From Brevundimonas subvibrioides (GTDB taxonomy: Bacteria > Pseudomonadota > Alphaproteobacteria > Caulobacterales > Caulobacteraceae): DNA of 64,000 nucleotides. Within the stretch, counting starts at the first letter, position 1. Each line of letters opens with the position of its first letter. The position numbers and the translations under genes were made by a program. Location of the stretch: positions 1-64,000 of the forward strand of contig NCEB01000012.1 of assembly GCA_002280475.1 (NCBI GenBank), written 5' to 3'. The notes under the pieces were generated by a model. It made no database searches. It was not told the origin of the DNA and saw nothing but the letters and a program-made list of their open reading frames with translations. Below, piece by piece: positions 1-64,000 of this stretch.

Positions 1-1520
1 TTGTTCCACGGCTTGCCGATGGTGTGCAGGAAGTCGGCCAGGTTGAAGATCTTCTCCTGGCTGGGCGTGTCGTGGACCCGGTAGATCAGCGGCGTGTGCG
101 TCTTCTCCAGCGTCTCGGCGGCGCAGACGTTGGCCTGGATCATCATCTCTTCGATCAGGCGGTGGGCCTCCAGCGACTTGCGCGGCTCGATGCCGGCGAT
201 GCCGCCGTCGGGCGACATGATGATGCGGCGCTCGGGGCTTTCGATGGCCAGGGGGCTGCGGCGTTCGCGGCCCTTCAGCATCGTGCGATAGGCGTTCCAC
301 AGCGGATAGAGGATCGCCTCCATGATCGGCCCGGTGGCGTCGTCCAGCAGGCCGTCGATGGCCGATTGCGCCTGCTCGTAGGACAGCTTGGCGTGCGAGC
401 GCATCAGCCCGCGCGTGAACTTGTGTCCGGTCTTGCGGCCGTCCTTGTCGAAGACCATGCGCACGGCCATGCAGGCGCGGTTCTCGCCCTGCTTCAGGCT
501 GCACAGGCCGTTGGACAGCACCTCGGGCAGCATCGGCTCGACCCGGTCGGGGAAGTAGGTCGAGTTGCCCTTGGCCCGCGCCTCGCGGTCCAGCGCCGTA
601 TTGGGGCGCACATAGGCGGCGACGTCGGCGATGGCGACCCAGACGATCCAGCCGCCTGCATTGGCCGGGTCTTCGTCGCGCTCGGCGTAGACGGCGTCGT
701 CATGATCCCGCGCGTCGGCGGGGTCGATGGTGATGAAGGGGACGTGGCGCAGGTCTTCGCGCCCCTTCAGCGTCGGGACGGCCTGATCCTCGGCCTCGCG
801 CTCGACGGCCTCGGAGAAGCCGGTCGGCACCCCGTGGGCGTGGATGGCGATGATGGAAGCGGCGCGCGGGTCGTCCTCGCGCCCGATGTTCTCGATAATC
901 TTGCCGCGCTTGGGACCGTAGCGATGCTCGCCCTTCTCGACGGCGGCCAGCACCAGATCGCCGTCGCGCAGGTCCGTCGCCTGGGCGGCGGGCACCAGCA
1001 GCACGTCCTTGGAGCGCTTGTCGACCGGCTCGACCCGCGTCTCGCGCCCGCCCTTGCGGATGACGCCCAACACGCGGTTGGTTCCGGCGTCCAGCCGCTT
1101 GACCAGGCGCGCCTCCCAGCCTTCGACGCCCCGGCTGAACTTGACCAGCAGGCGGTCGCCCATGCCGGGCGCCGGGCCGCGACCCTCGCGGTCGGGCATC
1201 AGGACGGCGCGCGGCGCGTCCTCGCTGCTCTTGACCAGTTCGACGTATAGTTCGCCGTCGGCGTCGCGATCCACGACATCGACCACCCCGACGGGGGGCA
1301 GGGCGCCGGCTTCGGAAAAGCCCTTGCGGCCGCGCTTGCCCAGGCGGCCCTCGGCCTCAAGCTCCTTCAGCATGTCGCGCAGGGCGCGGCGCTCGGCGCC
1401 CTTCAGGCCGAAGGCGCGCGCGATGTCGGCCTTTTCGGCTTCTCCGGCCTCGCGCAGGAAGGCGACGAGGGATTCTTTGTCGGGCAGGCCCGCGACGGGG
1501 CGTTTCGGTGTCTTGACCAT
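1..1520 (-). CDS. rnr: Ribonuclease R, N-terminal ~506 residues (cut by window start)
   Basis: 3'-5' exoribonuclease of the RNase II/R family that degrades structured RNA. The frame is open from an ATG at 1518-1520 (MVKTPKRPVAGLPDKES) to base 1 without a stop. An N-terminal winged-helix-like part, a cold-shock/OB region and the start of the RNB domain are visible. The metal-binding aspartate cluster reads TIDPADARDHDDAV near residue 270. RNase R is usually about 750-800 aa, so the C-terminal RNB end and S1 domain lie outside the window. It is divergent from cbs, with about 110 bp between the starts. Family call is firm; RNase R rather than RNase II rests on the N-terminal extension. Confidence 0.93.
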   Translation of the reverse strand, partial: MVKTPKRPVAGLPDKESLVAFLREAGEAEKADIARAFGLKGAERRALRDMLKELEAEGRLGKRGRKGFSEAGALPPVGVVDVVDRDADGELYVELVKSSEDAPRAVLMPDREGRGPAPGMGDRLLVKFSRGVEGWEARLVKRLDAGTNRVLGVIRKGGRETRVEPVDKRSKDVLLVPAAQATDLRDGDLVLAAVEKGEHRYGPKRGKIIENIGREDDPRAASIIAIHAHGVPTGFSEAVEREAEDQAVPTLKGREDLRHVPFITIDPADARDHDDAVYAERDEDPANAGGWIVWVAIADVAAYVRPNTALDREARAKGNSTYFPDRVEPMLPEVLSNGLCSLKQGENRACMAVRMVFDKDGRKTGHKFTRGLMRSHAKLSYEQAQSAIDGLLDDATGPIMEAILYPLWNAYRTMLKGRERRSPLAIESPERRIIMSPDGGIAGIEPRKSLEAHRLIEEMMIQANVCAAETLEKTHTPLIYRVHDTPSQEKIFNLADFLHTIGKPWN

Positions 1521-1632
1521 TGCGCCCTTTCTAACGCGCTTCGCGGCGAAAGGGTGAAAACTTGCATGAGTTGACCGCGAGGGTCGCGACGCCCAGCTTC
1601 CCCCTGAAACCCGTGCAACGGAGCCTGCCTTC

Positions 1633-3036
1633 ATGTCGATGACCGACACCCCTGTTCTCAGCCGTCCGGCCAAGACCCTGCTGGACCTGATCGGCAAGAC
1701 GCCGATGGTCGAGGTGACGCGGATCGACACTGGCCCCTGCCGCCTGTTCCTGAAGCTGGAGAGCCAGAACCCCGGCGGCTCCATCAAGGACCGCATCGCC
1801 CTGTCGATGATCGAGGCGGCGGAGCAGGAGGGATGGCTGAAGCCCGGCGGGACCATCGTCGAGGCGACGGCCGGGAACACAGGCCTGGCCCTGACCCTGG
1901 TCGGTCAGGCCAAGGGCTATAAGGTGTTGCTGGTCATCCCGGACAAGATGTCCAAGGAAAAAATCCAGCATCTGCGCGCTATGGGCGCCGATGTCCGGCT
2001 GACCCGGTCAGACGTCGATCACGGCCATCCCGAATACTACACCGACATGGCCGAGCGGCTGGCGCAGCAGATTCCGGGCGGGTTCTTCGTCAATCAGTTC
2101 GCCAACAGAGCCAACTCCGAGGCGCATGTGCGGACGACGGGGCCCGAGATCTGGGAGCAGATGGGTCATGACATCGACGCCTATGTCGCGGGCATCGGCT
2201 CCGGCGGCACGATCACGGGCGTGGCCCAGTATCTGAAGCGCGAGGGATCCAGGGCCGAGATCATCCTGGCCGATCCGGTCGGCTCGGTGCTCGCCGGCAT
2301 CGTCAACCACGGCGTGCCGAGTCCCGAGGGCAGCTACACCGTCGAGGGCATCGGCCAGAACTTCGTGCCGGACACCGCCGACATGAGCCTGATCGACAAG
2401 GCCTATTCCATTCCGGACGCCGAGGCCGTGGCGACCGTGCGCGAACTGCTGCTGAAGGAGGGCATCCTGGCCGGGTCGTCGTCGGGCACCCTGATCGCCG
2501 CGGCCCTGCGCTGGTGCCGCGAGCAGACCGAGCCCAAGCGGTGCGTGACCTTCGTCTGCGACACCGGGGCCAAGTATCTGTCCAAGGTCTACAACGACGC
2601 CTGGCTGGCGGATCAGGGCCTGGGCGCGCGTGAGATCCACGGCGACCTGTCCGACCTGATCAGCCGCAAGTACGAGAACGGCGACGTGGTGACGGCGGGG
2701 CCAGAAGATACGCTCGACACCGCCTTCAAGCGCATGCGTTCCGCCGATGTCAGCCAATTGCCGGTCATCCAGGACGGCCGTCTGGTCGGCATCCTGGATG
2801 AGAGCGATCTGGTTCATGTGATGAACACGGACGAGATCACGCGAAAAGAACGTTTTGCCAAGCCGGTGTCGTCCGCCATGACCCGCGACCTGGACACGGT
2901 CCAGGTGACCGAGCCGCTGGACGCCCTGATCCCCCTGTTCGACCGGGACCGCGTCGCCATCGTACTGGACGGCGAGCAGTTCGTCGGCCTGATCGCCCGC
3001 GTCGACCTGATAAACCACCTGAGTCTGAACAGGTAG
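1633..3036 (+). CDS. cbs: Cystathionine beta-synthase (PLP enzyme with C-terminal CBS pair)
   Basis: Condenses serine (or an activated serine) with homocysteine to cystathionine, the first step of reverse transsulfuration. 467 aa. The PLP lysine is K52 in the NPGGSIKDR motif; the phosphate loop GIGSGGTITG is near residues 186-195. After about residue 345 come two CBS repeats (for example VSQLPVIQDGRLVGILDESD), a regulatory nucleotide/SAM-sensing module in this family. The ATG at 1633 gives the expected N-terminus. A cystathionine gamma-lyase-like gene follows 700 bp downstream on the same strand, supporting cystathionine synthase over plain cysteine synthase. Confidence 0.9.
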   Translation: MSMTDTPVLSRPAKTLLDLIGKTPMVEVTRIDTGPCRLFLKLESQNPGGSIKDRIALSMIEAAEQEGWLKPGGTIVEATAGNTGLALTLVGQAKGYKVLLVIPDKMSKEKIQHLRAMGADVRLTRSDVDHGHPEYYTDMAERLAQQIPGGFFVNQFANRANSEAHVRTTGPEIWEQMGHDIDAYVAGIGSGGTITGVAQYLKREGSRAEIILADPVGSVLAGIVNHGVPSPEGSYTVEGIGQNFVPDTADMSLIDKAYSIPDAEAVATVRELLLKEGILAGSSSGTLIAAALRWCREQTEPKRCVTFVCDTGAKYLSKVYNDAWLADQGLGAREIHGDLSDLISRKYENGDVVTAGPEDTLDTAFKRMRSADVSQLPVIQDGRLVGILDESDLVHVMNTDEITRKERFAKPVSSAMTRDLDTVQVTEPLDALIPLFDRDRVAIVLDGEQFVGLIARVDLINHLSLNR

Positions 3037-3044
3037 TTGGAATG

Positions 3045-3059
3045 GTGCACCAGATGCAC
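3045..3059. promoter_or_regulatory. Imperfect palindrome upstream of the DUF4160/DUF2442 pair
   Basis: GTGCA and TGCAC arms separated by CCAGA lie 12 bp before the ATG of the DUF4160 gene, with further partial symmetry outward (GGAA at 3039, TTCC at 3064). It sits in the only non-coding stretch upstream of the pair and is a candidate autoregulatory operator. Arms are short, so chance is possible. Confidence 0.35.
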
Positions 3060-3070
3060 TACCTTCCACC

Positions 3071-3304
3071 ATGGTGACGTTGTATCGCGCACCGCCGTGG
3101 AAAATCGCCGTCTATGGGCGAGATCACGGTGTGCCGCATTTTCACGTCGAGGGCAGAGGATGGCGGTGCTCAGTGGCGATCTCAACGCTTGAGTTGATCA
3201 TCGGGTACGCGTCGAAGCCCGCTCTGACGTCGGCGATCGGCTGGGCATCGCAGCATCAGGATGAGTTGCTGGCCAAGTGGCGGGAACTGAACCATGAGCG
3301 ATGA
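3071..3304 (+). CDS. DUF4160 family protein
   Basis: 77 aa. It has the DUF4160 hallmark HFHVE near residues 23-27 and a C-terminal tryptophan-rich helix (WASQHQDELLAKWRELN). Its stop overlaps the start of the following DUF2442 gene by 11 bp, so the two are translationally coupled. DUF4160/DUF2442 genes are commonly found as neighbours and resemble a toxin-antitoxin arrangement; I know of no proven activity, so function is unknown. A GTG at 3074 is an equally possible start. Its position between cbs and the next transsulfuration gene suggests a later insertion. Confidence 0.82.
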   Translation: MVTLYRAPPWKIAVYGRDHGVPHFHVEGRGWRCSVAISTLELIIGYASKPALTSAIGWASQHQDELLAKWRELNHER

Positions 3305-3728
3305 GCGTCTTCATACGATCCGTTCTGTCCGAGCCATGGACGGCTGCCGGCTTCTCCTGTCGTGGGAGGACGCCGAGGACGCGACGATCGACCTGACCCC
3401 CATCGTCAAGACGGCTGCCTTCCGGTCGTTGGGGCGACCGGAAGTGTTCGAGAAGGTCGAGCTGGGCGACTGGGGTCACAGTGTCGTCTGGCCGGGGGAC
3501 ATCGAGATCGGCGCAGACTCTCTCTGGCTGGACAGCTTGACGGCCTGGGGCCGGGAGGACACCCGCGCGTTTCTGGAATGGCGGCTACGAAACGGCCTGT
3601 CGCTGACCGCCGCCGCCGAGGCGCTCGGCCTGTCGCGGAGAACCATCGCCTACTATTCGCGAGGGCGGCCGGTGCCGCGTTCCATCATCCTGGCCTGCAA
3701 GGGCTGGGACGCACTGAAAGCCGCCTGA
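3294..3728 (+). CDS. DUF2442 family protein with C-terminal helix-turn-helix
   Basis: 144 aa. The N-terminal ~80 residues match the DUF2442 (NE0471-like) fold, with the conserved pattern LLSWEDAEDATIDLTPIV. The C-terminal part (LSLTAAAEALGLSRRTIAYY) is a recognisable helix-turn-helix, so this partner probably binds DNA and could repress the pair. It overlaps the upstream DUF4160 gene by 11 bp and ends 2 bp before the ATG of the cystathionine lyase gene, so that metabolic gene is probably read on the same transcript. Antitoxin-like role is inference. Confidence 0.82.
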   Translation: MSDERLHTIRSVRAMDGCRLLLSWEDAEDATIDLTPIVKTAAFRSLGRPEVFEKVELGDWGHSVVWPGDIEIGADSLWLDSLTAWGREDTRAFLEWRLRNGLSLTAAAEALGLSRRTIAYYSRGRPVPRSIILACKGWDALKAA

Positions 3729-3730
3729 CC

Positions 3731-4888
3731 ATGCTCAAGAACAGCCAGGGCTTCTCGACCCGCGCCATTCATGCGGGCCAGCGGCCGGACCCGACGACTG
3801 GCGCGGTGATGACGCCCATCTACGCCACCTCGACCTATGCCCAGGAAAGCCCGGGGGTGAACCAGGGCTATGAATACGCCCGGGGCAAGAACCCGACGCG
3901 CGAGGCGTTCGAGGCCTGCATCAACGACCTGGAGGGCGGGGTACAGGCGTTCGGCTTCGCCTCGGGCATGGCGGCGACCTCCACCGCGCTGGAACTGCTG
4001 GACGCCGGATCGCATATCGTCACCGGCGACGACCTGTACGGCGGCTCATGGCGTCTGTTCGAGCGGGTCAGGCGGCGCTCGGCGGGACTGGACTTCTCCT
4101 ATGTCGACATGGCCGACCTGTCGGCGGTCGGAGCGGCGATCACGCCACAGACGAAGATGATCTGGGCCGAGACGCCGACCAACCCCTTGATGAAGCTGGC
4201 CGACATCGCGGGCCTGTCGGCGATCGCCAAGGCCCACGGCCTGCTGCTGGTGGTCGACAACACCTTCGCCACGCCCTGGAGCCAGCAGCCCCTGAGCCTG
4301 GGTGCCGACATCGTCATGCATTCGGCGACCAAGTATCTGAACGGGCACTCCGACGTCATCGGGGGCGTGCTGGTGGCGCGCGAAGCCGAGATCGCGGCCC
4401 AGCTGAAGTTCCTCCAGAACTCGGTCGGCGGGGTCATGGGGCCGTTCGACGCCTTCCTGGTCAACCGGGGCCTGAAGACCTTGGGCATCCGAATGAAGGC
4501 GCACAACGAGAACGCCCTGGCCGTCGCCCGCTGGCTGGAGGACCGGGCGGGGGTGTCGCGCGTGCTCTATCCCGGTCTCATCAGCCACCCGCAGCATGAG
4601 CTGGCGACGCATCAGATGAACGGCCGCTATGGAGGCATGGTGACCTTCTTCGTCGACGGCGACCTGTCGCGCACGAAACAGGTGCTGGAGCGGTTCGAGG
4701 TCTTCACCCTCGCGGAATCGCTGGGCGGCGTCGAAAGCCTGGTGAACCACCCGGCCATCATGACCCACGCCTCGGTGCCGAAGGCGCTGCGCGAGGCGGG
4801 CGGCGTCACAGACACTCTGGTGCGCCTGTCGGTCGGGGTCGAGGATCTCGACGACCTGCTGGCGGACCTGGATCAGGCGCTGGCCTGA
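3731..4888 (+). CDS. Cystathionine gamma-lyase / gamma-synthase family PLP enzyme
   Basis: 385 aa member of the Cys/Met metabolism PLP family. K201 in MHSATKYLNGHSD is the Schiff-base lysine, and YEYARGKNPTR near residue 48 is the usual substrate/PLP region. Start chosen at ATG 3731 because it gives the canonical N-terminus (QGFSTRAIHAGQRPDP); the frame is open further upstream but that part lies over the DUF2442 gene. Linkage to cbs favours cystathionine gamma-lyase (cystathionine to cysteine). Cystathionine gamma-synthase and O-succinylhomoserine sulfhydrylase are close relatives that sequence alone does not exclude. Confidence 0.87.
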   Translation: MLKNSQGFSTRAIHAGQRPDPTTGAVMTPIYATSTYAQESPGVNQGYEYARGKNPTREAFEACINDLEGGVQAFGFASGMAATSTALELLDAGSHIVTGDDLYGGSWRLFERVRRRSAGLDFSYVDMADLSAVGAAITPQTKMIWAETPTNPLMKLADIAGLSAIAKAHGLLLVVDNTFATPWSQQPLSLGADIVMHSATKYLNGHSDVIGGVLVAREAEIAAQLKFLQNSVGGVMGPFDAFLVNRGLKTLGIRMKAHNENALAVARWLEDRAGVSRVLYPGLISHPQHELATHQMNGRYGGMVTFFVDGDLSRTKQVLERFEVFTLAESLGGVESLVNHPAIMTHASVPKALREAGGVTDTLVRLSVGVEDLDDLLADLDQALA

Positions 4889-4898
4889 TCCTGTAGGC

Positions 4899-4924
4899 GG
4901 CGGAGGAGGCGAGCCCCCTCCGCC
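4899..4924. terminator. GC-rich hairpin between convergent genes
   Basis: GGCGGAGG (4899-4906) pairs with CCTCCGCC (4917-4924), between the ends of the cystathionine lyase gene and the fasciclin gene. No T-tract follows on either strand, so it is a weak candidate bidirectional terminator. Confidence 0.4.
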
Positions 4925-4932
4925 GATAGGAC

Positions 4933-5487
4933 TTACTGCGGAACCGACACCGCATCCGTAACGTGGATCACGCCGTTCGAGGCGGAAAGGTCGGCCGTGA
5001 CCACGGTGGCGACGCCGCCGTTCTCGTCGGTCAGGATGACCGAGCCGTCGCGCAGCGAGGCGACCAGGGTGTCGCCCGACACCGTGGTGATCTCCGCCGA
5101 GCCGTTGCCGGCCTCGATCAGGGCGATGACGTCGGCGGCGGCCACGCGGCCGGCCACGACGTGGGCCGTCAGGACCTTGGTCAGCATCGCGCGGTTTGCG
5201 GGCTGCAGCAGGGTGTCGACCGTGCCGGCGGGCAGGGCGGCGAAGGCGTCATTGGTCGGGGCGAAGACCGTGAACGGCCCCGGTCCTTGCAGGGTCTCGA
5301 CCAGACCCGCGGCCTGGACGGCGGCGACCAGGGTGGTGTGGGCGGGTGAGCCGACGGCGACATCGACGACCGTCTGCTGGGACTGCGTCTGGCTGTGGCC
5401 ACCGCCGTGATGGTCGGCGAAGGCGGCGGGGGCGGTGGCGAGCAGGGCGGCGGCCGATACGGCCCCGGCGAGGGTCTTGAGCGTCAT
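4933..5487 (-). CDS. Secreted fasciclin (FAS1/BIgH3) domain protein
   Basis: 184 aa. Signal peptide MTLKTLAGAVSAAALLATAPAAFA is followed by a His/Gln-rich linker and one FAS1 domain covering about residues 40-183. Hallmarks are FTVFAPTNDAFAALP and the C-terminal SNGVIHVTDAVSVP. FAS1 domains act in surface adhesion or as periplasmic/extracellular binding modules; the ligand is unknown. It is on the same strand as the porin-like gene upstream, 132 bp away, so co-transcription is possible but not shown. Confidence 0.92.
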   Translation of the reverse strand: MTLKTLAGAVSAAALLATAPAAFADHHGGGHSQTQSQQTVVDVAVGSPAHTTLVAAVQAAGLVETLQGPGPFTVFAPTNDAFAALPAGTVDTLLQPANRAMLTKVLTAHVVAGRVAAADVIALIEAGNGSAEITTVSGDTLVASLRDGSVILTDENGGVATVVTADLSASNGVIHVTDAVSVPQ

Positions 5488-5619
5488 GGGAGGGTTCCTG
5501 AGCTTGCGATCGCCTGATGCGCGATCACCGCCACAAACGGCAAAGGCACCGCCGTGGATGCCGCGCAGCTTGCCGCGCGGCGAGCCGCCGCACGCGTCGC
5601 ACCCCCAAGGTCTTGGGCT

Positions 5620-6336
5620 TCAGAAGGCGAACAGAACCGCCGCGACCAGTGTGTCCTCGTACTGCGCGCCCTGGTCGCCGATGTCGGTGCCGTGCCACGC
5701 GAGCTCGAGTTCGACGACCTCGGTCAGGGCATAGGCGACCCCGGCGCTCCAGCCGGTGTAGTCCGGGGCATTGTCCTGTTCGCGTCGGCCGACCATCACC
5801 GCGCCTTGCAGGCGGTCCGCCAGAGGAAAGCGCACACGGGTCTCGACCCAGGTCCAGGCTTCGGTCGATCCGAGGCCGTCCGGTGAATGCTCGACCCGGA
5901 AGCGGGCGTCGACGTCCCCGAACTCGCGGATCACATCGAACTGGAACTCGAACGCGGCGGCGTCCTGGCCGGGGTCGGCGTTCACCCGCCACTTGTGCGA
6001 GACCGAGGCATCGAAGTCGAAGCCGCCGCCCGAGAACTGCCAGCCCGCCTCGATCTCGGTCTCGACCGTCGATCCGGCGGAATCGATCGTCTCGAACTCG
6101 GCGTCCGCGTAGAATCCGCTCGCGGCGTTGTACTGGACCTCGCCGAAGACGTAGGGATCGCCGCCGCTCTTGGACGCGCCCTTGGAGCGGTTGTCGGTGG
6201 CCCCGCCCAGCTCGAACGTCCAGGGCGACCCGCGATCCGGATCATAGCGGGCGTTGTCGCGGTCCTGCGCGAAGGCGGCGCAGGGCAGGGCGATCGAGGC
6301 GGCGAGAATGAGGACAGGGGGCAGCGGACGGTTCAT
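5620..6336 (-). CDS. TorF-like putative outer-membrane porin
   Basis: 238 aa. Signal peptide ends near AFA/QDRD. The rest is amphipathic beta-rich sequence ending in a C-terminal phenylalanine (AAVLFAF), typical of outer-membrane barrels. The pattern GFYADAEFETIDSAGSTVETEIEAG.. resembles the TorF/gcw_chp putative porin family (stated from memory of that family). Substrate unknown. It sits 10 bp from the 3' end of the nitronate monooxygenase gene on the same strand and could share its transcript. Confidence 0.7.
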   Translation of the reverse strand: MNRPLPPVLILAASIALPCAAFAQDRDNARYDPDRGSPWTFELGGATDNRSKGASKSGGDPYVFGEVQYNAASGFYADAEFETIDSAGSTVETEIEAGWQFSGGGFDFDASVSHKWRVNADPGQDAAAFEFQFDVIREFGDVDARFRVEHSPDGLGSTEAWTWVETRVRFPLADRLQGAVMVGRREQDNAPDYTGWSAGVAYALTEVVELELAWHGTDIGDQGAQYEDTLVAAVLFAF

Positions 6337-6346
6337 CCGCCGCTGT

Positions 6347-7279
6347 CTAGGCCACGCCGACCTTCTTGGCGAATTGCTCCGTCGCCTGAGCGTATTCCGA
6401 GCGCAGCCGGTCGACCAGTTCGGCGGTGGGTACCACGTCGTGGACCGCGCCCGCGCCCTGGCCGGCGGACCAGACGGTCTTCCACGCCTTGGCCTCGTCG
6501 CCCATGTCCAGCTTGTGGTCGGGCAGGACCTTGGGATCGATGCCGTTGGCCTGCAGCGACTTGGTCATGAAGTTGGCGGGGATGCCGGACACGGCGGCGG
6601 TGTGGACGATGTCGGTCGCCCCGCTCTCGATGATCATGTCCTTGTAGGCGGCGGGCGCCTCGGCCTCGGTCGTGTTGATGAAGCGGGTGCCCATATAGGC
6701 GAAGTCGGCTCCCATCATCAGGGCCCCGGCCACGTCCTGACCGGTCGACAGGCAGCCGGACAGGATGATGGTCCCGTCGAAGAAGGACCGCACCTCATTG
6801 ACCAGGGCGAAGGGGTTGATGATGCCGGCGTGCCCGCCCGCGCCGTTGGCCACCAGGATCAGGCCGTCGACGCCGCTCTCGGCCGCCTTTCGGGCGTGAC
6901 GCACATTGGCGATGTCGTGGAACACCACGCCGCCATAGCCGTGGACCGCGTCGACCACGTCGCGCACCGCGCCCAGCGAGGTGATGATCAGCGGCACCTG
7001 ATGCTCGACCGAGACCATCATGTCGGCCATCAGGCGCGGGTTGGTCGGATGGACGATGTGGTTGACGCCGAACGCCGCCGCATCGGGCTTCAGCCGCGAT
7101 TTGATCTCGACCAGCCAGTCCCGATAGCCCTCGGTCGTGCGCTGGTTGAGCGACGGGAAGGTGCCGATCACCCCGGCGTTGCAGCACTCGACCACCAGAT
7201 CGGGCCCGGACACCAGGAACATGGGCGCGGCGATCACCGGCAGGGTGAGGCCCTTGGTCAGGGAGGCGGGGATGGCCAT
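6347..7279 (-). CDS. Nitronate monooxygenase / 2-nitropropane dioxygenase family FMN enzyme
   Basis: 310 aa TIM-barrel flavoprotein. N-terminus LTLPVIAAPMFLVSGPDLV, the central NGAGGHAGIINPF, and the flavin-phosphate region GALMMGADFAYMGTRFI are typical. Start taken at ATG 7277-7279 (MAIPASLTKGL), which matches family N-termini; an in-frame ATG at 7348 would add 23 residues unlike the family. Members oxidise nitronates such as propionate 3-nitronate; several homologues are instead flavin-dependent reductases, so the substrate is uncertain. Confidence 0.87.
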   Translation of the reverse strand: MAIPASLTKGLTLPVIAAPMFLVSGPDLVVECCNAGVIGTFPSLNQRTTEGYRDWLVEIKSRLKPDAAAFGVNHIVHPTNPRLMADMMVSVEHQVPLIITSLGAVRDVVDAVHGYGGVVFHDIANVRHARKAAESGVDGLILVANGAGGHAGIINPFALVNEVRSFFDGTIILSGCLSTGQDVAGALMMGADFAYMGTRFINTTEAEAPAAYKDMIIESGATDIVHTAAVSGIPANFMTKSLQANGIDPKVLPDHKLDMGDEAKAWKTVWSAGQGAGAVHDVVPTAELVDRLRSEYAQATEQFAKKVGVA

Positions 7280-7488
7280 GGCGTTCGCTCCGTTTCGTTT
7301 GGCTACGCTTAGCGGGCTGCCGGTGCGGAAGGCAAATCCCGCGTTCATCGCTCCTTAGGGTCTGGGGCGAAAGGATGCCGGTCGGCTGGCTCGGTCTGTT
7401 AATACTTGTCCTGTTCTGTGTATGTTCCGAACTGGCCAGTCTAGACGCGGATTTCGACCTGCATCGTGGTTAAATCTCGTCAACTAAT

Positions 7489-7522
7489 CCCATTGAGACC
7501 CATCTCATCCCATGCTATCCCA
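7489..7522 (-). promoter_or_regulatory. MraZ operator: four TGGG repeats at exact 10-bp spacing
   Basis: CCCA (TGGG on the minus strand) begins at 7489, 7499, 7509 and 7519, always ten bases apart, i.e. one helical turn. Context is TCCCAT or ACCCAT in most copies. MraZ is known to bind tandem TGGGN repeats separated by 5 bp in front of its own operon. These lie 80-115 bp upstream of the chosen mraZ GTG. I could not identify a convincing -35/-10 pair in the surrounding 7380-7600 stretch, which otherwise holds one GANTC site (7563-7567). Confidence 0.85.
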
Positions 7523-7602
7523 ATCCTGTGATTTGGGGAGCGGCGTCGGCGTTCGGCGCGGGGATTCAGCAGGGGCGGGCCGCAGGGCCCGATGGGCAGG
7601 GC

Positions 7603-8070
7603 GTGTTTCTCTCGACCTATGAGAAGCAGCTGGACGGCAAGCGCCGTCTCTTGATCCCCCAGGAATTCCGCACGTCCGAAAACGGCGCCGAGCACGGCGT
7701 CTTCTGCTTCTTCTCGGTCGAGTCCGATTGCCTCGAGGCCGGCGGCGACAAGCTGATGGCCGAGTATGTCGCCCTCATCGAAAGCCTGCCGTTCGGCGAC
7801 GACTGGCGCACCGCCCTGGAAGAGACCGTCTATGCCGGCCAGAAGCCGCTGGCCTATGACTCCGGTGGCCGCATCACGCTGCCAGAGGGGCTGATCGAGG
7901 ACGCGGGCCTGACGGACGACGTCGTCATCGTCGGCATGGGGCCGCGCTTCCAGATCTGGGACCGTGCCCGCTGGATGTCTCGCAAGGAAGAGCGCCGCCA
8001 GCTGGCCCGACGCGCCATGCGCGAGCGTGGCGAGTTCGGCCGTCGCCGCCTGCCGGGGAACGACCAGTGA
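7603..8070 (+). CDS. mraZ: Transcriptional regulator MraZ, first gene of the dcw cluster
   Basis: 155 aa with two SpoVT/AbrB-like beta-barrel repeats: [21 protein letters not shown] at the N-terminus and [19 protein letters not shown] around residue 85. Start chosen at GTG 7603 because it gives the canonical M-F-L-S-T-Y N-terminus; a GTG at 7528 would add 25 non-conserved residues. MraZ forms ring-like oligomers that bind repeats ahead of its own gene and repress dcw transcription. Its stop overlaps the rsmH start by four bases (GTGA). Confidence 0.93.
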
Positions 8071-9017
8071 GCGGCCCTCATGCTCCGGTCCTGCTGGCCG
8101 AGGTCATCGAGGCCCTGTCGCCGAAACCGGGCGACGTCGTGATCGACGCCACCTTCGGCGCCGGCGGCTATACGCGCGCCATCCTGGCCACCGGGGCGGA
8201 GGTCATCGGCCTGGACCGCGACCCCTCGGTCCGGCCGCACGCCGACGCCGTCGCCAACGATTTTCCCGGCAAGTTCCAGCTGGTGCGGACGCCCTTCTCC
8301 GGACTGTCCGAAGCCTTCGCCGGAACCGGCAAGCCCCGGCTGGACGGCGCCGTCTTCGACATCGGCGTGTCGTCCATGCAGCTGGACCAGGGCGAGCGCG
8401 GCTTCTCCTTCATGCGCGACGGACCGCTGGACATGCGGATGTCGAGCGAGGGCGAGAGCGCGGCCGACATCGTCAACGGCTGGGACCACGGACCCCTGGC
8501 CCACATCCTGAAGCAGTACGGCGACGAGCGTCAGTCCGGCCGCATCGCCACCGCCATCCTGCGCCGTCGCGCCAGCCAGCCCTTCACCCGCACCCTCGAC
8601 CTGGCCGAGGTCGTCGAAAAGGCGCTCGGCGGCCGTCGTGGCGCGCCGACCCATCCTGCGACCCGGACCTTTCAGGCTCTGCGGATCGCGGTGAACGACG
8701 AGCTGGGCGAGCTGACGGCGGGGCTGGAGGCGGCGGAGGCCACCCTGTCGCCCGGTGGCCGCCTCGCGGTCGTGACCTTCCATTCGCTGGAGGACCGCAT
8801 CGTCAAGGCCTTCCTGACCGAGCGCAGCGGCAACAGCCCGGGCGGATCGCGTCACGCGCCGGCGCTGATCGAGACCAGGAAGCCCAGCTTCACTCTGCAG
8901 TTCAAGGGCGCGCGCGAGGCGGGCGAGGCCGAACTGGCCGCCAATCCCCGCGCCCGCTCCGCCCGTCTGCGCGCCGCCGTCCGCACCGAGGCCCCGGCCT
9001 GGAAGGCGGCGGCATGA
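8067..9017 (+). CDS. rsmH: 16S rRNA (cytosine1402-N4)-methyltransferase
   Basis: 316 aa SAM-dependent methyltransferase (MraW). N-terminus [13 protein letters not shown], the SAM loop [14 protein letters not shown] and [19 protein letters not shown], with the C-terminal [11 protein letters not shown] motif, define the family. It modifies C1402 in the ribosomal decoding centre. Translation starts with GTG 8067, overlapping the end of mraZ, and its stop overlaps the ftsL ATG, so it is embedded in a tightly coupled operon. Confidence 0.95.
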
Positions 9018-9433
9018 CCCGAAATCCGGTCCAGCGCCTGTTCGACTGGAAGGTCCGCGGCATCCGCTGGATCGAGATCATCGGCGTCCTGCTGGTCGCC
9101 GCCATGATCTTCTCGGTCTATGTCGCCAAGGCCGCCGCGGCCCGCGAAAGCGCCGAGATCGGCCGGCTGGAGCGCGAGATCGCCGAGACCCGCCAGCGGG
9201 TGCGCCTGCTGCGCGCCGAAGCCGCCCGGCTGGAACAGCCGGCCCGGCTGGAGGCCCTGTCGCGCGGTGTGGGCCTGGCCCCGGTCGAGATGGATCGCCG
9301 CGCCGAGGTGGTGGATCTCGCCGAACTGAAGCCCGCGCCGGAGTCGGTCGCGGCTCTGGTCGAGGTCGCGCCCGTCGTGACGCCCTCGCCTGAAGCCTCG
9401 GGCGCCGCCTCCGTCGAGGAGGGGCTGCGATGA
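9014..9433 (+). CDS. ftsL: Cell division protein FtsL
   Basis: 139 aa bitopic membrane protein. One transmembrane helix (about residues 15-38, [20 protein letters not shown]) is followed by a heptad-like coiled coil ([20 protein letters not shown]) and an Ala/Pro/Val-rich tail. In the divisome FtsL pairs with FtsB and FtsQ and activates FtsW-FtsI. Identification rests mostly on topology and position between rsmH and ftsI, since FtsL is poorly conserved. The ATG overlaps the rsmH stop and the TGA overlaps the ftsI start. Confidence 0.88.
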
Positions 9434-11166
9434 GCGTTCAGGACCATCGCGCCTTTCGTCCCGCGCCGGGCGCCCGTCCGGTGTCCTCGGCCGTCTCGCC
9501 CTGGCTGCGCTGGCTGTCCGAGGCCGTCTGGTTCGTCGAGCACGCCTTCGAGCGCGCCCGCGCCGACGCCAAGCCGGAAGAGGACACCCGCGTCCGCATC
9601 GTGGTGATCCAGGCCGTCTTCGTCGCCGTCTTCGTGCTGCTGGCGGCAGGCGCGACCCGCGCGGCCCTGCTGACGCCGAACGGCGGCGGCGGGTTCGCCT
9701 CGGCCGCCGGTGCCCTGCGGCGCGCCGACCTGACCGACCGGAACGGGGCCCTCCTGGCCACCAATATCGTCCACTACGGCCTCTACATCGACCCGACAGA
9801 GGTCTGGGATCGCGAGGCCGCGTTCCGCCAGATCCGTCGCGCCCTGCCGGACATTTCCGCCGACCGCCTGCGCCGCGTGCTGGACGGCGACCGCCGGCTG
9901 ATCGTCCAGCCGGGCCTGACCCCGTCAGAACGTCAGGCCGTCCACGCCCTGGCCCTGGGCGGCGTCTCCTTCGAACCCGAGGACCGGCGGGTCTATCCTC
10001 TGGGCCCGTCGTCCGCCCACGTCATCGGCGCGGCCGACACCGGCGGGGAGGGGATCTCGGGCGCCGAACTGGCCTTCGACGACGTCATCCGCGCCGCCGG
10101 GGCCCAGGGTCAGGACTTCGCCCTGTCCATCGATCTGCGCGTCCAGGGCGTGCTGGAGAACGAGCTCGGCCTCGCTGCGGCCGAAGCCGGGGCCAAGGGT
10201 GCCGTCGGCGTCGTCGCCGACGCCACGACGGGCGAGATCCTGGGCATGGCGTCCTGGCCGACGTTCGACCCCAACGACCGGTCATCGGCCGTCGAGGGCG
10301 CGACCCTGAACCGCGTGACCTCGGCCCACTACGAGATGGGCTCGGTGTTCAAGACCTTCACCGTGGCCGCCGCGCTCGACACCGGTCGAGCCGATCTGGA
10401 CACCCTGATCGACGCGTCCGAGGCCTATTACATCGGCAACCGCAGGATCGAGGACTTCCACGCGACGAACAAGATCCTGTCGCTGGAAGACGTCTTCATC
10501 CACTCGTCCAACATCGGCACCTCGCGCCTGGCGGTCGAGATGGGGGCCGATACCATGCGCGACTATTTCCAGCGGCTGGGCCTGCTGGACGCCGCGCCGA
10601 TCGAGCTGAAGGAAAGCGCCCGTCCGCGCCGTCCGCGCCAGTGGGACGACTCGACCCGCGCCTCGCTGTCGTTCGGCTATGGCATCATGATCACGCCGCT
10701 GCAGATGACGGCCGCGACCGTGGCCCTGGTCAACGGCGGCATCCACCGGCCCCTGACCCTGCGTCGCGGCGGGACGGGAGCCGAGGGCCGCCGCGTGGTC
10801 ACGCCCGAGACCTCTGCCGCCATCCGCCAGCTGATGCGGGCCAATGTGCTGCGCGGCTCGGGCCGGTCGGCCGATGCCCAGGGCCTGCGCGTCGGCGGCA
10901 AGACGGGTTCGGCCAACAAGCTGGTCAACGGCCGCTACGACGCCAGTCACGGTGTCGGCTCCTTCGCTTCGGTCTTCCCGGCGGACGGCCCCGACGACGC
11001 GCGCCGCTATGTCGTGTTCGTCCTGGTCGACGAGCCCAGCCAGGGCTCGCGGCTGGGCGGCGCCGTGGCCGCGCCGGTGGTCGGTCGCGTCATCGACCGG
11101 ATCGCCGGTTTCCTGGGCGTCCAGCGCCGGATCGATCCGCCCGTGGTCGCGGAGCCGGCCGCATGA
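9430..11166 (+). CDS. ftsI: Septal peptidoglycan transpeptidase FtsI (PBP3)
   Basis: 578 aa class B penicillin-binding protein. A short cytoplasmic segment and one membrane anchor (about residues 55-80) precede a dimerisation/pedestal domain and the transpeptidase domain. The active-site motifs are S305-V-F-K308, an SSN triad in IHSSNIGTSRLAVE, and K491-T-G in GGKTGSANK. It cross-links septal murein with FtsW. Starts and stops overlap those of ftsL and murE by four bases. Confidence 0.96.
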   Translation: MSVQDHRAFRPAPGARPVSSAVSPWLRWLSEAVWFVEHAFERARADAKPEEDTRVRIVVIQAVFVAVFVLLAAGATRAALLTPNGGGGFASAAGALRRADLTDRNGALLATNIVHYGLYIDPTEVWDREAAFRQIRRALPDISADRLRRVLDGDRRLIVQPGLTPSERQAVHALALGGVSFEPEDRRVYPLGPSSAHVIGAADTGGEGISGAELAFDDVIRAAGAQGQDFALSIDLRVQGVLENELGLAAAEAGAKGAVGVVADATTGEILGMASWPTFDPNDRSSAVEGATLNRVTSAHYEMGSVFKTFTVAAALDTGRADLDTLIDASEAYYIGNRRIEDFHATNKILSLEDVFIHSSNIGTSRLAVEMGADTMRDYFQRLGLLDAAPIELKESARPRRPRQWDDSTRASLSFGYGIMITPLQMTAATVALVNGGIHRPLTLRRGGTGAEGRRVVTPETSAAIRQLMRANVLRGSGRSADAQGLRVGGKTGSANKLVNGRYDASHGVGSFASVFPADGPDDARRYVVFVLVDEPSQGSRLGGAVAAPVVGRVIDRIAGFLGVQRRIDPPVVAEPAA

Positions 11167-12620
11167 GCGCCGTCCGCCTGTCCGACCTGTTGATGCGGGA
11201 TGTCGACTCCGACCCGATGATCACCGGCGTCACGGCCGACAGCCGCAAGGTCAGCTCCGGCCACCTGTTCGTGGCCCTGCCCGGCACGGCCGCCGACGGG
11301 CGCGCCTTCATCCCTCAGGCCCTTACGCAGGGGGCCGCCGCCGTGCTCGCGCCGCAGGACACACCGGACGGTCTGGCTCCCCTGCTGGTGCGCTCGGGCG
11401 ACGTACGCCGCGCCTATGCCCTGGCCGCGCGCGGTTTCTACGGGGCCCAGCCCGCGACCTGCGTGGCCGTGACCGGCACCAACGGCAAGACCTCGGTCGC
11501 CGCCTTCTGCCGCCAGATCTGGGCGGCGCTGGGCAGGAAGTCTGCCAGCATGGGCACCCTGGGCGTCGTGGCCCAGTCGGGAGCCGTGACCGAAGCCCTG
11601 ACCCAGCCCGGCCTGACCAGCCCCGACGCCGCCGACGCCGCCCGGCTGATGGCGACGCTCGCCGAAGGGGGGGTAACCCATCTGGCGCTGGAGGCCTCGT
11701 CGCACGGCATCGATCAGCGTCGGCTCGACGGGGTGACGCTGAAGGCCGCCGCCTTCACCAACCTGACCCAGGACCACCTCGACTACCATGGCGACATGGA
11801 GGCCTATCGCGAGGCCAAGCTGCGGCTGTTCGAGACCCTGTTGCCGCGCGGCCGGACCGCCGTGCTGAACGCCGATTCCGACGCCTATTCGACCTTCGCT
11901 TCGGCCTCGATCATGTCGGGTCTGGGCGTCATGGCCGTGGGCGAGCGGGGCCGCGACCTGTCGCTGATCGAGCGCCGCGCCGTTCCCGAGGGCCAGCGGC
12001 TGGTGCTGGACGTTCGCGGTGCCCGGCACGAGGTCTCGCTGCCGCTGGCGGGGGCCTTCCAGGCGTCGAACGCGCTCGTCGCGGCCGGCCTGTGCATCGC
12101 GGCGGGCGAGGAGCCGGGCGCGGTCCTGGCGGCGATGGAGCGGATCACCGGCGCGGCCGGGCGGCTCCAGCGGATCGAGGGCGGCACCCGTGGCGGCGAG
12201 GCCTATGTCGATTACGCTCACACCCCCGACGGTCTGGAGACGGTGCTCAAAGCGCTCCGCCCTCACGCGACCGGCCGTCTGATCGTCGTCTTCGGCGCGG
12301 GCGGCGACCGCGATCGCGGCAAGCGACCCCTGATGGGCGAGATCGCCGGGCGTCTGGCCGACATCGCCATCGTCACCGACGACAATCCCCGCTCCGAAGA
12401 CCCCGAGGCGATTCGCGCCGAGGTTCGCACCGGCTGCCCCTTCGCGCTCGAGATCGGCGACCGCCGCGCCGCCATCCGCGAGGCCATCGGCATGATGCGC
12501 GACGGAGATGTGGTCGTCGTCGCCGGAAAAGGGCATGAACAGGGCCAGATCGTCGCGGGCGTGACCCACCCCTTCGACGACGCCACCGAAGTCGCCGAGG
12601 CTCTGAGACTGAATGCCTGA
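11163..12620 (+). CDS. murE: UDP-MurNAc-L-Ala-D-Glu:meso-DAP ligase MurE
   Basis: 485 aa cytosolic Mur ligase that adds the third stem residue. ATP loop TGTNGKTS is near residue 105. The DNPRSEDP motif in the C-terminal domain is the meso-diaminopimelate-recognising signature, so lysine specificity is unlikely. Start at ATG 11163, overlapping the ftsI stop; the frame is open far upstream but that is antisense-like shadow over ftsI. Its end overlaps the murF start by 8 bp. Confidence 0.96.
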   Translation: MSAVRLSDLLMRDVDSDPMITGVTADSRKVSSGHLFVALPGTAADGRAFIPQALTQGAAAVLAPQDTPDGLAPLLVRSGDVRRAYALAARGFYGAQPATCVAVTGTNGKTSVAAFCRQIWAALGRKSASMGTLGVVAQSGAVTEALTQPGLTSPDAADAARLMATLAEGGVTHLALEASSHGIDQRRLDGVTLKAAAFTNLTQDHLDYHGDMEAYREAKLRLFETLLPRGRTAVLNADSDAYSTFASASIMSGLGVMAVGERGRDLSLIERRAVPEGQRLVLDVRGARHEVSLPLAGAFQASNALVAAGLCIAAGEEPGAVLAAMERITGAAGRLQRIEGGTRGGEAYVDYAHTPDGLETVLKALRPHATGRLIVVFGAGGDRDRGKRPLMGEIAGRLADIAIVTDDNPRSEDPEAIRAEVRTGCPFALEIGDRRAAIREAIGMMRDGDVVVVAGKGHEQGQIVAGVTHPFDDATEVAEALRLNA

Positions 12621-14037
12621 ATCGCTACCGCCGCTGTGGACGGCGCAGGAGATCGCCCTCGCCACCGGCGGCCGGATCGAAGGCGGCGTCTTCGACGCCT
12701 CGGGCCTGACCTACAACAGTCGCGAGATCGGCCCCGGCGACCTGTTCCTGGCGCTGAGGGGCGCGCGCGACGGCCATGACTTCGCGGGCAACGCCTTTGC
12801 CGCCGGCGCGGCCGGTGCCCTGGTCGAGCGTCCCGTCGACGGCGGCCCCTGTGTCGTCGTGCCCGACACCCTGCACGCGCTGGAGGCCCTGGGTGCCGCC
12901 GCCCGCGACCGCGCGCCCCACATCCGGCGCGGGGCCGTCACCGGCAGCGTCGGCAAGACCAGCGTGACCCAGGCGATCAAGGCCGGGCTCGATCTGGCCG
13001 GTCCCGCCCACGCCTCCATCAAGAGCTACAACAACCATATCGGCGTGCCACTGACCCTGGCCCGCATGCCACAGGCGACCGAGCGCGCGGTGTTCGAGAT
13101 CGGCATGAACGCTCCCGGCGAGATCGCGCCCCTGGCCCGGATGGTCCAGCCGCACGCCGCCTGCGTGACCACGGTCGGACCGGTCCATATCGAGGCCTTC
13201 GCCGACGGCGAGGCGGGGGTGGCGCGCGAGAAGGCGGCCATATTCCAGGGCCTGGGCCCCGGCGGCCTGGCCGTCATCAACGGCGACAACCCTCACGTCG
13301 AGACCCTGCACCAGGCGGCGCTGCACGTCGGAGCCCGTGTGGCGACCTTCGGGTCGGAGACGTTTCACGACGCCCGCCTGATCGACTTCGCGCCGCACGA
13401 TGGCGGGGCGCGGGTGACCGCCGAGGTCTGGGGCCGGACCCATGTCTTCCCGCTGCGCCAGTCAGGCTTCCACTGGGGCCTGAACAGCCTTGCCGTCATC
13501 CTGATGCTGGACGCCCTGGACGTGCCGATCGAGACGGCGCTGGCCGCGCTGGCCGAGTTCGAGCCGCTGAAGGGCCGGGGAGAGACGCGCCAGGTGCATA
13601 TCCCGGGCGGGGCCTTCACCCTGATCGACGAGAGCTACAACGCCAATCCCCTGTCGATGAAGGCGGGGTTTCTCAGCCTGGGAGCCAAGCGCGTGGAGCG
13701 GGGTGGACGACGCGTCGTTGTCCTGACAGACATGCTGGAACTGGGCGACCAGTCGCGGGCGCTGCACGCCGGACTGTCCGTCCCCATCGACGCCGCCGCC
13801 ATCGACGTGGTCCATGCGGCGGGGCCCGAGATGCGCCACCTCTTTGACGCCCTCGCGCCCGAGCGCCGGGGCGTCTGGGCCCCGACCGCCGCCGACCTCG
13901 CCGATCAGGCCGAGGACCTCGTGGGCGCCAACGACATCGTCATGGTGAAGGGGTCGAACGGCTCCAAGGCGTCCCTTGTCGCGGCGGCGCTGCTGCGGCT
14001 AGAGCGGGACACAACCGGGGGTCCGCCCCTCAAGTAG
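12613..14037 (+). CDS. murF: UDP-MurNAc-tripeptide:D-Ala-D-Ala ligase MurF
   Basis: 474 aa Mur ligase that adds D-alanyl-D-alanine to give the pentapeptide precursor. ATP loop TGSVGKTS is near residue 113; KSYNNHIGVPLTLARM and DESYNANPLSMKAG are family motifs. The ATG lies 8 bp inside the end of murE. A 37-bp gap separates it from mraY. Confidence 0.95.
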   Translation: MPESLPPLWTAQEIALATGGRIEGGVFDASGLTYNSREIGPGDLFLALRGARDGHDFAGNAFAAGAAGALVERPVDGGPCVVVPDTLHALEALGAAARDRAPHIRRGAVTGSVGKTSVTQAIKAGLDLAGPAHASIKSYNNHIGVPLTLARMPQATERAVFEIGMNAPGEIAPLARMVQPHAACVTTVGPVHIEAFADGEAGVAREKAAIFQGLGPGGLAVINGDNPHVETLHQAALHVGARVATFGSETFHDARLIDFAPHDGGARVTAEVWGRTHVFPLRQSGFHWGLNSLAVILMLDALDVPIETALAALAEFEPLKGRGETRQVHIPGGAFTLIDESYNANPLSMKAGFLSLGAKRVERGGRRVVVLTDMLELGDQSRALHAGLSVPIDAAAIDVVHAAGPEMRHLFDALAPERRGVWAPTAADLADQAEDLVGANDIVMVKGSNGSKASLVAAALLRLERDTTGGPPLK

Positions 14038-14074
14038 GGGCGCGCCGCGCGCGACCCGATAAGGGCAAACAAGC

Positions 14075-14979
14075 ATGTTCTATCTTCTGTATCTCTACTA
14101 CGCCGACGTGGCGCAGGATTACCCCCTGCTGAACCTGATCCAGTATCAGACGGTGCGGGTCGCGCTCGCCATGGCCACGGCCATGATCGTCGCCGTGGCG
14201 ATGGGCAGCCGCTTCATCGCCTGGATGCGGGTCAAGCAGGGCAAGGGCCAGCCGATCCGCGCCGACGGGCCGGTCAGCCACCTGTCCAAGGTCGGCACCC
14301 CCACCATGGGCGGCCTGATGATCCTGGCCGGCATCGGCGTGGCGGTCTTCCTGTGGGGCGACCTGACCAATCCCTACATCTGGATCGTCTCCGGCGTGAC
14401 GGCGGCCTTCGGTGTCCTGGGCTTCATCGACGACTACGCCAAGGTGACGTGGGCTTCTCCAACGCGGTGAACCTGACCGACGGGCTGGACGGCCTGGCGA
14501 TCGTGCCAGTGATGATGTCGGCGGCGGCCTTCGGGATCATCGCCTATCTGGTCGGCAACTTCATCTTTTCGGACTACCTCGGCGTCCACCATGTGCCGGG
14601 CTCCGGAGAACTCGCCATCTTCTGCGCCGCCATCATCGGCGGGGGCACGGGGTTCTTGTGGTACAACGCCCCGCCGGCCAAGATCTTCATGGGCGACACC
14701 GGCTCCCTGGCCCTGGGCGGTGCGCTGGGCTCGATCGCCGTGGCCACCAAGCACGAGCTGGTCCTGGGCATCGTCGGCGGCCTGTTCGTCGTCGAGGCGG
14801 CCTCGGTCATGATCCAGGTCGCCTACTTCAAGGCCACCAAGAAGCGCATCTTCCTGATGGCCCCGATCCATCACCATTTCGAGAAGATGGGCTGGCCGGA
14901 ATCGACTGTGGTCATCCGCTTCTGGATCGTCGCGGCGATGCTGGCCCTGATCGGGCTGTCGACGCTGAAGCTGCGGTGA
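14075..14979 (+). pseudogene. mraY: mraY (phospho-MurNAc-pentapeptide transferase) with internal deletion and frameshift
   Basis: MraY makes lipid I from UDP-MurNAc-pentapeptide and undecaprenyl phosphate. From ATG 14075 the protein is normal through [10 protein letters not shown] (residues ~118-127), then reads WASPTR and stops at 14470. The rest of MraY continues in another frame from about 14453: [20 protein letters not shown], then [27 protein letters not shown] and the end at 14979. Compared with E. coli MraY from memory (360 aa), about 65-70 residues spanning two membrane helices are missing at the junction, and the 905-bp span is not a multiple of three. All catalytic motifs flanking the gap are intact. 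Either a real lesion in a normally essential gene or an assembly/sequencing error. Confidence 0.92.
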
Positions 14980-14990
14980 GGATTCTTCAT

Positions 14991-15170
14991 TCGATCCCCT
15001 CTCCCAGAGGGAGAGGGCTTGAGCCTCCAAGAGCGGAGCGATTGGCAAGGCGAAAGGGTGAGGGGTTTTGCCCTCACCGGCTCACACGGAAACCCCTCAC
15101 CCTTTCGCGCGGGTCCGATCGCCTTCGGCTCTCGGGCGCTCAAGCCCTCTCCCTCTGGGAGAGGGTTCGA
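14991..15170. repeat. ~180-bp inverted-repeat element between mraY and murD
   Basis: Left arm from 14996 (CCCTCTCCCAGAGGGAGAGG, then CTTGAG, later CGAAAGGGTGAGGGGTT) pairs with a right arm ending at 15166 (AACCCCTCACCCTTTCGCG ... CTCAAGCCCTCTCCCTCTGG). Arms are about 75 bp with mismatches in the middle, around a short centre near 15080. It fills the whole mraY-murD gap. The end of the right arm, GGGAGAGGG at 15158-15166, stands 3 bp before the murD ATG. Confidence 0.85.
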
Positions 15171-16675
15171 TGATCCCCGTCCCCGGCTTCGAGAACCAGC
15201 GCGTCGCCGTCTTCGGGCTGGGCCGGTCCGGACTGACCGCCGCCCGCGCGCTCAAGGTGGGCGGCGCCGTTCCGATCCTCTGGGACGACGGCGTGTCCGG
15301 CCGCATGCAGGTGGAGGCGGAAGGCTTCGCCGTCGAGGACCTGACCGTCGCCGACTGGTCGGGATTCGCCGCCCTGGTCCTGTCGCCCGGCGCGCCCCTG
15401 ACCCACCCCAAACCGCACTGGACCGTGGACAAGGCCCGCGCCGCCAGCGTCCCCGTCGTCGGCGACATCGAACTGTTCGCCCGCGCGATCGCCGCCCTGC
15501 CTGACGACCAGAGGCCCCGGGTCGTCGCCATCACGGGCACCAACGGCAAGTCCACCACCACGGCCTTGATCGGCTGGGTCCTGAAACAGGCCGGGCTGAC
15601 CGTCCACATCGGCGGCAACATCGGCATCGGCGTGCTGGCGCTGCCGGAGCTCACGCCAGACGCCGTCTATGTGATCGAGGTCTCCAGCTATCAGCTGGAC
15701 CTGACCACCACCTTCGCCCCCGATGTCGCCATCCTGACCAACATCAGCCCCGACCACCTGGACCGTCACGGCGGCATGGAGGGCTACGTCGCGGCCAAGA
15801 CGCGGCTGTTTCAGGCGCTCGGGCCGGAGGCGGTGGCGCTGGTCGGGGTGGATGAGGCGGAGGGGACGGACATCGCGGAGTGGCTCGCAGTCGGCGGCGT
15901 CGCCGGCTGCACTGTTTCCACTTCCGCTCATCCCCGCGAAAGCGGGGACCCAGTGCTTTCGCTTGAGCACGATGGTCTGGACCCGTTTCTGGACTCGCAC
16001 CGGTCGTCGAAGTGGCCAAAGAACTGGGTCCCCGCTTTCGCGGGGATGAGCGGAAAGTTGGAAGCGGCGGGCCGAGTGATCCGGGCGAATGGCGAGCCCG
16101 TCCTTGACCTCACTCCCGCCCGCTCGCTGCCCGGCCGCCACAACGCCCAGAACGCCGCCTTCGCCTATGCCGCCGCCCGGGCGCTGGGTGTCGCGCATGA
16201 CGTCGCGGTCCAGGGCCTGATGACCTTCCCGGGCCTTGCCCACCGCATGGAGACCGTCGCCCACCTTGGCCCTGTGCGCTTCGTCAACGACTCCAAGGCC
16301 ACCAACGCCGACGCCGCGCGCCAGGCCCTGATGTCCTATCTGAGCAGCTTCTGGATCGCCGGCGGTCGTGCCAAGGACGGGGGGATCGAGGACCTGCGTG
16401 ACCTCTTCCCCCGCATCGCCAAGGCCTATCTGATCGGCGAGGCGGCCGCCGATTTCGCCGCCACCCTGGGCGACACCCCCCACGTCGCCGCCGGCGACAT
16501 GGCCACCGCCGTCGCCCTCGCCGCCGCCGACGCGCGAGCTGCCGGCGGCGACCCGGTCGTCCTCCTCAGCCCCGCCTGCGCCAGCTTCGACCAGTTCCTG
16601 GATTTCGAGGCGCGCGGAGAGGCGTTTCGCGCCGCCGTTCTTAACCTTGGGGCTACGCCTTTCGTTCAGGGTTGA
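15170..16675 (+). CDS. murD: UDP-MurNAc-L-Ala:D-Glu ligase MurD with in-frame repeat-derived insert
   Basis: 501 aa, longer than the usual ~450-470. Adds D-glutamate to UDP-MurNAc-L-alanine. N-terminal Rossmann region VAVFGLGRSGLTAARAL, ATP loop TGTNGKSTTT near residue 122, and SYQLDLTTTF / NISPDHLDRHGGMEGY are intact. Between EWLAVGGVAGC and AAGRVIRANGEPVLDLTP lies an extra segment of about 46 residues (SAHPRESGDPV ... NWVPAFAGMSG) encoded by a palindromic element at 15920-16058. The insert keeps the frame. Start at ATG 15170; the only Shine-Dalgarno-like sequence is the arm of the upstream repeat. ftsW follows 6 bp downstream. Confidence 0.93.
   Translation: MIPVPGFENQRVAVFGLGRSGLTAARALKVGGAVPILWDDGVSGRMQVEAEGFAVEDLTVADWSGFAALVLSPGAPLTHPKPHWTVDKARAASVPVVGDIELFARAIAALPDDQRPRVVAITGTNGKSTTTALIGWVLKQAGLTVHIGGNIGIGVLALPELTPDAVYVIEVSSYQLDLTTTFAPDVAILTNISPDHLDRHGGMEGYVAAKTRLFQALGPEAVALVGVDEAEGTDIAEWLAVGGVAGCTVSTSAHPRESGDPVLSLEHDGLDPFLDSHRSSKWPKNWVPAFAGMSGKLEAAGRVIRANGEPVLDLTPARSLPGRHNAQNAAFAYAAARALGVAHDVAVQGLMTFPGLAHRMETVAHLGPVRFVNDSKATNADAARQALMSYLSSFWIAGGRAKDGGIEDLRDLFPRIAKAYLIGEAAADFAATLGDTPHVAAGDMATAVALAAADARAAGGDPVVLLSPACASFDQFLDFEARGEAFRAAVLNLGATPFVQG
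15920..16058. repeat. Palindromic element (HPRESGDP/WVPAFAGM type) inserted in frame in murD
   Basis: About 139 bp. Left arm from 15921 (CTTCCGCTCATCCCCGCGAA, AGCGGGGACCCAGTG) is the near-perfect reverse complement of the right arm (16023-16057, CTGGGTCCCCGCTTTCGCGG, GGATGAGCGGAAAG). Each arm also has an internal CCCCGC-GAAA-GCGGGG stem. A second copy of nearly the same length is at 60381-60517. In this frame it is translated as part of MurD. Confidence 0.9.
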
Positions 16676-16681
16676 GAAACC

Positions 16682-17872
16682 ATGACCGAGGCCGCCACCT
16701 CCTACGTCCCGCCGTTCAGCCGCAACGACCCCAGTCCCATCGCCAAATGGTTCTGGACGGTCGATCGCGCGCTGCTGGGCGCGGCTCTGGCGCTGATCGG
16801 CCTGGGCGTGGCGCTGAGCTTCGCCTCCTCGCCCGCCGCCATCCTGGCCGACGAATCCCTCACCGACCCCTTCCACTATTCCTGGCGGATGCTGGTCTGG
16901 GCCGCGGGCGGGGTGGGGGCCATGCTGGTGATGTCCCTCTTGTCGCCACGCGGCGTGCGGCGGATCGCGGTGCTGGCCCTGCTCGGCGCCATCGTCGTCA
17001 TGGCCCTGCTGCCCGTCATCGGCGACACGGTGAAGGGCGCGGCGCGGTGGGTGAACCTGGGCCCGTTCAGCCTCCAGCCCTCGGAATTCGCCAAGCCCAG
17101 CCTGATCGTCTTCGCCGCCTGGATGTTCGCCGAGGGCCAGAAGGGGCAGGGGGTGCCCGGCGTCTCGATCGCTTTCGGGGCCTATGCCCTGTGCGTCGCC
17201 CTGCTGCTGATCCAGCCCGACATCGGCCAGACCCTCTTGATCACCACTACCTTCACGGCCGTCTTCTTCATGGCGGGCGTGCCGCTGCGCTGGGTCGCCG
17301 TGCTGGGCGGGCTGGGGGCGGCGGGGCTGGCGGCCATCTATCTGCTGTTCCCTCACGTCCAGTCGCGCGTGGCCAAGTTCGTCTCGCCCGGCGCCGAGGA
17401 CACCCACCAGATCGACCGCGCGTCCGAAGCCATCCGCGACGGCGGCCTGATCGGGCGCGGCATCGGCGAGGGGGTGATGAAGCGTCACGTTCCCGACCTG
17501 CACACCGACTTCATCTACTCCGTCGCGGCCGAGGAGTTCGGCCTGGTGCTCAGCCTGGTGATGATCGGCCTCTATGCCTTCATCGTCGTGCGCGGCATGC
17601 GAAAGGCGCGGCTGCTGAACGATCCGTTCGAGCAGACGGCGGCGGCGGGCCTGTTCATGCTGATCGGCCTGCAGGCCTCGATCAACATCGCGGTGAACCT
17701 GAACCTGATCCCGACCAAGGGCATGACCCTTCCCTTCATCAGCTACGGCGGCTCGTCCATGCTGGCCATGGGGCTGACCATGGGGTTCGCCCTGGCCCTG
17801 ACGCGGCGGCGACCGGGGGCCTACGAGCCGGGGTCCAGCCTGGCCCGCCCGCGGCGGATGCTGATGCCGTAG
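16682..17872 (+). CDS. ftsW: Septal peptidoglycan polymerase FtsW (SEDS family)
   Basis: 396 aa polytopic membrane protein with about ten hydrophobic segments. SEDS hallmarks are LNLGPFSLQPSEFAKPS, the periplasmic-loop region VPDLHTDFIYSVAAEEFG and PTKGMTLPFISYGGSS. It polymerises lipid II at the septum together with FtsI. The ATG is 6 bp after the murD stop. The gene ends 8 bp before an inverted-repeat element that separates it from murG. Confidence 0.95.
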   Translation: MTEAATSYVPPFSRNDPSPIAKWFWTVDRALLGAALALIGLGVALSFASSPAAILADESLTDPFHYSWRMLVWAAGGVGAMLVMSLLSPRGVRRIAVLALLGAIVVMALLPVIGDTVKGAARWVNLGPFSLQPSEFAKPSLIVFAAWMFAEGQKGQGVPGVSIAFGAYALCVALLLIQPDIGQTLLITTTFTAVFFMAGVPLRWVAVLGGLGAAGLAAIYLLFPHVQSRVAKFVSPGAEDTHQIDRASEAIRDGGLIGRGIGEGVMKRHVPDLHTDFIYSVAAEEFGLVLSLVMIGLYAFIVVRGMRKARLLNDPFEQTAAAGLFMLIGLQASINIAVNLNLIPTKGMTLPFISYGGSSMLAMGLTMGFALALTRRRPGAYEPGSSLARPRRMLMP

Positions 17873-17879
17873 TGCGCGA

Positions 17880-18031
17880 CCTCTCCCTCCCACTTGGGGG
17901 AGGGTGGTCGCGCAGCGACCGGGTGGGGGCGGCCCGGGGATCCGCAGGCGATGTCGGCGTCCGGCTCTCCCGGCCCCCCCATCCGGTCTCCGCTTCGCTC
18001 CGACCACCCTCCCGTTCCGGGGAGGGAGAGG
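17880..18031. repeat. 152-bp inverted-repeat element, copy 1 (ftsW/murG junction)
   Basis: Arms of about 60 bp: CCTCTCCCTCCCACTTGG, GGGAGGGTGGTCG, GACCGGGTGGGGGC on the left, mirrored by CCCCCATCCGGTCTC, CGACCACCCTCCC, GGGGAGGGAGAGG on the right. Small stem-loops lie inside each arm. A copy of identical length is at 45031-45182. It fills almost the entire ftsW-murG gap. Confidence 0.88.
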
Positions 18032-18066
18032 TTCCTTCCCCGCTCCTCCTCCGCTATCCCCCTGCC

Positions 18067-19149
18067 ATGACCAAAGTCTGCGTCGTCGCCGCCGGGGGCA
18101 CCGGGGGCCATATGTTCCCGGCCGAGGCCCTGGCCCGCGAGATGGCCGCGCGCGGCTGGCGGGTCGTGCTGGCCACCGACCGCCGCGGCGAGCAGTACGC
18201 CCAGGCCTTCCCCGCCGAGGAGCGGCTGGCGCTCGACGCCGCGACCGGCTCCGGTCCGTTGGGTCTGGCCAAGGCGGGCGTGGCCATCGTGCGCGGCGTG
18301 GCCCAGGCCGAGGCCGCCTTTCGCCGCCTGGACGCCCGCGTCGTGGTCGGCTTCGGCGGCTATCCGTCCGCGCCCGCCCTGGTCGCCGCCATCCTCCAGC
18401 GCCGCCCGACGCTGATCCACGAACAGAACGCCGTTCTGGGTCGCACCAACCGCGCCCTGGCGCCTTACGTCCGCGCGGTCGCCTCGTCCTTCCCGACTCT
18501 GGAGCGCGCCGCCCCCGCAGTGAAGGCCAGGGCTGAGGTCGTCGGGGCCCCCGTGCGCGCCGACATCCGGGCCCTGTTCGATCGTGCCTATGCGGCGCCC
18601 GGCAACGGCCCGATCCATGTCCTGGTCACAGGTGGCAGTCAGGGAGCCCGCGTCCTGTCCGAGACGACGCCGCGCGCCATGGCGGGCTTGCCGGACGCCA
18701 TTCGCAGCCGCCTCAAGGTCCAGCAGCAATCCCGTCCCGAGACGCTGGAGGCCGCGCGCCAGATCTATCTCGACGCCGGCATCGAGGCCGAGGTCGCGCC
18801 CTTCTTCCGCGACATGGCCAGCCGCCTGTCCTCCGCCCATCTGGTCATCGGCCGGGCCGGAGCCTCGACCTGCGCCGAACTGGCCGTCGCCGCCATGCCC
18901 TCGATCCTGATCCCGCTGAAGATCGCCACCGATGACCACCAGCGGCTGAACGCCAAGCTCCTGACCGATGTCTCTGCCGCCGAGATGATCCTGGAGGACG
19001 ACCTGACTGTCGAGGCGATGACGCGGGCCGTGGCCGGGGTTTTCGCCGACCCCGCGCGTCTGCCCGCCATGAGCGCCGCCGCCCGTTCCGTCGCCATTCC
19101 CGACGCGGCCCAGCGTCTGGCCGACCTGACCGAGGCGACGGCCGGCTGA
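18067..19149 (+). CDS. murG: UDP-GlcNAc:lipid I N-acetylglucosaminyltransferase MurG
   Basis: 360 aa peripheral GT28 glycosyltransferase that converts lipid I to lipid II. N-terminal AAGGTGGHMFPAEALAREM, central VTGGSQGARVLSE and GRAGASTCAELAVAAMPSI are diagnostic. Start at ATG 18067; the frame is open upstream across ftsW only as a shadow. In most relatives murC follows directly, but here murC lies 13.5 kb downstream and a channel gene follows 22 bp after murG. Confidence 0.95.
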   Translation: MTKVCVVAAGGTGGHMFPAEALAREMAARGWRVVLATDRRGEQYAQAFPAEERLALDAATGSGPLGLAKAGVAIVRGVAQAEAAFRRLDARVVVGFGGYPSAPALVAAILQRRPTLIHEQNAVLGRTNRALAPYVRAVASSFPTLERAAPAVKARAEVVGAPVRADIRALFDRAYAAPGNGPIHVLVTGGSQGARVLSETTPRAMAGLPDAIRSRLKVQQQSRPETLEAARQIYLDAGIEAEVAPFFRDMASRLSSAHLVIGRAGASTCAELAVAAMPSILIPLKIATDDHQRLNAKLLTDVSAAEMILEDDLTVEAMTRAVAGVFADPARLPAMSAAARSVAIPDAAQRLADLTEATAG

Positions 19150-19171
19150 GGCTTTTTGCGGAACAGAAGCC

Positions 19172-20335
19172 ATGGGCCAAACGCTGTCTTCCTCAATGCC
19201 TCCCGAAATCACCGACCTGACGCGCCAGATCATCCTGCTCTGGCGACGGTTCCAATGGCTGCCCGAATGGCTGGTCGTGGCCATCGTGATCGCCGTCTTC
19301 GTGGGCGGTGGCTGGGTGGCTCACCGCATCGTCTTCTCGATCCTGCGGCGGGTTGTTCGAAACCGCGACATGTTCTGGCGCGGCGTGGTCGAGCGCGCGC
19401 GGCGCAAGCTCCGCATCCTCATCATCCTGATCGCGGTCGGGTTTTCCGTCACCGTCTCGCCGCTCGATCCGGACCCCTCGGCCGTCATCCGGTCGGCGAT
19501 CCTGTTCCTGGTGATCCTCGTGCTCGGCTGGATCGCAACGGGCATCGTCGACATGTGGGCGGTCGTCTATCTGCGGAAGTTCAACCTCGAGACAGAGGAC
19601 AACCTCAACGCCAGGAAGCACGTCACCCAGACCCGCATCCTGCAACGGGCCGGGGTCATCCTGATCGGCATCGTCACCGTGGCCCTGGCCATGATGACGA
19701 TCGGCGCGGTCCGTCAGTGGGGCGTGTCGCTGCTGGCCTCGGCCGGGGTGGTGGGCATCGTCGCCGGCCTCGCGCTCCAGCCCCTGCTCAAGAACCTGGT
19801 CGCCGGCATCCAGATCGCCACGGCCCAGCCCATCCGCATCGACGACGCCGTCATCGTCGAGAACGAGTGGGGTCAGATCGAGGAGATCACCTCCACCTAC
19901 GTCGTCGTCCGCCTGTGGGACTGGCGGCGGATGATCCTGCCGCTCAGCTATTTCATCGAACAACCCTTCCAGAACTGGACCCGCGAGACGTCGCGCCTGA
20001 TCGGCGCGGCCATCCTTTATGTCGACTACGAGGCCCCGATCGACCGCCTGCGCGCCGAGCTGGAGCGCATCTGCCGGGCCTCGCCCCTGTGGGACGGCGA
20101 TGTCGTGAACCTGGCCGTGACCGACATCACCGACCGCGTGGCCCAGGTCCGTTGCCTGGCCAGTGGTCGCAACGCCGGCGTCGTCTTCGACCTGCGCTGC
20201 GAGATCCGCGAGAAGATGCTGGTCTTCATGCGCGACCAGTGCCCGGAGGCCCTGCCGAGGGACCGGCTGGCGGTGGACGCGAACGCAGCCCCGGTTACGC
20301 CACCAGCGTCTCCGCCTGCTTCAGGTCCACGCTGA
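19172..20335 (+). CDS. MscS-family mechanosensitive channel
   Basis: 387 aa. Several N-terminal hydrophobic segments (residues ~28-50, ~82-125, ~165-185) precede the MscS pore and beta domain: [20 protein letters not shown], then [16 protein letters not shown] and [18 protein letters not shown]. It would release solutes on hypo-osmotic shock. It starts 22 bp after murG and overlaps the 3' end of smc on the opposite strand by 41 bp. Confidence 0.9.
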
Positions 20336-23300
20336 CCAGCTGGCTGACGCCTCGCTCGGGCATGGTGACGCCGTAGAGGCGATCCATCCGGCTCATGGTC
20401 ACCGGGTTGTGGGTGATTACGATGAAGCGGGTGTCGGTGCGGTTGCGCATCTCGTTCAGCATTCGGCAGAAGCGGTCGACGTTGGCGTCGTCCAGCGGCG
20501 CATCGACCTCGTCCAGCACGCAGACCGGGGCCGGATTGGCCAGGAAGACAGCGAAGATCAGGGCGGCCGCCGTCAGGGCCTGCTCGCCGCCCGACATCAG
20601 GCTCATGACCGACAGCCGCTTGCCCGGCGGACAGGCGTAGATCTCCAGGCCCGCCTCAAGCGGGTCGTCGCTCTCGACCAGTTTCAGTTCCGCCTGGCCA
20701 CCGCCGAACAGGGCCTCGAACAGGCTCTTGAAGTTGTCGTTGATGACGTCGAACGCGGCGGTCAGCCGCTCACGGCCCTCGGCGTTCAGCTCGTCGATGC
20801 CGTCCCTCAGGCGGGCGATGGCGCCGGTCAGGTCCGACCGTTCCAGCCGCATGGTCTGCAGACGTTCGCCGTATTCCTCGGCCTCTTCCTCGGCCCGCAG
20901 GTTGACCGGCCCCAGCTGTTCGCGCTCGCGCTCCAGCCCATACAGCAGGCTCTCGGCCCCGGCGGCGTCGGGCGGCCGGGCGATGGCGTCGTCGATCAGC
21001 TTCTGGCCCAGCTGGTCGGGCGACATCTGCGCCGTCTCGCGCAGCTGGGCATCCATCTCGGCCAGGCGTTCGGCTGCGCTCTCGGCCCGCGCGGCCAGAC
21101 CGGCCCGGGCCTCGCGCGCCTGTCCGGCCGCGGCGTCGGCGGCGCGGCCGGCGCGGTCGGCGTCGGTGGCCTCGCCTTCCAGAACCGACAGGGCGTCGGC
21201 GGCGGCCTTTCGCCGCGTCTCGGCGGCGGTCAGCGTGTCCATCAGCTTCGACCGTTGCCCGGCCAGCACCTCCGGGGCCCGCTCCGCCTCCGCCAGCAGG
21301 GTCGCGGTTCGCCCCGCGTCCTTCTCCAGCGTCGTGATCCGCGCCGCGCTGTCCTTTGCCCGACCGGCCCAGCCGTCGCGCTCGCGCGTCAGGGACGCCA
21401 GCCTCTGCTCGCGGCCGCTCCGTTCGCGCGCCTCGGCGTCGCGGTCCGCGCGCGCTTGAGCGGAGGCCGTCCGTGCCGTTTCGGCGGCGGCGCGGGCCCC
21501 GGCCAGTTCGGCCTTCAGCGCGTCGACCGTCTCGCCCGACGCCGCTTCGGTCGCCGCCTGGGCCAGCGCCGCCCCGGCGGCCTCCTGCTCGGCGGTCAGG
21601 CGGGTCAGGCTCTCGTCCAGCGCCTGGGCCCGCGCCTCGCGCCGGGCCTGCTCGCGACCGAGCGCCTCGACCCGGTCGCGCGCGGCGGCCAGGGCCTTGT
21701 CGGCGGCGAAGGGTTTGAGGCGCGCGGCCTTCACCGTCTCCTCCGCCGCGCGGAAGGCCTCGGTCGCGGCCTTGAGCGTCTGTTGCGCCGCTTCCAGCGC
21801 GGGCTTGCCTGCGTCGATCTCGGCTTCCAACTCCGACAGCCGCGTGCGTTGTGCCAGCCGTACGGCGGCCGGACGCGGCGCCTCGGCCCGGCTGACGAAG
21901 CCGTCCCAGCGATGGAGGTCGCCCTCCTTCGTCACCAGCCGGGCGCCGGGCGGCAGGGCCTTTGCCAAACTCGCTGCCGCGGTCCGGTCCGCTACGCCGC
22001 ACAGTGCCAGCCGTGCAGCCAGCGCATCCGGTGCGTCCACCACCTTCGCGAGCGGCTCCACCCCGTCTGGCCAGGCGGGGGAGGGCACCGCCGCCCCGCC
22101 CCAATAGGCCGCCGCCTTCGCATCGAGCGCCGCGTCCAGATCGTCGCCGAGCGCCGCCGCCAGCGCGGCTTCATAGCCCTTGGCGGCAGAGACCTTGTCC
22201 AGCGCCGGCGCGTGGTCGCGCCGGGTGGTGACCAGCAGGGACGCCAGCCCCCGCGCCTCGGTCTGCAGCCGTCCCAGACGGTCTTCGGCGGCTCGCGCGG
22301 CGGTGCGCGCCTCCTGCTCCGCGCGCGCCAGATCGCCCCGCCGCGCCTCCGCCGCCTCGACCTCGGCCCGGGCATCTGTCAGTGCCGTCGCTGCCGTCTC
22401 CAGAGCCGCCTGCGCCTCGATGACTTCGGGTGTTTCCAGCGGCCCCAGCGCGGCGCGTTCCCGCCGGGCCGCCTCCAGTGCCCCCTCCGCCCGCGTCAGT
22501 CGCGCCTCCGCGTCCCGTCGCCGCGCCGTCTCGGCGTTGGCCCGGGCCTCGATGGCCGCCAGGGTCCCCGCGACCCGTTCGACCTCGGCGTCGGCGGCGC
22601 GGCGGACGTCCTCGGCGCTCGCCAAGGCGGTCTCGAGCTCCGGCCCCCGGGTGGGGGCGGCGGCGACCTCTGCGGCCAAGGCATCGATCTCGGCCGTCAG
22701 CCGCTCCAGCTGCGCGCCTGCGTCCTCGGCCATGGCGGCCTCGCGCTCGGTGTCGGCGGCGATGCGCGCCTGTTCGGACTTCAGCCGCTCGACCTCGGCC
22801 CGCGCCGCCTGCTCGGCCATGTCCAGCCGGTCGCGCTCCAGCGAGGCGCGGTGCAAAAGGGCCGCCGCCACCGCGTCCTCCTCGCGCGCGGGCTTCAGCG
22901 CCTCCTGGGCCTTCAGCGCCGCCGTCTGCCCCCGCGCCGCCGCCGCCGTCGCCTCGCCCACGGTGCGTTCGGCCTCGGCCAGCTCCCCGGCAGCGTCTTC
23001 CGCCGCCAGCCGCGCGTCGTTCCAGCGGACATACAGCAGGGCGGCCTGCAGAGCCCGGATCTCGGCGGAGATCTTCTTGTACTTCTCGGCCTGACGCGCC
23101 TCGCGTTTCAGCCGGCCGAGCGCCGTCTCCAGCTCGCGCCCGATGTCGTCCAGCCGCTCAAGATTGGCCTCGGCGGCCTTCAATCGCAGCTCGGCTTCAT
23201 GCCGCCGCGTGTGCAGCCCCGCCACGCCGCCCGCCTCTTCCAGGATACGCCGCCGGTTCTGCGGCTTGGCGGCGATCAGCTCCGAGATCTGCCCCTGCCG

Positions 23301-23732
23301 GACCAGGGCCGGGGAGTTGGCCCCCGTCGAGGCGTCGGCGAACAGCAGTTGCACGTCGCGCGCGCGCACCTCCTTGCCGTTGATCCGATAGGTCGATCCC
23401 TGGCCCCGGTCGATGCGGCGGCTGACCTCCAGGATGGCGCTGTCGGTGAAGGGCTGGGGGGCCCGTCGCTGGGCGTTGTCGATGGTCAGCTGGACTTCGG
23501 CGTGGTTGCGCGGCGGTCGGTCCGACGCTCCGGCGAAGATGACGTCGTCCATCCCCTGGCCGCGCATGGCCTTGGCCGAATTCGCCCCCATGACCCAGCG
23601 CATGGATTCCAGCACGTTTGACTTGCCGCAGCCGTTGGGGCCGACGATCCCCGTCAGGCCGGGCTCGATGAAGACCTCGGCCGGATCGACGAAGGACTTG
23701 AACCCGACGAGACGCAGTCGCTGGAACTGCAT
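20295..23732 (-). CDS. smc: Chromosome partition protein SMC
   Basis: 1145 aa ATPase of bacterial condensin. Walker [11 protein letters not shown] at residues 31-40 and [10 protein letters not shown] nearby; long Ala/Glu/Arg-rich coiled coils flank a hinge around residues 500-640; the C-terminal head has [19 protein letters not shown] and Walker [14 protein letters not shown]. It organises and segregates the chromosome with ScpA/ScpB. Upstream on the same strand are two DsbA-like genes and a DUF721 gene, an arrangement I recall from the Caulobacter smc-ccrM region. Confidence 0.96.
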
Positions 23733-23739
23733 CCCGGCG

Positions 23740-24351
23740 TCAGCGACCCGCGACCAGAGGCTGGATCGCGGCCGACAGGCCTTCGAGAGAGGTATCGGCG
23801 ACCCGGCGGCCGTTGACGAAGAAGCTGGGCGTGCCGTCCACCCCGGCGGCCTGGGCCCCGGCGATGCCCGCGCGGATGTTCTGGAGCGTCGCGGGGTCTT
23901 CCAGGCAGGTCTCGATCTCGGCCTGTGACTTGCCGCTGACGGCGATGGCGGCCGTGAACCAGTCCGCCACCGGCGCGCCCTCGAACAGGGCCGCCTGGCC
24001 GCTCATCAGGGTCGAAGCCACGTCAAAGAAGCGGTCCGGCGCGGCGCAGCGCGCGATGCCCGCGGCCTGGGCCGCCACCTGGACCGGCTGGGTCGGCAGG
24101 TCGCGGAACACCAGCCGGACCTGGCCCGTATCGACGAACCGCGCCTTGAAGGCCGGCAGCACGCCCGTGTGCCACTCGCCGCAGTGCGAGCAGGTGAAGG
24201 AGGCGTATTCGATCACCGTCACGAGCGCGTCGGCGCGGCCCAGCACGCGGTCGGCGGCCGTGACCGGCGGCACGGGGGCCGTCTGGGCCGAGACCGCGAC
24301 CGGCGCGACCGTGATCGCGACGGCGAGCATCAGGTCGCGCAGGCGGATCAT
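23740..24351 (-). CDS. Periplasmic DsbA-like thiol-disulfide protein (CSHC)
   Basis: 203 aa. Signal peptide [22 protein letters not shown], then a thioredoxin-fold DsbA-like domain with active site C54-S-H-C57 in [16 protein letters not shown], and the cis-Pro region [13 protein letters not shown]. Of the DsbA/BdbD-like type typical in alphaproteobacteria. It starts 5 bp after the stop of a second, related gene, so the pair looks like a tandem duplication. Substrates unknown. Confidence 0.9.
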
Positions 24352-24356
24352 CGAGG

Positions 24357-25001
24357 TCAGCCCTCGGCCAGGGCGGCGTCGATCGCCGCCGACAGGCCGG
24401 ACAGGGAGTTGTCGGGCACGGTCTGGCCGTTGACGATGAAGGTCGGGGTGCCACTGACGCCCGCGTCCATGGCGGCCTTGATGCGCTCATCCATCGCGGC
24501 GATGGCGGCCTCGTCGGTGACGCAGGCCTGGAACTGTTCCTCGCTCAGACCCACGCCGTTGGCGACCCGGAGCAATAGCGGACGCGGTCCGGCCGGTCCG
24601 AACATCTCGGCCTGGCTGGCCAGCAGTTCCTCTACCACCGGGAAATAGTTCTCCGGACCGGCGCAGCGCGCCATCAGGAAGCCGGCGACGGCCACCGGCT
24701 GGGGCGGGGTCGGGAACTCGCGGAAGACGAATCGGACCTGGTTGGTGTCGACGTATTTGGTCTTGAACTCGGGCCAGACCTGCGACTGCCAGGCGGCGCA
24801 GGCCCCGCAGGTGACCGAGGCGTATTCGATGACCGTGACCTTGGCCCCCTCGGGCGCGCCCTTGGCCATGTCACCGTCGGCCGGGTTGCCGGCGGTCGAG
24901 CCGGAGCATCCCGCCAGCACCGCCATGGCAGCCAGGGCGGCGCCCGTGACGGCCGCGCGGCGGCTCATGGAAGAGAACTTGAAACGACCGTCGGCGCGCA
25001 T
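24357..25001 (-). CDS. DsbA-like thiol-disulfide lipoprotein (CGAC)
   Basis: 214 aa. The signal sequence ends in a lipobox (AVLAGC, Cys32), so it is probably membrane-anchored, unlike its soluble neighbour. Active site C65-G-A-C68 in EYASVTCGACAAW; cis-Pro region GVSGTPTFIVNGQ. Start taken at ATG 24999-25001 because AGAGGAAG stands about 6 bp upstream; an internal ATG (residue 12) has no such site. Similar in sequence to the next gene and likely co-transcribed with it and smc. Confidence 0.88.
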   Translation of the reverse strand: MRADGRFKFSSMSRRAAVTGAALAAMAVLAGCSGSTAGNPADGDMAKGAPEGAKVTVIEYASVTCGACAAWQSQVWPEFKTKYVDTNQVRFVFREFPTPPQPVAVAGFLMARCAGPENYFPVVEELLASQAEMFGPAGPRPLLLRVANGVGLSEEQFQACVTDEAAIAAMDERIKAAMDAGVSGTPTFIVNGQTVPDNSLSGLSAAIDAALAEG

Positions 25002-25117
25002 GGCGTCTTCCTCTGAAATCGAAAGCGGATGTTCGCGCGATTCCCGAACCTCGCGCGAGGCCTAGACCCTTCGACAACAGGTGCGGCGAAGTTTTGTCAA
25101 CCGACCGACGGTCGACG

Positions 25118-25675
25118 TCAGGGGCGAGCCTTTCGCGAATCCGACAGCACCGCCCGGCCCAGTGCCTCCAGCGCGCCCTTTAGACCCGGCGGGGCGGCCT
25201 CCAGCGACTGCTTCAGCTCGGCTTCGGCCCCGGCGTCGAGCGGGTCGATCTTGCGACGCGCGCCCTTGGTCGAAACGGCGGGGGTGGGCAAAGGCTTCAC
25301 CGGGCCCTGGGCGATCCTCAGCTTGTCGACCGAGCCTTCACCCAGGAACAGATTCACCCGCGCCAGGATGTCGGCGGACTGGTGCTGGACCAGAAGCGCG
25401 GCCGGGCCCGCCACGCGCAGTTCCAGGGTGCCCCCCGCACCCGCCCGGCCCTTGGTCAGTTTCTGCGGCCGGGTGACGCGGGCCAGTTGGTCGCCGACGA
25501 TCTCGCGCCAGCGCGGTTCCAGCGCGCCCGCGCCGCGTCCGAACTTCGCGTCCAACTCCTTGATGAAGGGGGCCAGCGAGCGGCCGGCCGGGGGCGCGGG
25601 GCGCGGCATGGGCCGGGTCCGTCGCCGCGACAGGATCTCGCGGGCCTCGCTTTCGGTGGGCAGATCGCGCGCCAT
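25118..25675 (-). CDS. DUF721 protein, probable DciA-type replicative helicase loader
   Basis: 185 aa. The DUF721 core runs from LAPFIKELDAKFGRGAGALE through LELRVAGPAALLVQHQSADILARVNLFLG (about residues 30-125), followed by a low-complexity C-terminal tail. DUF721 proteins related to DciA load the DnaB helicase in bacteria lacking DnaC/DnaI; extension to this gene is by family. It is divergent from mutY with a 29-bp hairpin in the gap, and is upstream of the DsbA-like/smc genes on the same strand. Confidence 0.78.
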   Translation of the reverse strand: MARDLPTESEAREILSRRRTRPMPRPAPPAGRSLAPFIKELDAKFGRGAGALEPRWREIVGDQLARVTRPQKLTKGRAGAGGTLELRVAGPAALLVQHQSADILARVNLFLGEGSVDKLRIAQGPVKPLPTPAVSTKGARRKIDPLDAGAEAELKQSLEAAPPGLKGALEALGRAVLSDSRKARP

Positions 25676-25705
25676 GGCCCTGTCGTAGCGGATTTCCGCG
25701 CCGAC

Positions 25706-25734
25706 TTCTCCCTCCCCTGAAGGGGAGGGAGAGG
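25706..25734. repeat. 29-bp perfect-stem hairpin between divergent dciA-like gene and mutY
   Basis: TTCTCCCTCCCC and GGGGAGGGAGAGG enclose a TGAA loop. The arm sequence is the same as the outer tip of the 152-bp inverted-repeat elements, so it may be a remnant or minimal form of that family. It lies 15 bp before the mutY ATG. Confidence 0.7.
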
Positions 25735-25749
25735 CTAAGGCTCGACCCT

Positions 25750-26778
25750 ATGCGCCCCGCCGATATCGCGAAGCTCAGGTCCGCCCTGCTGGACTGGTAC
25801 GACGCCCACGCCCGGGCCCTGCCGTGGCGCCGGCCGCCGGGTTCCACCGATCGCGTCGATCCCTACCGGGTCTGGCTGTCGGAGGTGATGCTCCAACAGA
25901 CGACCGTGCCTCACGCCACCCCCTATTTCGAGCGGTTCACGGCACGGTGGCCGACGGTCTCGGACCTGGCGGCGGCCGAGGACGGCGACCTGATGGCCGC
26001 CTGGGCGGGGCTCGGCTACTACGCCCGCGCCCGCAATCTGCTGGCGTGTGCCCGGACCGTGGCGCGCGATCATCAGGGTGTCTTCCCGGACACCGAGGCG
26101 GGTCTGCTGGAACTGCCGGGGGTCGGCGCCTACACCGCCGCCGCCGTGGCCGCGATCGCCTCCGACCGCCCCGCCAATGTCGTGGACGGCAACGTCGAGC
26201 GGGTCGTCGCCCGCCTGTTCGCCGTCGAGACGCCGCTTCCCGCCGCGAGGCCGGAACTGAGGCGATTGGCGGGCAGCCTCGTCGCCGACGACCGGCCCGG
26301 AGACTGGGCCCAGGCCCTGATGGATCTGGGCTCGACCGTATGCCGGCCACGGTGGCCGCTTTGCCTCATGTGTCCCATCAGCGGCTTCTGCGCCGCCCGG
26401 GCGACCGGCGAGCCGGACCGCTATCCGGTCAAGACGAAGAAGGCGGCCAAGCCCCATCGTCGGGGCATCGCCTGGGTCCTGCGCGACGCCGGGGGCCGGG
26501 TGGCCCTGGTCCGCCGACCGGACAAGGGACTGCTGGGCGGCATGCTCGGCCTGCCGACCGGCGACTGGCGCGAGGGACCGCCGGACGAGACGCCTCCGAT
26601 CGAGGCGGGCTGGACCGACGCCGGCGCGGTCGAACACGTCTTCACCCACTTCTCGCTGACGCTCTGGGTGCGCGTGGCCGAAGGAGCGGGCGATTATCTC
26701 TGGAGGCCGGAAGCCGAGGCTCTGGCGGCCCTGCCGACGGTCTTCAGGAAGGCGCTAGTCCGTTCCGGCATTGCTTGA
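25750..26778 (+). CDS. mutY: Adenine DNA glycosylase MutY
   Basis: 342 aa base-excision enzyme removing A opposite 8-oxoG. Catalytic E45 lies in SEVMLQQT, the helix-hairpin-helix in LPGVGAYTAAAV, and catalytic D146 in VVDGNVERV. The iron-sulfur loop is C198-x6-C205-x2-C208-x5-C214. A C-terminal MutT-like domain for 8-oxoG recognition begins near residue 235. All key residues are present. The stop precedes the brnTA module by 27 bp. Confidence 0.95.
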   Translation: MRPADIAKLRSALLDWYDAHARALPWRRPPGSTDRVDPYRVWLSEVMLQQTTVPHATPYFERFTARWPTVSDLAAAEDGDLMAAWAGLGYYARARNLLACARTVARDHQGVFPDTEAGLLELPGVGAYTAAAVAAIASDRPANVVDGNVERVVARLFAVETPLPAARPELRRLAGSLVADDRPGDWAQALMDLGSTVCRPRWPLCLMCPISGFCAARATGEPDRYPVKTKKAAKPHRRGIAWVLRDAGGRVALVRRPDKGLLGGMLGLPTGDWREGPPDETPPIEAGWTDAGAVEHVFTHFSLTLWVRVAEGAGDYLWRPEAEALAALPTVFRKALVRSGIA

Positions 26779-26805
26779 GCGCATTTTTTGTAGTAACAGA
26801 ATCGA

Positions 26806-27078
26806 GTGTGCATCACGTTCGATCCGGCCAAGCGTGAACGCACTCTCGCCGAGCGAGATCTGGATTTTGCAATGGTGGCGGAGGTTTTCGCCGCTCCGTT
26901 CTACACCGAGCAGGACACTCGGAAAGATTACGGAGAAATCCGTTGGATCAGCGCGGGTTGGCTGCGGGGACGGATGGTCGTGGTGGTCTGGACCGAGCGC
27001 GACGAGGCGATACACGTCATTTTCATGAGGAAGGCCAATGTCAGAGAACAAGCACGATACGGAGAGCGGTTGGGTTGA
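26806..27078 (+). CDS. brnT: BrnT family toxin, copy 1
   Basis: 90 aa, GTG start. The fold signature is ITFDPAKRERTLAERDLDF at the N-terminus and IRWISAGWLRGRMVVVVWTER with IHVIFMRKAN at the C-terminus, typical of BrnT (RelE-like ribonuclease fold). The gene overlaps the brnA antitoxin start by 41 bp, the usual toxin-first order of BrnTA. It lies just after mutY. No convincing palindromic operator was seen ahead of it. Confidence 0.9.
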   Translation: MCITFDPAKRERTLAERDLDFAMVAEVFAAPFYTEQDTRKDYGEIRWISAGWLRGRMVVVVWTERDEAIHVIFMRKANVREQARYGERLG

Positions 27079-27307
27079 TCCCGACGATGCTCCCGAACTC
27101 GACGACGCCTGGTTCGAGCGGGCCGAGCTGCGTGTTGGCGATACCGTCATTCGCCCTGGACGACCGAAAGCCGGTGCAACCAAGGTATCGACGACCGTGC
27201 GCTTCGACGCAGACATCATCGATGCGTTCCGGGCCGATGGGCCCGGTTGGCAGACGCGGATGAACCGCGCTCTCCGGCAATGGCTGGACGCCCGCAAGGC
27301 CGCCTGA
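27038..27307 (+). CDS. brnA: BrnA family antitoxin, copy 1
   Basis: 89 aa. The acidic N-terminus (WVDPDDAPELDDAWFERAEL) should wrap the toxin. The C-terminal ribbon-helix-helix VSTTVRFDADIIDAFRADGP ending in WQTRMNRALRQWLDARK is the DNA-binding half. BrnA neutralises BrnT and represses the operon. It ends 3 bp before the convergent debranching-enzyme gene. Confidence 0.9.
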   Translation: MSENKHDTESGWVDPDDAPELDDAWFERAELRVGDTVIRPGRPKAGATKVSTTVRFDADIIDAFRADGPGWQTRMNRALRQWLDARKAA

Positions 27308-27310
27308 AAG

Positions 27311-29458
27311 CTACCGCGTCGTCACGATCCTGAGTTCGCCGACGCGGTTCCGAGGCATGGCCACGACCTGGTCGCCCACCCGCTCGAACGCCAGATCGAC
27401 CGAGGCGTCACCGACCTGGAGCCGGCTGACGGTCAGCCGCTCGATGCCGGTCGGTAGGGTGGGGGCGTCGATCGTCACGGTTCTGGCTTGTGCGTCGATC
27501 TCGATGCCCAGGGCCGCCTTCAGCATCAGGAACACAGACCCCGCCGCCCAGGCCTGGGGCAAACAGGCGACCGGATAGGCGATCGGCCCCTCGCCGGGCT
27601 CGCGCTCGAAGCCGCAGAAAAGCTCCGGCAGGCGCATCTGGAAATGGCTGGCGGCGGCGTAGATCTCACTCAGGATCATGGCCACCGCGTCGCGCTCGCC
27701 GTAGCGCGCCATGCCCGCGACGCCCAGCGACGTGTCATGCGGCCAGACCGAGCCGTTGTGATAGCTCATCGGATTGAACCGGGGCTGCCCCCGCGCCAGG
27801 GTCCGGATGCCCCAGCCCGACCGGAACTCGGCCCCCAGCAGCCGCCGCGTCACCGCCTCCGCCCGGGCCCGGGTCGGCAGGCCGGTGAACAGCAGATGGC
27901 CCGCGTTCGATCCGATGGCCTCGCAGGGGTTGCCGTCCCCGTCCAGGGCGATGGCGTAGAACTGCTGGTCCTCGATCCAGAACCGCTCCTCGACCAGCTG
28001 GCGAACCTCTTCGGCGCGGCGGCCCCAGGCCCGGGCGCGACCGTCGGTCAGTCGCTCGCCCAGTTCGGCCATGGCCCGCCAAGCGGCGAAGGCATAGCCC
28101 TGGACCTCCAGCAGGGCGACGGGCCCCTTCGGAAACCGGCCATCGGAATGGAAGATCGAATCCTCTGAGTCCTTCCAGCCCTGGTTGGACAGACCCGTCT
28201 CGGCGGCGCGCTGATAGTCGATCAGACCGTCGCCGTTCGAGTCGCCATAATCCCTCATCCATTCGGTCGCGGCGACCAGATTGGGCCAAAGCGTCTGGAT
28301 CAGATCGAGGTCGCCGGTCCGCCTCGCATAGGCTCCGGCCAGGGCCACGAACAGGCAGGTGGTGTCGACCCCGCCGTAGTAGAGGCCGAACGGCACCTCC
28401 CCGAGCGCGCTCATCTCGCCGCCCCGGGTCTCGTGCATGATCTTGCCGGGCTGGCTGTCCTGAAAGGCGTTGACCTCGGTGGCCTGGCGCGCCGCCAGAT
28501 AGGTCAGGACCCCCTTGGCCAGGGAGGGGTCGAGCCACAGCATCTGCCAGGCCGTGATGATCCCGTCCCGGCCGAACGGGGTCGAGAACCACGGCGTCCC
28601 GGCATAGGGATAGGGGCCGGTCGGCAGGTCGGTGGTCAGCAACGCCACATCGGCGCGCGACTGGTCCAGCCAGGCGTTGAACCGGGGGCTGCGGGGGCCG
28701 CGCACAGAGGCCCCGCGTCGGCGCCGTCGCCGCATGGCCAGCCGCGCCTCTACGGCGTTCTGGCGCCAGCGCGACTTGTCCGGCGTGGCCCGCAGCTCGG
28801 GCCCACACTCGATATAGAGGTCCAGCGCCTTGCCCATCGGCAGGCTGAACATGAACTCCGCCCGTGTCCCGCCCAACCGGGCGGGGGGCTCGGAAAAGGC
28901 CAGGCAGCCGGTGCGGCGGACCGCGTCGAGACCCGTGTAGGCGAAGGTCACGCGCCGCCCGTCGTGGCTGGGCGTCTCGACCGTGCCGCGCTTCTCGCGC
29001 AGCGTTCCCCGCACCTGGAAGATGTCGGCGAAATCCGCCCCATAGTCGAAGGCCAGCGGCAGGAGGACGTCCTCGATGCCGTGATTGACCATCCGCACCC
29101 GCTCGAACATGCGCTCGGCCCACAGGAAGCGGCGGCGTTCGATGTGGATCACCCCGGCCGGGGCGGAACGACCGCCCATCGGCGGCAGGGGCCGGTTCGT
29201 CACATGGGCGGTGAAGAAGACGTTGTCGCGCGAGACGCCCGAGCTGAGCCGCGACGGCCGCGCGAGGCCCACGGTCATGGCGAACCGCGACAGGATGCGG
29301 GTGTCCTTGTGGAACAGGCCGTCGGCCCCGCCCTTCAGGTCGCCCCAGTCGTCGGCCACCAGAAAGGTGTCGGCGTCCTTCAAGGCCTGCAGCGTATCCA
29401 GCCCGCCGGCTTCACCGGTTTCCGCCGCCGTCGTCTGAACCGAATAGCCGTCGTCCAT
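27311..29458 (-). CDS. Amylo-alpha-1,6-glucosidase (glycogen debranching enzyme-like)
   Basis: 715 aa. The N-terminal ~260 residues form the bacterial glycogen-debranching N-terminal domain (DDWGDLKGGADGLFHKDTRI). The C-terminal (alpha/alpha)6 domain has YPYAGTPWFSTPFGRDGI and NGSVWPHDTSLGVAGM motifs. It would hydrolyse alpha-1,6 or related glucosidic links. No glycogen synthase or branching gene is in the window; the only partner is the GT4 gene next upstream on the same strand, separated by a repeat-rich 226-bp gap. Exact substrate unknown. Confidence 0.85.
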   Translation of the reverse strand: MDDGYSVQTTAAETGEAGGLDTLQALKDADTFLVADDWGDLKGGADGLFHKDTRILSRFAMTVGLARPSRLSSGVSRDNVFFTAHVTNRPLPPMGGRSAPAGVIHIERRRFLWAERMFERVRMVNHGIEDVLLPLAFDYGADFADIFQVRGTLREKRGTVETPSHDGRRVTFAYTGLDAVRRTGCLAFSEPPARLGGTRAEFMFSLPMGKALDLYIECGPELRATPDKSRWRQNAVEARLAMRRRRRRGASVRGPRSPRFNAWLDQSRADVALLTTDLPTGPYPYAGTPWFSTPFGRDGIITAWQMLWLDPSLAKGVLTYLAARQATEVNAFQDSQPGKIMHETRGGEMSALGEVPFGLYYGGVDTTCLFVALAGAYARRTGDLDLIQTLWPNLVAATEWMRDYGDSNGDGLIDYQRAAETGLSNQGWKDSEDSIFHSDGRFPKGPVALLEVQGYAFAAWRAMAELGERLTDGRARAWGRRAEEVRQLVEERFWIEDQQFYAIALDGDGNPCEAIGSNAGHLLFTGLPTRARAEAVTRRLLGAEFRSGWGIRTLARGQPRFNPMSYHNGSVWPHDTSLGVAGMARYGERDAVAMILSEIYAAASHFQMRLPELFCGFEREPGEGPIAYPVACLPQAWAAGSVFLMLKAALGIEIDAQARTVTIDAPTLPTGIERLTVSRLQVGDASVDLAFERVGDQVVAMPRNRVGELRIVTTR

Positions 29459-29504
29459 GAAGCCTCGCCGTCGTGACCGTCAGTCGCGCGGTCTAGCTGT
29501 CGAA

Positions 29505-29573
29505 TGCTAGACCTTGATCAGCTGAGGAGGAATCGCTTCGCGATTCCGCCGATGCTGTGAATCAAGGTCCAGC
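29505..29573. repeat. Nested palindromic element in the debranching-enzyme/GT4 gap
   Basis: Outer arms GCTAGACCTTGAT (29506-29518) and ATCAAGGTCCAGC (29561-29573) enclose a perfect inner stem GGAATCGC-TTC-GCGATTCC (29529-29547). The structure would fold into a long hairpin with a bulge. It lies upstream of the debranching gene start and downstream of the GT4 gene. Confidence 0.8.
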
Positions 29574-29579
29574 GGTTTC

Positions 29580-29654
29580 CTGGGGCCTGATCCGACCGGA
29601 AAACTGGGGCCTGATCCGACCGGAAAACCGCTCACACTTTTCCGGATCAGGCCC
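29580..29654. repeat. Tandem 24-bp repeat with inverted partial copy
   Basis: The 24-mer beginning CTGGGGCCTGATCCGACCGG occurs at 29580-29603 and again exactly at 29604-29627. An inverted, slightly shortened copy TTTTCCGGATCAGGCCC follows at 29638-29654, separated by CCGCTCACAC. The inverted pair could form a hairpin downstream of the GT4 gene on the minus strand. Confidence 0.85.
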
Positions 29655-29684
29655 TAGGGGAAAATGACCCTGGCGATCTTTGGT

Positions 29685-30791
29685 TCAGGCCGTGGCGGCG
29701 AAGCTGCGATCCTCGTGCAGGGGCACGACCACATCGGTCAGCACCGGCTCGGCGAACGGCCGCTTGGCCAGCAGGTCGCCGTAGACGTCCAGATAGCGAC
29801 GCGCCATTGCGGTGGCCGAAAAGCGCAGTTCGAACCGGGCGCGGACGGCCTCGCGGTCCAGCATGGGCGCGCGATCCGCGGCGGCCACCGCCTGTTCCAG
29901 GGTATCGACCAGGAAGCCCGTCGCCCCGTCCTCGATGATCTCTGTCGTCGACCCGCAGCGGAAAGCGACCACCGGCGTGCCACAGGCCATGGCCTCGATC
30001 ATCACCAGGCCGAAGGGCTCGGGCCAGTCGATGGGGAACAGCAGGGCGTCGGCCCCGCCCAGGAATTCGGACTTCTGATGGCCGCCGATCTCCCCGACGA
30101 ACTCGATCAACGGATTGCCATCGATCAACGGTTTGATCCTGGTCTCGTAGTAGACCTTGTCGGCGGCATCGACCTTGGCCGCTATCTTCAGCCGCTTGCC
30201 AAGCTTCGTGGCAATCTCGATGGCGCGGTCAGGCCGCTTCTCGGGCGAGATCCGGCCGAGGAAGGCCAGATAGCCCTCGGACTTGGGCGAGAACACATAC
30301 TGCTCGGCGGGCATGCCGTGATGCACGGTGGCGTGCCAGTTGGCGAAGGCCAGCGGCCGCCGCTGATGGTCAGAAATCGAGACCAGGCCGAACTGCGGCC
30401 AACGCTCATAGACCTCGGGCAGGTCCTTCATGTCCAGCCGCCCGTGCAGGGTCGTCAGGGTCTTGCTGGCGTGCCGCTCGAAGAACGGAAAATGGATCAT
30501 GTCGGTGTGGAAATGGATCACGTCGAAATCGTCGGCGCGCGCGAGGACTTCCGACAGCATGGTCATGTGGGCGGCCAGGTCCGACTTCAGCGGGGCGGGG
30601 TCGAGGCGGATCGCCTGATCGCGGACCGGCACCAGCCGCGCCCTGGTCCGCGCCTCGGCCGAGGCGAACAGGGTGACCTCGTGGCCCAGATCGACGAGCG
30701 CATCCGTGAGGTGAGCGACGACACGCTCGGTTCCACCATACAGCTTGGGCGGCACGGCTTCGTAGAGCGGCGTAACCTGAGCGATTTTCAT
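29685..30791 (-). CDS. Glycosyltransferase family 4 protein
   Basis: 368 aa GT-B fold enzyme. N-terminus MKIAQVTPLYEAVPPKLYGG, donor-site motif GRISPEKRPDRAIEIA near residue 180 and the E-x7-E region EPFGLVMIEAMACGTPVVAF near residue 265 identify GT4. It transfers a sugar from a nucleotide donor; acceptor unknown. The gene is on the same strand as the debranching-like gene, so the two may act together on an alpha-glucan or glycoside (inference). 134 bp separate its start from the ccrM stop, with no clear motif seen there. Confidence 0.88.
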   Translation of the reverse strand: MKIAQVTPLYEAVPPKLYGGTERVVAHLTDALVDLGHEVTLFASAEARTRARLVPVRDQAIRLDPAPLKSDLAAHMTMLSEVLARADDFDVIHFHTDMIHFPFFERHASKTLTTLHGRLDMKDLPEVYERWPQFGLVSISDHQRRPLAFANWHATVHHGMPAEQYVFSPKSEGYLAFLGRISPEKRPDRAIEIATKLGKRLKIAAKVDAADKVYYETRIKPLIDGNPLIEFVGEIGGHQKSEFLGGADALLFPIDWPEPFGLVMIEAMACGTPVVAFRCGSTTEIIEDGATGFLVDTLEQAVAAADRAPMLDREAVRARFELRFSATAMARRYLDVYGDLLAKRPFAEPVLTDVVVPLHEDRSFAATA

Positions 30792-30925
30792 GGCGAACGT
30801 TCCAGCGCCCGGACAGCGATGGGCGCGAGATCATCAACCTCCGCGCGGGCGGGTGGTTCCACAGGGAACAACGATTTCCCGCAACGTTTCCGGTAGGTTA
30901 CGCTTGTTTCAATGTACGCTGGTCG

Positions 30926-32103
<1,178 letters not shown>

Positions 32104-32106
32104 TGC

Positions 32107-32376
32107 GTGAGCGAGGATGAACCCGAGTTCGATCAGGACAAGCGTCGGTCCAATCGAGACAAGCATGGTCTGGCGCTGGACGCCTTTCCAAAGTTCGACG
32201 CCGATCCGGTTGTTCGGGTGGACGAGCGCAGGGACTACGGCGAGACGCGATACCGCGCCTTTGGTCGGATCGATGGCATTGGTCATTGCGTCGTCTACAC
32301 CGTGCGGCGTGGCCGGGTCCGGCTGATCAGCTTTCGTCGGGCCCACGAGAAGGAGATAAAGCGTCATGGCATCTGA
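32107..32376 (+). CDS. brnT: BrnT family toxin, copy 2
   Basis: 89 aa with GTG start. EFDQDKRRSNRDKHGLALDA, then VDERRDYGETRYRAFGRIDG and the C-terminal IKRHG region fit BrnT. Divergent in sequence from copy 1, so probably an independent acquisition rather than a recent duplication. Overlaps the downstream antitoxin by 11 bp. It stands between ccrM (divergent) and murC. Confidence 0.9.
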   Translation: MSEDEPEFDQDKRRSNRDKHGLALDAFPKFDADPVVRVDERRDYGETRYRAFGRIDGIGHCVVYTVRRGRVRLISFRRAHEKEIKRHGI

Positions 32377-32641
32377 TCGGGACAATCCGGAGTTCGACGA
32401 GAATCCAGAATGGACGGAAGAAGATTTCGCCAAGGCTAGGCCGGCTGGCGACGTCCACGGCCCTGAAATCCTCCGTCAACTGGTCCGCCAACCCGGACGG
32501 CCGCCGCTGCCGCCCGCACGTCGCAAGGAGCGCGTGACCATCCGACTGTCTCCGGAGGTTTTGGAGCATTTTCGATCCGGCGGTCCTGGTTGGCAGACGC
32601 GTGTCGATGAGGCCTTGCGACGAGCCGTGCGCGAGGCGTGA
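32366..32641 (+). CDS. brnA: BrnA family antitoxin, copy 2
   Basis: 91 aa. Acidic N-terminus with NPEWTEEDFAKARPA; C-terminal ribbon-helix-helix RVTIRLSPEVLEHFRSGGPG followed by WQTRVDEALRRAVRE. Expected to inhibit BrnT-2 and bind the palindrome at 32084-32103. It ends 55 bp before murC on the same strand, so read-through from the brnTA promoter into murC is plausible. Confidence 0.9.
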   Translation: MASDRDNPEFDENPEWTEEDFAKARPAGDVHGPEILRQLVRQPGRPPLPPARRKERVTIRLSPEVLEHFRSGGPGWQTRVDEALRRAVREA

Positions 32642-32696
32642 TCGCCGCGGTCCGGGCGAGGGTGCATTCCTGCGCGGCGCTTGCTAAGCCGCCGGG

Positions 32697-34127
32697 ATGA
32701 TCGCGCGCCTTCGCCCCGTCCCGTTCGACCTCGGCCCCGTCCACTTCGTCGGCATCGGCGGCATCGGCATGAGCGGCATCGCCGAGATCATGCTGAAGAT
32801 CGGCTATTCGGTGCAGGGCTCCGACGCCAAGGCCAGCGCCAACACCGAGCGTCTGGAGAAGCTGGGCGCGCGCATCTTCATCGGCCATGACGCCGCGCAC
32901 GTCGGCGATGGGGTGTCGGCCGTGGTCTATTCCACGGCGGTCAAGGCCACGAACCCCGAGATGATGGTCGCGCGCGAGCGGCGCATCCCCCTGGTTCGCC
33001 GGGCCGAGATGCTGGCCGAACTGATGCGGCTGCAGTTCTCGATCGCGGTCGGGGGCACCCACGGCAAGACCACGACGACGTCCATGGTCGCAGCACTGCT
33101 GGACGCGGCGGGGCTGGATCCCACTGTGGTCAACGGAGGGATCATCAACGCCTATGGCACCAACGCCAAGGTCGGCGACGGCGACTGGATCGTGGTGGAG
33201 GCGGATGAGTCGGACGGCAGCTTCCTGCGTCTGAAGTCGACCGTCGCCATCGTCACCAACATCGATCCCGAGCATCTGGATCACTACGGCGACTTCGATG
33301 CGGTGCGTAAGGCGTTCTGTGACTTCGTCGAGAACATCCCCTTCTACGGCTTCGCGGCCGTCTGCCTGGACCACCCGGAGGTCCAGCGGCTGGTGGCCTC
33401 GATCGATAACCGCCGCATCGTCACCTACGGCATGAACCCCCAGGCCATGGTCCGGGCCGACAAGGTCGAGATGGGGCCGGACGGCTGCCGGTTCGACGTG
33501 TTGATCCAGGGGCGAGGCCTGGCCGCGCTGGACGAGCCTGTGCGGATCGCCGATCTGCATCTGCCCATGGCCGGTTGGCACAATGTCGCCAACGCCCTCG
33601 CTGCCATCGCCGTGGCGCGCGAACTGGATGTCTCGGACGAAGCGATCCGCGAAGGGCTGGCCGCCTTCGCCGGCGTCAAGCGGCGTTTCACCACCACGGG
33701 CGTGGTCAAGGGCGTGCGCATCATCGACGACTACGGGCATCATCCGGTCGAGATCGCCGCCGTCCTCAAGGCCGCGCGCCAGGTGACCGAGGGCCGCGTC
33801 ATCGCCGTGGTCCAGCCGCACCGCTTCACCCGCCTGCGCGACCTGATGGACGAATTCTCGACCAGCTTCTCGGACGCCGACAGCGTGATCGTCGCCGACG
33901 TCTATGCGGCGGGCGAGGCCCCGATCGAGGGCATCGATAAACAAGCCCTGGTCGACGGCATCCGCCGTTATGGCCACCTGCGCGTCTCGGCGCTGGAGAA
34001 CGCGGCGGTGCTCCCGCGCGTGATCGCCGAGGAGGCCAAGGCCGGCGATGTCGTGGTGCTGCTGGGGGCCGGGGACATCACCAGCTGGGCCTATGCGCTG
34101 CCGGCGCAGCTGGAAGCGCTGGGCTGA
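32697..34127 (+). CDS. murC: UDP-MurNAc:L-alanine ligase MurC
   Basis: 476 aa. First Mur ligase of the pathway. Rossmann motif [15 protein letters not shown] at residues 17-30, ATP loop [14 protein letters not shown] near residue 118, central [12 protein letters not shown] and C-terminal [10 protein letters not shown]. Normally contiguous with murG; here a 13.5-kb block lies between. It begins the second dcw block. Confidence 0.96.
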
Positions 34128-34160
34128 TCGAGCGGACCGGCCGCTGAAGGCGTGCTGAAC

Positions 34161-34192
34161 TGGACGAAAAGCACGCGGGGGCGTATATATAC
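34161..34192 (+). promoter_or_regulatory. vapBC-1 promoter with GTATATATAC palindrome
   Basis: TGGACG (34161-34166), 17-bp spacer and TATATA (34184-34189) form a plausible sigma-70-type promoter. The 10-bp palindrome GTATATATAC at 34183-34192 covers the -10 box and is a candidate VapB operator. It lies 21 bp before vapB, in the gap after murC. Confidence 0.55.
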
Positions 34193-34212
34193 TTCTCGCT
34201 CAGGGATATCCC

Positions 34213-34449
34213 ATGCCACTCTACATCAAGGATCCGGAGGTCGACCGGCTTGCCGAGCGTCTGGCTGCGCAGCGCCGCATGACCAAGACCGAGGTGGTCA
34301 GACAGGCATTGCGCCACGAGCTGGACCGGGTCGGAGAACCCAACGAGTATGTGGAACGCGCCTTGGCCTTCGTCCGTGATTTACATGCACGCGCCGGTCC
34401 CGATCGCGGCTTCGTCGACAAGGCGTTTATCGACAGCCTCTACGACTAG
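34213..34449 (+). CDS. VapB-type antitoxin (Rv0623-like), within the mur operon
   Basis: 78 aa. The N-terminal ribbon-helix-helix MPLYIKDPEVDRLAERLA with RMTKTEVVRQALRHELDR is the typical Rv0623/PSK-type VapB; the C-terminal half should bind the PIN toxin. AGGGA lies about 8 bp before the ATG. The gene sits between murC and murB and is followed 6 bp later by its toxin gene. Confidence 0.87.
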   Translation: MPLYIKDPEVDRLAERLAAQRRMTKTEVVRQALRHELDRVGEPNEYVERALAFVRDLHARAGPDRGFVDKAFIDSLYD

Positions 34450-34455
34450 GGCGTG

Positions 34456-34851
34456 ATGTTCGCTGACGCTTCAGCCCTGTGCGCCATTCTATTGAAGGAA
34501 CCCGACGCCGCCGATTTGGCGAGGCGGATGGAGGCGCATGCCGTGCGCGTCACTTCGCCCATGGCGGTCTGGGAAACCGTCATCGTCATCAGTCGGTATC
34601 TCCACTTGCCGGTGGAGGCCGCCGAGGCGGAGGTGGAGGACTTTCTGAGCCTCATGATGATCGAGGTTCAAGCCGTTCCACCCCAAGCTCGACGCCTTGC
34701 CATCCAGGCTTACGCGCGGTTCGGGAAGGGGCGCCATCCGGCGGCGCTCAACTTCGGTGACTGTTTCGCCTACGCCTGCGCGCGCAACGCCAGGATGCCC
34801 CTGTTGTACAAGGGCGACGACTTCGCCCAGACCGATATCGAGCCCGCATGA
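34456..34851 (+). CDS. VapC-type PIN-domain toxin, overlapping murB
   Basis: 131 aa PIN ribonuclease. The first acidic residue is D4 in [13 protein letters not shown]; a second group lies in [14 protein letters not shown] and the end in [16 protein letters not shown]. Start taken at ATG 34456; a GTG at 34453 is in frame and adds one residue. Its TGA overlaps the ATG of murB (ATGA at 34848-34851), so murB translation is coupled to toxin translation. Confidence 0.88.
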
Positions 34852-35783
34852 CCGCACGATCCGAAGCCGCCTCCGCCTGGCGCGAAACCCTTCCCTCCGT
34901 GCGCGGCAAATTGGTGCTGGATGAGCCGCTGGCACCCTACACTTGGTTCCGGGTTGGCGGGGCGGCGGACGTGCTGTTCATCCCAGCGGATGCGGATGAC
35001 CTGGCAGCTTTCCTCAAGGCGCTCCCGGACAGCGTCCCTGTCACGGTGCTCGGCGTTGGCTCCAACGTCATCGTTCGGGACGGCGGCGTCGAGGGCGTGG
35101 TGGTCCGGCTGGCCGGTCGACCCTTCGCCGGGATCACGGCCGAGGGCGACACGATCACGGTCGGCGCGGGAGCGCTCGACGCCATGGTGGCCAAGGCCTC
35201 GGCCAAGGCGGGCCTCGCGGGGCTGGAGTTCTACGCGGGCATTCCGGGGACGATCGGCGGGGCGCTGGTCATGAACGCGGGCTGCTACGGGTCGGAAACG
35301 AAGGACGTCCTCCTCTCGGCCTGGGGGCTGACACGGTCGGGCGAGCGGGTCGACTACGCGCGGGCCGATTTCGGCTACAGCTACCGCCACTCCCAAGCCC
35401 CGGCCGACATCATCTGGATCGAGGCGACCTATCACGGGACGCCCGACGATCCCGAGGCCGTCTCCGCCCGCATCGCCGAGATCACGGCGCGGCGCGAGAC
35501 CACCCAGCCCATCCGCGAGAAGACCGGCGGCTCGACCTTCAAGAACCCGCCTGGGCATTCGTCCTGGAAGCTGGTCGATGATGCCGGCTGGCGCGGACGG
35601 CTGCACCGCGTCACCGGCGGCGGGGCCATGTTCAGCGCGCTCCACTCCAACTTCATGATCAACCCGGGCGAGGCGACCGCCGCCGACATCGAGGGGCTGG
35701 GCGAAATCGTCCGCGCCGAGGTTCAAAGTAAACTCGGCGTAAACCTAGAATGGGAGATCAAGAGGATCGGCCGCCCGTCATAA
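34848..35783 (+). CDS. murB: UDP-N-acetylenolpyruvoylglucosamine reductase MurB
   Basis: 311 aa FAD enzyme giving UDP-MurNAc. FAD-binding region [16 protein letters not shown] and [12 protein letters not shown]; substrate domain [19 protein letters not shown] and the late [19 protein letters not shown]. All motifs present. Start at ATG 34848, overlapping the vapC stop by four bases; no other start fits. ddl follows 21 bp downstream. Confidence 0.95.
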
Positions 35784-35804
35784 GCCCCAGCTAGAACAGC
35801 CCCC

Positions 35805-36743
35805 ATGGTCCGTCCCTTGTCAGAGCTGCACGTCGCCGTCCTGATGGGGGGGCTCTCTTCGGAGCGAGAGGTCTCGCTGTCCTCGGGCAAGGGCTGCGCC
35901 GACGCGCTGGAAGGCCAGGTCGCCCGGGTCAGCCGCGTCGATGCGGGCCGCGACCTGGCCCAGGTGCTGGCCGAGCTCAAGCCCGACGTCGTCCTGAACG
36001 CCCTGCACGGCGAATGGGGAGAGGACGGCTGTGTCCAGGGCATCCTCGAGACCCTGGCCATTCCCTACACCCACTCCGGCGTCCTGGCCTCGGCCCTGAC
36101 GATGGACAAGGACAAGACCAAGTCGATCCTGAAGGCGGCGGGCGTCGCCGTGCCAGGCGGCGGCCTGTTCGACCGGCACGAGGTGGCGCGTCGCCACGTC
36201 ATTCCGCCGCCCTACATCATCAAGCCCAACGCCGAGGGGTCGTCCGTCGGCGTCTATCTGGTGCCCGAGGGCGCGAACGGGCCCCAGGCCGAGGTCGGGT
36301 CGGACGCCTGGACCTATGGCGATCTCGTGATGGTCGAGCCCTATATCCCCGGCCGTGAACTGGCCGTCGCCGTGATCGGAGAGGCGACCGGCCCGCGCGC
36401 CCTGACGGTGACCGACATCACCCCGGTCAAGGGCTTCTACGACTATGAGGCCAAATACGCGCCGGGCGGGTCGATCCACAGGCTTCCGGCCGATATCCCC
36501 GCCCGTGTCTTCGAGGCGGCGCTGCGCGAATCCGAGCGGGCGCACGCCGCCCTCGGATGTCGCGGGGTCAGTCGGTCCGACTTTCGTTATGACGATGTTA
36601 AGGACGTGCTGGTCCTTCTGGAGGTCAATACCCAGCCCGGCATGACGCCGACCTCCCTCGTTCCCGAGCAGGCCGCGCATCTGGGCATGAGTTATCACGA
36701 CCTGGTCCGGTGGATGGTGGAGGACGCCTCATGCCCGCGGTAG
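35805..36743 (+). CDS. ddl: D-alanine-D-alanine ligase
   Basis: 312 aa ATP-grasp ligase supplying D-Ala-D-Ala to MurF. N-terminal [51 protein letters not shown] and the metal-binding [20 protein letters not shown] are intact. It overlaps the start of ftsQ by 13 bp. Confidence 0.95.
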
Positions 36744-37618
36744 TTCGCGGCGGTCGACGCGCGGGTTCCGCGCCGGCCCCCAAGCGTGGCACGGGTCCCA
36801 AGGGGCAGGGGCGTCGCGGCCCGGCCCCTCGCAATGCGGGCGGTGTTCCGGGCAAGATGGCGGCGCTCGGTCGGCTCGACCTGACGCCGCGGGCGGTCGT
36901 CCTGTCGATCTGCGCCGGCGTCGGGGTTCTGGCGCTGGTCCTGGCGACCGGATCACGAGCGGACCGGATCGGGCAGTCGTTCAGCCAGGGCATGGACGGC
37001 GTCACGACCGGCATGGGGCTGCGGCTCAACCGCGTCCACATCACCGGCGCGTCCGACGAGGCCACGCCAGCGATCCAGCGCGCCCTGGACGTCCAGGCGG
37101 GCCAGCCGATCACGACGCTCGATCTGGACGCGCTGAAGGCCAGCGTGGAACAGGTCGGCTGGGTGCGAGAGGCGCGGGTGGTGCGCCTGCTGCCCGACAC
37201 CTTGATCGTCGAAGTCGAGGAACATGATCGTCTGGCCGTGTGGCAGACGGGCGGGCGCACCCACGTCATCGACGGCGAGGGCCGGACGATCGTCGGCGCC
37301 GACGCGGGACGCCACCCCAACCTGCCGCTCGTGGTGGGCAAGGGGGCGGACGGGGCGGCGGGAGCCATCCTGCCGCTGCTGGCCCAGCGCCCGCGCCTGA
37401 TGAGCCGCGTCGACGCCGTCGTGAGGGTGGACGAGCGGCGCTGGGACCTGCGGCTCAAGGACGGTGGCATCATCCAGCTGCCGGCCATCAATCAGGAGGC
37501 GGCGCTGATCCAGCTGGACGCCCTGGATCAGCGAGAGCGGCTGCTGGAGCTCGGCTTCGAGCGCATCGATCTTCGCACCGAGGGCCAGGTCGCGGTGCGG
37601 CCCGGCGCGTCGGCCTGA
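36731..37618 (+). CDS. ftsQ: Cell division protein FtsQ
   Basis: 295 aa. A basic, proline-rich cytoplasmic tail (residues 1-50) leads to one membrane span (about 54-74), a POTRA domain (about 88-160, [20 protein letters not shown]) and the FtsQ beta domain. It scaffolds FtsL/FtsB in the divisome. Start at ATG 36731; an in-frame ATG at 36710 lies deeper in ddl and is less likely. Confidence 0.93.
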
Positions 37619-37645
37619 TACAGTCTGAGTAGGGATTTCAAGGGC

Positions 37646-38986
37646 ATGGCGGGAAAAAGGGGCGATCCGGCGATCGAGGCCACGAAATTCGATCGAGGGG
37701 GAGCGGCGAACCGCGCGCCCGTCGTGGCCGCGCTGGACCTGGGCCAGTCAAAGGTCGCCTGTTTCATCATGAAGCCCGATGGCGTGCGCCACGCCGACCG
37801 CACCATCCGCGTCGCGGGGGCCAGCCATGTCCAGTCCAAGGGCGTGCGCGGCGGGGCCATCGTCAGCATGGACGAGGCGGCCCAGGCCATCGGCCACGCG
37901 GTCGAGCGGGCCGAGCGGGCGGCGGGCGCGCCCGTGTCGGGCGTCATCGTCACCACCGCCATCGGCCAGATGGCCAGTCACCGGGTGCAGGCCCGGGTCT
38001 CGCTGGGAGCCAGCCCCGTCGGCGACGCCGACCTGGCCCGCGCCATCGGGATGGCCCTGGCGCAGATCCGTCTACCCAACCGCCGCCCGATCCATGTGTT
38101 GCCGATAGCGTGGTCGGTGGACGGGGCGAGGGGGGTCCACGATCCACGGTCGATGCGCGGCGGCTCGCTCGGGCTCGACCTGCTGGTCGTGTCGATGGCC
38201 GAGAGCGCCTTCGGATCGCTGAGCCATTGCCTGGAGCTGGCCCATCTGGACCTGCAGGGCGTGGTCGCCGCGCCCGTGGTCTCGTCCCTCGCCGCTCTGG
38301 AAGAGGACGAGATGGACCTGGGCTGCGTCTGCATCGACATGGGCGGGGGATCGACCTCGGCCGCCGTCTGGGGCGGGCGCTCGCTGCTGCATATCGAATC
38401 GCTGAACGTCGGCGGCGACCATGTCACCTCCGACATCGCCCGGGGCCTGTCGACCTCCAGGGCTGGGGCCGAGCGGCTGAAGACCCTGCACGGCTCGGCC
38501 ATGGCGGCGGCGCACGAGGACCGCGAGATGCTGGAGGCCCCGCCGCGCGGCGAGGAGCCGGGCGCCGGCCCCGTGATCGTGCCCCGCGCCATGCTGAAGA
38601 CGGTCATCGCCCCTCGGGTCGAGGAGACGCTGGAGCTGCTGCGCGACCGGTTGAAGGCGGCGGGCACGGGGCTGGAGCCCGGCGCGGGACTGGTCCTGAC
38701 GGGCGGTGCCAGCCAGCTGAACGGCGTACGGGAACTGGCCATCCGGGTGTTCGACCGGCCCGTGCGCCTGGGTCGGCCTCAGCGGGCGCCGCATCTGGCG
38801 GATTCGGCGGCGGGCCCCGCCTTCTGTTCCGCCGCCGGCGTGCTGCTGCGCGCCGCCTATGGCCCGCGTGAGGCGGTCTCGGCGCGCAAGCTCATGTCGC
38901 GCCAGATCACCGCCGCTGACGCTCCGCGTGTGCATCAGGGCAATCTGGTGGCACGCGCGGCGGGCTGGCTGCGAGACAACCTGTAG
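37646..38986 (+). CDS. ftsA: Cell division actin-like ATPase FtsA
   Basis: 446 aa. Phosphate-1 loop AALDLGQSKVACFIMKPDG near residue 30, the SHS2/1C insertion around 110-190, phosphate-2 CIDMGGGSTSAAVWGG near 232 and adenosine motif LVLTGGASQLNGVREL near 350. The C-terminal amphipathic helix LVARAAGWLRDNL is the membrane-targeting sequence that tethers FtsZ. Usually ftsZ follows at once; here 4.5 kb with two other genes intervenes. Confidence 0.95.
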   Translation: MAGKRGDPAIEATKFDRGGAANRAPVVAALDLGQSKVACFIMKPDGVRHADRTIRVAGASHVQSKGVRGGAIVSMDEAAQAIGHAVERAERAAGAPVSGVIVTTAIGQMASHRVQARVSLGASPVGDADLARAIGMALAQIRLPNRRPIHVLPIAWSVDGARGVHDPRSMRGGSLGLDLLVVSMAESAFGSLSHCLELAHLDLQGVVAAPVVSSLAALEEDEMDLGCVCIDMGGGSTSAAVWGGRSLLHIESLNVGGDHVTSDIARGLSTSRAGAERLKTLHGSAMAAAHEDREMLEAPPRGEEPGAGPVIVPRAMLKTVIAPRVEETLELLRDRLKAAGTGLEPGAGLVLTGGASQLNGVRELAIRVFDRPVRLGRPQRAPHLADSAAGPAFCSAAGVLLRAAYGPREAVSARKLMSRQITAADAPRVHQGNLVARAAGWLRDNL

Positions 38987-39090
38987 TTTACTATGTTCGC
39001 GTGTTTGATCACCTTGAAGTGTATTGTGGCCTCCAACACGCAGGCACAGTCTGATCCGGCGGCATTTCGCTGCTCAGGAAAGGACGTCCA

Positions 39091-39294
39091 ATGTTCAAGG
39101 TATCTCTGGCCGCTCTAGCGGCAGTCATGCTTTCGGCCGCCGCTCCCAACCCCTACGGGACGGATCTCAAGCAGTCGGTCGCGATCTACCCTACCAAGGA
39201 AGCCTGTTATCTCGACTACGGTTGCCTCCGGGTCGGCGAAGCCTGGTTTTGCCCAACCCAAGAGTCAGAGATCTGCGAGACTTACCCCGACTAA
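39091..39294 (+). CDS. Small secreted cysteine-containing protein, unknown
   Basis: 67 aa, not recognised. Signal peptide MFKVSLAALAAVMLSAAA is followed by a ~48-residue mature part with four cysteines (CYLDYGCLRVGEAWFC and EICETYP), likely two disulfides in the periplasm. A strong AGGAAAGGA lies 7 bp before the ATG, which argues for a real gene. It follows ftsA by 104 bp on the same strand and converges with the TonB receptor gene. Confidence 0.65.
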   Translation: MFKVSLAALAAVMLSAAAPNPYGTDLKQSVAIYPTKEACYLDYGCLRVGEAWFCPTQESEICETYPD

Positions 39295-39335
39295 GCCGTC
39301 GTTCGGGCTCTTCATCTGACAGCCCGTATCATCAG

Positions 39336-39373
39336 ACAAAGAAAAGCGCCGGCGGGGATCACCCCGCCGGCGC
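39336..39373 (-). terminator. Rho-independent terminator of the TonB receptor gene
   Basis: A perfect 12-bp stem GCGCCGGCGGGG (39346-39357) with loop ATCA and CCCCGCCGGCGC (39362-39373) is followed on the minus strand by TTTTCTTTGT. It lies 27 bp past the receptor stop. Confidence 0.88.
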
Positions 39374-39399
39374 CAGTCTCAGTCCGTTCTGTTCGCGGC

Positions 39400-42300
39400 T
39401 TAGAAGCTGCCCGCGACCGTGAACAGGAAGGTCCGACCGACGGTGTCGCCGACGATTCCCAAGTCTTCACGCGGGTTGCGCGTGTTGAACAGGTTGTTGA
39501 TCGACACTCGAACATTCACTTCATCAGTGACCTGGTAGGCGGCGGTGTAGTTCGCCGTCGTGAAGCCCTCCAGTTTGAAGCCGTCTGTCTGCTCGACGAA
39601 GGTCGAGGGGTTGGTCTGCACGTTGCCCACCGTGCCGCTGTTGCGGAACAGCGTGATGCGATGATCGAACTTGCCCATCCGGTGCGCGATATCGGCCCGG
39701 AACTCCCACTCGGCGAAACCGGGCTCACCGGAGTTCGGGTTCGTGTCGAGGAACGTGCCGCTGCCGGACACATCGAACTGTTGCAGTTGATACGCCGATC
39801 CCGACAGGAAGATGTCACCCCAGCTCGACCCCATCGACCCGACCAGGTCTTCAAGGGCGAAGTTGTAGCGAGCCTCGATCGTTAGAGCCCGCAGTTTGGT
39901 GGCGCCAAGGTTGAGGTTGGAGAAGGCGAACCATGAGGACTGGAAGGGCTGGTTGATGACCGACGGTGCCCCGGGGTTGGTCACCGGCAGGACTGGGCGA
40001 CCCGTCAGCGGACTGACGGTCGGGTTGACGAAGTTGCCGTCGGCACCGCGAACGCCGATCTGGAACAGATCGCATGCCGGAGTTCCGTTCAGCAGCGAGT
40101 TGGGGAACGTCGCCTCATCGAAGCACTGGTTCGTCGTCGTGTTCGGGCCGGTCAGACCGATCTGCCCGGTGACTTCCGCCTCATAGTAGTCGGCGGCGAT
40201 GGTCAGTCGCGGAATCCAGCGGGGCGTGAAGGTGAACCCGTAGCCGAAGGCTTCCGATTCCTCGTTCGAAAGGAACGAGTTGGCTGTGACGCCGGCGGGG
40301 CGGGTGCCGGCTACGCTGACGTAGCTCGCCAGGAAGGCTTCAGCGGCAGCACGGTCGGGTGCCGCACCGGTCAAGATTACGGCGCTGATGCAGTTTTCCC
40401 GACGATTGGCAGGGTTGGGCCCTTGGGTGATGGTCGTGGGCGTGCACGGGATCAGGAATCCGCCGGTGAAGGCCGACTGCGGGGAACCGAACAGTTCGGT
40501 GATCGATGCCGAACGCACCGAGGTCGACTTGTTGGCGCGGAACTGCAGATCCTCGCTCAGCTGCCAACGAATGCTTGCCTGATAGACTTCGTCGGTTGTC
40601 CCCGGCGACGGGGCAAGGCCCGCCGTCGTGGTCTTGCCGTCCCGATCAACGATCCGGAAGGCTCCGCTGATTTCCAGCGCCTCGACAAGCGGAAGGGTGA
40701 AGTCCTCGCCGAAGATCGGGATCGATGCCTCGTAACCATACTCGAGGAAGCGAAGCTCGCCGAAGCTGGACGGACCCACGGCCGTCCGTGTCGCGCCAGT
40801 GGCGAAGTCAGGGTTCGGCGTGAACCGGAGCGACTCGTTGCGCCACTCGAGCTGGGCCCCCGCGCTGATCCAGCCACCGGGAAGGCGGAAGATCTCGCCG
40901 CCGAGCGAAGCCGCCATGTAGTGCTGGCGACCTTCGTTGAACGACCCGGTGTCGCCGAGAAGGTAATCACGCAGCTCCGGCGTTACCTGCGCGTTACCTT
41001 CGCCGAAGATGTTGAAGGGAATGCACCCCGCAACCGTGGCGCGACTGGGAACGAGCCCGAGGTTTGTCGTGATGTTGGCTAGGGCCGGGTCGCGAATAGC
41101 GATGCTTTCCGGGCTGGCCAGAGTCTGTTGACGGCAGACCGGCTGTCCGTTGGCCCCCCTCACAACGTCAGTGGCGATGGCGAACTCGTGGTCGAGGATC
41201 GCAACACCGAAGTTCTGAACGTCGCTCTGACCATAAACGCCCGCGACATCCCAGTAGAATCGACGACCCCAAAGCCCGAACTCGCCCTCAAGCGACTGGG
41301 ACGTCCGAAACAGTTCAACGTTGTTGCCGCTTTCGACAGGACCCAAGATGTCGGCGAGTGCGCGACCTGCGTAGAGGACGCGTTGACCATTCAGCGTCGG
41401 AACGACAAGGCCCTGGCCGACAAGGTTGGTGATCGTTGTCTGATTGGCGGCTGAGAAGAAGGGGTTCTGGTCGATGTAGATCGGAATGTTCCGATTGCCC
41501 GCCGCCGTAGACCCGCCTGGCGCATTGGAATTCGCTGCGCCGATCGAGCGGAACTCGATATCGCTGTAAAGATACTCGCCGCGGTAAGTGATGCTGTCGG
41601 TGACGTCGAAGCGCGTCACTCCCGACAGGCTGAGGCGTTCGGTCGAGGACTGAAGGTTACCGAACTGACGTTCCGCGTTAGAGAAGCCATCCCCGCCGAC
41701 AGTCGTGCCGATGGTGCCGAGCGTAGCATCGCCTAGGCTGTAGGGCACGAGGGCACCGGAGCCATCGAACTGCAGCGGAACTGCGATCCGGGGAAACAGC
41801 GCTGCAGTGGCCGGGTTGGTGTTGATGATGGTCGGCAGATACCCCAACGGAGACCCGGCCGCGTTGCCTTGTGCTCCGTAGAAGGTGCCGATGAACAGCA
41901 AGGGGTTAAGGCTGGGATTGGCGGCGAAATACTCGGACGGAGTCGGTCGGTTCCGTTGAAGAAGGTTGACCGCCAGATTGGTTTGCTGAGCAGTGGTCAG
42001 TGCCGCGATATTGGTGCCGGGGGCGAAGCGATTGATGACCGATGCGGCTGTTACGCCCGTCGGCAAAGAGCTCGGGGCGAAAAAGGCGAAGCCTTCCGGA
42101 TCTGCGGCGCGTCCCGCCTGTGTGGCGAGAACGGGGGCGTTGGGAATCAGGAAGGAGGCACCCGAAACGCCTGACTGGAATGTGTTCCCCGTGAAGAGCA
42201 GGCCGCCGGCCGAGAACGTCCCGTTTCGAAGGTCCGACGCGTAGATGTTGTTTCGTTCGAAGTCCGAACCACCGGGCAGGAACACAGAGTCGGGGCTCGT

Positions 42301-43119
42301 GGGCGAGCCGAACGAGCCAGGCCTGCGCACGCGAGCATCCCGGGGGTTGAGGATGGCACCGGGATTGATCGTGTAGTTGCGCTCACCCCCGATCGGGATC
42401 AGCTCCTGCTTGAAATAGTCCACGGCCAAGGTCACGTTGGCGCGGTTATCGTAAAAGTTGGTGCCCCAGGTGACCGCGCCGCGGTAGCGATCACCGTCGC
42501 CGTAGTCGGTGACGCCGTACTGGGCCAGGACGTCCAGGCCCTCGAAGTCGTCCTTGAGGATGAAGTTGATGACGCCGCCGACGGCGTCCGCGCCGTAGAT
42601 GGCACCGCCGGTCAGAGGCGTCACCTCGACGCGCTGGATCAGCGATGGCGGCAGGGTGGTGATATCGACCTGGGCGCCCGTGGCGTTGTCCGGCACGAAC
42701 ACCGTCGCCTGGTTGCCCGAGATGAAGCGGCGGCCGTTGACCAGCGTCAGGGTGCGCTGGGTGCCGAGGTTGAACAGGTCGGCGAAGGCGAAGTTATCGC
42801 CGAACTGGGTGTTGGCGCCCCGGCTGTTGGAACCGGTGCCGACCAGCGGGATGTCTTCGATGACGTCAATGGCGTTGCCGACGGCGGTGCGCTCGAACTC
42901 TTCCTCGTCAACCTGCAGGACGGGCGTCGGCAGGTCGAATCGCTCGCGGCGAAGACGCGAACCGGTGACGACGACTTCTTCGACCTGGGTTTCTTGTTCG
43001 TCCTGAGCGGCCGACTGGTTCGCGCCCGCAGGCGTCGACTGGGCGTGGGCGGGAAGGGCGGTCAGGGCAAGAAGCCCCGCCAGAATGGAGGTGCCCAGAA
43101 GGGCCTTCTTCGACGACAT
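39400..43119 (-). CDS. TonB-dependent outer-membrane receptor
   Basis: 1239 aa. Signal peptide MSSKKALLGTSILAGLLALT..AHA, a TonB-box-like VEEVVVTGSRLRRERFD, a plug domain with NAIDVIEDIPLVGTGSNSRG, TLTLVNGRRFISG and GAIYGADAVGGVINFILKDD, then a large beta-barrel ending AGSF. Start placed at 43117-43119; an upstream in-frame ATG (43233) precedes no signal peptide. Ligand unknown; length and motifs resemble the large receptors abundant in Caulobacterales. Codon use looks less GC-extreme than flanking fts genes. It lies antisense between ftsA and ftsZ. Confidence 0.93.
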   Translation of the reverse strand: MSSKKALLGTSILAGLLALTALPAHAQSTPAGANQSAAQDEQETQVEEVVVTGSRLRRERFDLPTPVLQVDEEEFERTAVGNAIDVIEDIPLVGTGSNSRGANTQFGDNFAFADLFNLGTQRTLTLVNGRRFISGNQATVFVPDNATGAQVDITTLPPSLIQRVEVTPLTGGAIYGADAVGGVINFILKDDFEGLDVLAQYGVTDYGDGDRYRGAVTWGTNFYDNRANVTLAVDYFKQELIPIGGERNYTINPGAILNPRDARVRRPGSFGSPTSPDSVFLPGGSDFERNNIYASDLRNGTFSAGGLLFTGNTFQSGVSGASFLIPNAPVLATQAGRAADPEGFAFFAPSSLPTGVTAASVINRFAPGTNIAALTTAQQTNLAVNLLQRNRPTPSEYFAANPSLNPLLFIGTFYGAQGNAAGSPLGYLPTIINTNPATAALFPRIAVPLQFDGSGALVPYSLGDATLGTIGTTVGGDGFSNAERQFGNLQSSTERLSLSGVTRFDVTDSITYRGEYLYSDIEFRSIGAANSNAPGGSTAAGNRNIPIYIDQNPFFSAANQTTITNLVGQGLVVPTLNGQRVLYAGRALADILGPVESGNNVELFRTSQSLEGEFGLWGRRFYWDVAGVYGQSDVQNFGVAILDHEFAIATDVVRGANGQPVCRQQTLASPESIAIRDPALANITTNLGLVPSRATVAGCIPFNIFGEGNAQVTPELRDYLLGDTGSFNEGRQHYMAASLGGEIFRLPGGWISAGAQLEWRNESLRFTPNPDFATGATRTAVGPSSFGELRFLEYGYEASIPIFGEDFTLPLVEALEISGAFRIVDRDGKTTTAGLAPSPGTTDEVYQASIRWQLSEDLQFRANKSTSVRSASITELFGSPQSAFTGGFLIPCTPTTITQGPNPANRRENCISAVILTGAAPDRAAAEAFLASYVSVAGTRPAGVTANSFLSNEESEAFGYGFTFTPRWIPRLTIAADYYEAEVTGQIGLTGPNTTTNQCFDEATFPNSLLNGTPACDLFQIGVRGADGNFVNPTVSPLTGRPVLPVTNPGAPSVINQPFQSSWFAFSNLNLGATKLRALTIEARYNFALEDLVGSMGSSWGDIFLSGSAYQLQQFDVSGSGTFLDTNPNSGEPGFAEWEFRADIAHRMGKFDHRITLFRNSGTVGNVQTNPSTFVEQTDGFKLEGFTTANYTAAYQVTDEVNVRVSINNLFNTRNPREDLGIVGDTVGRTFLFTVAGSF

Positions 43120-43363
43120 GATGATATCACCCCTGAAAAACATATGCGGAAGGCATTGGACAGCCTTCGTCCACGGTTCGGTTACACCATCGCAGCGTGC
43201 CTGCAACATTTTCAGGCCGCAATCCTGCAACATCTGCCGCCATTGTCGCAGTTAGGTCACGTTTTGGCCTTGGGACCGTCGCGTGACGGCCTCTGTCGAG
43301 ATTGGTTACGTCCTCTCGCGGAAAAGATGCGCGGACGGTCGGGCCGGGACTGTGTTTCCGGCC

Positions 43364-43438
43364 GACTCACACTAGTCCGGTAACCTTCTCTTAACGGCGC
43401 TGGGTGTTTCCTTAACGCGCTCATAACCAATGCGAATC
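43364..43438 (+). promoter_or_regulatory. ftsZ control region: two CtrA-like boxes and two GANTC sites
   Basis: CtrA consensus is TTAA-N7-TTAA. GTAA-CCTTCTC-TTAAC at 43380-43395 and TTAA-CGCGCTC-ATAAC at 43412-43427 each match 7 of 8 fixed bases with the exact 7-bp spacing. GANTC sites are GACTC 43364-43368 and GAATC 43434-43438. In Caulobacter ftsZ is repressed by CtrA and its promoter carries CcrM sites. The whole 43120-43498 gap also must hold the divergent TonB-receptor promoter, which I could not define. Confidence 0.75.
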
Positions 43439-43498
43439 GGCGGGGACTTCGCATTGGCCGTTAACGGGGCAGGGTCGAAAACAAGGGTCGGTAACGGA

Positions 43499-45025
43499 AT
43501 GTCTCTCTCGCTGGTGCGGCCGCAGGCCACGGAACTGAAGCCCCGGATCGTCGTCTTCGGCGTCGGCGGCGCGGGCGGCAACGCCGTCAACAACATGATC
43601 GACGCCGGACTGGAAGGCGTCGAGTTCGTCGTCGCCAATACCGACGCCCAGCATCTGTCCTTCGCCAAGACCGACCGCCGTATTCAATTGGGCGAGACCA
43701 TCACCCAGGGTCTCGGCGCCGGCGCCCATCCCGAAGTCGGCATGAACGCCGCCGAGGAATCCGCCGACGAGATCCACGCGCACCTGGAAGGCGCGCACAT
43801 GATCTTCATCACCGCCGGCATGGGCGGCGGCACCGGCACGGGCGCCGCGCCGATCATCGCCAAATGCGCGCGCGACCGCGGCATTCTGACCGTCGGCGTC
43901 GTGACCAAGCCCTTCACCTTCGAAGGCCGTCACCGCATGCGTCTGGCCGACGCCGGCATCGCCGAGCTGCAACGCTACGTCGACACCCTGATCGTCATCC
44001 CGAACCAGAACCTGTTCCGCGTCGCCAATGAGCGCACCACCTTCGCTGACGCCTTCGGTATGGCCGACCAGGTGCTGCATTCGGGCGTGCGCTCGATCAC
44101 CGACCTGATGATCCTGCCCGGCCTGATCAACCTCGACTTCGCCGACGTCCGCGCCGTGATGTCCGAGATGGGCAAGGCGATGATGGGCACGGGCGAGGCC
44201 TCCGGCGACGACCGCGCCCTGCTGGCGGCCCAGAACGCCATCGCCAACCCCCTGCTGGACGAGACCAGCCTGAAGGGCGCCAAGGCCGTGCTGGTCAACA
44301 TCACCGGTGGCCTGGACATGACCCTGCTGGAGGTCGACGAAGCCGCCAACGCCATCTCCGCCGAGGTGGACGGCGACGCCAACATCATCTTCGGCGCGGC
44401 CTTCGATCCGGCCCTGGACGGCAAGATCCGCGTCTCGGTCGTCGCCACCGGCATGGACGAGGTCGCGACCCAGAAGATCGAGCCCGTCGCCCCGCGCCAG
44501 ACGACCTTCCACGAGCCGCGCCGCGCAGAGCCGGTCGCTCCCGTCGCCCGCACCGAGCCCGCCCGTCGCGAAGCCGCCGTCGCCTCGGCCTATCGTGCGC
44601 CTGAGCCCGCCCCGGTCGTCCCGACCTTCGAGGCCCCGGCCGCCCGCGCACCCGAGCCGGTCATCCACGTCGCCGAGGAAACCCGCGCTCTGGAACCTAT
44701 CGTCGATCCCTGGGTCGAGGCCTTCGAGCAGGATCACGGCCGCGTCGCGACCGCCCCGACCGACCAGGGCGATCTGTACTTCGACGCCCCGGCCCCCGCG
44801 CGCGCCGAGACGCCGACCCATCAGGAGCCGGATCACCGTCGTTCGGGCTGGAGTCTGTTCGGCAAGAAGCCCCGCACGCCCTCGGCCTATGCCCCGGTCC
44901 AGCAACCGGAACCGCGCGCGCCGCAACCTCAGCCTCAGCCGGAACTGCGCCAGACGTCACAGGCAGCCGTCCCGGCCGAGGACGACCTTGAAATCCCCTC
45001 GTTCCTGCGTCGCCTGGCGAACTGA
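43499..45025 (+). CDS. ftsZ: Cell division GTPase FtsZ
   Basis: 508 aa tubulin homologue forming the Z-ring. GTP-binding residues: [13 protein letters not shown] at 21-33, the G-box GMGGGTGTG at about 107-115, and [18 protein letters not shown]. After about residue 320 comes a long Pro/Ala/Glu-rich linker, ending in the FtsA-binding tail [14 protein letters not shown]. Start at ATG 43499 gives the Caulobacter-like N-terminus; an in-frame ATG at 43430 lies in the promoter region. It has its own regulatory region because it is detached from ftsA. Confidence 0.97.
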
Positions 45026-45030
45026 CCGAC

Positions 45031-45182
45031 TTTCTCCCTCCCCGGCACGGGGAGGGTGGACGCAGCGAAGTGGAGACCGGGTGGGGGCGGCCAAGCTGGT
45101 CACAGGCGCGGCCTGCGCCGAATGGCTATGCCGCCCCCGCCCGGTCGCTCCGCGACCACCCTCCCCAGAGGGGGAGGGAGAG
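45031..45182. repeat. 152-bp inverted-repeat element, copy 2 (ftsZ/lpxC junction)
   Basis: Same length and arms as the 17880-18031 copy: TTTCTCCCTCCCC, GGGGAGGGTGG, GAGACCGGGTGGGGGCGGC on the left, and GCCGCCCCCGCCCGGTC, GACCACCCTCCCC, GGGGGAGGGAGAGG on the right. It begins 6 bp after the ftsZ stop and could act as a hairpin terminator or RNA-stability structure. Confidence 0.88.
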
Positions 45183-45314
45183 GCGCATTGCCCTCCTCCC
45201 GCGTAACAATCCGAAACCCGACTTTGGTTTTCCCTGGCGGCCGGGCTGGGTAGGCATCCAGCTTCGGTTAATGCGCTGTTGAGATGCGCGGGGCCGCAAC
45301 GTCGGGTTTGTCTC

Positions 45315-46214
45315 TTGGCCGCACGCCACGATCATCGCGAACGGACGCTCGTCGCCCCGGCCATCTGCGCCGGCGTGGGCGTGCATACCGGTCAGCGCGT
45401 GCGTCTGGCCATCCGGCCCGCGCCGACGGGCACGGGGATCGTCTTCGTCCGCACCGACATCACCGACCGCGACAATCGGATCGTCGTCTCGGGCGATGCC
45501 GTGGTCGACGCCCGGTTGAACACCATGATCGAGAACGGCGCGGGCGTGCGCCTGTCGACCATCGAGCATCTGATGGCCGCCTTCTGCGCGCTCGGCGTGT
45601 CCAATGTGGTGGTCGAGGTCGATGGCCCGGAATTGCCGATCCTCGATGGTTCGGCCCTGCCGTTCGTCCAGCTGCTGGACCGCGCCGGCTTCCGCCGCCA
45701 GGAGGCGCCGGTTCGCTACATCGAGATCCGGGAGCCGATCCACGTCACCGACGGCGACAAGCACGCGGCCCTGCTGCCGTGCGACCGCTACGAGATGCGG
45801 TTCGAGATCGACTTCGACAATGCCGTGGTCGGCAATCAGGTCGTGGATTTCGTGGTCGACGAACAGACCTTCCGCGACGAGATCATGTCGGCCCGCACCT
45901 TCGGTTTCGCCCATGAGGTCCAGGCCCTGCGTCAGGCGGGTCTGGCCCGGGGTGGCAGCCTGGAGAACGCGGTCGTCATCGACGGCGACGAGATCCTGAA
46001 CCCCGGCGGGCTGCGGATGGAGCGCGAGTTCGTGCGCCACAAGGCGCTGGACGCCATCGGCGATCTCTACGTCCTCGGCGCGCCCCTGCTGGGCCGCTAT
46101 GAAGGCTTCAAGGCCGGTCACGCGGTGAACAACCGCCTGGTCCGGGCCCTTCTGGCCGCGCCCCACGCCTGGCGCGAGGTGATCCTGGAGCCCCAGCTGG
46201 CCCGAGCCGGCTGA
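45315..46214 (+). CDS. lpxC: UDP-3-O-acyl-N-acetylglucosamine deacetylase LpxC
   Basis: 299 aa zinc amidase, the committed step of lipid A synthesis. Zinc ligands H85 (STIEHLMAAF), H242 and D246 (RHKALDAIGD), and catalytic H269 (GHAVNNRL) are all present. No ATG is in frame at the 5' end; TTG 45315 puts 20 residues before GVGVHTG, near the family norm, while TTG 45279 would add 12. Neither has a clear Shine-Dalgarno site, so the start is uncertain. Confidence 0.93.
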   Translation: MAARHDHRERTLVAPAICAGVGVHTGQRVRLAIRPAPTGTGIVFVRTDITDRDNRIVVSGDAVVDARLNTMIENGAGVRLSTIEHLMAAFCALGVSNVVVEVDGPELPILDGSALPFVQLLDRAGFRRQEAPVRYIEIREPIHVTDGDKHAALLPCDRYEMRFEIDFDNAVVGNQVVDFVVDEQTFRDEIMSARTFGFAHEVQALRQAGLARGGSLENAVVIDGDEILNPGGLRMEREFVRHKALDAIGDLYVLGAPLLGRYEGFKAGHAVNNRLVRALLAAPHAWREVILEPQLARAG

Positions 46215-46230
46215 GACCGCAAGACGGCCC

Positions 46231-47010
46231 CTAGCCCAGGGTGATCGCCGACATCAACCGGCCGAAATCCGGTTCTCGGTTAAGATGCGCGCGCCGGTTC
46301 GAGTAGAACCGCGCCTCGTCCACCCGGGTATCGTGGCCCGTCCAGGCGGCATTCCCCACCCCTGCCTGCTCCAGCCGCCACAGGACGAACCCCGGCAGGT
46401 CGAACAGGCGCTTGTCCGTCGTGGCCCCGGCCATGAAGAATCGCTCCGAACCCGGGTCGTGGTGCTCGAACCGTTCCTGGAAGTCCGCGCCGACTTCGTA
46501 GCTCGCCTGGGCGATACAAGGCCCCACGACGGCGGCGATCCGGGCCGGCCGAGCCCCCAGAGCCTCCATGGCGGTCACGGCGCTGTGGACGACGCCGTTC
46601 AACGCGCCCTTCCAGCCGGCGTGGACCGCCGCGACCACGCCGGCATGGGCGTCCGCCATCAGGACCGGCGCGCAGTCAGCGGTCAGGACGGCGCAGATGA
46701 CGCCGGGCGTCCGGGTCACCACGGCGTCGCCCTCGGGCCGGTCGCCGCGCCAGGGTCCTTCGGCGACGCGGGCCAGGCTGGAATGGATCTGGTAGCAGGC
46801 CGCCAGGTCGTCGGGCGTCCCGCCCATGGCCGCCGCGACGCGCCGCCGGTTCTCTGTCACCGCCACGGCGTCGTCGCTGGACCCCAGGCCCGTGTTCAGT
46901 CCCTCGAACAGCCCGGCGGACACCCCCCCCTGGCGCGTGAAGAAGCCATGTCGCACTCCGTCCAGCAGGGGGTGGGTGATCGGTTGCGGCGGCTGGATCA
47001 TGTCGCTCAT
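46231..47010 (-). CDS. pgeF: Peptidoglycan editing factor PgeF (laccase-domain/YfiH family)
   Basis: 259 aa. Family motifs are RHGFFTRQGGVSAGLFEGLN, the metal-site VLTADCAPVLMAD and VAAVHAGWKGALNGVV, and VGPCIAQASYEVG. In E. coli YfiH hydrolyses wrongly built UDP-MurNAc-L-Ser precursors; older annotation is polyphenol oxidase. Start at 47008-47010 overlaps the upstream MidA stop by four bases, so it is the third gene of an lgt-midA-pgeF operon. Confidence 0.9.
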   Translation of the reverse strand: MSDMIQPPQPITHPLLDGVRHGFFTRQGGVSAGLFEGLNTGLGSSDDAVAVTENRRRVAAAMGGTPDDLAACYQIHSSLARVAEGPWRGDRPEGDAVVTRTPGVICAVLTADCAPVLMADAHAGVVAAVHAGWKGALNGVVHSAVTAMEALGARPARIAAVVGPCIAQASYEVGADFQERFEHHDPGSERFFMAGATTDKRLFDLPGFVLWRLEQAGVGNAAWTGHDTRVDEARFYSNRRAHLNREPDFGRLMSAITLG

Positions 47011-48089
47011 GGCTCGAATCCCGGAACGTCGAGGCTGCGGGGCGAGAATATCGCCGCCGCCTTGAACAGGGCGCCCATCTGGTCGTCCGCCGTCAGACGA
47101 TCCAGCTGGCGTCGGATGGCCGGGGCGGCATCGGGCCTCGCCGACATCAACCGTTCGGCGCGCGTGTCGATCCCCAATCGACGCAGGAATTCGCCCTGGC
47201 CCACACAACCGGTCACGTCCGCGCCCGCCTGAACCGCCGCCTCCAGCACGGCGGGAAAGTCGGCCCACTGGGTGACGTCGGCCAGGCCCGGGGTGTCCAG
47301 CGGATCGACCCTGGCGTGTCGCCTCAGGGCCTGAAGCGTGTCGCCCGGCCCCGGTCGGTCGCGGCCATAGTCGATCAGCAGGGCCGCGCCAGAGGTCTCG
47401 GCCACCAGCCGGGCCAGGTCGCGACCGAAGGCGGCCTGCTGTTCGGAGACCTCGATCAGCTCGCCCGGCTGGACTTCGAACATTGGCCGGACGAAACCGC
47501 CGCTGATGGCCGTGAGACCGAACATTAGATCGCCGTCGTCCGAGACGCCGACGCGTCGCTCCGTCCAGCCGGTTTCCGTCCGCACGAACTGGCGCGCGGG
47601 CATGCAGTCCAGAACCTCGTTGGCGATCAGGATCACCGGCGCGTCGCGGTCGATGGCCTCGAGCGACGAGACCCAGCGGGGAGGGGTATCCGTTTCGCCC
47701 AGCCGCCGCGCCTGGACCTCGCGCAGGGGTCGGCTGGGCTCGATCAGGATCAGCTCGGTCGCCGACAGGAAATCGGGGGCCAGCCGCGCGGCGCGAAGTG
47801 CGTCGGCCATCAGTGTCCCGTCGCCCGGCCCGATTTCCACGAGGCGCACCCGTTCCGGCGCGCCCAGCCTGTGCCAGACCTCGACCGCCCACAGGCCGAT
47901 CAGCTCGCCGAACATCTGGCTGATCAGGGGCGCGGTGATGAAGTCGCCGGCCTCGCCGAGGTCGGGCCGAGTGGCGTAATAGCCGCCCGAGGGATCGTGC
48001 AGACAGCGGGTGACATAGTCCGCCATCGTCATCGGGCCGGTCAGGGCGATCTCGCGGGCCAGCCTCGCCTTCAGGGACCCGTTGCTCAT
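47007..48089 (-). CDS. SAM-dependent methyltransferase of the MidA/NDUFAF7 (DUF185) family
   Basis: 360 aa. The N-terminal MADYVTRCLHDPSGGYYATR and LGEAGDFITAPLISQMFGEL are diagnostic of the family, with SAM motif LVEIGPGDGTLMADAL near residue 85. The mitochondrial homologue NDUFAF7 dimethylates an arginine of a complex I subunit; the bacterial substrate is unproven. It lies between lgt and pgeF, a grouping common in alphaproteobacteria. Confidence 0.9.
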   Translation of the reverse strand: MSNGSLKARLAREIALTGPMTMADYVTRCLHDPSGGYYATRPDLGEAGDFITAPLISQMFGELIGLWAVEVWHRLGAPERVRLVEIGPGDGTLMADALRAARLAPDFLSATELILIEPSRPLREVQARRLGETDTPPRWVSSLEAIDRDAPVILIANEVLDCMPARQFVRTETGWTERRVGVSDDGDLMFGLTAISGGFVRPMFEVQPGELIEVSEQQAAFGRDLARLVAETSGAALLIDYGRDRPGPGDTLQALRRHARVDPLDTPGLADVTQWADFPAVLEAAVQAGADVTGCVGQGEFLRRLGIDTRAERLMSARPDAAPAIRRQLDRLTADDQMGALFKAAAIFSPRSLDVPGFEP

Positions 48090-48121
48090 CGGCCTGGGCT
48101 CATCGGCATGGGCTCATGGCG

Positions 48122-48997
48122 TCAGGCTGCGGTGACCGGCGGACGGCTCCGCGCGCGCCAGATCAGCCAGGCCCCGACCAGGATCATCGGGATCGACAGC
48201 AGCATCCCCATGGTGATCACGCCCTGCAGGGCCTCGGGCATATGGCTGTCGGGCTCGCGCACGGTCTCGATCGCCGCGCGGCTCAGGCCATAGCCGACCA
48301 GGAACAGGCCCATGACGTAACCGGGCTTGGTCAGAAGCTTCCATTTCCACACCGCCAACCAAAGCACCACGAACAGGACGATGCCCTCCAGCCCGGCCTC
48401 ATACAGCTGGCTGGGGTGTCGGGGTTCGTTGCCGGCGGGGCAGAACCCATAGGTCCGCTCGATCTGGGCGTTGCAGAAGCGGATGGCCCAGGGCGCGTCG
48501 GTGACCCGGCCCCACAGTTCGCCATTGGTGAAGTTGGCGATCCGTCCGAAGAACAGGCCCAGCGGTACCGCCGGCGCGATCGCGTCACCCAGGCTCAACA
48601 GGTTCGCGCCGTGTTTGCGGCCGAACCATACGGCGGCGAGGACCACGCCCAGGAAGCCGCCGTGGAATGACATGCCGCCGGTCCACAGCTGGAACAGCTC
48701 CAGCCGCTCGCCCCAGCCGTCGCCGGTGAACAGCTGACCGAGGATCGCGGGCTTGTAGAACAGGACGTAGCCCAATCGGCCGCCCAGGATGATACCCAGG
48801 GTGATCCACAGCACCAGGTCGTCCAGCTGGACGGGCGTGATCGGGGCCCGGCCCGGGCTCCAGACCCGATCGGCCTTCAGGATCCGCGCGGCATAGATCC
48901 AGCCCAGGACGATGCCGGCCACATAGGCCAGGGCATACCAGCGGATCGGCAGCGGACCCAGCTGGATCAGGACCGGATCGAACTCGGGGAATATCAC
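48122..48997 (-). CDS. lgt: Prolipoprotein diacylglyceryl transferase
   Basis: 291 aa, seven membrane spans. It transfers diacylglycerol to the lipobox cysteine of prelipoproteins. Key motifs: MSFHGGFLGVVLA, the signature FFGRIANFTNGELWGR, and HPSQLYEAGLEG. Two lipoprotein candidates in this window (DsbA-like, hydrolase) would be its substrates. It is divergent from ubiK by about 180 bp. Confidence 0.95.
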   Translation of the reverse strand: MIFPEFDPVLIQLGPLPIRWYALAYVAGIVLGWIYAARILKADRVWSPGRAPITPVQLDDLVLWITLGIILGGRLGYVLFYKPAILGQLFTGDGWGERLELFQLWTGGMSFHGGFLGVVLAAVWFGRKHGANLLSLGDAIAPAVPLGLFFGRIANFTNGELWGRVTDAPWAIRFCNAQIERTYGFCPAGNEPRHPSQLYEAGLEGIVLFVVLWLAVWKWKLLTKPGYVMGLFLVGYGLSRAAIETVREPDSHMPEALQGVITMGMLLSIPMILVGAWLIWRARSRPPVTAA

Positions 48998-49174
48998 GCT
49001 TGGCGCTCCTGAAGCGGTTCGCTGAGCCCCTTAGCAAGCGTCGCCACGTCGCGCGAGGGTGACACGTTTAAGCCGCGATTGACCTTAGACAGGGGGTGGT
49101 CGGGTAAGGTTTCGTTCACCATATCCGCAGACCCTTCCTTAACGACGCTCGCCAGTCGCGGGCCGGAGCATCCG

Positions 49175-49465
49175 ATGCAGACGCGCAATCCCATTCTCGA
49201 CGAGTTCGCCAAGCTGTCGACCAGCGCGATGGGCCTGGCCCAGGCGGCGGGCGAGGAGGCCAAGTCGGCCTTCCGCTCCCAGTCCGACCGGATCGCGGCG
49301 GAGATGGACCTGGTCCGCCGCGACGAGTTCGATGCCCTGAAGGCCGAGATCGCCGCCCTTCGCGCCGAGATCGCCACCCTGAAAAAGCCGGCCACCGCCA
49401 AGGCCAACAAGCCGAATACGGGAACGTCCACGGACGGAACTCGTCTTCCGGACGCAGCCGGTTGA
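49175..49465 (+). CDS. ubiK: UbiK-like ubiquinone biosynthesis accessory factor (BMFP domain)
   Basis: 96 aa. MQTRNPILDEFAKLSTSAMG and the coiled-coil RDEFDALKAEIAALRAEIAT are the BMFP/YqiC hallmarks. UbiK assists the aerobic Ubi complex, probably via lipid binding; family inference. Start at ATG 49175; the longer in-frame start at 49079 adds unlike sequence. Divergent from lgt. Confidence 0.85.
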   Translation: MQTRNPILDEFAKLSTSAMGLAQAAGEEAKSAFRSQSDRIAAEMDLVRRDEFDALKAEIAALRAEIATLKKPATAKANKPNTGTSTDGTRLPDAAG

Positions 49466-49544
49466 GCCGAATCCGCGAACACGCCTACCGTCTCTTCATG
49501 GCGCATGAGTCGCGCCCCGCCCCCCGCGAGACCTGAGTTCCCTG

Positions 49545-50045
49545 ATGGATGCTGTCGCCCACGAAGTCGACGTCCCCTACGATCCGCTGGACGTGGTCGA
49601 GCATGTGCTGAACGCCGAGAACCTGCCGTTCGACCGCACCGACGACGGCGACCTGGCCTTCGCCCTGGCCGGCGACTGGAAGGACTATGAGTTGTGGTTC
49701 GCCTGGCGGCCCGAAGGCGACTGCCTGCAGCTGTGTTGCGCGCTCGACCTGCGGGCCACGAAGAGCCGCCGCAGCGCCGCCTATGAGCTGGTCTCCATGG
49801 TCAACCAGCGCACCTGGATGGGCCATTTCGAGGTCTGGGCCGAGGACGGCGAGATCGTCTTCCGCCACTCCCTGGCCCTGCCGCACGGCGAGCGTCCGAC
49901 CCTGGCCCAGGCCGCGTCGATGATCGACGCGGCGGTCGAGGCGGCGGACCGCTACTATCCCGCCTTCGACTTCATGATCCGCGGCAACAAGAAGCCGCAG
50001 GACGCGATCGACAGCTGCCTGTTCGAGACCGTCGGCACGGCCTGA
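49545..50045 (+). CDS. YbjN domain-containing protein
   Basis: 166 aa soluble protein of the YbjN / type III chaperone-like fold. Family pattern: VEHVLNAENLPFDRTDDGDL, YELVSMVNQRTWMGHFEVW and RYYPAFDFMIRGNKKPQDAI. YbjN proteins are linked to stress and motility effects in enterobacteria, but the molecular role is unknown. It ends 7 bp before proC and pairs with it in relatives (from memory), suggesting co-transcription. Confidence 0.85.
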   Translation: MDAVAHEVDVPYDPLDVVEHVLNAENLPFDRTDDGDLAFALAGDWKDYELWFAWRPEGDCLQLCCALDLRATKSRRSAAYELVSMVNQRTWMGHFEVWAEDGEIVFRHSLALPHGERPTLAQAASMIDAAVEAADRYYPAFDFMIRGNKKPQDAIDSCLFETVGTA

Positions 50046-50052
50046 GGCCCCC

Positions 50053-50790
50053 ATGCAGGTGACCCTCCTCGGCCACGGTCGGCTCGGCTCGGCGCTGGCC
50101 GAGGGCTGGCGTCTGACCGGCGCGGCTTCACCGACCGTTCTGACCCGCGCCGACCCGCCGGTCTGTCCGTCCCACACCCGCGCGCTCGTGATCGCGGTGA
50201 AGCCGGGGTCGTGGCGCGCGGCGGTCGCGCCCTTGTTGTCCAGACTGCCGGCCGAGGCCGTGATCGTGTCCGTCATGGCCGGCGTTCGCGCCGCCGATCT
50301 GGCTTCCGTGCTCGATCGCCGCATCGCCCGCGTCATGCCGACCACCGCCGTTGCGCAGGCGCAGGGCGTCGCGGCGATCTGGTCGGCCGATCCCGGCGCG
50401 CGCGCGGTGGCCCATGCCCTGTTTGATCCCGTGGCGGACACGGTCGATCTGGCGGACGAGGTCCAGCTGGACCCCGCCACGGCGGTCGCGGGCTCGGCCC
50501 CGGCCTTTTTTCACGCCTTCGCCCAGGCGCTGGCCCGAGCAGGCGTCGAGGCGGGGCTGACGCCGGACGCGGCCCAGCGTCTGACGCGAGGAGCCCTGCG
50601 GTCCGCAGGAGCCGGCGCGGCCACCGATGCTTCGCTGGACGACCTCATCGCCCGCATCGCCTCGCCCGGCGGCACGACCCGCGCGGGCCTTGACGCGCTG
50701 CACGCGGCCGATCTCGAGGGCGTGGCGAAGGCGGCGGTCCGGGCCGCCATCGCCCGCGCCCGTGATCTAGCGGACGACCAGCCGTCCTGA
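50053..50790 (+). CDS. proC: Pyrroline-5-carboxylate reductase
   Basis: 245 aa, slightly short for the family (~265). NAD(P)-binding loop LLGHGRLGSALAEGW shows a variant G-H-G-R-L-G instead of the usual G-x-G-x-M-G. The C-terminal GSAPAFFHAFAQALARAGVE and SPGGTTRAGLDAL motifs that form the active site are intact. It makes the last step of proline synthesis. The 3' end overlaps the convergent periplasmic-protein gene by 24 bp. Confidence 0.9.
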   Translation: MQVTLLGHGRLGSALAEGWRLTGAASPTVLTRADPPVCPSHTRALVIAVKPGSWRAAVAPLLSRLPAEAVIVSVMAGVRAADLASVLDRRIARVMPTTAVAQAQGVAAIWSADPGARAVAHALFDPVADTVDLADEVQLDPATAVAGSAPAFFHAFAQALARAGVEAGLTPDAAQRLTRGALRSAGAGAATDASLDDLIARIASPGGTTRAGLDALHAADLEGVAKAAVRAAIARARDLADDQPS

Positions 50791-51258
50791 GGCCAGGTTG
50801 GCGGCCAGACGGTTGAAGGCGCGGTCCGCGTCCTGCCAGGTGCCGAAGCCCCGGACGTCGGCGAGCGAGGTCGAATAGCGCGCGTAGTGCACCGGCAGCC
50901 GACGTCCGTCCGCCATCACGACCTCGCCCTCGATGGTCGCGCCGCCGATAGAGAGGCTGTCGATCACCGACAGGCCGGGACGATCGGCCGCCTGCTGAAA
51001 GGTCGGCCGGTTGGGCTTTAGGTCGGTCAGCACGAGATTGACCTGGGCGTCGCCCAGAACGCCGTGCGCGTCCAGTTCGCGGGTCACCACGGTCTGCAGC
51101 CGCTCCAGCTGAAGGTCGACGTCGCGTTGGCCCAACTCCTCGACCTCTTCGATCAGGTCGCCTCCGACGGTCACGGTGACGCGGGGCTCCTGGGCCAGGG
51201 CGGGCGCGGCCAGACCGGCGGCGAAGGCGAGGGGGGCGAGAAAGGCGAGACGGCGCAT
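50767..51258 (-). CDS. Periplasmic protein of unknown function
   Basis: 163 aa, not recognised. A signal peptide (MRRLAFLAPLAFAAGLAAPALA) is followed by an alpha/beta sequence with DLIEEVEELGQRDVDLQLERL, ending FNRLAANLASGRLVVR. Start chosen at 51256-51258, which gives the signal peptide; TTCATC-adjacent GGAGGTTC on the minus strand is a good Shine-Dalgarno. It follows the histidine kinase gene by 57 bp... in the same direction as that kinase/regulator pair, so regulation by it is possible. Confidence 0.7.
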   Translation of the reverse strand: MRRLAFLAPLAFAAGLAAPALAQEPRVTVTVGGDLIEEVEELGQRDVDLQLERLQTVVTRELDAHGVLGDAQVNLVLTDLKPNRPTFQQAADRPGLSVIDSLSIGGATIEGEVVMADGRRLPVHYARYSTSLADVRGFGTWQDADRAFNRLAANLASGRLVVR

Positions 51259-51315
51259 GATGAACCTCCGATGTTTCCCTGTCGGACCCAAGATGCGCCT
51301 TCCGGACCGCCTTCG

Positions 51316-52659
51316 CTAGCCCGGCAGACGGATCAGGGCGCGAAGGCCCCCCAGGTCGCTGCGGGCCAGGGTGATGTCGCCGCCGTGGCTGCGCGCCACA
51401 TCGCGCGCGATGGCCAGCCCCAGCCCGACGCCCTTGCGGTTCTGGTTGCGGCTCTCGTCCAGCCGGCTGAAGGGGCGAAAGGCCTCCTCGTGCATCTCCT
51501 CCGGGATCCCGGGCCCGTCGTCCTCCACCGCGATCTCGAGCCCGCCGGAGGGCAGGGCGCGCGCCGACAGCCGCACATGCTCGCCATGCGCCGCCGCATT
51601 GCCGGCGAGGTTGGTCAGGGCCCGCTTGAACGCCAGCGGTCGGAGAGTGGCGGTCAGGCCGGTGGGCGTGGCGATCTCGACCTCCGCGCCCGCCCGCTTC
51701 ACGTCCTCGCCGGCGGCCGTCAGCAGCGCGGGGATGTCCAGCCGCTGGGGCGTCTCCCCGGCCTCGCCGCGGGCGAAGGCCAGATATTCGTCGATCATGT
51801 GCTCCATCTCGTCCAGGTCGCCCTTCATGGCCGCCTGGCGCTTGAACGGCGGAGCCAGCGCCAGTTCCAGCCTCAGCCGTGTCAGGGGCGTCCTCAGGTC
51901 GTGGCTGACCGAGGCCAGCAGGGCCGTCCTCTGATCGATGTGACGCTGAATCCGGTCGCGCATGGCCAGGAAGGCCGTCGCCGCCTGACGCACCTCGCGC
52001 GCGCCATGTGGCTTGAACGGCCGGGCGACTTCGCCGCGTCCGAACGCCTCCGCCGCCTCGGCCAGTCGCTCGATGGCGCGCACCTGATTGCGGATGAACA
52101 GGATCGCGACCCCCATCAGCAGGGCGGTCGCCAGCGTCAGCCACAGCACGAAGATGTGCGCCTGGGTCGCCACCGCCCGCTCGCGGGGCGCGATGATCCG
52201 CAGCACCCCGTCCCTCTGCTGCACCTGGATGTCGATATAGGCGGGATAACGGGTCGTATCGAACCAGAAGGGCTGGTCCAGCCGCCCGGCCAGGGCCGCC
52301 TCCACCGTCCGGTCCACCACCCCGATCGGCCCCCGCCGCTGTTCCTCGGGCAGGGTCGCTCCGGGCCGCAGCGCCACCGACAGCTGCATGGACCGCTGGG
52401 CCTGGTCGGTGATCTCGGCCAGGTTCGATGCCGTCGGCTCGTTTCGATAGCTCTCGGCCGCCCAGGCCACGTCGCCGGCCAGGCCTTCCGACAAGCGCGC
52501 CGTCACCGTCTGCCAGTGCATGTCGAAGAAGGCCCAGGTCACCGCCCCCTGCATGATCAGGATGGGCAGGACGATGATCAGCAGCGACCGCCCCCACAGC
52601 GTCGTCGGCAACTGGCGCTTCAGCACCCGCGCCAGGACGGGGAAGGGGAGGATTCTCAT
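51316..52659 (-). CDS. Sensor histidine kinase, EnvZ-like
   Basis: 447 aa. Two membrane helices (about residues 23-45 and 165-185) flank a periplasmic sensor region of ~120 residues. HAMP (VRAIERLAEAAEAFGRGE) is followed by the H-box SVSHDLRTPLTRLRLE, N-box NLAGNAAAHGEHVRLS, and G-boxes DDGPGIPEEM and GVGLGLAIARDV. It phosphorylates the OmpR-like regulator encoded upstream. A 130-bp inverted repeat lies between the two genes. Signal unknown. Confidence 0.92.
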   Translation of the reverse strand: MRILPFPVLARVLKRQLPTTLWGRSLLIIVLPILIMQGAVTWAFFDMHWQTVTARLSEGLAGDVAWAAESYRNEPTASNLAEITDQAQRSMQLSVALRPGATLPEEQRRGPIGVVDRTVEAALAGRLDQPFWFDTTRYPAYIDIQVQQRDGVLRIIAPRERAVATQAHIFVLWLTLATALLMGVAILFIRNQVRAIERLAEAAEAFGRGEVARPFKPHGAREVRQAATAFLAMRDRIQRHIDQRTALLASVSHDLRTPLTRLRLELALAPPFKRQAAMKGDLDEMEHMIDEYLAFARGEAGETPQRLDIPALLTAAGEDVKRAGAEVEIATPTGLTATLRPLAFKRALTNLAGNAAAHGEHVRLSARALPSGGLEIAVEDDGPGIPEEMHEEAFRPFSRLDESRNQNRKGVGLGLAIARDVARSHGGDITLARSDLGGLRALIRLPG

Positions 52660-52662
52660 TTA

Positions 52663-52792
52663 ATCCTCCCCCACTGGGGGAGGTGGCGCGGCGCGGCTTC
52701 GCGCCGTGACGGAGGGGGCCAGCCGCGCATTCGGTGTCTGGGGCTGGCCCCCTCCACCGCTTCGCGGTCCCCCTCCCCCAACGGGGGAGGAT
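52663..52792. repeat. 130-bp inverted-repeat element between response regulator and kinase genes
   Basis: Arms ATCCTCCCCCACTGGGGGAGG, GGCGCGGCGCGGCTTCGCG and GGAGGGGGCCAGCC on the left; GGCTGGCCCCCTCC, CGCTTCGCGG and CCTCCCCCAACGGGGGAGG on the right. Built like the 152-bp elements but shorter and with different arm sequence. It fills the 143-bp gap in an otherwise continuous operon. Confidence 0.85.
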
Positions 52793-52802
52793 GTTCGCGT
52801 CA

Positions 52803-53519
52803 TCAGTCCGGGGCCAGCATGTAGCCGATGCCGCGCACGGTCTGCAGGTAGCGCGGGTTCTTGGGATCGACCTCGAGCTTGCGCCTCAGACGGGTCACCT
52901 GGACGTCCACCGCGCGGCCGGTGATGTCGGCCGTGTCGGGCGACAGGTCCATCCGCTCGACCGGGGCATGGGCGTTGAGGGCCAGGGTCTTCAGCAACTG
53001 CGCCTCGGCCTCGGTCAGCCGCATCGGCGCGCCGTCGCGGGTCAGCTCCAGCCGCTCCAGGTCGAACAGGGCGGGCCCCAGCTTGATCTCGCGCGGCATG
53101 ATCGGCTTGACCCCGGTCCGCCTCAGGATGGCGTCGATCCGCAGCGCCAGTTCACGAGGCTCGAAGGGCTTGGACATATAGTCGTCCGCCCCGCGCGACA
53201 GGCCCTCGATCCGGTCGGCCGGATCGCCGCGCGCGGTCAGCAGCAGCACCGGCGTGCGCGACAGCTGCGCCTTGTTGCGGACCCAGGTCGTCAGCTCCAG
53301 CCCGCTTTCGCCCGGCATCATCACGTCCAGAACGACCAGGTCGAACTCGATCAACTCCATCAGGCGACGGGCGGCGGCGGCGTGCGCCGCACCCGTCACG
53401 CGATAGCCCTCGCGCGCCAGAAACTCCTTCAGCAGCTCGCGAATCCGGTCGTCGTCGTCGACGATCAGCAAGTGCCGGCCGACGCCCGCTCCGGCCACGG
53501 GTCCGGACCGGCTGCTCAT
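52803..53519 (-). CDS. OmpR-family response regulator
   Basis: 238 aa. Receiver domain: acidic DDDD near residue 20, phosphoacceptor in FDLVVLDVMMPGESG, Thr in LLLTARG, Lys in DDYMSKPFEPREL. Winged-helix DNA-binding domain with RAVDVQVTRLRRKLE and YLQTVRGIGYMLAPD. Cognate to the kinase downstream. Targets unknown. It is divergent from ilvE by 88 bp. Confidence 0.93.
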   Translation of the reverse strand: MSSRSGPVAGAGVGRHLLIVDDDDRIRELLKEFLAREGYRVTGAAHAAAARRLMELIEFDLVVLDVMMPGESGLELTTWVRNKAQLSRTPVLLLTARGDPADRIEGLSRGADDYMSKPFEPRELALRIDAILRRTGVKPIMPREIKLGPALFDLERLELTRDGAPMRLTEAEAQLLKTLALNAHAPVERMDLSPDTADITGRAVDVQVTRLRRKLEVDPKNPRYLQTVRGIGYMLAPD

Positions 53520-53607
53520 GCCTCGGCTCCGATTCGGCCGATCCCGGCGTTGACCTGAGGCGTCCGGGAAGGTCTAACCGGCAAATCTGCGCAGGAGACG
53601 TTGTTCA

Positions 53608-54486
53608 ATGGCCTTGGTTCCTTTCGACGATCGTGACGGCTGGATCTGGTTCGATGGCGAATTCGTGCCCTGGCGGGAAGCGAAAACGCACGTTCTGACC
53701 CATGCCCTGCACTACGGTTCGTCGGTGTTCGAAGGGGAGCGTATGTATGGCGGGGAAATCTTCAAGCTGACAGAGCATTCCGAACGTCTGGCCCGATCGG
53801 CCGAACTGCTGGACTTCACCCTGCCGTACTCGGTCTCCGAGATCGACCAGGCGTGCCGCGATACCTGCGCCAGGATGGGGATGGAGGACGCCTACATCCG
53901 GCCCGTCGCCTATCTCGGGCCGGAACAGACCTCGGTCTCGGCTCTGAACAACAAGGTTCACGTCGCCATCGCCGTGTGGGACTGGCCCAGCTATTTCGAC
54001 CCCGAGGTCAAGAAGAAGGGCATCCGTCTGGAGTGGGCCAAATGGCGCCGCCCCGACCCTCTGACCGCCCCGACCACCGCCAAGGCGGCCGGCCTCTACA
54101 TGATCTGCACCATGTCCAAGAACGCCGCCGAGCGGCGAGGCTTCTCGGACGCCATGATGCTGGACTGGCGCGGCTATGTCGCCGAGGCGACCGGCGCCAA
54201 CGTCTTCTTCGTCCAGGACGGCGTGATCCATACGCCGGACGTGACCCACATCCTGAACGGCATCACCCGCCAGACGGTGATCGACCTGGCGCAGGCCAGG
54301 GGCATCGAGGTCGTGGTGCGCCACATCCGCCCGGAAGAGCTGTCGACCTTCAGCGAGTGCTTCCTGACCGGCTCGGCCGCCGAGGTGACCCCGGTCCAGC
54401 TGATCGGCGAATACACCTTCACCCCCGGCGATATCAGCCTGGGTCTGATGGACGACTACGGCAAGCTGGTTCGGCGCATCGGCTGA
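53608..54486 (+). CDS. ilvE: Branched-chain amino acid aminotransferase
   Basis: 292 aa class IV PLP aminotransferase. LTHALHYGSSVFEGERMYGG, YIRPVAYLG, the PLP lysine in APTTAKAAGLYM, and the phosphate-binding EATGANVFFVQDG and LNGITRQTVIDLA fit IlvE. It interconverts Ile/Leu/Val and their keto acids. Downstream, a vapBC module follows in 60 bp. Confidence 0.93.
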   Translation: MALVPFDDRDGWIWFDGEFVPWREAKTHVLTHALHYGSSVFEGERMYGGEIFKLTEHSERLARSAELLDFTLPYSVSEIDQACRDTCARMGMEDAYIRPVAYLGPEQTSVSALNNKVHVAIAVWDWPSYFDPEVKKKGIRLEWAKWRRPDPLTAPTTAKAAGLYMICTMSKNAAERRGFSDAMMLDWRGYVAEATGANVFFVQDGVIHTPDVTHILNGITRQTVIDLAQARGIEVVVRHIRPEELSTFSECFLTGSAAEVTPVQLIGEYTFTPGDISLGLMDDYGKLVRRIG

Positions 54487-54517
54487 GGTCCACTTGAGGC
54501 TCTCGGCCCCAGCGGCT

Positions 54518-54547
54518 ATGTGTATGGTTGATCTGGATCATACACAT
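54518..54547. promoter_or_regulatory. Operator-like inverted repeat overlapping the vapB-2 start codon
   Basis: ATGTGTATG (54518-54526) and CATACACAT (54539-54547) are perfect 9-bp arms with a 12-bp spacer. The right arm overlaps the first two bases of the vapB ATG (54546). No -35 box at proper spacing was evident. Confidence 0.7.
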
Positions 54548-54740
54548 GCGCACCAATATCGAGATCGATGACAAGCTTATCGCCGAGGCCATGAAAGCGA
54601 CGGGCGCGAAGACGAAACGCGAAGCGGTCGAGGAAGGCTTGCGGACCGTTGTGCGTTTGCGAGCCCAGGCCGAGATTCGCGAATTCCGCGGCAAGCGCCA
54701 CTGGGAAGGTGACCTGGACGCGATGAGAACCGACGATTGA
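54546..54740 (+). CDS. VapB-family antitoxin, copy 2
   Basis: 64 aa. MRTNIEIDDKLIAEAMKATG with KTKREAVEEGLRTVV is the ribbon-helix-helix of the VapB (DUF2191) type, and EFRGKRHWEGDLDAMR the toxin-binding tail. Start at ATG 54546 by family N-terminus; a TTG at 54528 is in frame. Its TGA overlaps the toxin TTG start by four bases. Confidence 0.9.
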   Translation: MRTNIEIDDKLIAEAMKATGAKTKREAVEEGLRTVVRLRAQAEIREFRGKRHWEGDLDAMRTDD

Positions 54741-55141
54741 TCATCGTCGATTCCAGCGTCTGGGTGGATTTCTTTCGCGACCGGCCAACCCGCGAAGTCG
54801 AGTATCTCGACAGCATTCTGGGTGTCGAGGACCTGCTCACAGGCGACCTGGTTCTCGCCGAAGTGCTTCAGGGGTTCAGAGACGACCACGACTTCGTTGC
54901 TGCACAGTCGCTGATGACCAGCCTGATCGTTGTCGAGGTCGCCGGTCAGGCCTGTGCTGAACAGGCCGCTCGAAACTACCGCATTCTCCGGTCAAGGGGC
55001 GTCACCGTCCGAAAGACCATAGACAGCCTGATCGCCACCCGCTGTATTCTGGACGACCTCACCCTGCTCTACAGCGACCGCGACTTCGACGGGTTCGTCC
55101 GTCACCTCGGATTGCGCTCGGCCCTGCCCGAACCCGCCTGA
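54737..55141 (+). CDS. VapC-type PIN toxin, copy 2
   Basis: 134 aa PIN nuclease. Acidic active-site residues: D5 in IIVDSSVWVDFFRD, a central Glu in LAEVLQGF, D in RKTIDSLIATRCI and LLYSDRDFDGF. TTG start overlapping vapB (TTGA). Expected to cleave RNA when released from VapB. It converges with the sulP gene 13 bp away. Confidence 0.9.
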   Translation: MIIVDSSVWVDFFRDRPTREVEYLDSILGVEDLLTGDLVLAEVLQGFRDDHDFVAAQSLMTSLIVVEVAGQACAEQAARNYRILRSRGVTVRKTIDSLIATRCILDDLTLLYSDRDFDGFVRHLGLRSALPEPA

Positions 55142-55154
55142 CCCTCCGCGCGCC

Positions 55155-56636
<1,482 letters not shown>

Positions 56637-56966
56637 GGTCAGATCTGTCGTTCAGGCGGCCCGGGCGCTCGGCCTCGACTTCCGCTGGTGTCCCGGGGGA
56701 TCGGCGCCCGGGGTAGCCACCCGGTCGCGCCGGGTCCCTGTTCACCGTCCTTGTCGGATAATGCGCCGCAACAGGCAAGGACGGGACGCGTTGCGTCCGA
56801 TTTCGACGCATCCAGGCCGTAGGGTGCGGCGCGTCGCGCTCGGTTCCGGGCTGAGATGAGAGAAGTGAGAGTCACTTTCACGCCGGTCTCCCACTCTCAC
56901 CCTTGCCACGCCGCCAGTGGTTCGCTTGAACGGATGGACCGGCGGGGGGCCGGACAGGACACCTGA
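56637..56966. other. 330-bp gap between sulP and the nucleoside transporter
   Basis: No gene seen. It must hold the promoters of the two divergent transporter genes. The only feature found is the palindrome AAGTGA-GAG-TCACTT at 56863-56877, which contains a GANTC site (GAGTC, 56869-56873), with a wider inverted repeat GTGAGAGT (56865) / ACTCTCAC (56893-56900). Confidence 0.5.
56863..56900. promoter_or_regulatory. Palindrome with embedded GANTC upstream of the nucleoside transporter
   Basis: AAGTGA (56863-56868), GAG, TCACTT (56872-56877) is a 15-bp palindrome; a second arm ACTCTCAC at 56893-56900 repeats the half-site in inverted form. It lies 67-104 bp before the transporter ATG, a fair position for a repressor or activator site. 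Binding protein unknown. Confidence 0.45.
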
Positions 56967-58238
56967 ATGTTCAGCCCACTGAACCTGCAGAGCCTTGCCG
57001 GGCTCATCGTCATCGTCGTCGCCTGCTGGCTGTTGTCGGAGAACCGCCGGCAGTTCCCCTGGCGATTGGCCCTGGGCGCCGTCGCCGCTCAGGCGGTGCT
57101 GGTGCTGGCCCTGTTCACTCTGCCGGGATCGCAGAACGTGCTCGCGGCCGTCACAGGGGCCGTGGACGGCCTGACGGCGGCGACGGCGCGGGGCACCCAG
57201 TTCGTGTTCGGCTATCTGGCGGGCGGCGACCAGCCCTACGCGGTGACCAACGCCTCGGGCCTGTTCACCTTCGCCTTCAACGTCCTGCCGTTGATCCTGG
57301 TCATCTCGGCGCTGTCGGCCCTGTTGTGGCACTGGCGCATCCTGAAGTGGATCACCCTGGGCTTCGGCTTCGTCTTCCAGCGCACCATGGGGCTGGGCGG
57401 GGCCTCCGCGCTCGCCGTCGCGGCCAACATCTTCCTCGGCATGATCGAGAGCCCACTGGTCATCCGGGCCTATCTGGACAAGCTGACCCGATCCGAGATC
57501 TTTCTGATGATGGTGGTGGGCCTGGGCACCGTGGCCGGGTCCACCATGGTGGCCTATGCCTCGATCCTGGGCCCCGTGCTGCCGAACGCGGCGGGCCATG
57601 TGCTGGTGGCGTCGATCGTCTCGGCCCCGGCGGGCATCCTGCTGGCCCGCATCATCATTCCGGAAAAGCCGGGGGAGGGCGGGGCGGTCGCCGACTACGG
57701 CTCTGCGCTGAAATACGACAGCGCCATAGACGCCATCGTCAAAGGCACCGCCGATGGCCTGATGGTGGTGCTGAACATCTCGGCCGTGCTGATCGTGTTC
57801 GTCGCCCTGGTCGCCCTGGTGAACATCATGATCGGCGGCGTCTGGCTGTTTGACGCGCCGGTGACGGTCGAGCGTCTGCTGGGATGGCTGTTCATGCCCC
57901 TGGCCTGGCTGATCGGGGTCGACTGGTCCGAGGCCGGCAAGGCGGGCTGGCTGCTGGGCGTGAAGCTGACCCTGACCGAGTTCGTGGCCTTCATCGAACT
58001 GGGCCGGGTGCCGCTGGAGGACATGAGCGAGCGGACGCGGATGCTCTTGACCTATGCCCTGTGCGGCTTCGCCAACATCGGCTCGGTGGGCATCACCGTG
58101 ACCGGCCTGTCGGTGCTGATCCCCGAGCGGCGCGAGGAGGTCCTGGGCATGGTCTGGAAGGCCCTGTTTGCGGGCTTCCTGACGACCCTGATGACGGCGG
58201 CGGTTGTCGGCGCGATGCCCGCCTCCATATTCGCCTGA
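56967..58238 (+). CDS. Concentrative nucleoside transporter (NupC/CNT family)
   Basis: 423 aa polytopic membrane protein. CNT hallmarks: LASFAFN-type region GLFTFAFNVLPLILVISALS, NIFLGMIESPLVIRAYL, TRSEIFLMMVVGLGTVAGS, and the C-terminal YALCGFANIGSVGITVTGLS. It would import nucleosides with a cation gradient. The gst gene follows 17 bp downstream. Confidence 0.92.
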   Translation: MFSPLNLQSLAGLIVIVVACWLLSENRRQFPWRLALGAVAAQAVLVLALFTLPGSQNVLAAVTGAVDGLTAATARGTQFVFGYLAGGDQPYAVTNASGLFTFAFNVLPLILVISALSALLWHWRILKWITLGFGFVFQRTMGLGGASALAVAANIFLGMIESPLVIRAYLDKLTRSEIFLMMVVGLGTVAGSTMVAYASILGPVLPNAAGHVLVASIVSAPAGILLARIIIPEKPGEGGAVADYGSALKYDSAIDAIVKGTADGLMVVLNISAVLIVFVALVALVNIMIGGVWLFDAPVTVERLLGWLFMPLAWLIGVDWSEAGKAGWLLGVKLTLTEFVAFIELGRVPLEDMSERTRMLLTYALCGFANIGSVGITVTGLSVLIPERREEVLGMVWKALFAGFLTTLMTAAVVGAMPASIFA

Positions 58239-58255
58239 ACCGGAGACCGACCGCC

Positions 58256-58876
58256 ATGAAGCTCTACGACAGCCACCGCGCTCCCAATCCCCGGCGCGTC
58301 CGCTGGGTCATGGCCGAGAAAGGCATCGAGGACGTCGAGATCGTCCAGGTCGACATCATGGCGGGCGACCATAAGACACTCGACTATCGTGCCCGCGTCG
58401 GCGTGCCCCACGTCCCGGCGCTGGAGCTGGACGACGGCACCGTCATCTCCGAATCCGTCGCCATCGGCCGCTACATCGAGGCGCTATACCCCGAGCCAAA
58501 CCTGTTCGGCCACGATCCCCGCGAACAGGCCATCGTCGAGATGTGGACCCGCCGCTGCGAGTTCTATCTGGCCAACCCCATCATGCTGAACGTGCGCCTG
58601 ACCCACCCGGCCCTGGCCGCGCTGGAGGCGCACCAGCAGCCCCAGGTGGCCGACTACAACCGCACCGCCGCCGAGCGGTTCATGCGGACGCTGGACCGGC
58701 ATCTGGCGGACCACGCGTACATCGCCCTGGACCGCTTCACCATCGCCGACATCGTGGGCGCGGTCGGGCTGGATTTCGCGCGGCTGGTCAAGTACCGGCC
58801 GCCGGAGGAACTGACCCACCTGCATCGCTGGCTGGACGCCTGCCGCGCCCGGCCTGCGGCCAAGGCGGGGATCTAG
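58256..58876 (+). CDS. Glutathione S-transferase family protein
   Basis: 206 aa. Thioredoxin-like N-terminal domain (LYDSHRAPNPRRVRWVMAEKG) with the glutathione-binding GVPHVPALEL and ISESVAIGRYIE, then an all-helical C-terminal domain (TIADIVGAVGLDFARLVKY). Substrate unknown. Start at ATG 58256; the frame is open upstream only as a shadow of nupC. Possibly co-transcribed with nupC. Confidence 0.9.
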   Translation: MKLYDSHRAPNPRRVRWVMAEKGIEDVEIVQVDIMAGDHKTLDYRARVGVPHVPALELDDGTVISESVAIGRYIEALYPEPNLFGHDPREQAIVEMWTRRCEFYLANPIMLNVRLTHPALAALEAHQQPQVADYNRTAAERFMRTLDRHLADHAYIALDRFTIADIVGAVGLDFARLVKYRPPEELTHLHRWLDACRARPAAKAGI

Positions 58877-58877
58877 G

Positions 58878-58912
58878 TTGAAACTGCAGGTTAGCTAAGT
58901 TAGCTTACCTGC
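58878..58912 (+). promoter_or_regulatory. Promoter with 27-bp palindrome abutting the Phd-type antitoxin ATG
   Basis: TTGAAA (58878-58883), 17-bp spacer and TAGCTT (58901-58906) form a plausible promoter. The near-perfect 27-bp palindrome 58886-58912 (arms GCAGGT.AGCTAA and TTAGCT.ACCTGC) covers spacer and -10 and ends at the base before the ATG. Transcription would start about at the ATG, so the mRNA is probably leaderless and self-repressed. Confidence 0.75.
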
Positions 58913-59218
58913 ATGGCCGTCACTGCGAACATCCACGAGGCCAAGACCACGCTGTCCAAGCTGATCCAGCGTGCGCTGGACGGCGAGGAGGTCATCATCG
59001 CCAAGGCTGGCAAACCTTTGGTGACGCTGAAGCCTTTGCGTCAGGCCAGTTCGGTTCAGGATCGGATGGCGATCTTCGGCAAATACGAAGGGCAAATGAT
59101 CCTCTCAGACGACTGGGAGGAGTCGGCCTTCGATGCAGAGATGCATCGCAAATGGTTCGGCGACGAACCCGCAGAGGCGAAAGTCGCCGAACCGCCCTCG
59201 CGCTTCGACACTGAATGA
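58913..59218 (+). CDS. Phd/YefM-family antitoxin
   Basis: 101 aa. Starts with MAVTANIHEAKTTLSKLIQR and EEVIIAKAGKPLVTLKPL, the Phd/YefM DNA-binding half; the C-terminal half (DDWEESAFDAEMHRKWFGDE) should neutralise the partner. Its TGA overlaps the PIN-toxin ATG by four bases. Strong palindrome directly upstream. Confidence 0.92.
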   Translation: MAVTANIHEAKTTLSKLIQRALDGEEVIIAKAGKPLVTLKPLRQASSVQDRMAIFGKYEGQMILSDDWEESAFDAEMHRKWFGDEPAEAKVAEPPSRFDTE

Positions 59219-59583
59219 CGCTTCTGCTGGACGCCAACGTCGCTGTTTGGTGGCTGAGCAATCGTCGCCGCCTCAGGCCGCAGGTGGTCGATACGATCGC
59301 GCGGAGCGCTTGCCTGTTCAGCACGGCTTCCTTGTTGGAGCTGACCGCCAAGGCCTCCACGGGACGGCTGATCTTCACCGGCAGCATGAAGGCGGACCTG
59401 GCCCGGCTCTGCGTTTGGCTGCCGGTCACTGCGCCGCATGCCCTCCACGTTCAGACCCTGCCCCGCATCAACAACGACCCTTTTGATCGGGTCATCGTCG
59501 CCCAGGCCATGATCGAAGGCCTGACGCTCGTCACCGGTGACCATCTGCTGGCCGATTATGGCGTCCCCGTCCTGCTGACCTGA
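59215..59583 (+). CDS. PIN-domain toxin paired with Phd-type antitoxin
   Basis: 122 aa. LLLDANVAVWWLSN carries the first active-site Asp (D6); ASLLELTAKASTG the Glu; NNDPFDRVIVAQAM and TLVTGDHLLADYG the remaining acids. Typical of VapC-like toxins that go with Phd-type partners. Converges with the thioesterase gene (stop-to-stop within 1 bp). Confidence 0.92.
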   Translation: MTLLLDANVAVWWLSNRRRLRPQVVDTIARSACLFSTASLLELTAKASTGRLIFTGSMKADLARLCVWLPVTAPHALHVQTLPRINNDPFDRVIVAQAMIEGLTLVTGDHLLADYGVPVLLT

Positions 59584-60015
59584 TCAGCGCGGCGTGAACT
59601 TCCGGATGATGCCCGAATAGGTCATCAGCGTCCGCTCGCCCGTCGTGATCTGTCCGCGCACGAAGATCAGCGAGCCGCCCGCGCGCACCACCTCGCCCGT
59701 CGCCTCGATCAGTTCGCCGACGTAGGCGCCGTCGATCAGGGTGGAATCGAGCTGCACCGTCACGCCGTTCTTGCCCTCCATCTCCTGATAGGCGGTCTGG
59801 AACAGGGCGATGTCGGCGAAGGTCATCAGGCAGCCGCCATGCATCCGGTCGCCGGCGTTCATGTGCTTGGGCTCGGCGCGGAAGGCACAGCGCATGCGGC
59901 CGTCGGGGTCGGGCTTGAAATAGAAGGGCCCCACCACCTGGTCGAAGGTGCCGTGCAGGTCATAGGTCTGCCATCCGGCGAACTCGCCCTCCGCTACCGT
60001 GATCTTGGCCACCAT
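59584..60015 (-). CDS. PaaI-family hotdog thioesterase
   Basis: 143 aa single hotdog domain. The family active-site segment reads HMNAGDRMHGGCLMTFADIA (Gly-Gly turn with following Asp), and VQLDSTLIDGAYVGELIEAT and IFVRGQITTGERTLMTYSG are typical. It would hydrolyse an acyl- or aryl-CoA thioester; substrate unknown. Divergent from the DUF3253 gene by 47 bp. Confidence 0.88.
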   Translation of the reverse strand: MVAKITVAEGEFAGWQTYDLHGTFDQVVGPFYFKPDPDGRMRCAFRAEPKHMNAGDRMHGGCLMTFADIALFQTAYQEMEGKNGVTVQLDSTLIDGAYVGELIEATGEVVRAGGSLIFVRGQITTGERTLMTYSGIIRKFTPR

Positions 60016-60062
60016 GTTGAACCCGCCTTACTTTCACTCTCGCAGTGCAGCATATAGGCGCG

Positions 60063-60377
60063 ATGAGCGACCCAATCGAAGCGGCAATTTTCGAGACCCT
60101 GGCCAAGGCCGATCCGAAGGGCGTCGGCGGCAAGTCCGTCGAACCGGCGGACGTGGCCAAGCACATCCAGACCGAGCAGTGGCAGCGGGTTCTTCCCAAG
60201 GTGCGGGCCACGGCGCTGCATCTGATGCGGCAGGGGCGGCTGACCATCACCAAGAAGGGCAAGGTCGTCGATCCGTCCAGCTTCCGCGGCGTCACTCGCC
60301 TGCGCCTGCCGACCGAGGCCGAGACGGCGGCGGCTCTGGCCGCCTTGCCGCCCGCGCTGGCCGAGGATGATGATTGA
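60063..60377 (+). CDS. DUF3253 family protein
   Basis: 104 aa. The whole protein is a small winged-helix-like domain: SVEPADVAKHIQ, then RVLPKVRATALHLMRQGRLT and DPSSFRGVTRLRLP match DUF3253. Function unknown; DNA binding is possible. Start at ATG 60063; an in-frame start at 60045 is less likely. A palindromic element starts 4 bp after the stop. Confidence 0.85.
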   Translation: MSDPIEAAIFETLAKADPKGVGGKSVEPADVAKHIQTEQWQRVLPKVRATALHLMRQGRLTITKKGKVVDPSSFRGVTRLRLPTEAETAAALAALPPALAEDDD

Positions 60378-60380
60378 TCT

Positions 60381-60517
60381 CTTCCGCTCATCCCCGCGAA
60401 AGCGGGGACCCACACCTTAAGTGAGGCAAGATCCTTTGGGATCATCATCCCGGACCCAGACAGAGGCCAGGACGCCCAAAGCACTGGGTCCCCGCTTTCG
60501 CGGGGATGAGCGGGAAG
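60381..60517. repeat. Second copy of the murD-type palindromic element, at the 5' end of the DNA glycosylase gene
   Basis: Left arm CTTCCGCTCATCCCCGCGAA, AGCGGGGACCCA; right arm CACTGGGTCCCCGCTTTCGC, GGGGATGAGCGGGAAG. 137 bp against ~139 bp for the murD copy; the arms agree almost base for base and the interior differs. It fills the gap between DUF3253 and the glycosylase and supplies the only upstream sequence for the latter. Confidence 0.9.
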
Positions 60518-60519
60518 GG

Positions 60520-61098
60520 TTGGATCAGGTCCTGGCCGACATCCGCGCCTGTCGAGCGTGTCTGGGCGAGCTGCCGCATGAGCCCCGGCCCGTGGTCCGG
60601 GTCTTTCCCGAGACGCGGCTGCTGATCTGCGGCCAGGCGCCCGGCCGCCGCGTGCACGAGAGCGGCATGCCGTTCACCGACCCGTCCGGCGACCGCCTGC
60701 GCGACTGGATGGGGATCGACAGCCAGACCTTCTATGGCGATCCCCGCATCGGCGTGGCGGCCCAGGCCTTCTGCTATCCCGGCACGGCACCCCGGGGCGG
60801 GGACTATCCTCCGCCCCGTCGCTGCGCGACACTTTGGCGGCCTCGGTTGATGGCGGCCTTGCCGGACATGGAACTGACCCTGCTGGTCGGCGGCTACAGC
60901 CAGGCCTGGGCTCTGGCCGACCGCGCGAAGGCGACCATGACCGAAACGGTGCGGGCGTGGCGCGCTTATGCCCCCGACATCCTGCCGATGCCCCACCCCT
61001 CCTGGCGAAACACCGCCTGGCTGAAGCGGAATCCCTGGTTCGAGGCCGAGGTCGTGCCCTGGCTGCGCGGCCGGGTCAGGGAGATCCTGGCCCCATGA
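60520..61098 (+). CDS. Uracil-DNA glycosylase family protein (start uncertain, next to repeat)
   Basis: 192 aa from TTG 60520. ADIRACRACLGELPHEPRPV, the active-site LLICGQAPGRRVHESGMPF with TDPSGDRLRDWMGID, and the C-terminal PMPHPSWRNTAWLKRNP place it in the COG1573-type glycosylase family. No ATG is in frame after the repeat. The alternatives are this TTG, with GGGAAGGG directly against it, or GTG 60421 inside the repeat, which would add 33 repeat-encoded residues. The native start may have been replaced by the insertion. Its stop overlaps the hydrolase ATG. Confidence 0.82.
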   Translation: MDQVLADIRACRACLGELPHEPRPVVRVFPETRLLICGQAPGRRVHESGMPFTDPSGDRLRDWMGIDSQTFYGDPRIGVAAQAFCYPGTAPRGGDYPPPRRCATLWRPRLMAALPDMELTLLVGGYSQAWALADRAKATMTETVRAWRAYAPDILPMPHPSWRNTAWLKRNPWFEAEVVPWLRGRVREILAP

Positions 61099-62090
61099 TC
61101 CGCGCGCTCGTCCTCGCCGCCCTGATCCTCGCACTGCCGGCCTGCGCTGCGCCCTTCGTGCAGTCGCCGCTGACGCCGCCGCCGGGGTTCGCCGGACCCG
61201 AGATTCAGGAGCGGGCCTTCGTCGTGCAGGACGGGGCGCGGCTGCCCTATCGGCTCTGGGCCCCGGCGGAGGAGCCATGGGCCGTCGTCGTCGCCCTGCA
61301 CGGCATGAACGACCACTCGGCCGCCTTCCGCCTGGCCGGGCCGTGGTGGGCCGAGCGGGGCATCGCGACCTATGCCTATGACCAGCGCGGCTTCGGGGCC
61401 TCGCCCGGGCGCGGCCTGTGGCCCGGCGAGGCCCTGATGGTCGAGGACCTGCGCACCATCGTCGCCCTGGTCCGCGCCCGTCACCCGAACGCCCACATCG
61501 CCGTGGTGGGCGAAAGCATGGGCGGGGCGGTTGCCATCTCGGCGCTGGCCTCCGATCGCCCACCCGATGCCGATCAGGCCATCCTTCTGGCCCCGGCGGT
61601 CTGGGGGTGGTCGAGCCAGAGCCCGTTCAACCGCGCCAGCCTGTGGATCACCGCGCGTCTGCTGGGCGACCGCGCGGTCGAGCCGCCGGACTGGGCGGTG
61701 CGCGACATCCGGGCCACGGACAATCTGATGGAGCTGATCGCCAACGGAAACGACCCGCGTTTCATCCGCTCCACCCGTTTCGACGCCCTGCACGGCCTGG
61801 TTGATCTGATGGAAAGCGCGACGATCAAACTGGGGCAGGCGAGGGGGCCGGTCGCCCTGCTGTATGGCGCGAACGACCAGATCATCGAGAAGGGCCCGAT
61901 GCGGCGCGCCCTGATCCGCGCGGGTGATCCGACGAACCTTCGCACCGCCTGGTATGCGGACGGCTGGCACCTGTTGAACCGTGACCTCCAGGCCGAGGTG
62001 GTCTTCGCCGACATCGAGGCCCTGCTGCGAGACCCCGCTGCTCCTTTGCCGAGCGGCGCGCCCGAAATCCTGCCGCAGCTCCGTCGCTAG
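61095..62090 (+). CDS. Alpha/beta hydrolase lipoprotein (monoacylglycerol lipase-like)
   Basis: 331 aa. The signal ends in a lipobox (LPACAAP, Cys16), so the enzyme is probably lipid-anchored in the envelope. The serine-aminopeptidase/Hydrolase_4 fold shows VALHGMNDHSAAF, nucleophile elbow VGESMGGAVA (Ser), the acid in LLYGANDQI and His in ADGWHLLNRD. Substrate is unknown; lysophospholipid or monoacylglycerol is typical. Start at ATG 61095 overlaps the upstream stop. Confidence 0.88.
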   Translation: MIRALVLAALILALPACAAPFVQSPLTPPPGFAGPEIQERAFVVQDGARLPYRLWAPAEEPWAVVVALHGMNDHSAAFRLAGPWWAERGIATYAYDQRGFGASPGRGLWPGEALMVEDLRTIVALVRARHPNAHIAVVGESMGGAVAISALASDRPPDADQAILLAPAVWGWSSQSPFNRASLWITARLLGDRAVEPPDWAVRDIRATDNLMELIANGNDPRFIRSTRFDALHGLVDLMESATIKLGQARGPVALLYGANDQIIEKGPMRRALIRAGDPTNLRTAWYADGWHLLNRDLQAEVVFADIEALLRDPAAPLPSGAPEILPQLRR

Positions 62091-63379
62091 TCGTCGTCGG
62101 CGGGCAGCCGCTCCATCGCCCGCCAGCCGATATCGGTCCGGTTGAAGCCGCCCGGCCAGTCGATCATTCGGATCGCGCGATAGGCCCGCTCCCGCGCCTC
62201 TGCGATGTCGGACCCCTCGGCGCAAATGTTCAGCACCCGGCCGCCGCTGGCCACCAGGGTGCCGTCCTCCCGGCGCGCCGTGCCGGCGTGGAAGACCTGG
62301 ACATGAGGACCGAAGTCCTGGTCCGTGCCCCGGATAATCGAGCCTTCCAGGGGGCTGTCGGGATAGCCCTTGGCCGCCATGACGACGCAAATCACCGTTT
62401 CGGCCTTGAACTGGGGCTCTGGCAGGCGCGAGACGTCGCCGCGCGCGCAGGCCAGCAGATAGGGCACAATATCGACCGCCAGCCGCATCATCAGCACCTG
62501 GCATTCGGGGTCGCCGAAACGGGCGTTGAATTCCACCACCCTGGGGCCGTCTTCGGTCGACATCAGGCCGGCGTACAGCACACCCCGATAGGGCGCGCCT
62601 TCCAGGGCCATGGCTTTCAGCGTCGGCTGCACGATGCGCCGGTTGGCCGCCATGACCAGCTCCTCGTCGAACACCGGGGCGGGCGAATAGGCCCCCATGC
62701 CGCCGGTGTTCGGCCCCAGGTCGCCGTCGAAGGCGCGCTTGTGGTCCTGGGCCCCGCCGAACAGCAGGGCGCGCTTGCCGTCGCACAGGGCGAAGAGCGA
62801 GCCCTCTTCGCCCTCCATGAACTCCTCGATGACGACGCGGGCCCCCGCCTCGCCGAAGCGACCGCCCAGCATCCGCTCGATCTCGGCCTCGGCGTCGTGC
62901 CGATCCGGGCTGATGGCCACGCCCTTGCCGGCGGCCAGGCCGTCGGCCTTGATCACATAGGGCGGCTTGAAGACCTTGAGCGCCGCGCGGGCGTCCTTGA
63001 TCCGCTCATAGACGCCGTAGTGGGCGGTCGGGATCTCGTGCCGGGCCATGAAGGCCTTGGAAAAGGCCTTGGACGTCTCCAGCTGCGCCGCCTTCGCGGT
63101 CGGTCCGAAGCAGGGAATGCCGGCCGCGTTCAACCGGTCCGCCAGCCCGGCCTCCAGCGCCACCTCCGGCCCCACGACCACCAGCCCGACGCCCAGTTCG
63201 CGCGCCAGCCGAGCCAGCCCTTCGGCATCGGTCGTCTTGTAGCCCGGCAGGCACTCCGCGACCCTGGCGATCCCGGGATTGCCGGGCGCGCAGTACAGCC
63301 GCTCGACCAGCGGCGATTGCCGGATTTTCCAGGCCAGGGCGTGCTCGCGCCCTCCAGACCCGACGAGGAGGATGTCCAT
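62087..63379 (-). CDS. purD: Phosphoribosylamine-glycine ligase
   Basis: 430 aa ATP-grasp enzyme, second step of purine synthesis (GARS). N-terminus MDILLVGSGGREHALAWK, then YVIKADGLAAGKGV, FALCDGKRALLFGGAQDHKR, NTGGMGAYSPAP and VVEFNARFGDPECQ. Start at ATG 63377-63379 by family N-terminus; the frame is open further upstream over the 51-aa gene region. Converges with the hydrolase gene, overlapping by 4 bp. Confidence 0.95.
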   Translation of the reverse strand: MDILLVGSGGREHALAWKIRQSPLVERLYCAPGNPGIARVAECLPGYKTTDAEGLARLARELGVGLVVVGPEVALEAGLADRLNAAGIPCFGPTAKAAQLETSKAFSKAFMARHEIPTAHYGVYERIKDARAALKVFKPPYVIKADGLAAGKGVAISPDRHDAEAEIERMLGGRFGEAGARVVIEEFMEGEEGSLFALCDGKRALLFGGAQDHKRAFDGDLGPNTGGMGAYSPAPVFDEELVMAANRRIVQPTLKAMALEGAPYRGVLYAGLMSTEDGPRVVEFNARFGDPECQVLMMRLAVDIVPYLLACARGDVSRLPEPQFKAETVICVVMAAKGYPDSPLEGSIIRGTDQDFGPHVQVFHAGTARREDGTLVASGGRVLNICAEGSDIAEARERAYRAIRMIDWPGGFNRTDIGWRAMERLPADDD

Positions 63380-63429
63380 GCCCGGGCAATGGCCGGGCCG
63401 CCCCGGCGGGTCAAGGCCTGAGCGGACGC

Positions 63430-63585
63430 TCAGAGCACGGCGGAAAGGCCGTAGACCACGAGACCGAGCAGAAGCAGGCCGAACAGGATCAGCCACACGC
63501 CGACCGCCGGCGTCCCGCTCCGGCGCGCGAGGTCGCGTTCGCGCGGGTCTTCCTCGTCGCGGGGCGGGATCGGATTTTCGGTCAT
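63430..63585 (-). CDS. 51-residue single-span membrane peptide
   Basis: MTENPIPPRDEEDPRERDL is a charged cytoplasmic head; VWLILFGLLLLGLVVYGLSA is one strong membrane span ending LSAVL. Not recognised by name. ATG at 63583-63585, 50 bp upstream of the purD start and on the same strand, so possibly co-transcribed. Divergent from xseA. The compositional contrast of head and span argues for a real gene. Confidence 0.7.
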   Translation of the reverse strand: MTENPIPPRDEEDPRERDLARRSGTPAVGVWLILFGLLLLGLVVYGLSAVL

Positions 63586-63649
63586 GCGGCCAGAGCTAGA
63601 AGGCGATTACGGCGGTTTCGGCGCCGAGTGGGTCCGGGTATGAAGGCGA

Positions 63650-64000
63650 ATGACCGACGACTATGTCTTCGCAGGCGGTGCCGAGCCCGTCCCGGCTCCG
63701 CCGCGCGACAACAACCCGCCGCTGTCGATCTCCGAGCTGTCGTTCGCCCTGAAGCGGACGCTCGAGGACCGGTTCGGTCATGTCCGGCTGCGGGGCGAGA
63801 TTTCCAAGGTCAATCGCCACGCCTCGGGCCACGTCTATCTGACGCTCAAGGACGACAAGTCGGCGATCGATGGCGTGGTCTGGAAGGGGGCCGTGCGCGG
63901 CCTGGGCGTGCAGCCCGAGACGGGGCTGGAGGTCATCGTCACCGGCAAGATCACCTCCTATCCGGCGCGGTCGTCCTATCAGATCGTTATCGAATCGATG
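63650..64000 (+). CDS. xseA: Exodeoxyribonuclease VII large subunit, N-terminal part (cut by window end)
   Basis: 117 residues before the window ends. [40 protein letters not shown] and [16 protein letters not shown] form the N-terminal OB-fold (tRNA_anti) of XseA, which binds single-stranded DNA. The catalytic domain lies outside. Start at ATG 63650 gives a plausible short leader. Divergent from purD and the small membrane peptide. Confidence 0.94.

Follow-up and report, generated by a model that had tools for sequence, protein, structure and literature searches.

A 205-bp gap in the mraY gene of a draft Brevundimonas genome is very probably a local assembly error

The mraY gene in the draft genome G000 is interrupted by a clean gap that we regard, with little room for doubt, as a local assembly error, and the mraY of the organism itself is very probably ordinary and of full length. 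The window, that is, the whole stretch of 64,000 nucleotides analysed, is a part of contig C25 (72,997 bp) of this draft, which comprises 75 contigs and 3,130,391 bp, with a completeness of 95.14% and a contamination of 0.65%. Compared with G050, which together with G037 was the closest relative for mraY among 60 genomes of the genus, the gene is 205 bp short (68 codons and one further base), and its reading frame is shifted as a result (Table 1).

Table 1. Coordinates of the mraY lesion (window positions) and of the other clean gaps (contig positions in G000)
Feature	Location	Strand	Description
mraY 5' half	14075..14449	+	125 native residues; the same frame then stops at 14468-14470
mraY join	14448..14449	+	205 bp of the relatives' sequence missing; CG common to both edges
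mraY 3' half	14449..14979	+	other frame; corresponds to G050 MraY residues 194-369
aspS gap	C22:3482-3487		-79 bp, frameshift
lexA gap	C22:13997-13998		-114 bp, in frame
dnaE gap	C22:38922/38923		-62 bp, frameshift
flagellin gap	near C72:127469		-32 bp, frameshift; two unaligned bases between the flanks

The break described in the initial annotation is indeed present in the given sequence, where two frames with 68 residues missing between them are found instead of a single uninterrupted MraY frame of about 368 residues. Residues 1–125 of the G050 protein align at 98% and residues 194–369 at 99% identity, while residues 126–193 have no counterpart; the earlier estimate of 65–70 missing residues was therefore accurate, and the alignment to the relatives' mraY that had been proposed as a check yields the exact length of 205 bp. 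In the frame of the 5' half, residue 125 is followed by six off-frame residues and then by the stop codon. The join contains no Ns. A GGTG microhomology had been suggested for it, but relative to G050 the edges share only CG (14448-14449), and the retained AC would be gone if the join had been made at GGTG.

Both halves belong to the known MraY family (phospho-N-acetylmuramoyl-pentapeptide-transferase, TIGR00445) and occupy its usual place in the dcw cluster, but the gene differs from known MraY in the 68 absent residues and the shifted frame. The 3' half matches positions 147-321 of the TIGR00445 profile with 254.7 bits, above the family cut-off of 192.05, while the 5' half alone (positions 2-85, 82.8 bits) falls below it and positions 86-146 are covered by neither. 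The flanking motifs had been described as intact, which holds for the kept halves; the missing part, however, is itself MraY sequence, which aligns along two solved MraY chains (8g01 and 4j72), so that its loss should abolish the function of the protein. Its hydrophobicity suggests that two membrane helices would be lost with it. As it is written, the gene could not yield a whole enzyme.

The dcw genes flanking mraY, which apart from mraY were named from their translations and gene order with no family search, have open frames and stand in the usual order. A second mraY elsewhere in the genome, which had also been considered, finds no support in the assembly: a search of the genome with the PF00953 profile gave one match, and a full-length MraY query recovered the two halves and nothing more (residues 1-128 at 96% and 194-368 at 99% identity). 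Nor did the missing piece turn up elsewhere in the genome, the listed matches being the two flanks and stretches of 15–32 bases.

Palindromic sequences were also noticed in the window. An element of about 134 bp (window 15922-16055), with 41-nt arms that are 95% complementary, is situated inside the murD ORF (15068-16675), which holds it in frame, so that the translation of the element is part of MurD; the compared murD stretch of G050 does not have it. We take this element to resemble the palindromic elements inserted in frame into Rickettsia genes. The same arm sequence occurs as a pair once more, at 60388-60509, and the spacer between mraY and murD (14997-15165) contains another long inverted repeat with 41-nt arms, 90% complementary and separated by 87 nt.

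The sequence missing from our draft is present in nearly all genomes of the genus that have an mraY match. A match to mraY was obtained in 130 of 131 genomes, the one without a match being G082 (80% complete), and in 128 of these 130 a single unbroken match runs across the join site. In G054 the gene is split over two contigs, and G000 is the only one of the 130 with a gap inside a contig. One of the 128, G093, is counted on the basis of a spanning copy of only 76% identity, while its 89% copy starts at the end of a contig, 16 bases before the right edge of the gap. The named record JACPDR010000015.1 (L014) also starts 17 bases before this edge, and L014 and G093 may possibly be one genome. 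The contig breaks near the site in G093, G054 and L014 suggest, few as these cases are, that assembly is troublesome here. The 76% copy of G093 (C50:414-1454, DNA identity to G050) is a second mraY-like stretch beside the 89% copy, which starts where contig C40 ends; either its contig is foreign to the bin or G093 truly has two such genes.

The same signature recurs at other places of the draft, including indispensable genes. We compared 425,488 bases of G000 (the window included; about 14% of the draft) with 731,512 bases of G050, using mechanical, uncurated ORFs of G050, 255 of which reached 75% identity or more in G000 with their best piece. Besides mraY, four clean gaps were found in these approximately 425 kb, in aspS, dnaE, lexA and a flagellin gene; their flanks abut, overlap by up to six bases or leave two unaligned bases between them. 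The missing pieces of dnaE and lexA have an unbroken match in all 11 relatives examined and that of aspS in 10 of the 11 (G022 gave no match); the flagellin piece is spanned in all 11, near full length in ten and by a partial match in G083. Another copy of dnaE or aspS in G000 was not detected by DNA similarity, which would miss a very divergent paralogue. In the reverse reading, in which 242 ORFs of G000 were compared with G050, no gap both shifted the frame and had abutting flanks.

In-frame differences of at least 8 aa were seen in both directions (30, 38, 8, 9 and 9 aa for G000; 44, 10, 16, 30, 29 and 8 aa for G050), and only the 38-aa lexA gap was counted among them because its piece is present in all 11 relatives. 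Since differences of 8–44 aa occur both ways, the lexA gap carries less weight than the four others. A 30-aa in-frame difference in aspS was left uncounted, as the matches of other relatives break at the same place, and so were four further splits (G050 C1:123955, C1:134653, C1:170436 and C2:30760), where the net length change is positive in G000. In the reverse reading, the 94-aa ORF at C32:25119 (net -14 nt with a change of frame, flanks not abutting) was not accepted as a clean gap, nor were the splits at C72:162870 (net -1) and C25:0-1880 (net +708, frame unchanged); all other splits in that direction are those of mraY, aspS and dnaE themselves. Among other apparent lesions in the ORFs inspected, most stops fall within upstream extensions or within ORFs of apparently wrong frame.

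A cell without working MraY, DnaE (DNA polymerase III alpha) and AspRS together is not viable. Given the clean gaps in these jointly indispensable genes, most of the gaps are very probably located in the file and not in the cell, and this extends to the mraY gap, which bears the same signature. This favours the assembly or sequencing deletion that the initial annotation had placed first among its possibilities and speaks against its heading, which presented the deletion as one of the organism. At mraY and the other sites the flanks would have been joined directly and 32–205 bp of real sequence dropped; such joins would result if contig ends were butted together during gap closing or scaffold merging, and we infer that the assembly pipeline made them. 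A run of 18 Ns at C22:87682-87699 suggests scaffolding, with the reservation that N also stands for masked sequence in this collection.

Several points count against the assembly-error reading. The five joins contain no Ns and their edges share only 0–6 bases, which is too few for an ordinary k-mer overlap join; five gaps is a small number; and the lexA gap is in frame, as are differences also seen in G050. We found no common trend over the five gaps that would point to GC content (78% for the missing piece of lexA, 75% for flagellin and 60–65% for the other three) or folding as the cause, and 25-mers shared with 13 relatives, considered as a source of a tangle, are not concentrated at the mraY join. 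Local assembly errors without support from reads are described in PMC7111523, according to which public databases end up with incomplete or incorrect genes where such errors go uncorrected. These errors in draft metagenome-derived genomes are of the same kind as ours, namely wrong short joins and incomplete protein-coding genes; they were, however, detected there from the reads, whereas our case is drawn from comparison with relatives.

The main alternative, to which we give only a slim chance, is a real and very recent deletion in the sequenced lineage or in a part of its cells that was caught in the consensus. The clean, N-free mraY join is what would be expected of a deletion at short microhomology, and peptidoglycan genes are not essential everywhere, certain of them being reported as dispensable in a planctomycete (PMC10632474). 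The same kind of gap in dnaE and aspS, genes with no other copy by DNA similarity, nevertheless stands against it, as do the open frames of the neighbouring dcw genes and the kept mraY halves, which display no decay. The identity of these halves to G050 is 93% at the DNA level and 98–99% at the protein level, so that they were under strong selection until now, and with such protein identity any loss would be very recent. Still more improbable is a Caulobacterales lineage truly devoid of a working MraY, its other core genes decaying, that survives by a bypass or as a dying subpopulation. That the fragments retain MraY function, either as two separate proteins or through joining by a frameshift, deserves hardly any credence even though both lie in open frames, and programmed rescue had been judged very unlikely in the initial annotation as well; neither scheme can restore 68 residues that are wholly missing here and whose coding piece was not found elsewhere in the genome.

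If the mraY gap is an assembly error as we propose, its importance is mainly one of data quality. The draft is listed as 95.14% complete, yet it contains silent gaps in mraY, dnaE, aspS, lexA and flagellin within the approximately 14% compared; if this rate holds genome-wide, a few tens of genes would be affected, by a rough extrapolation from five cases. Considered as biology, the mraY lesion is very probably no real feature of this organism, and claims of gene loss based on this draft would mislead.
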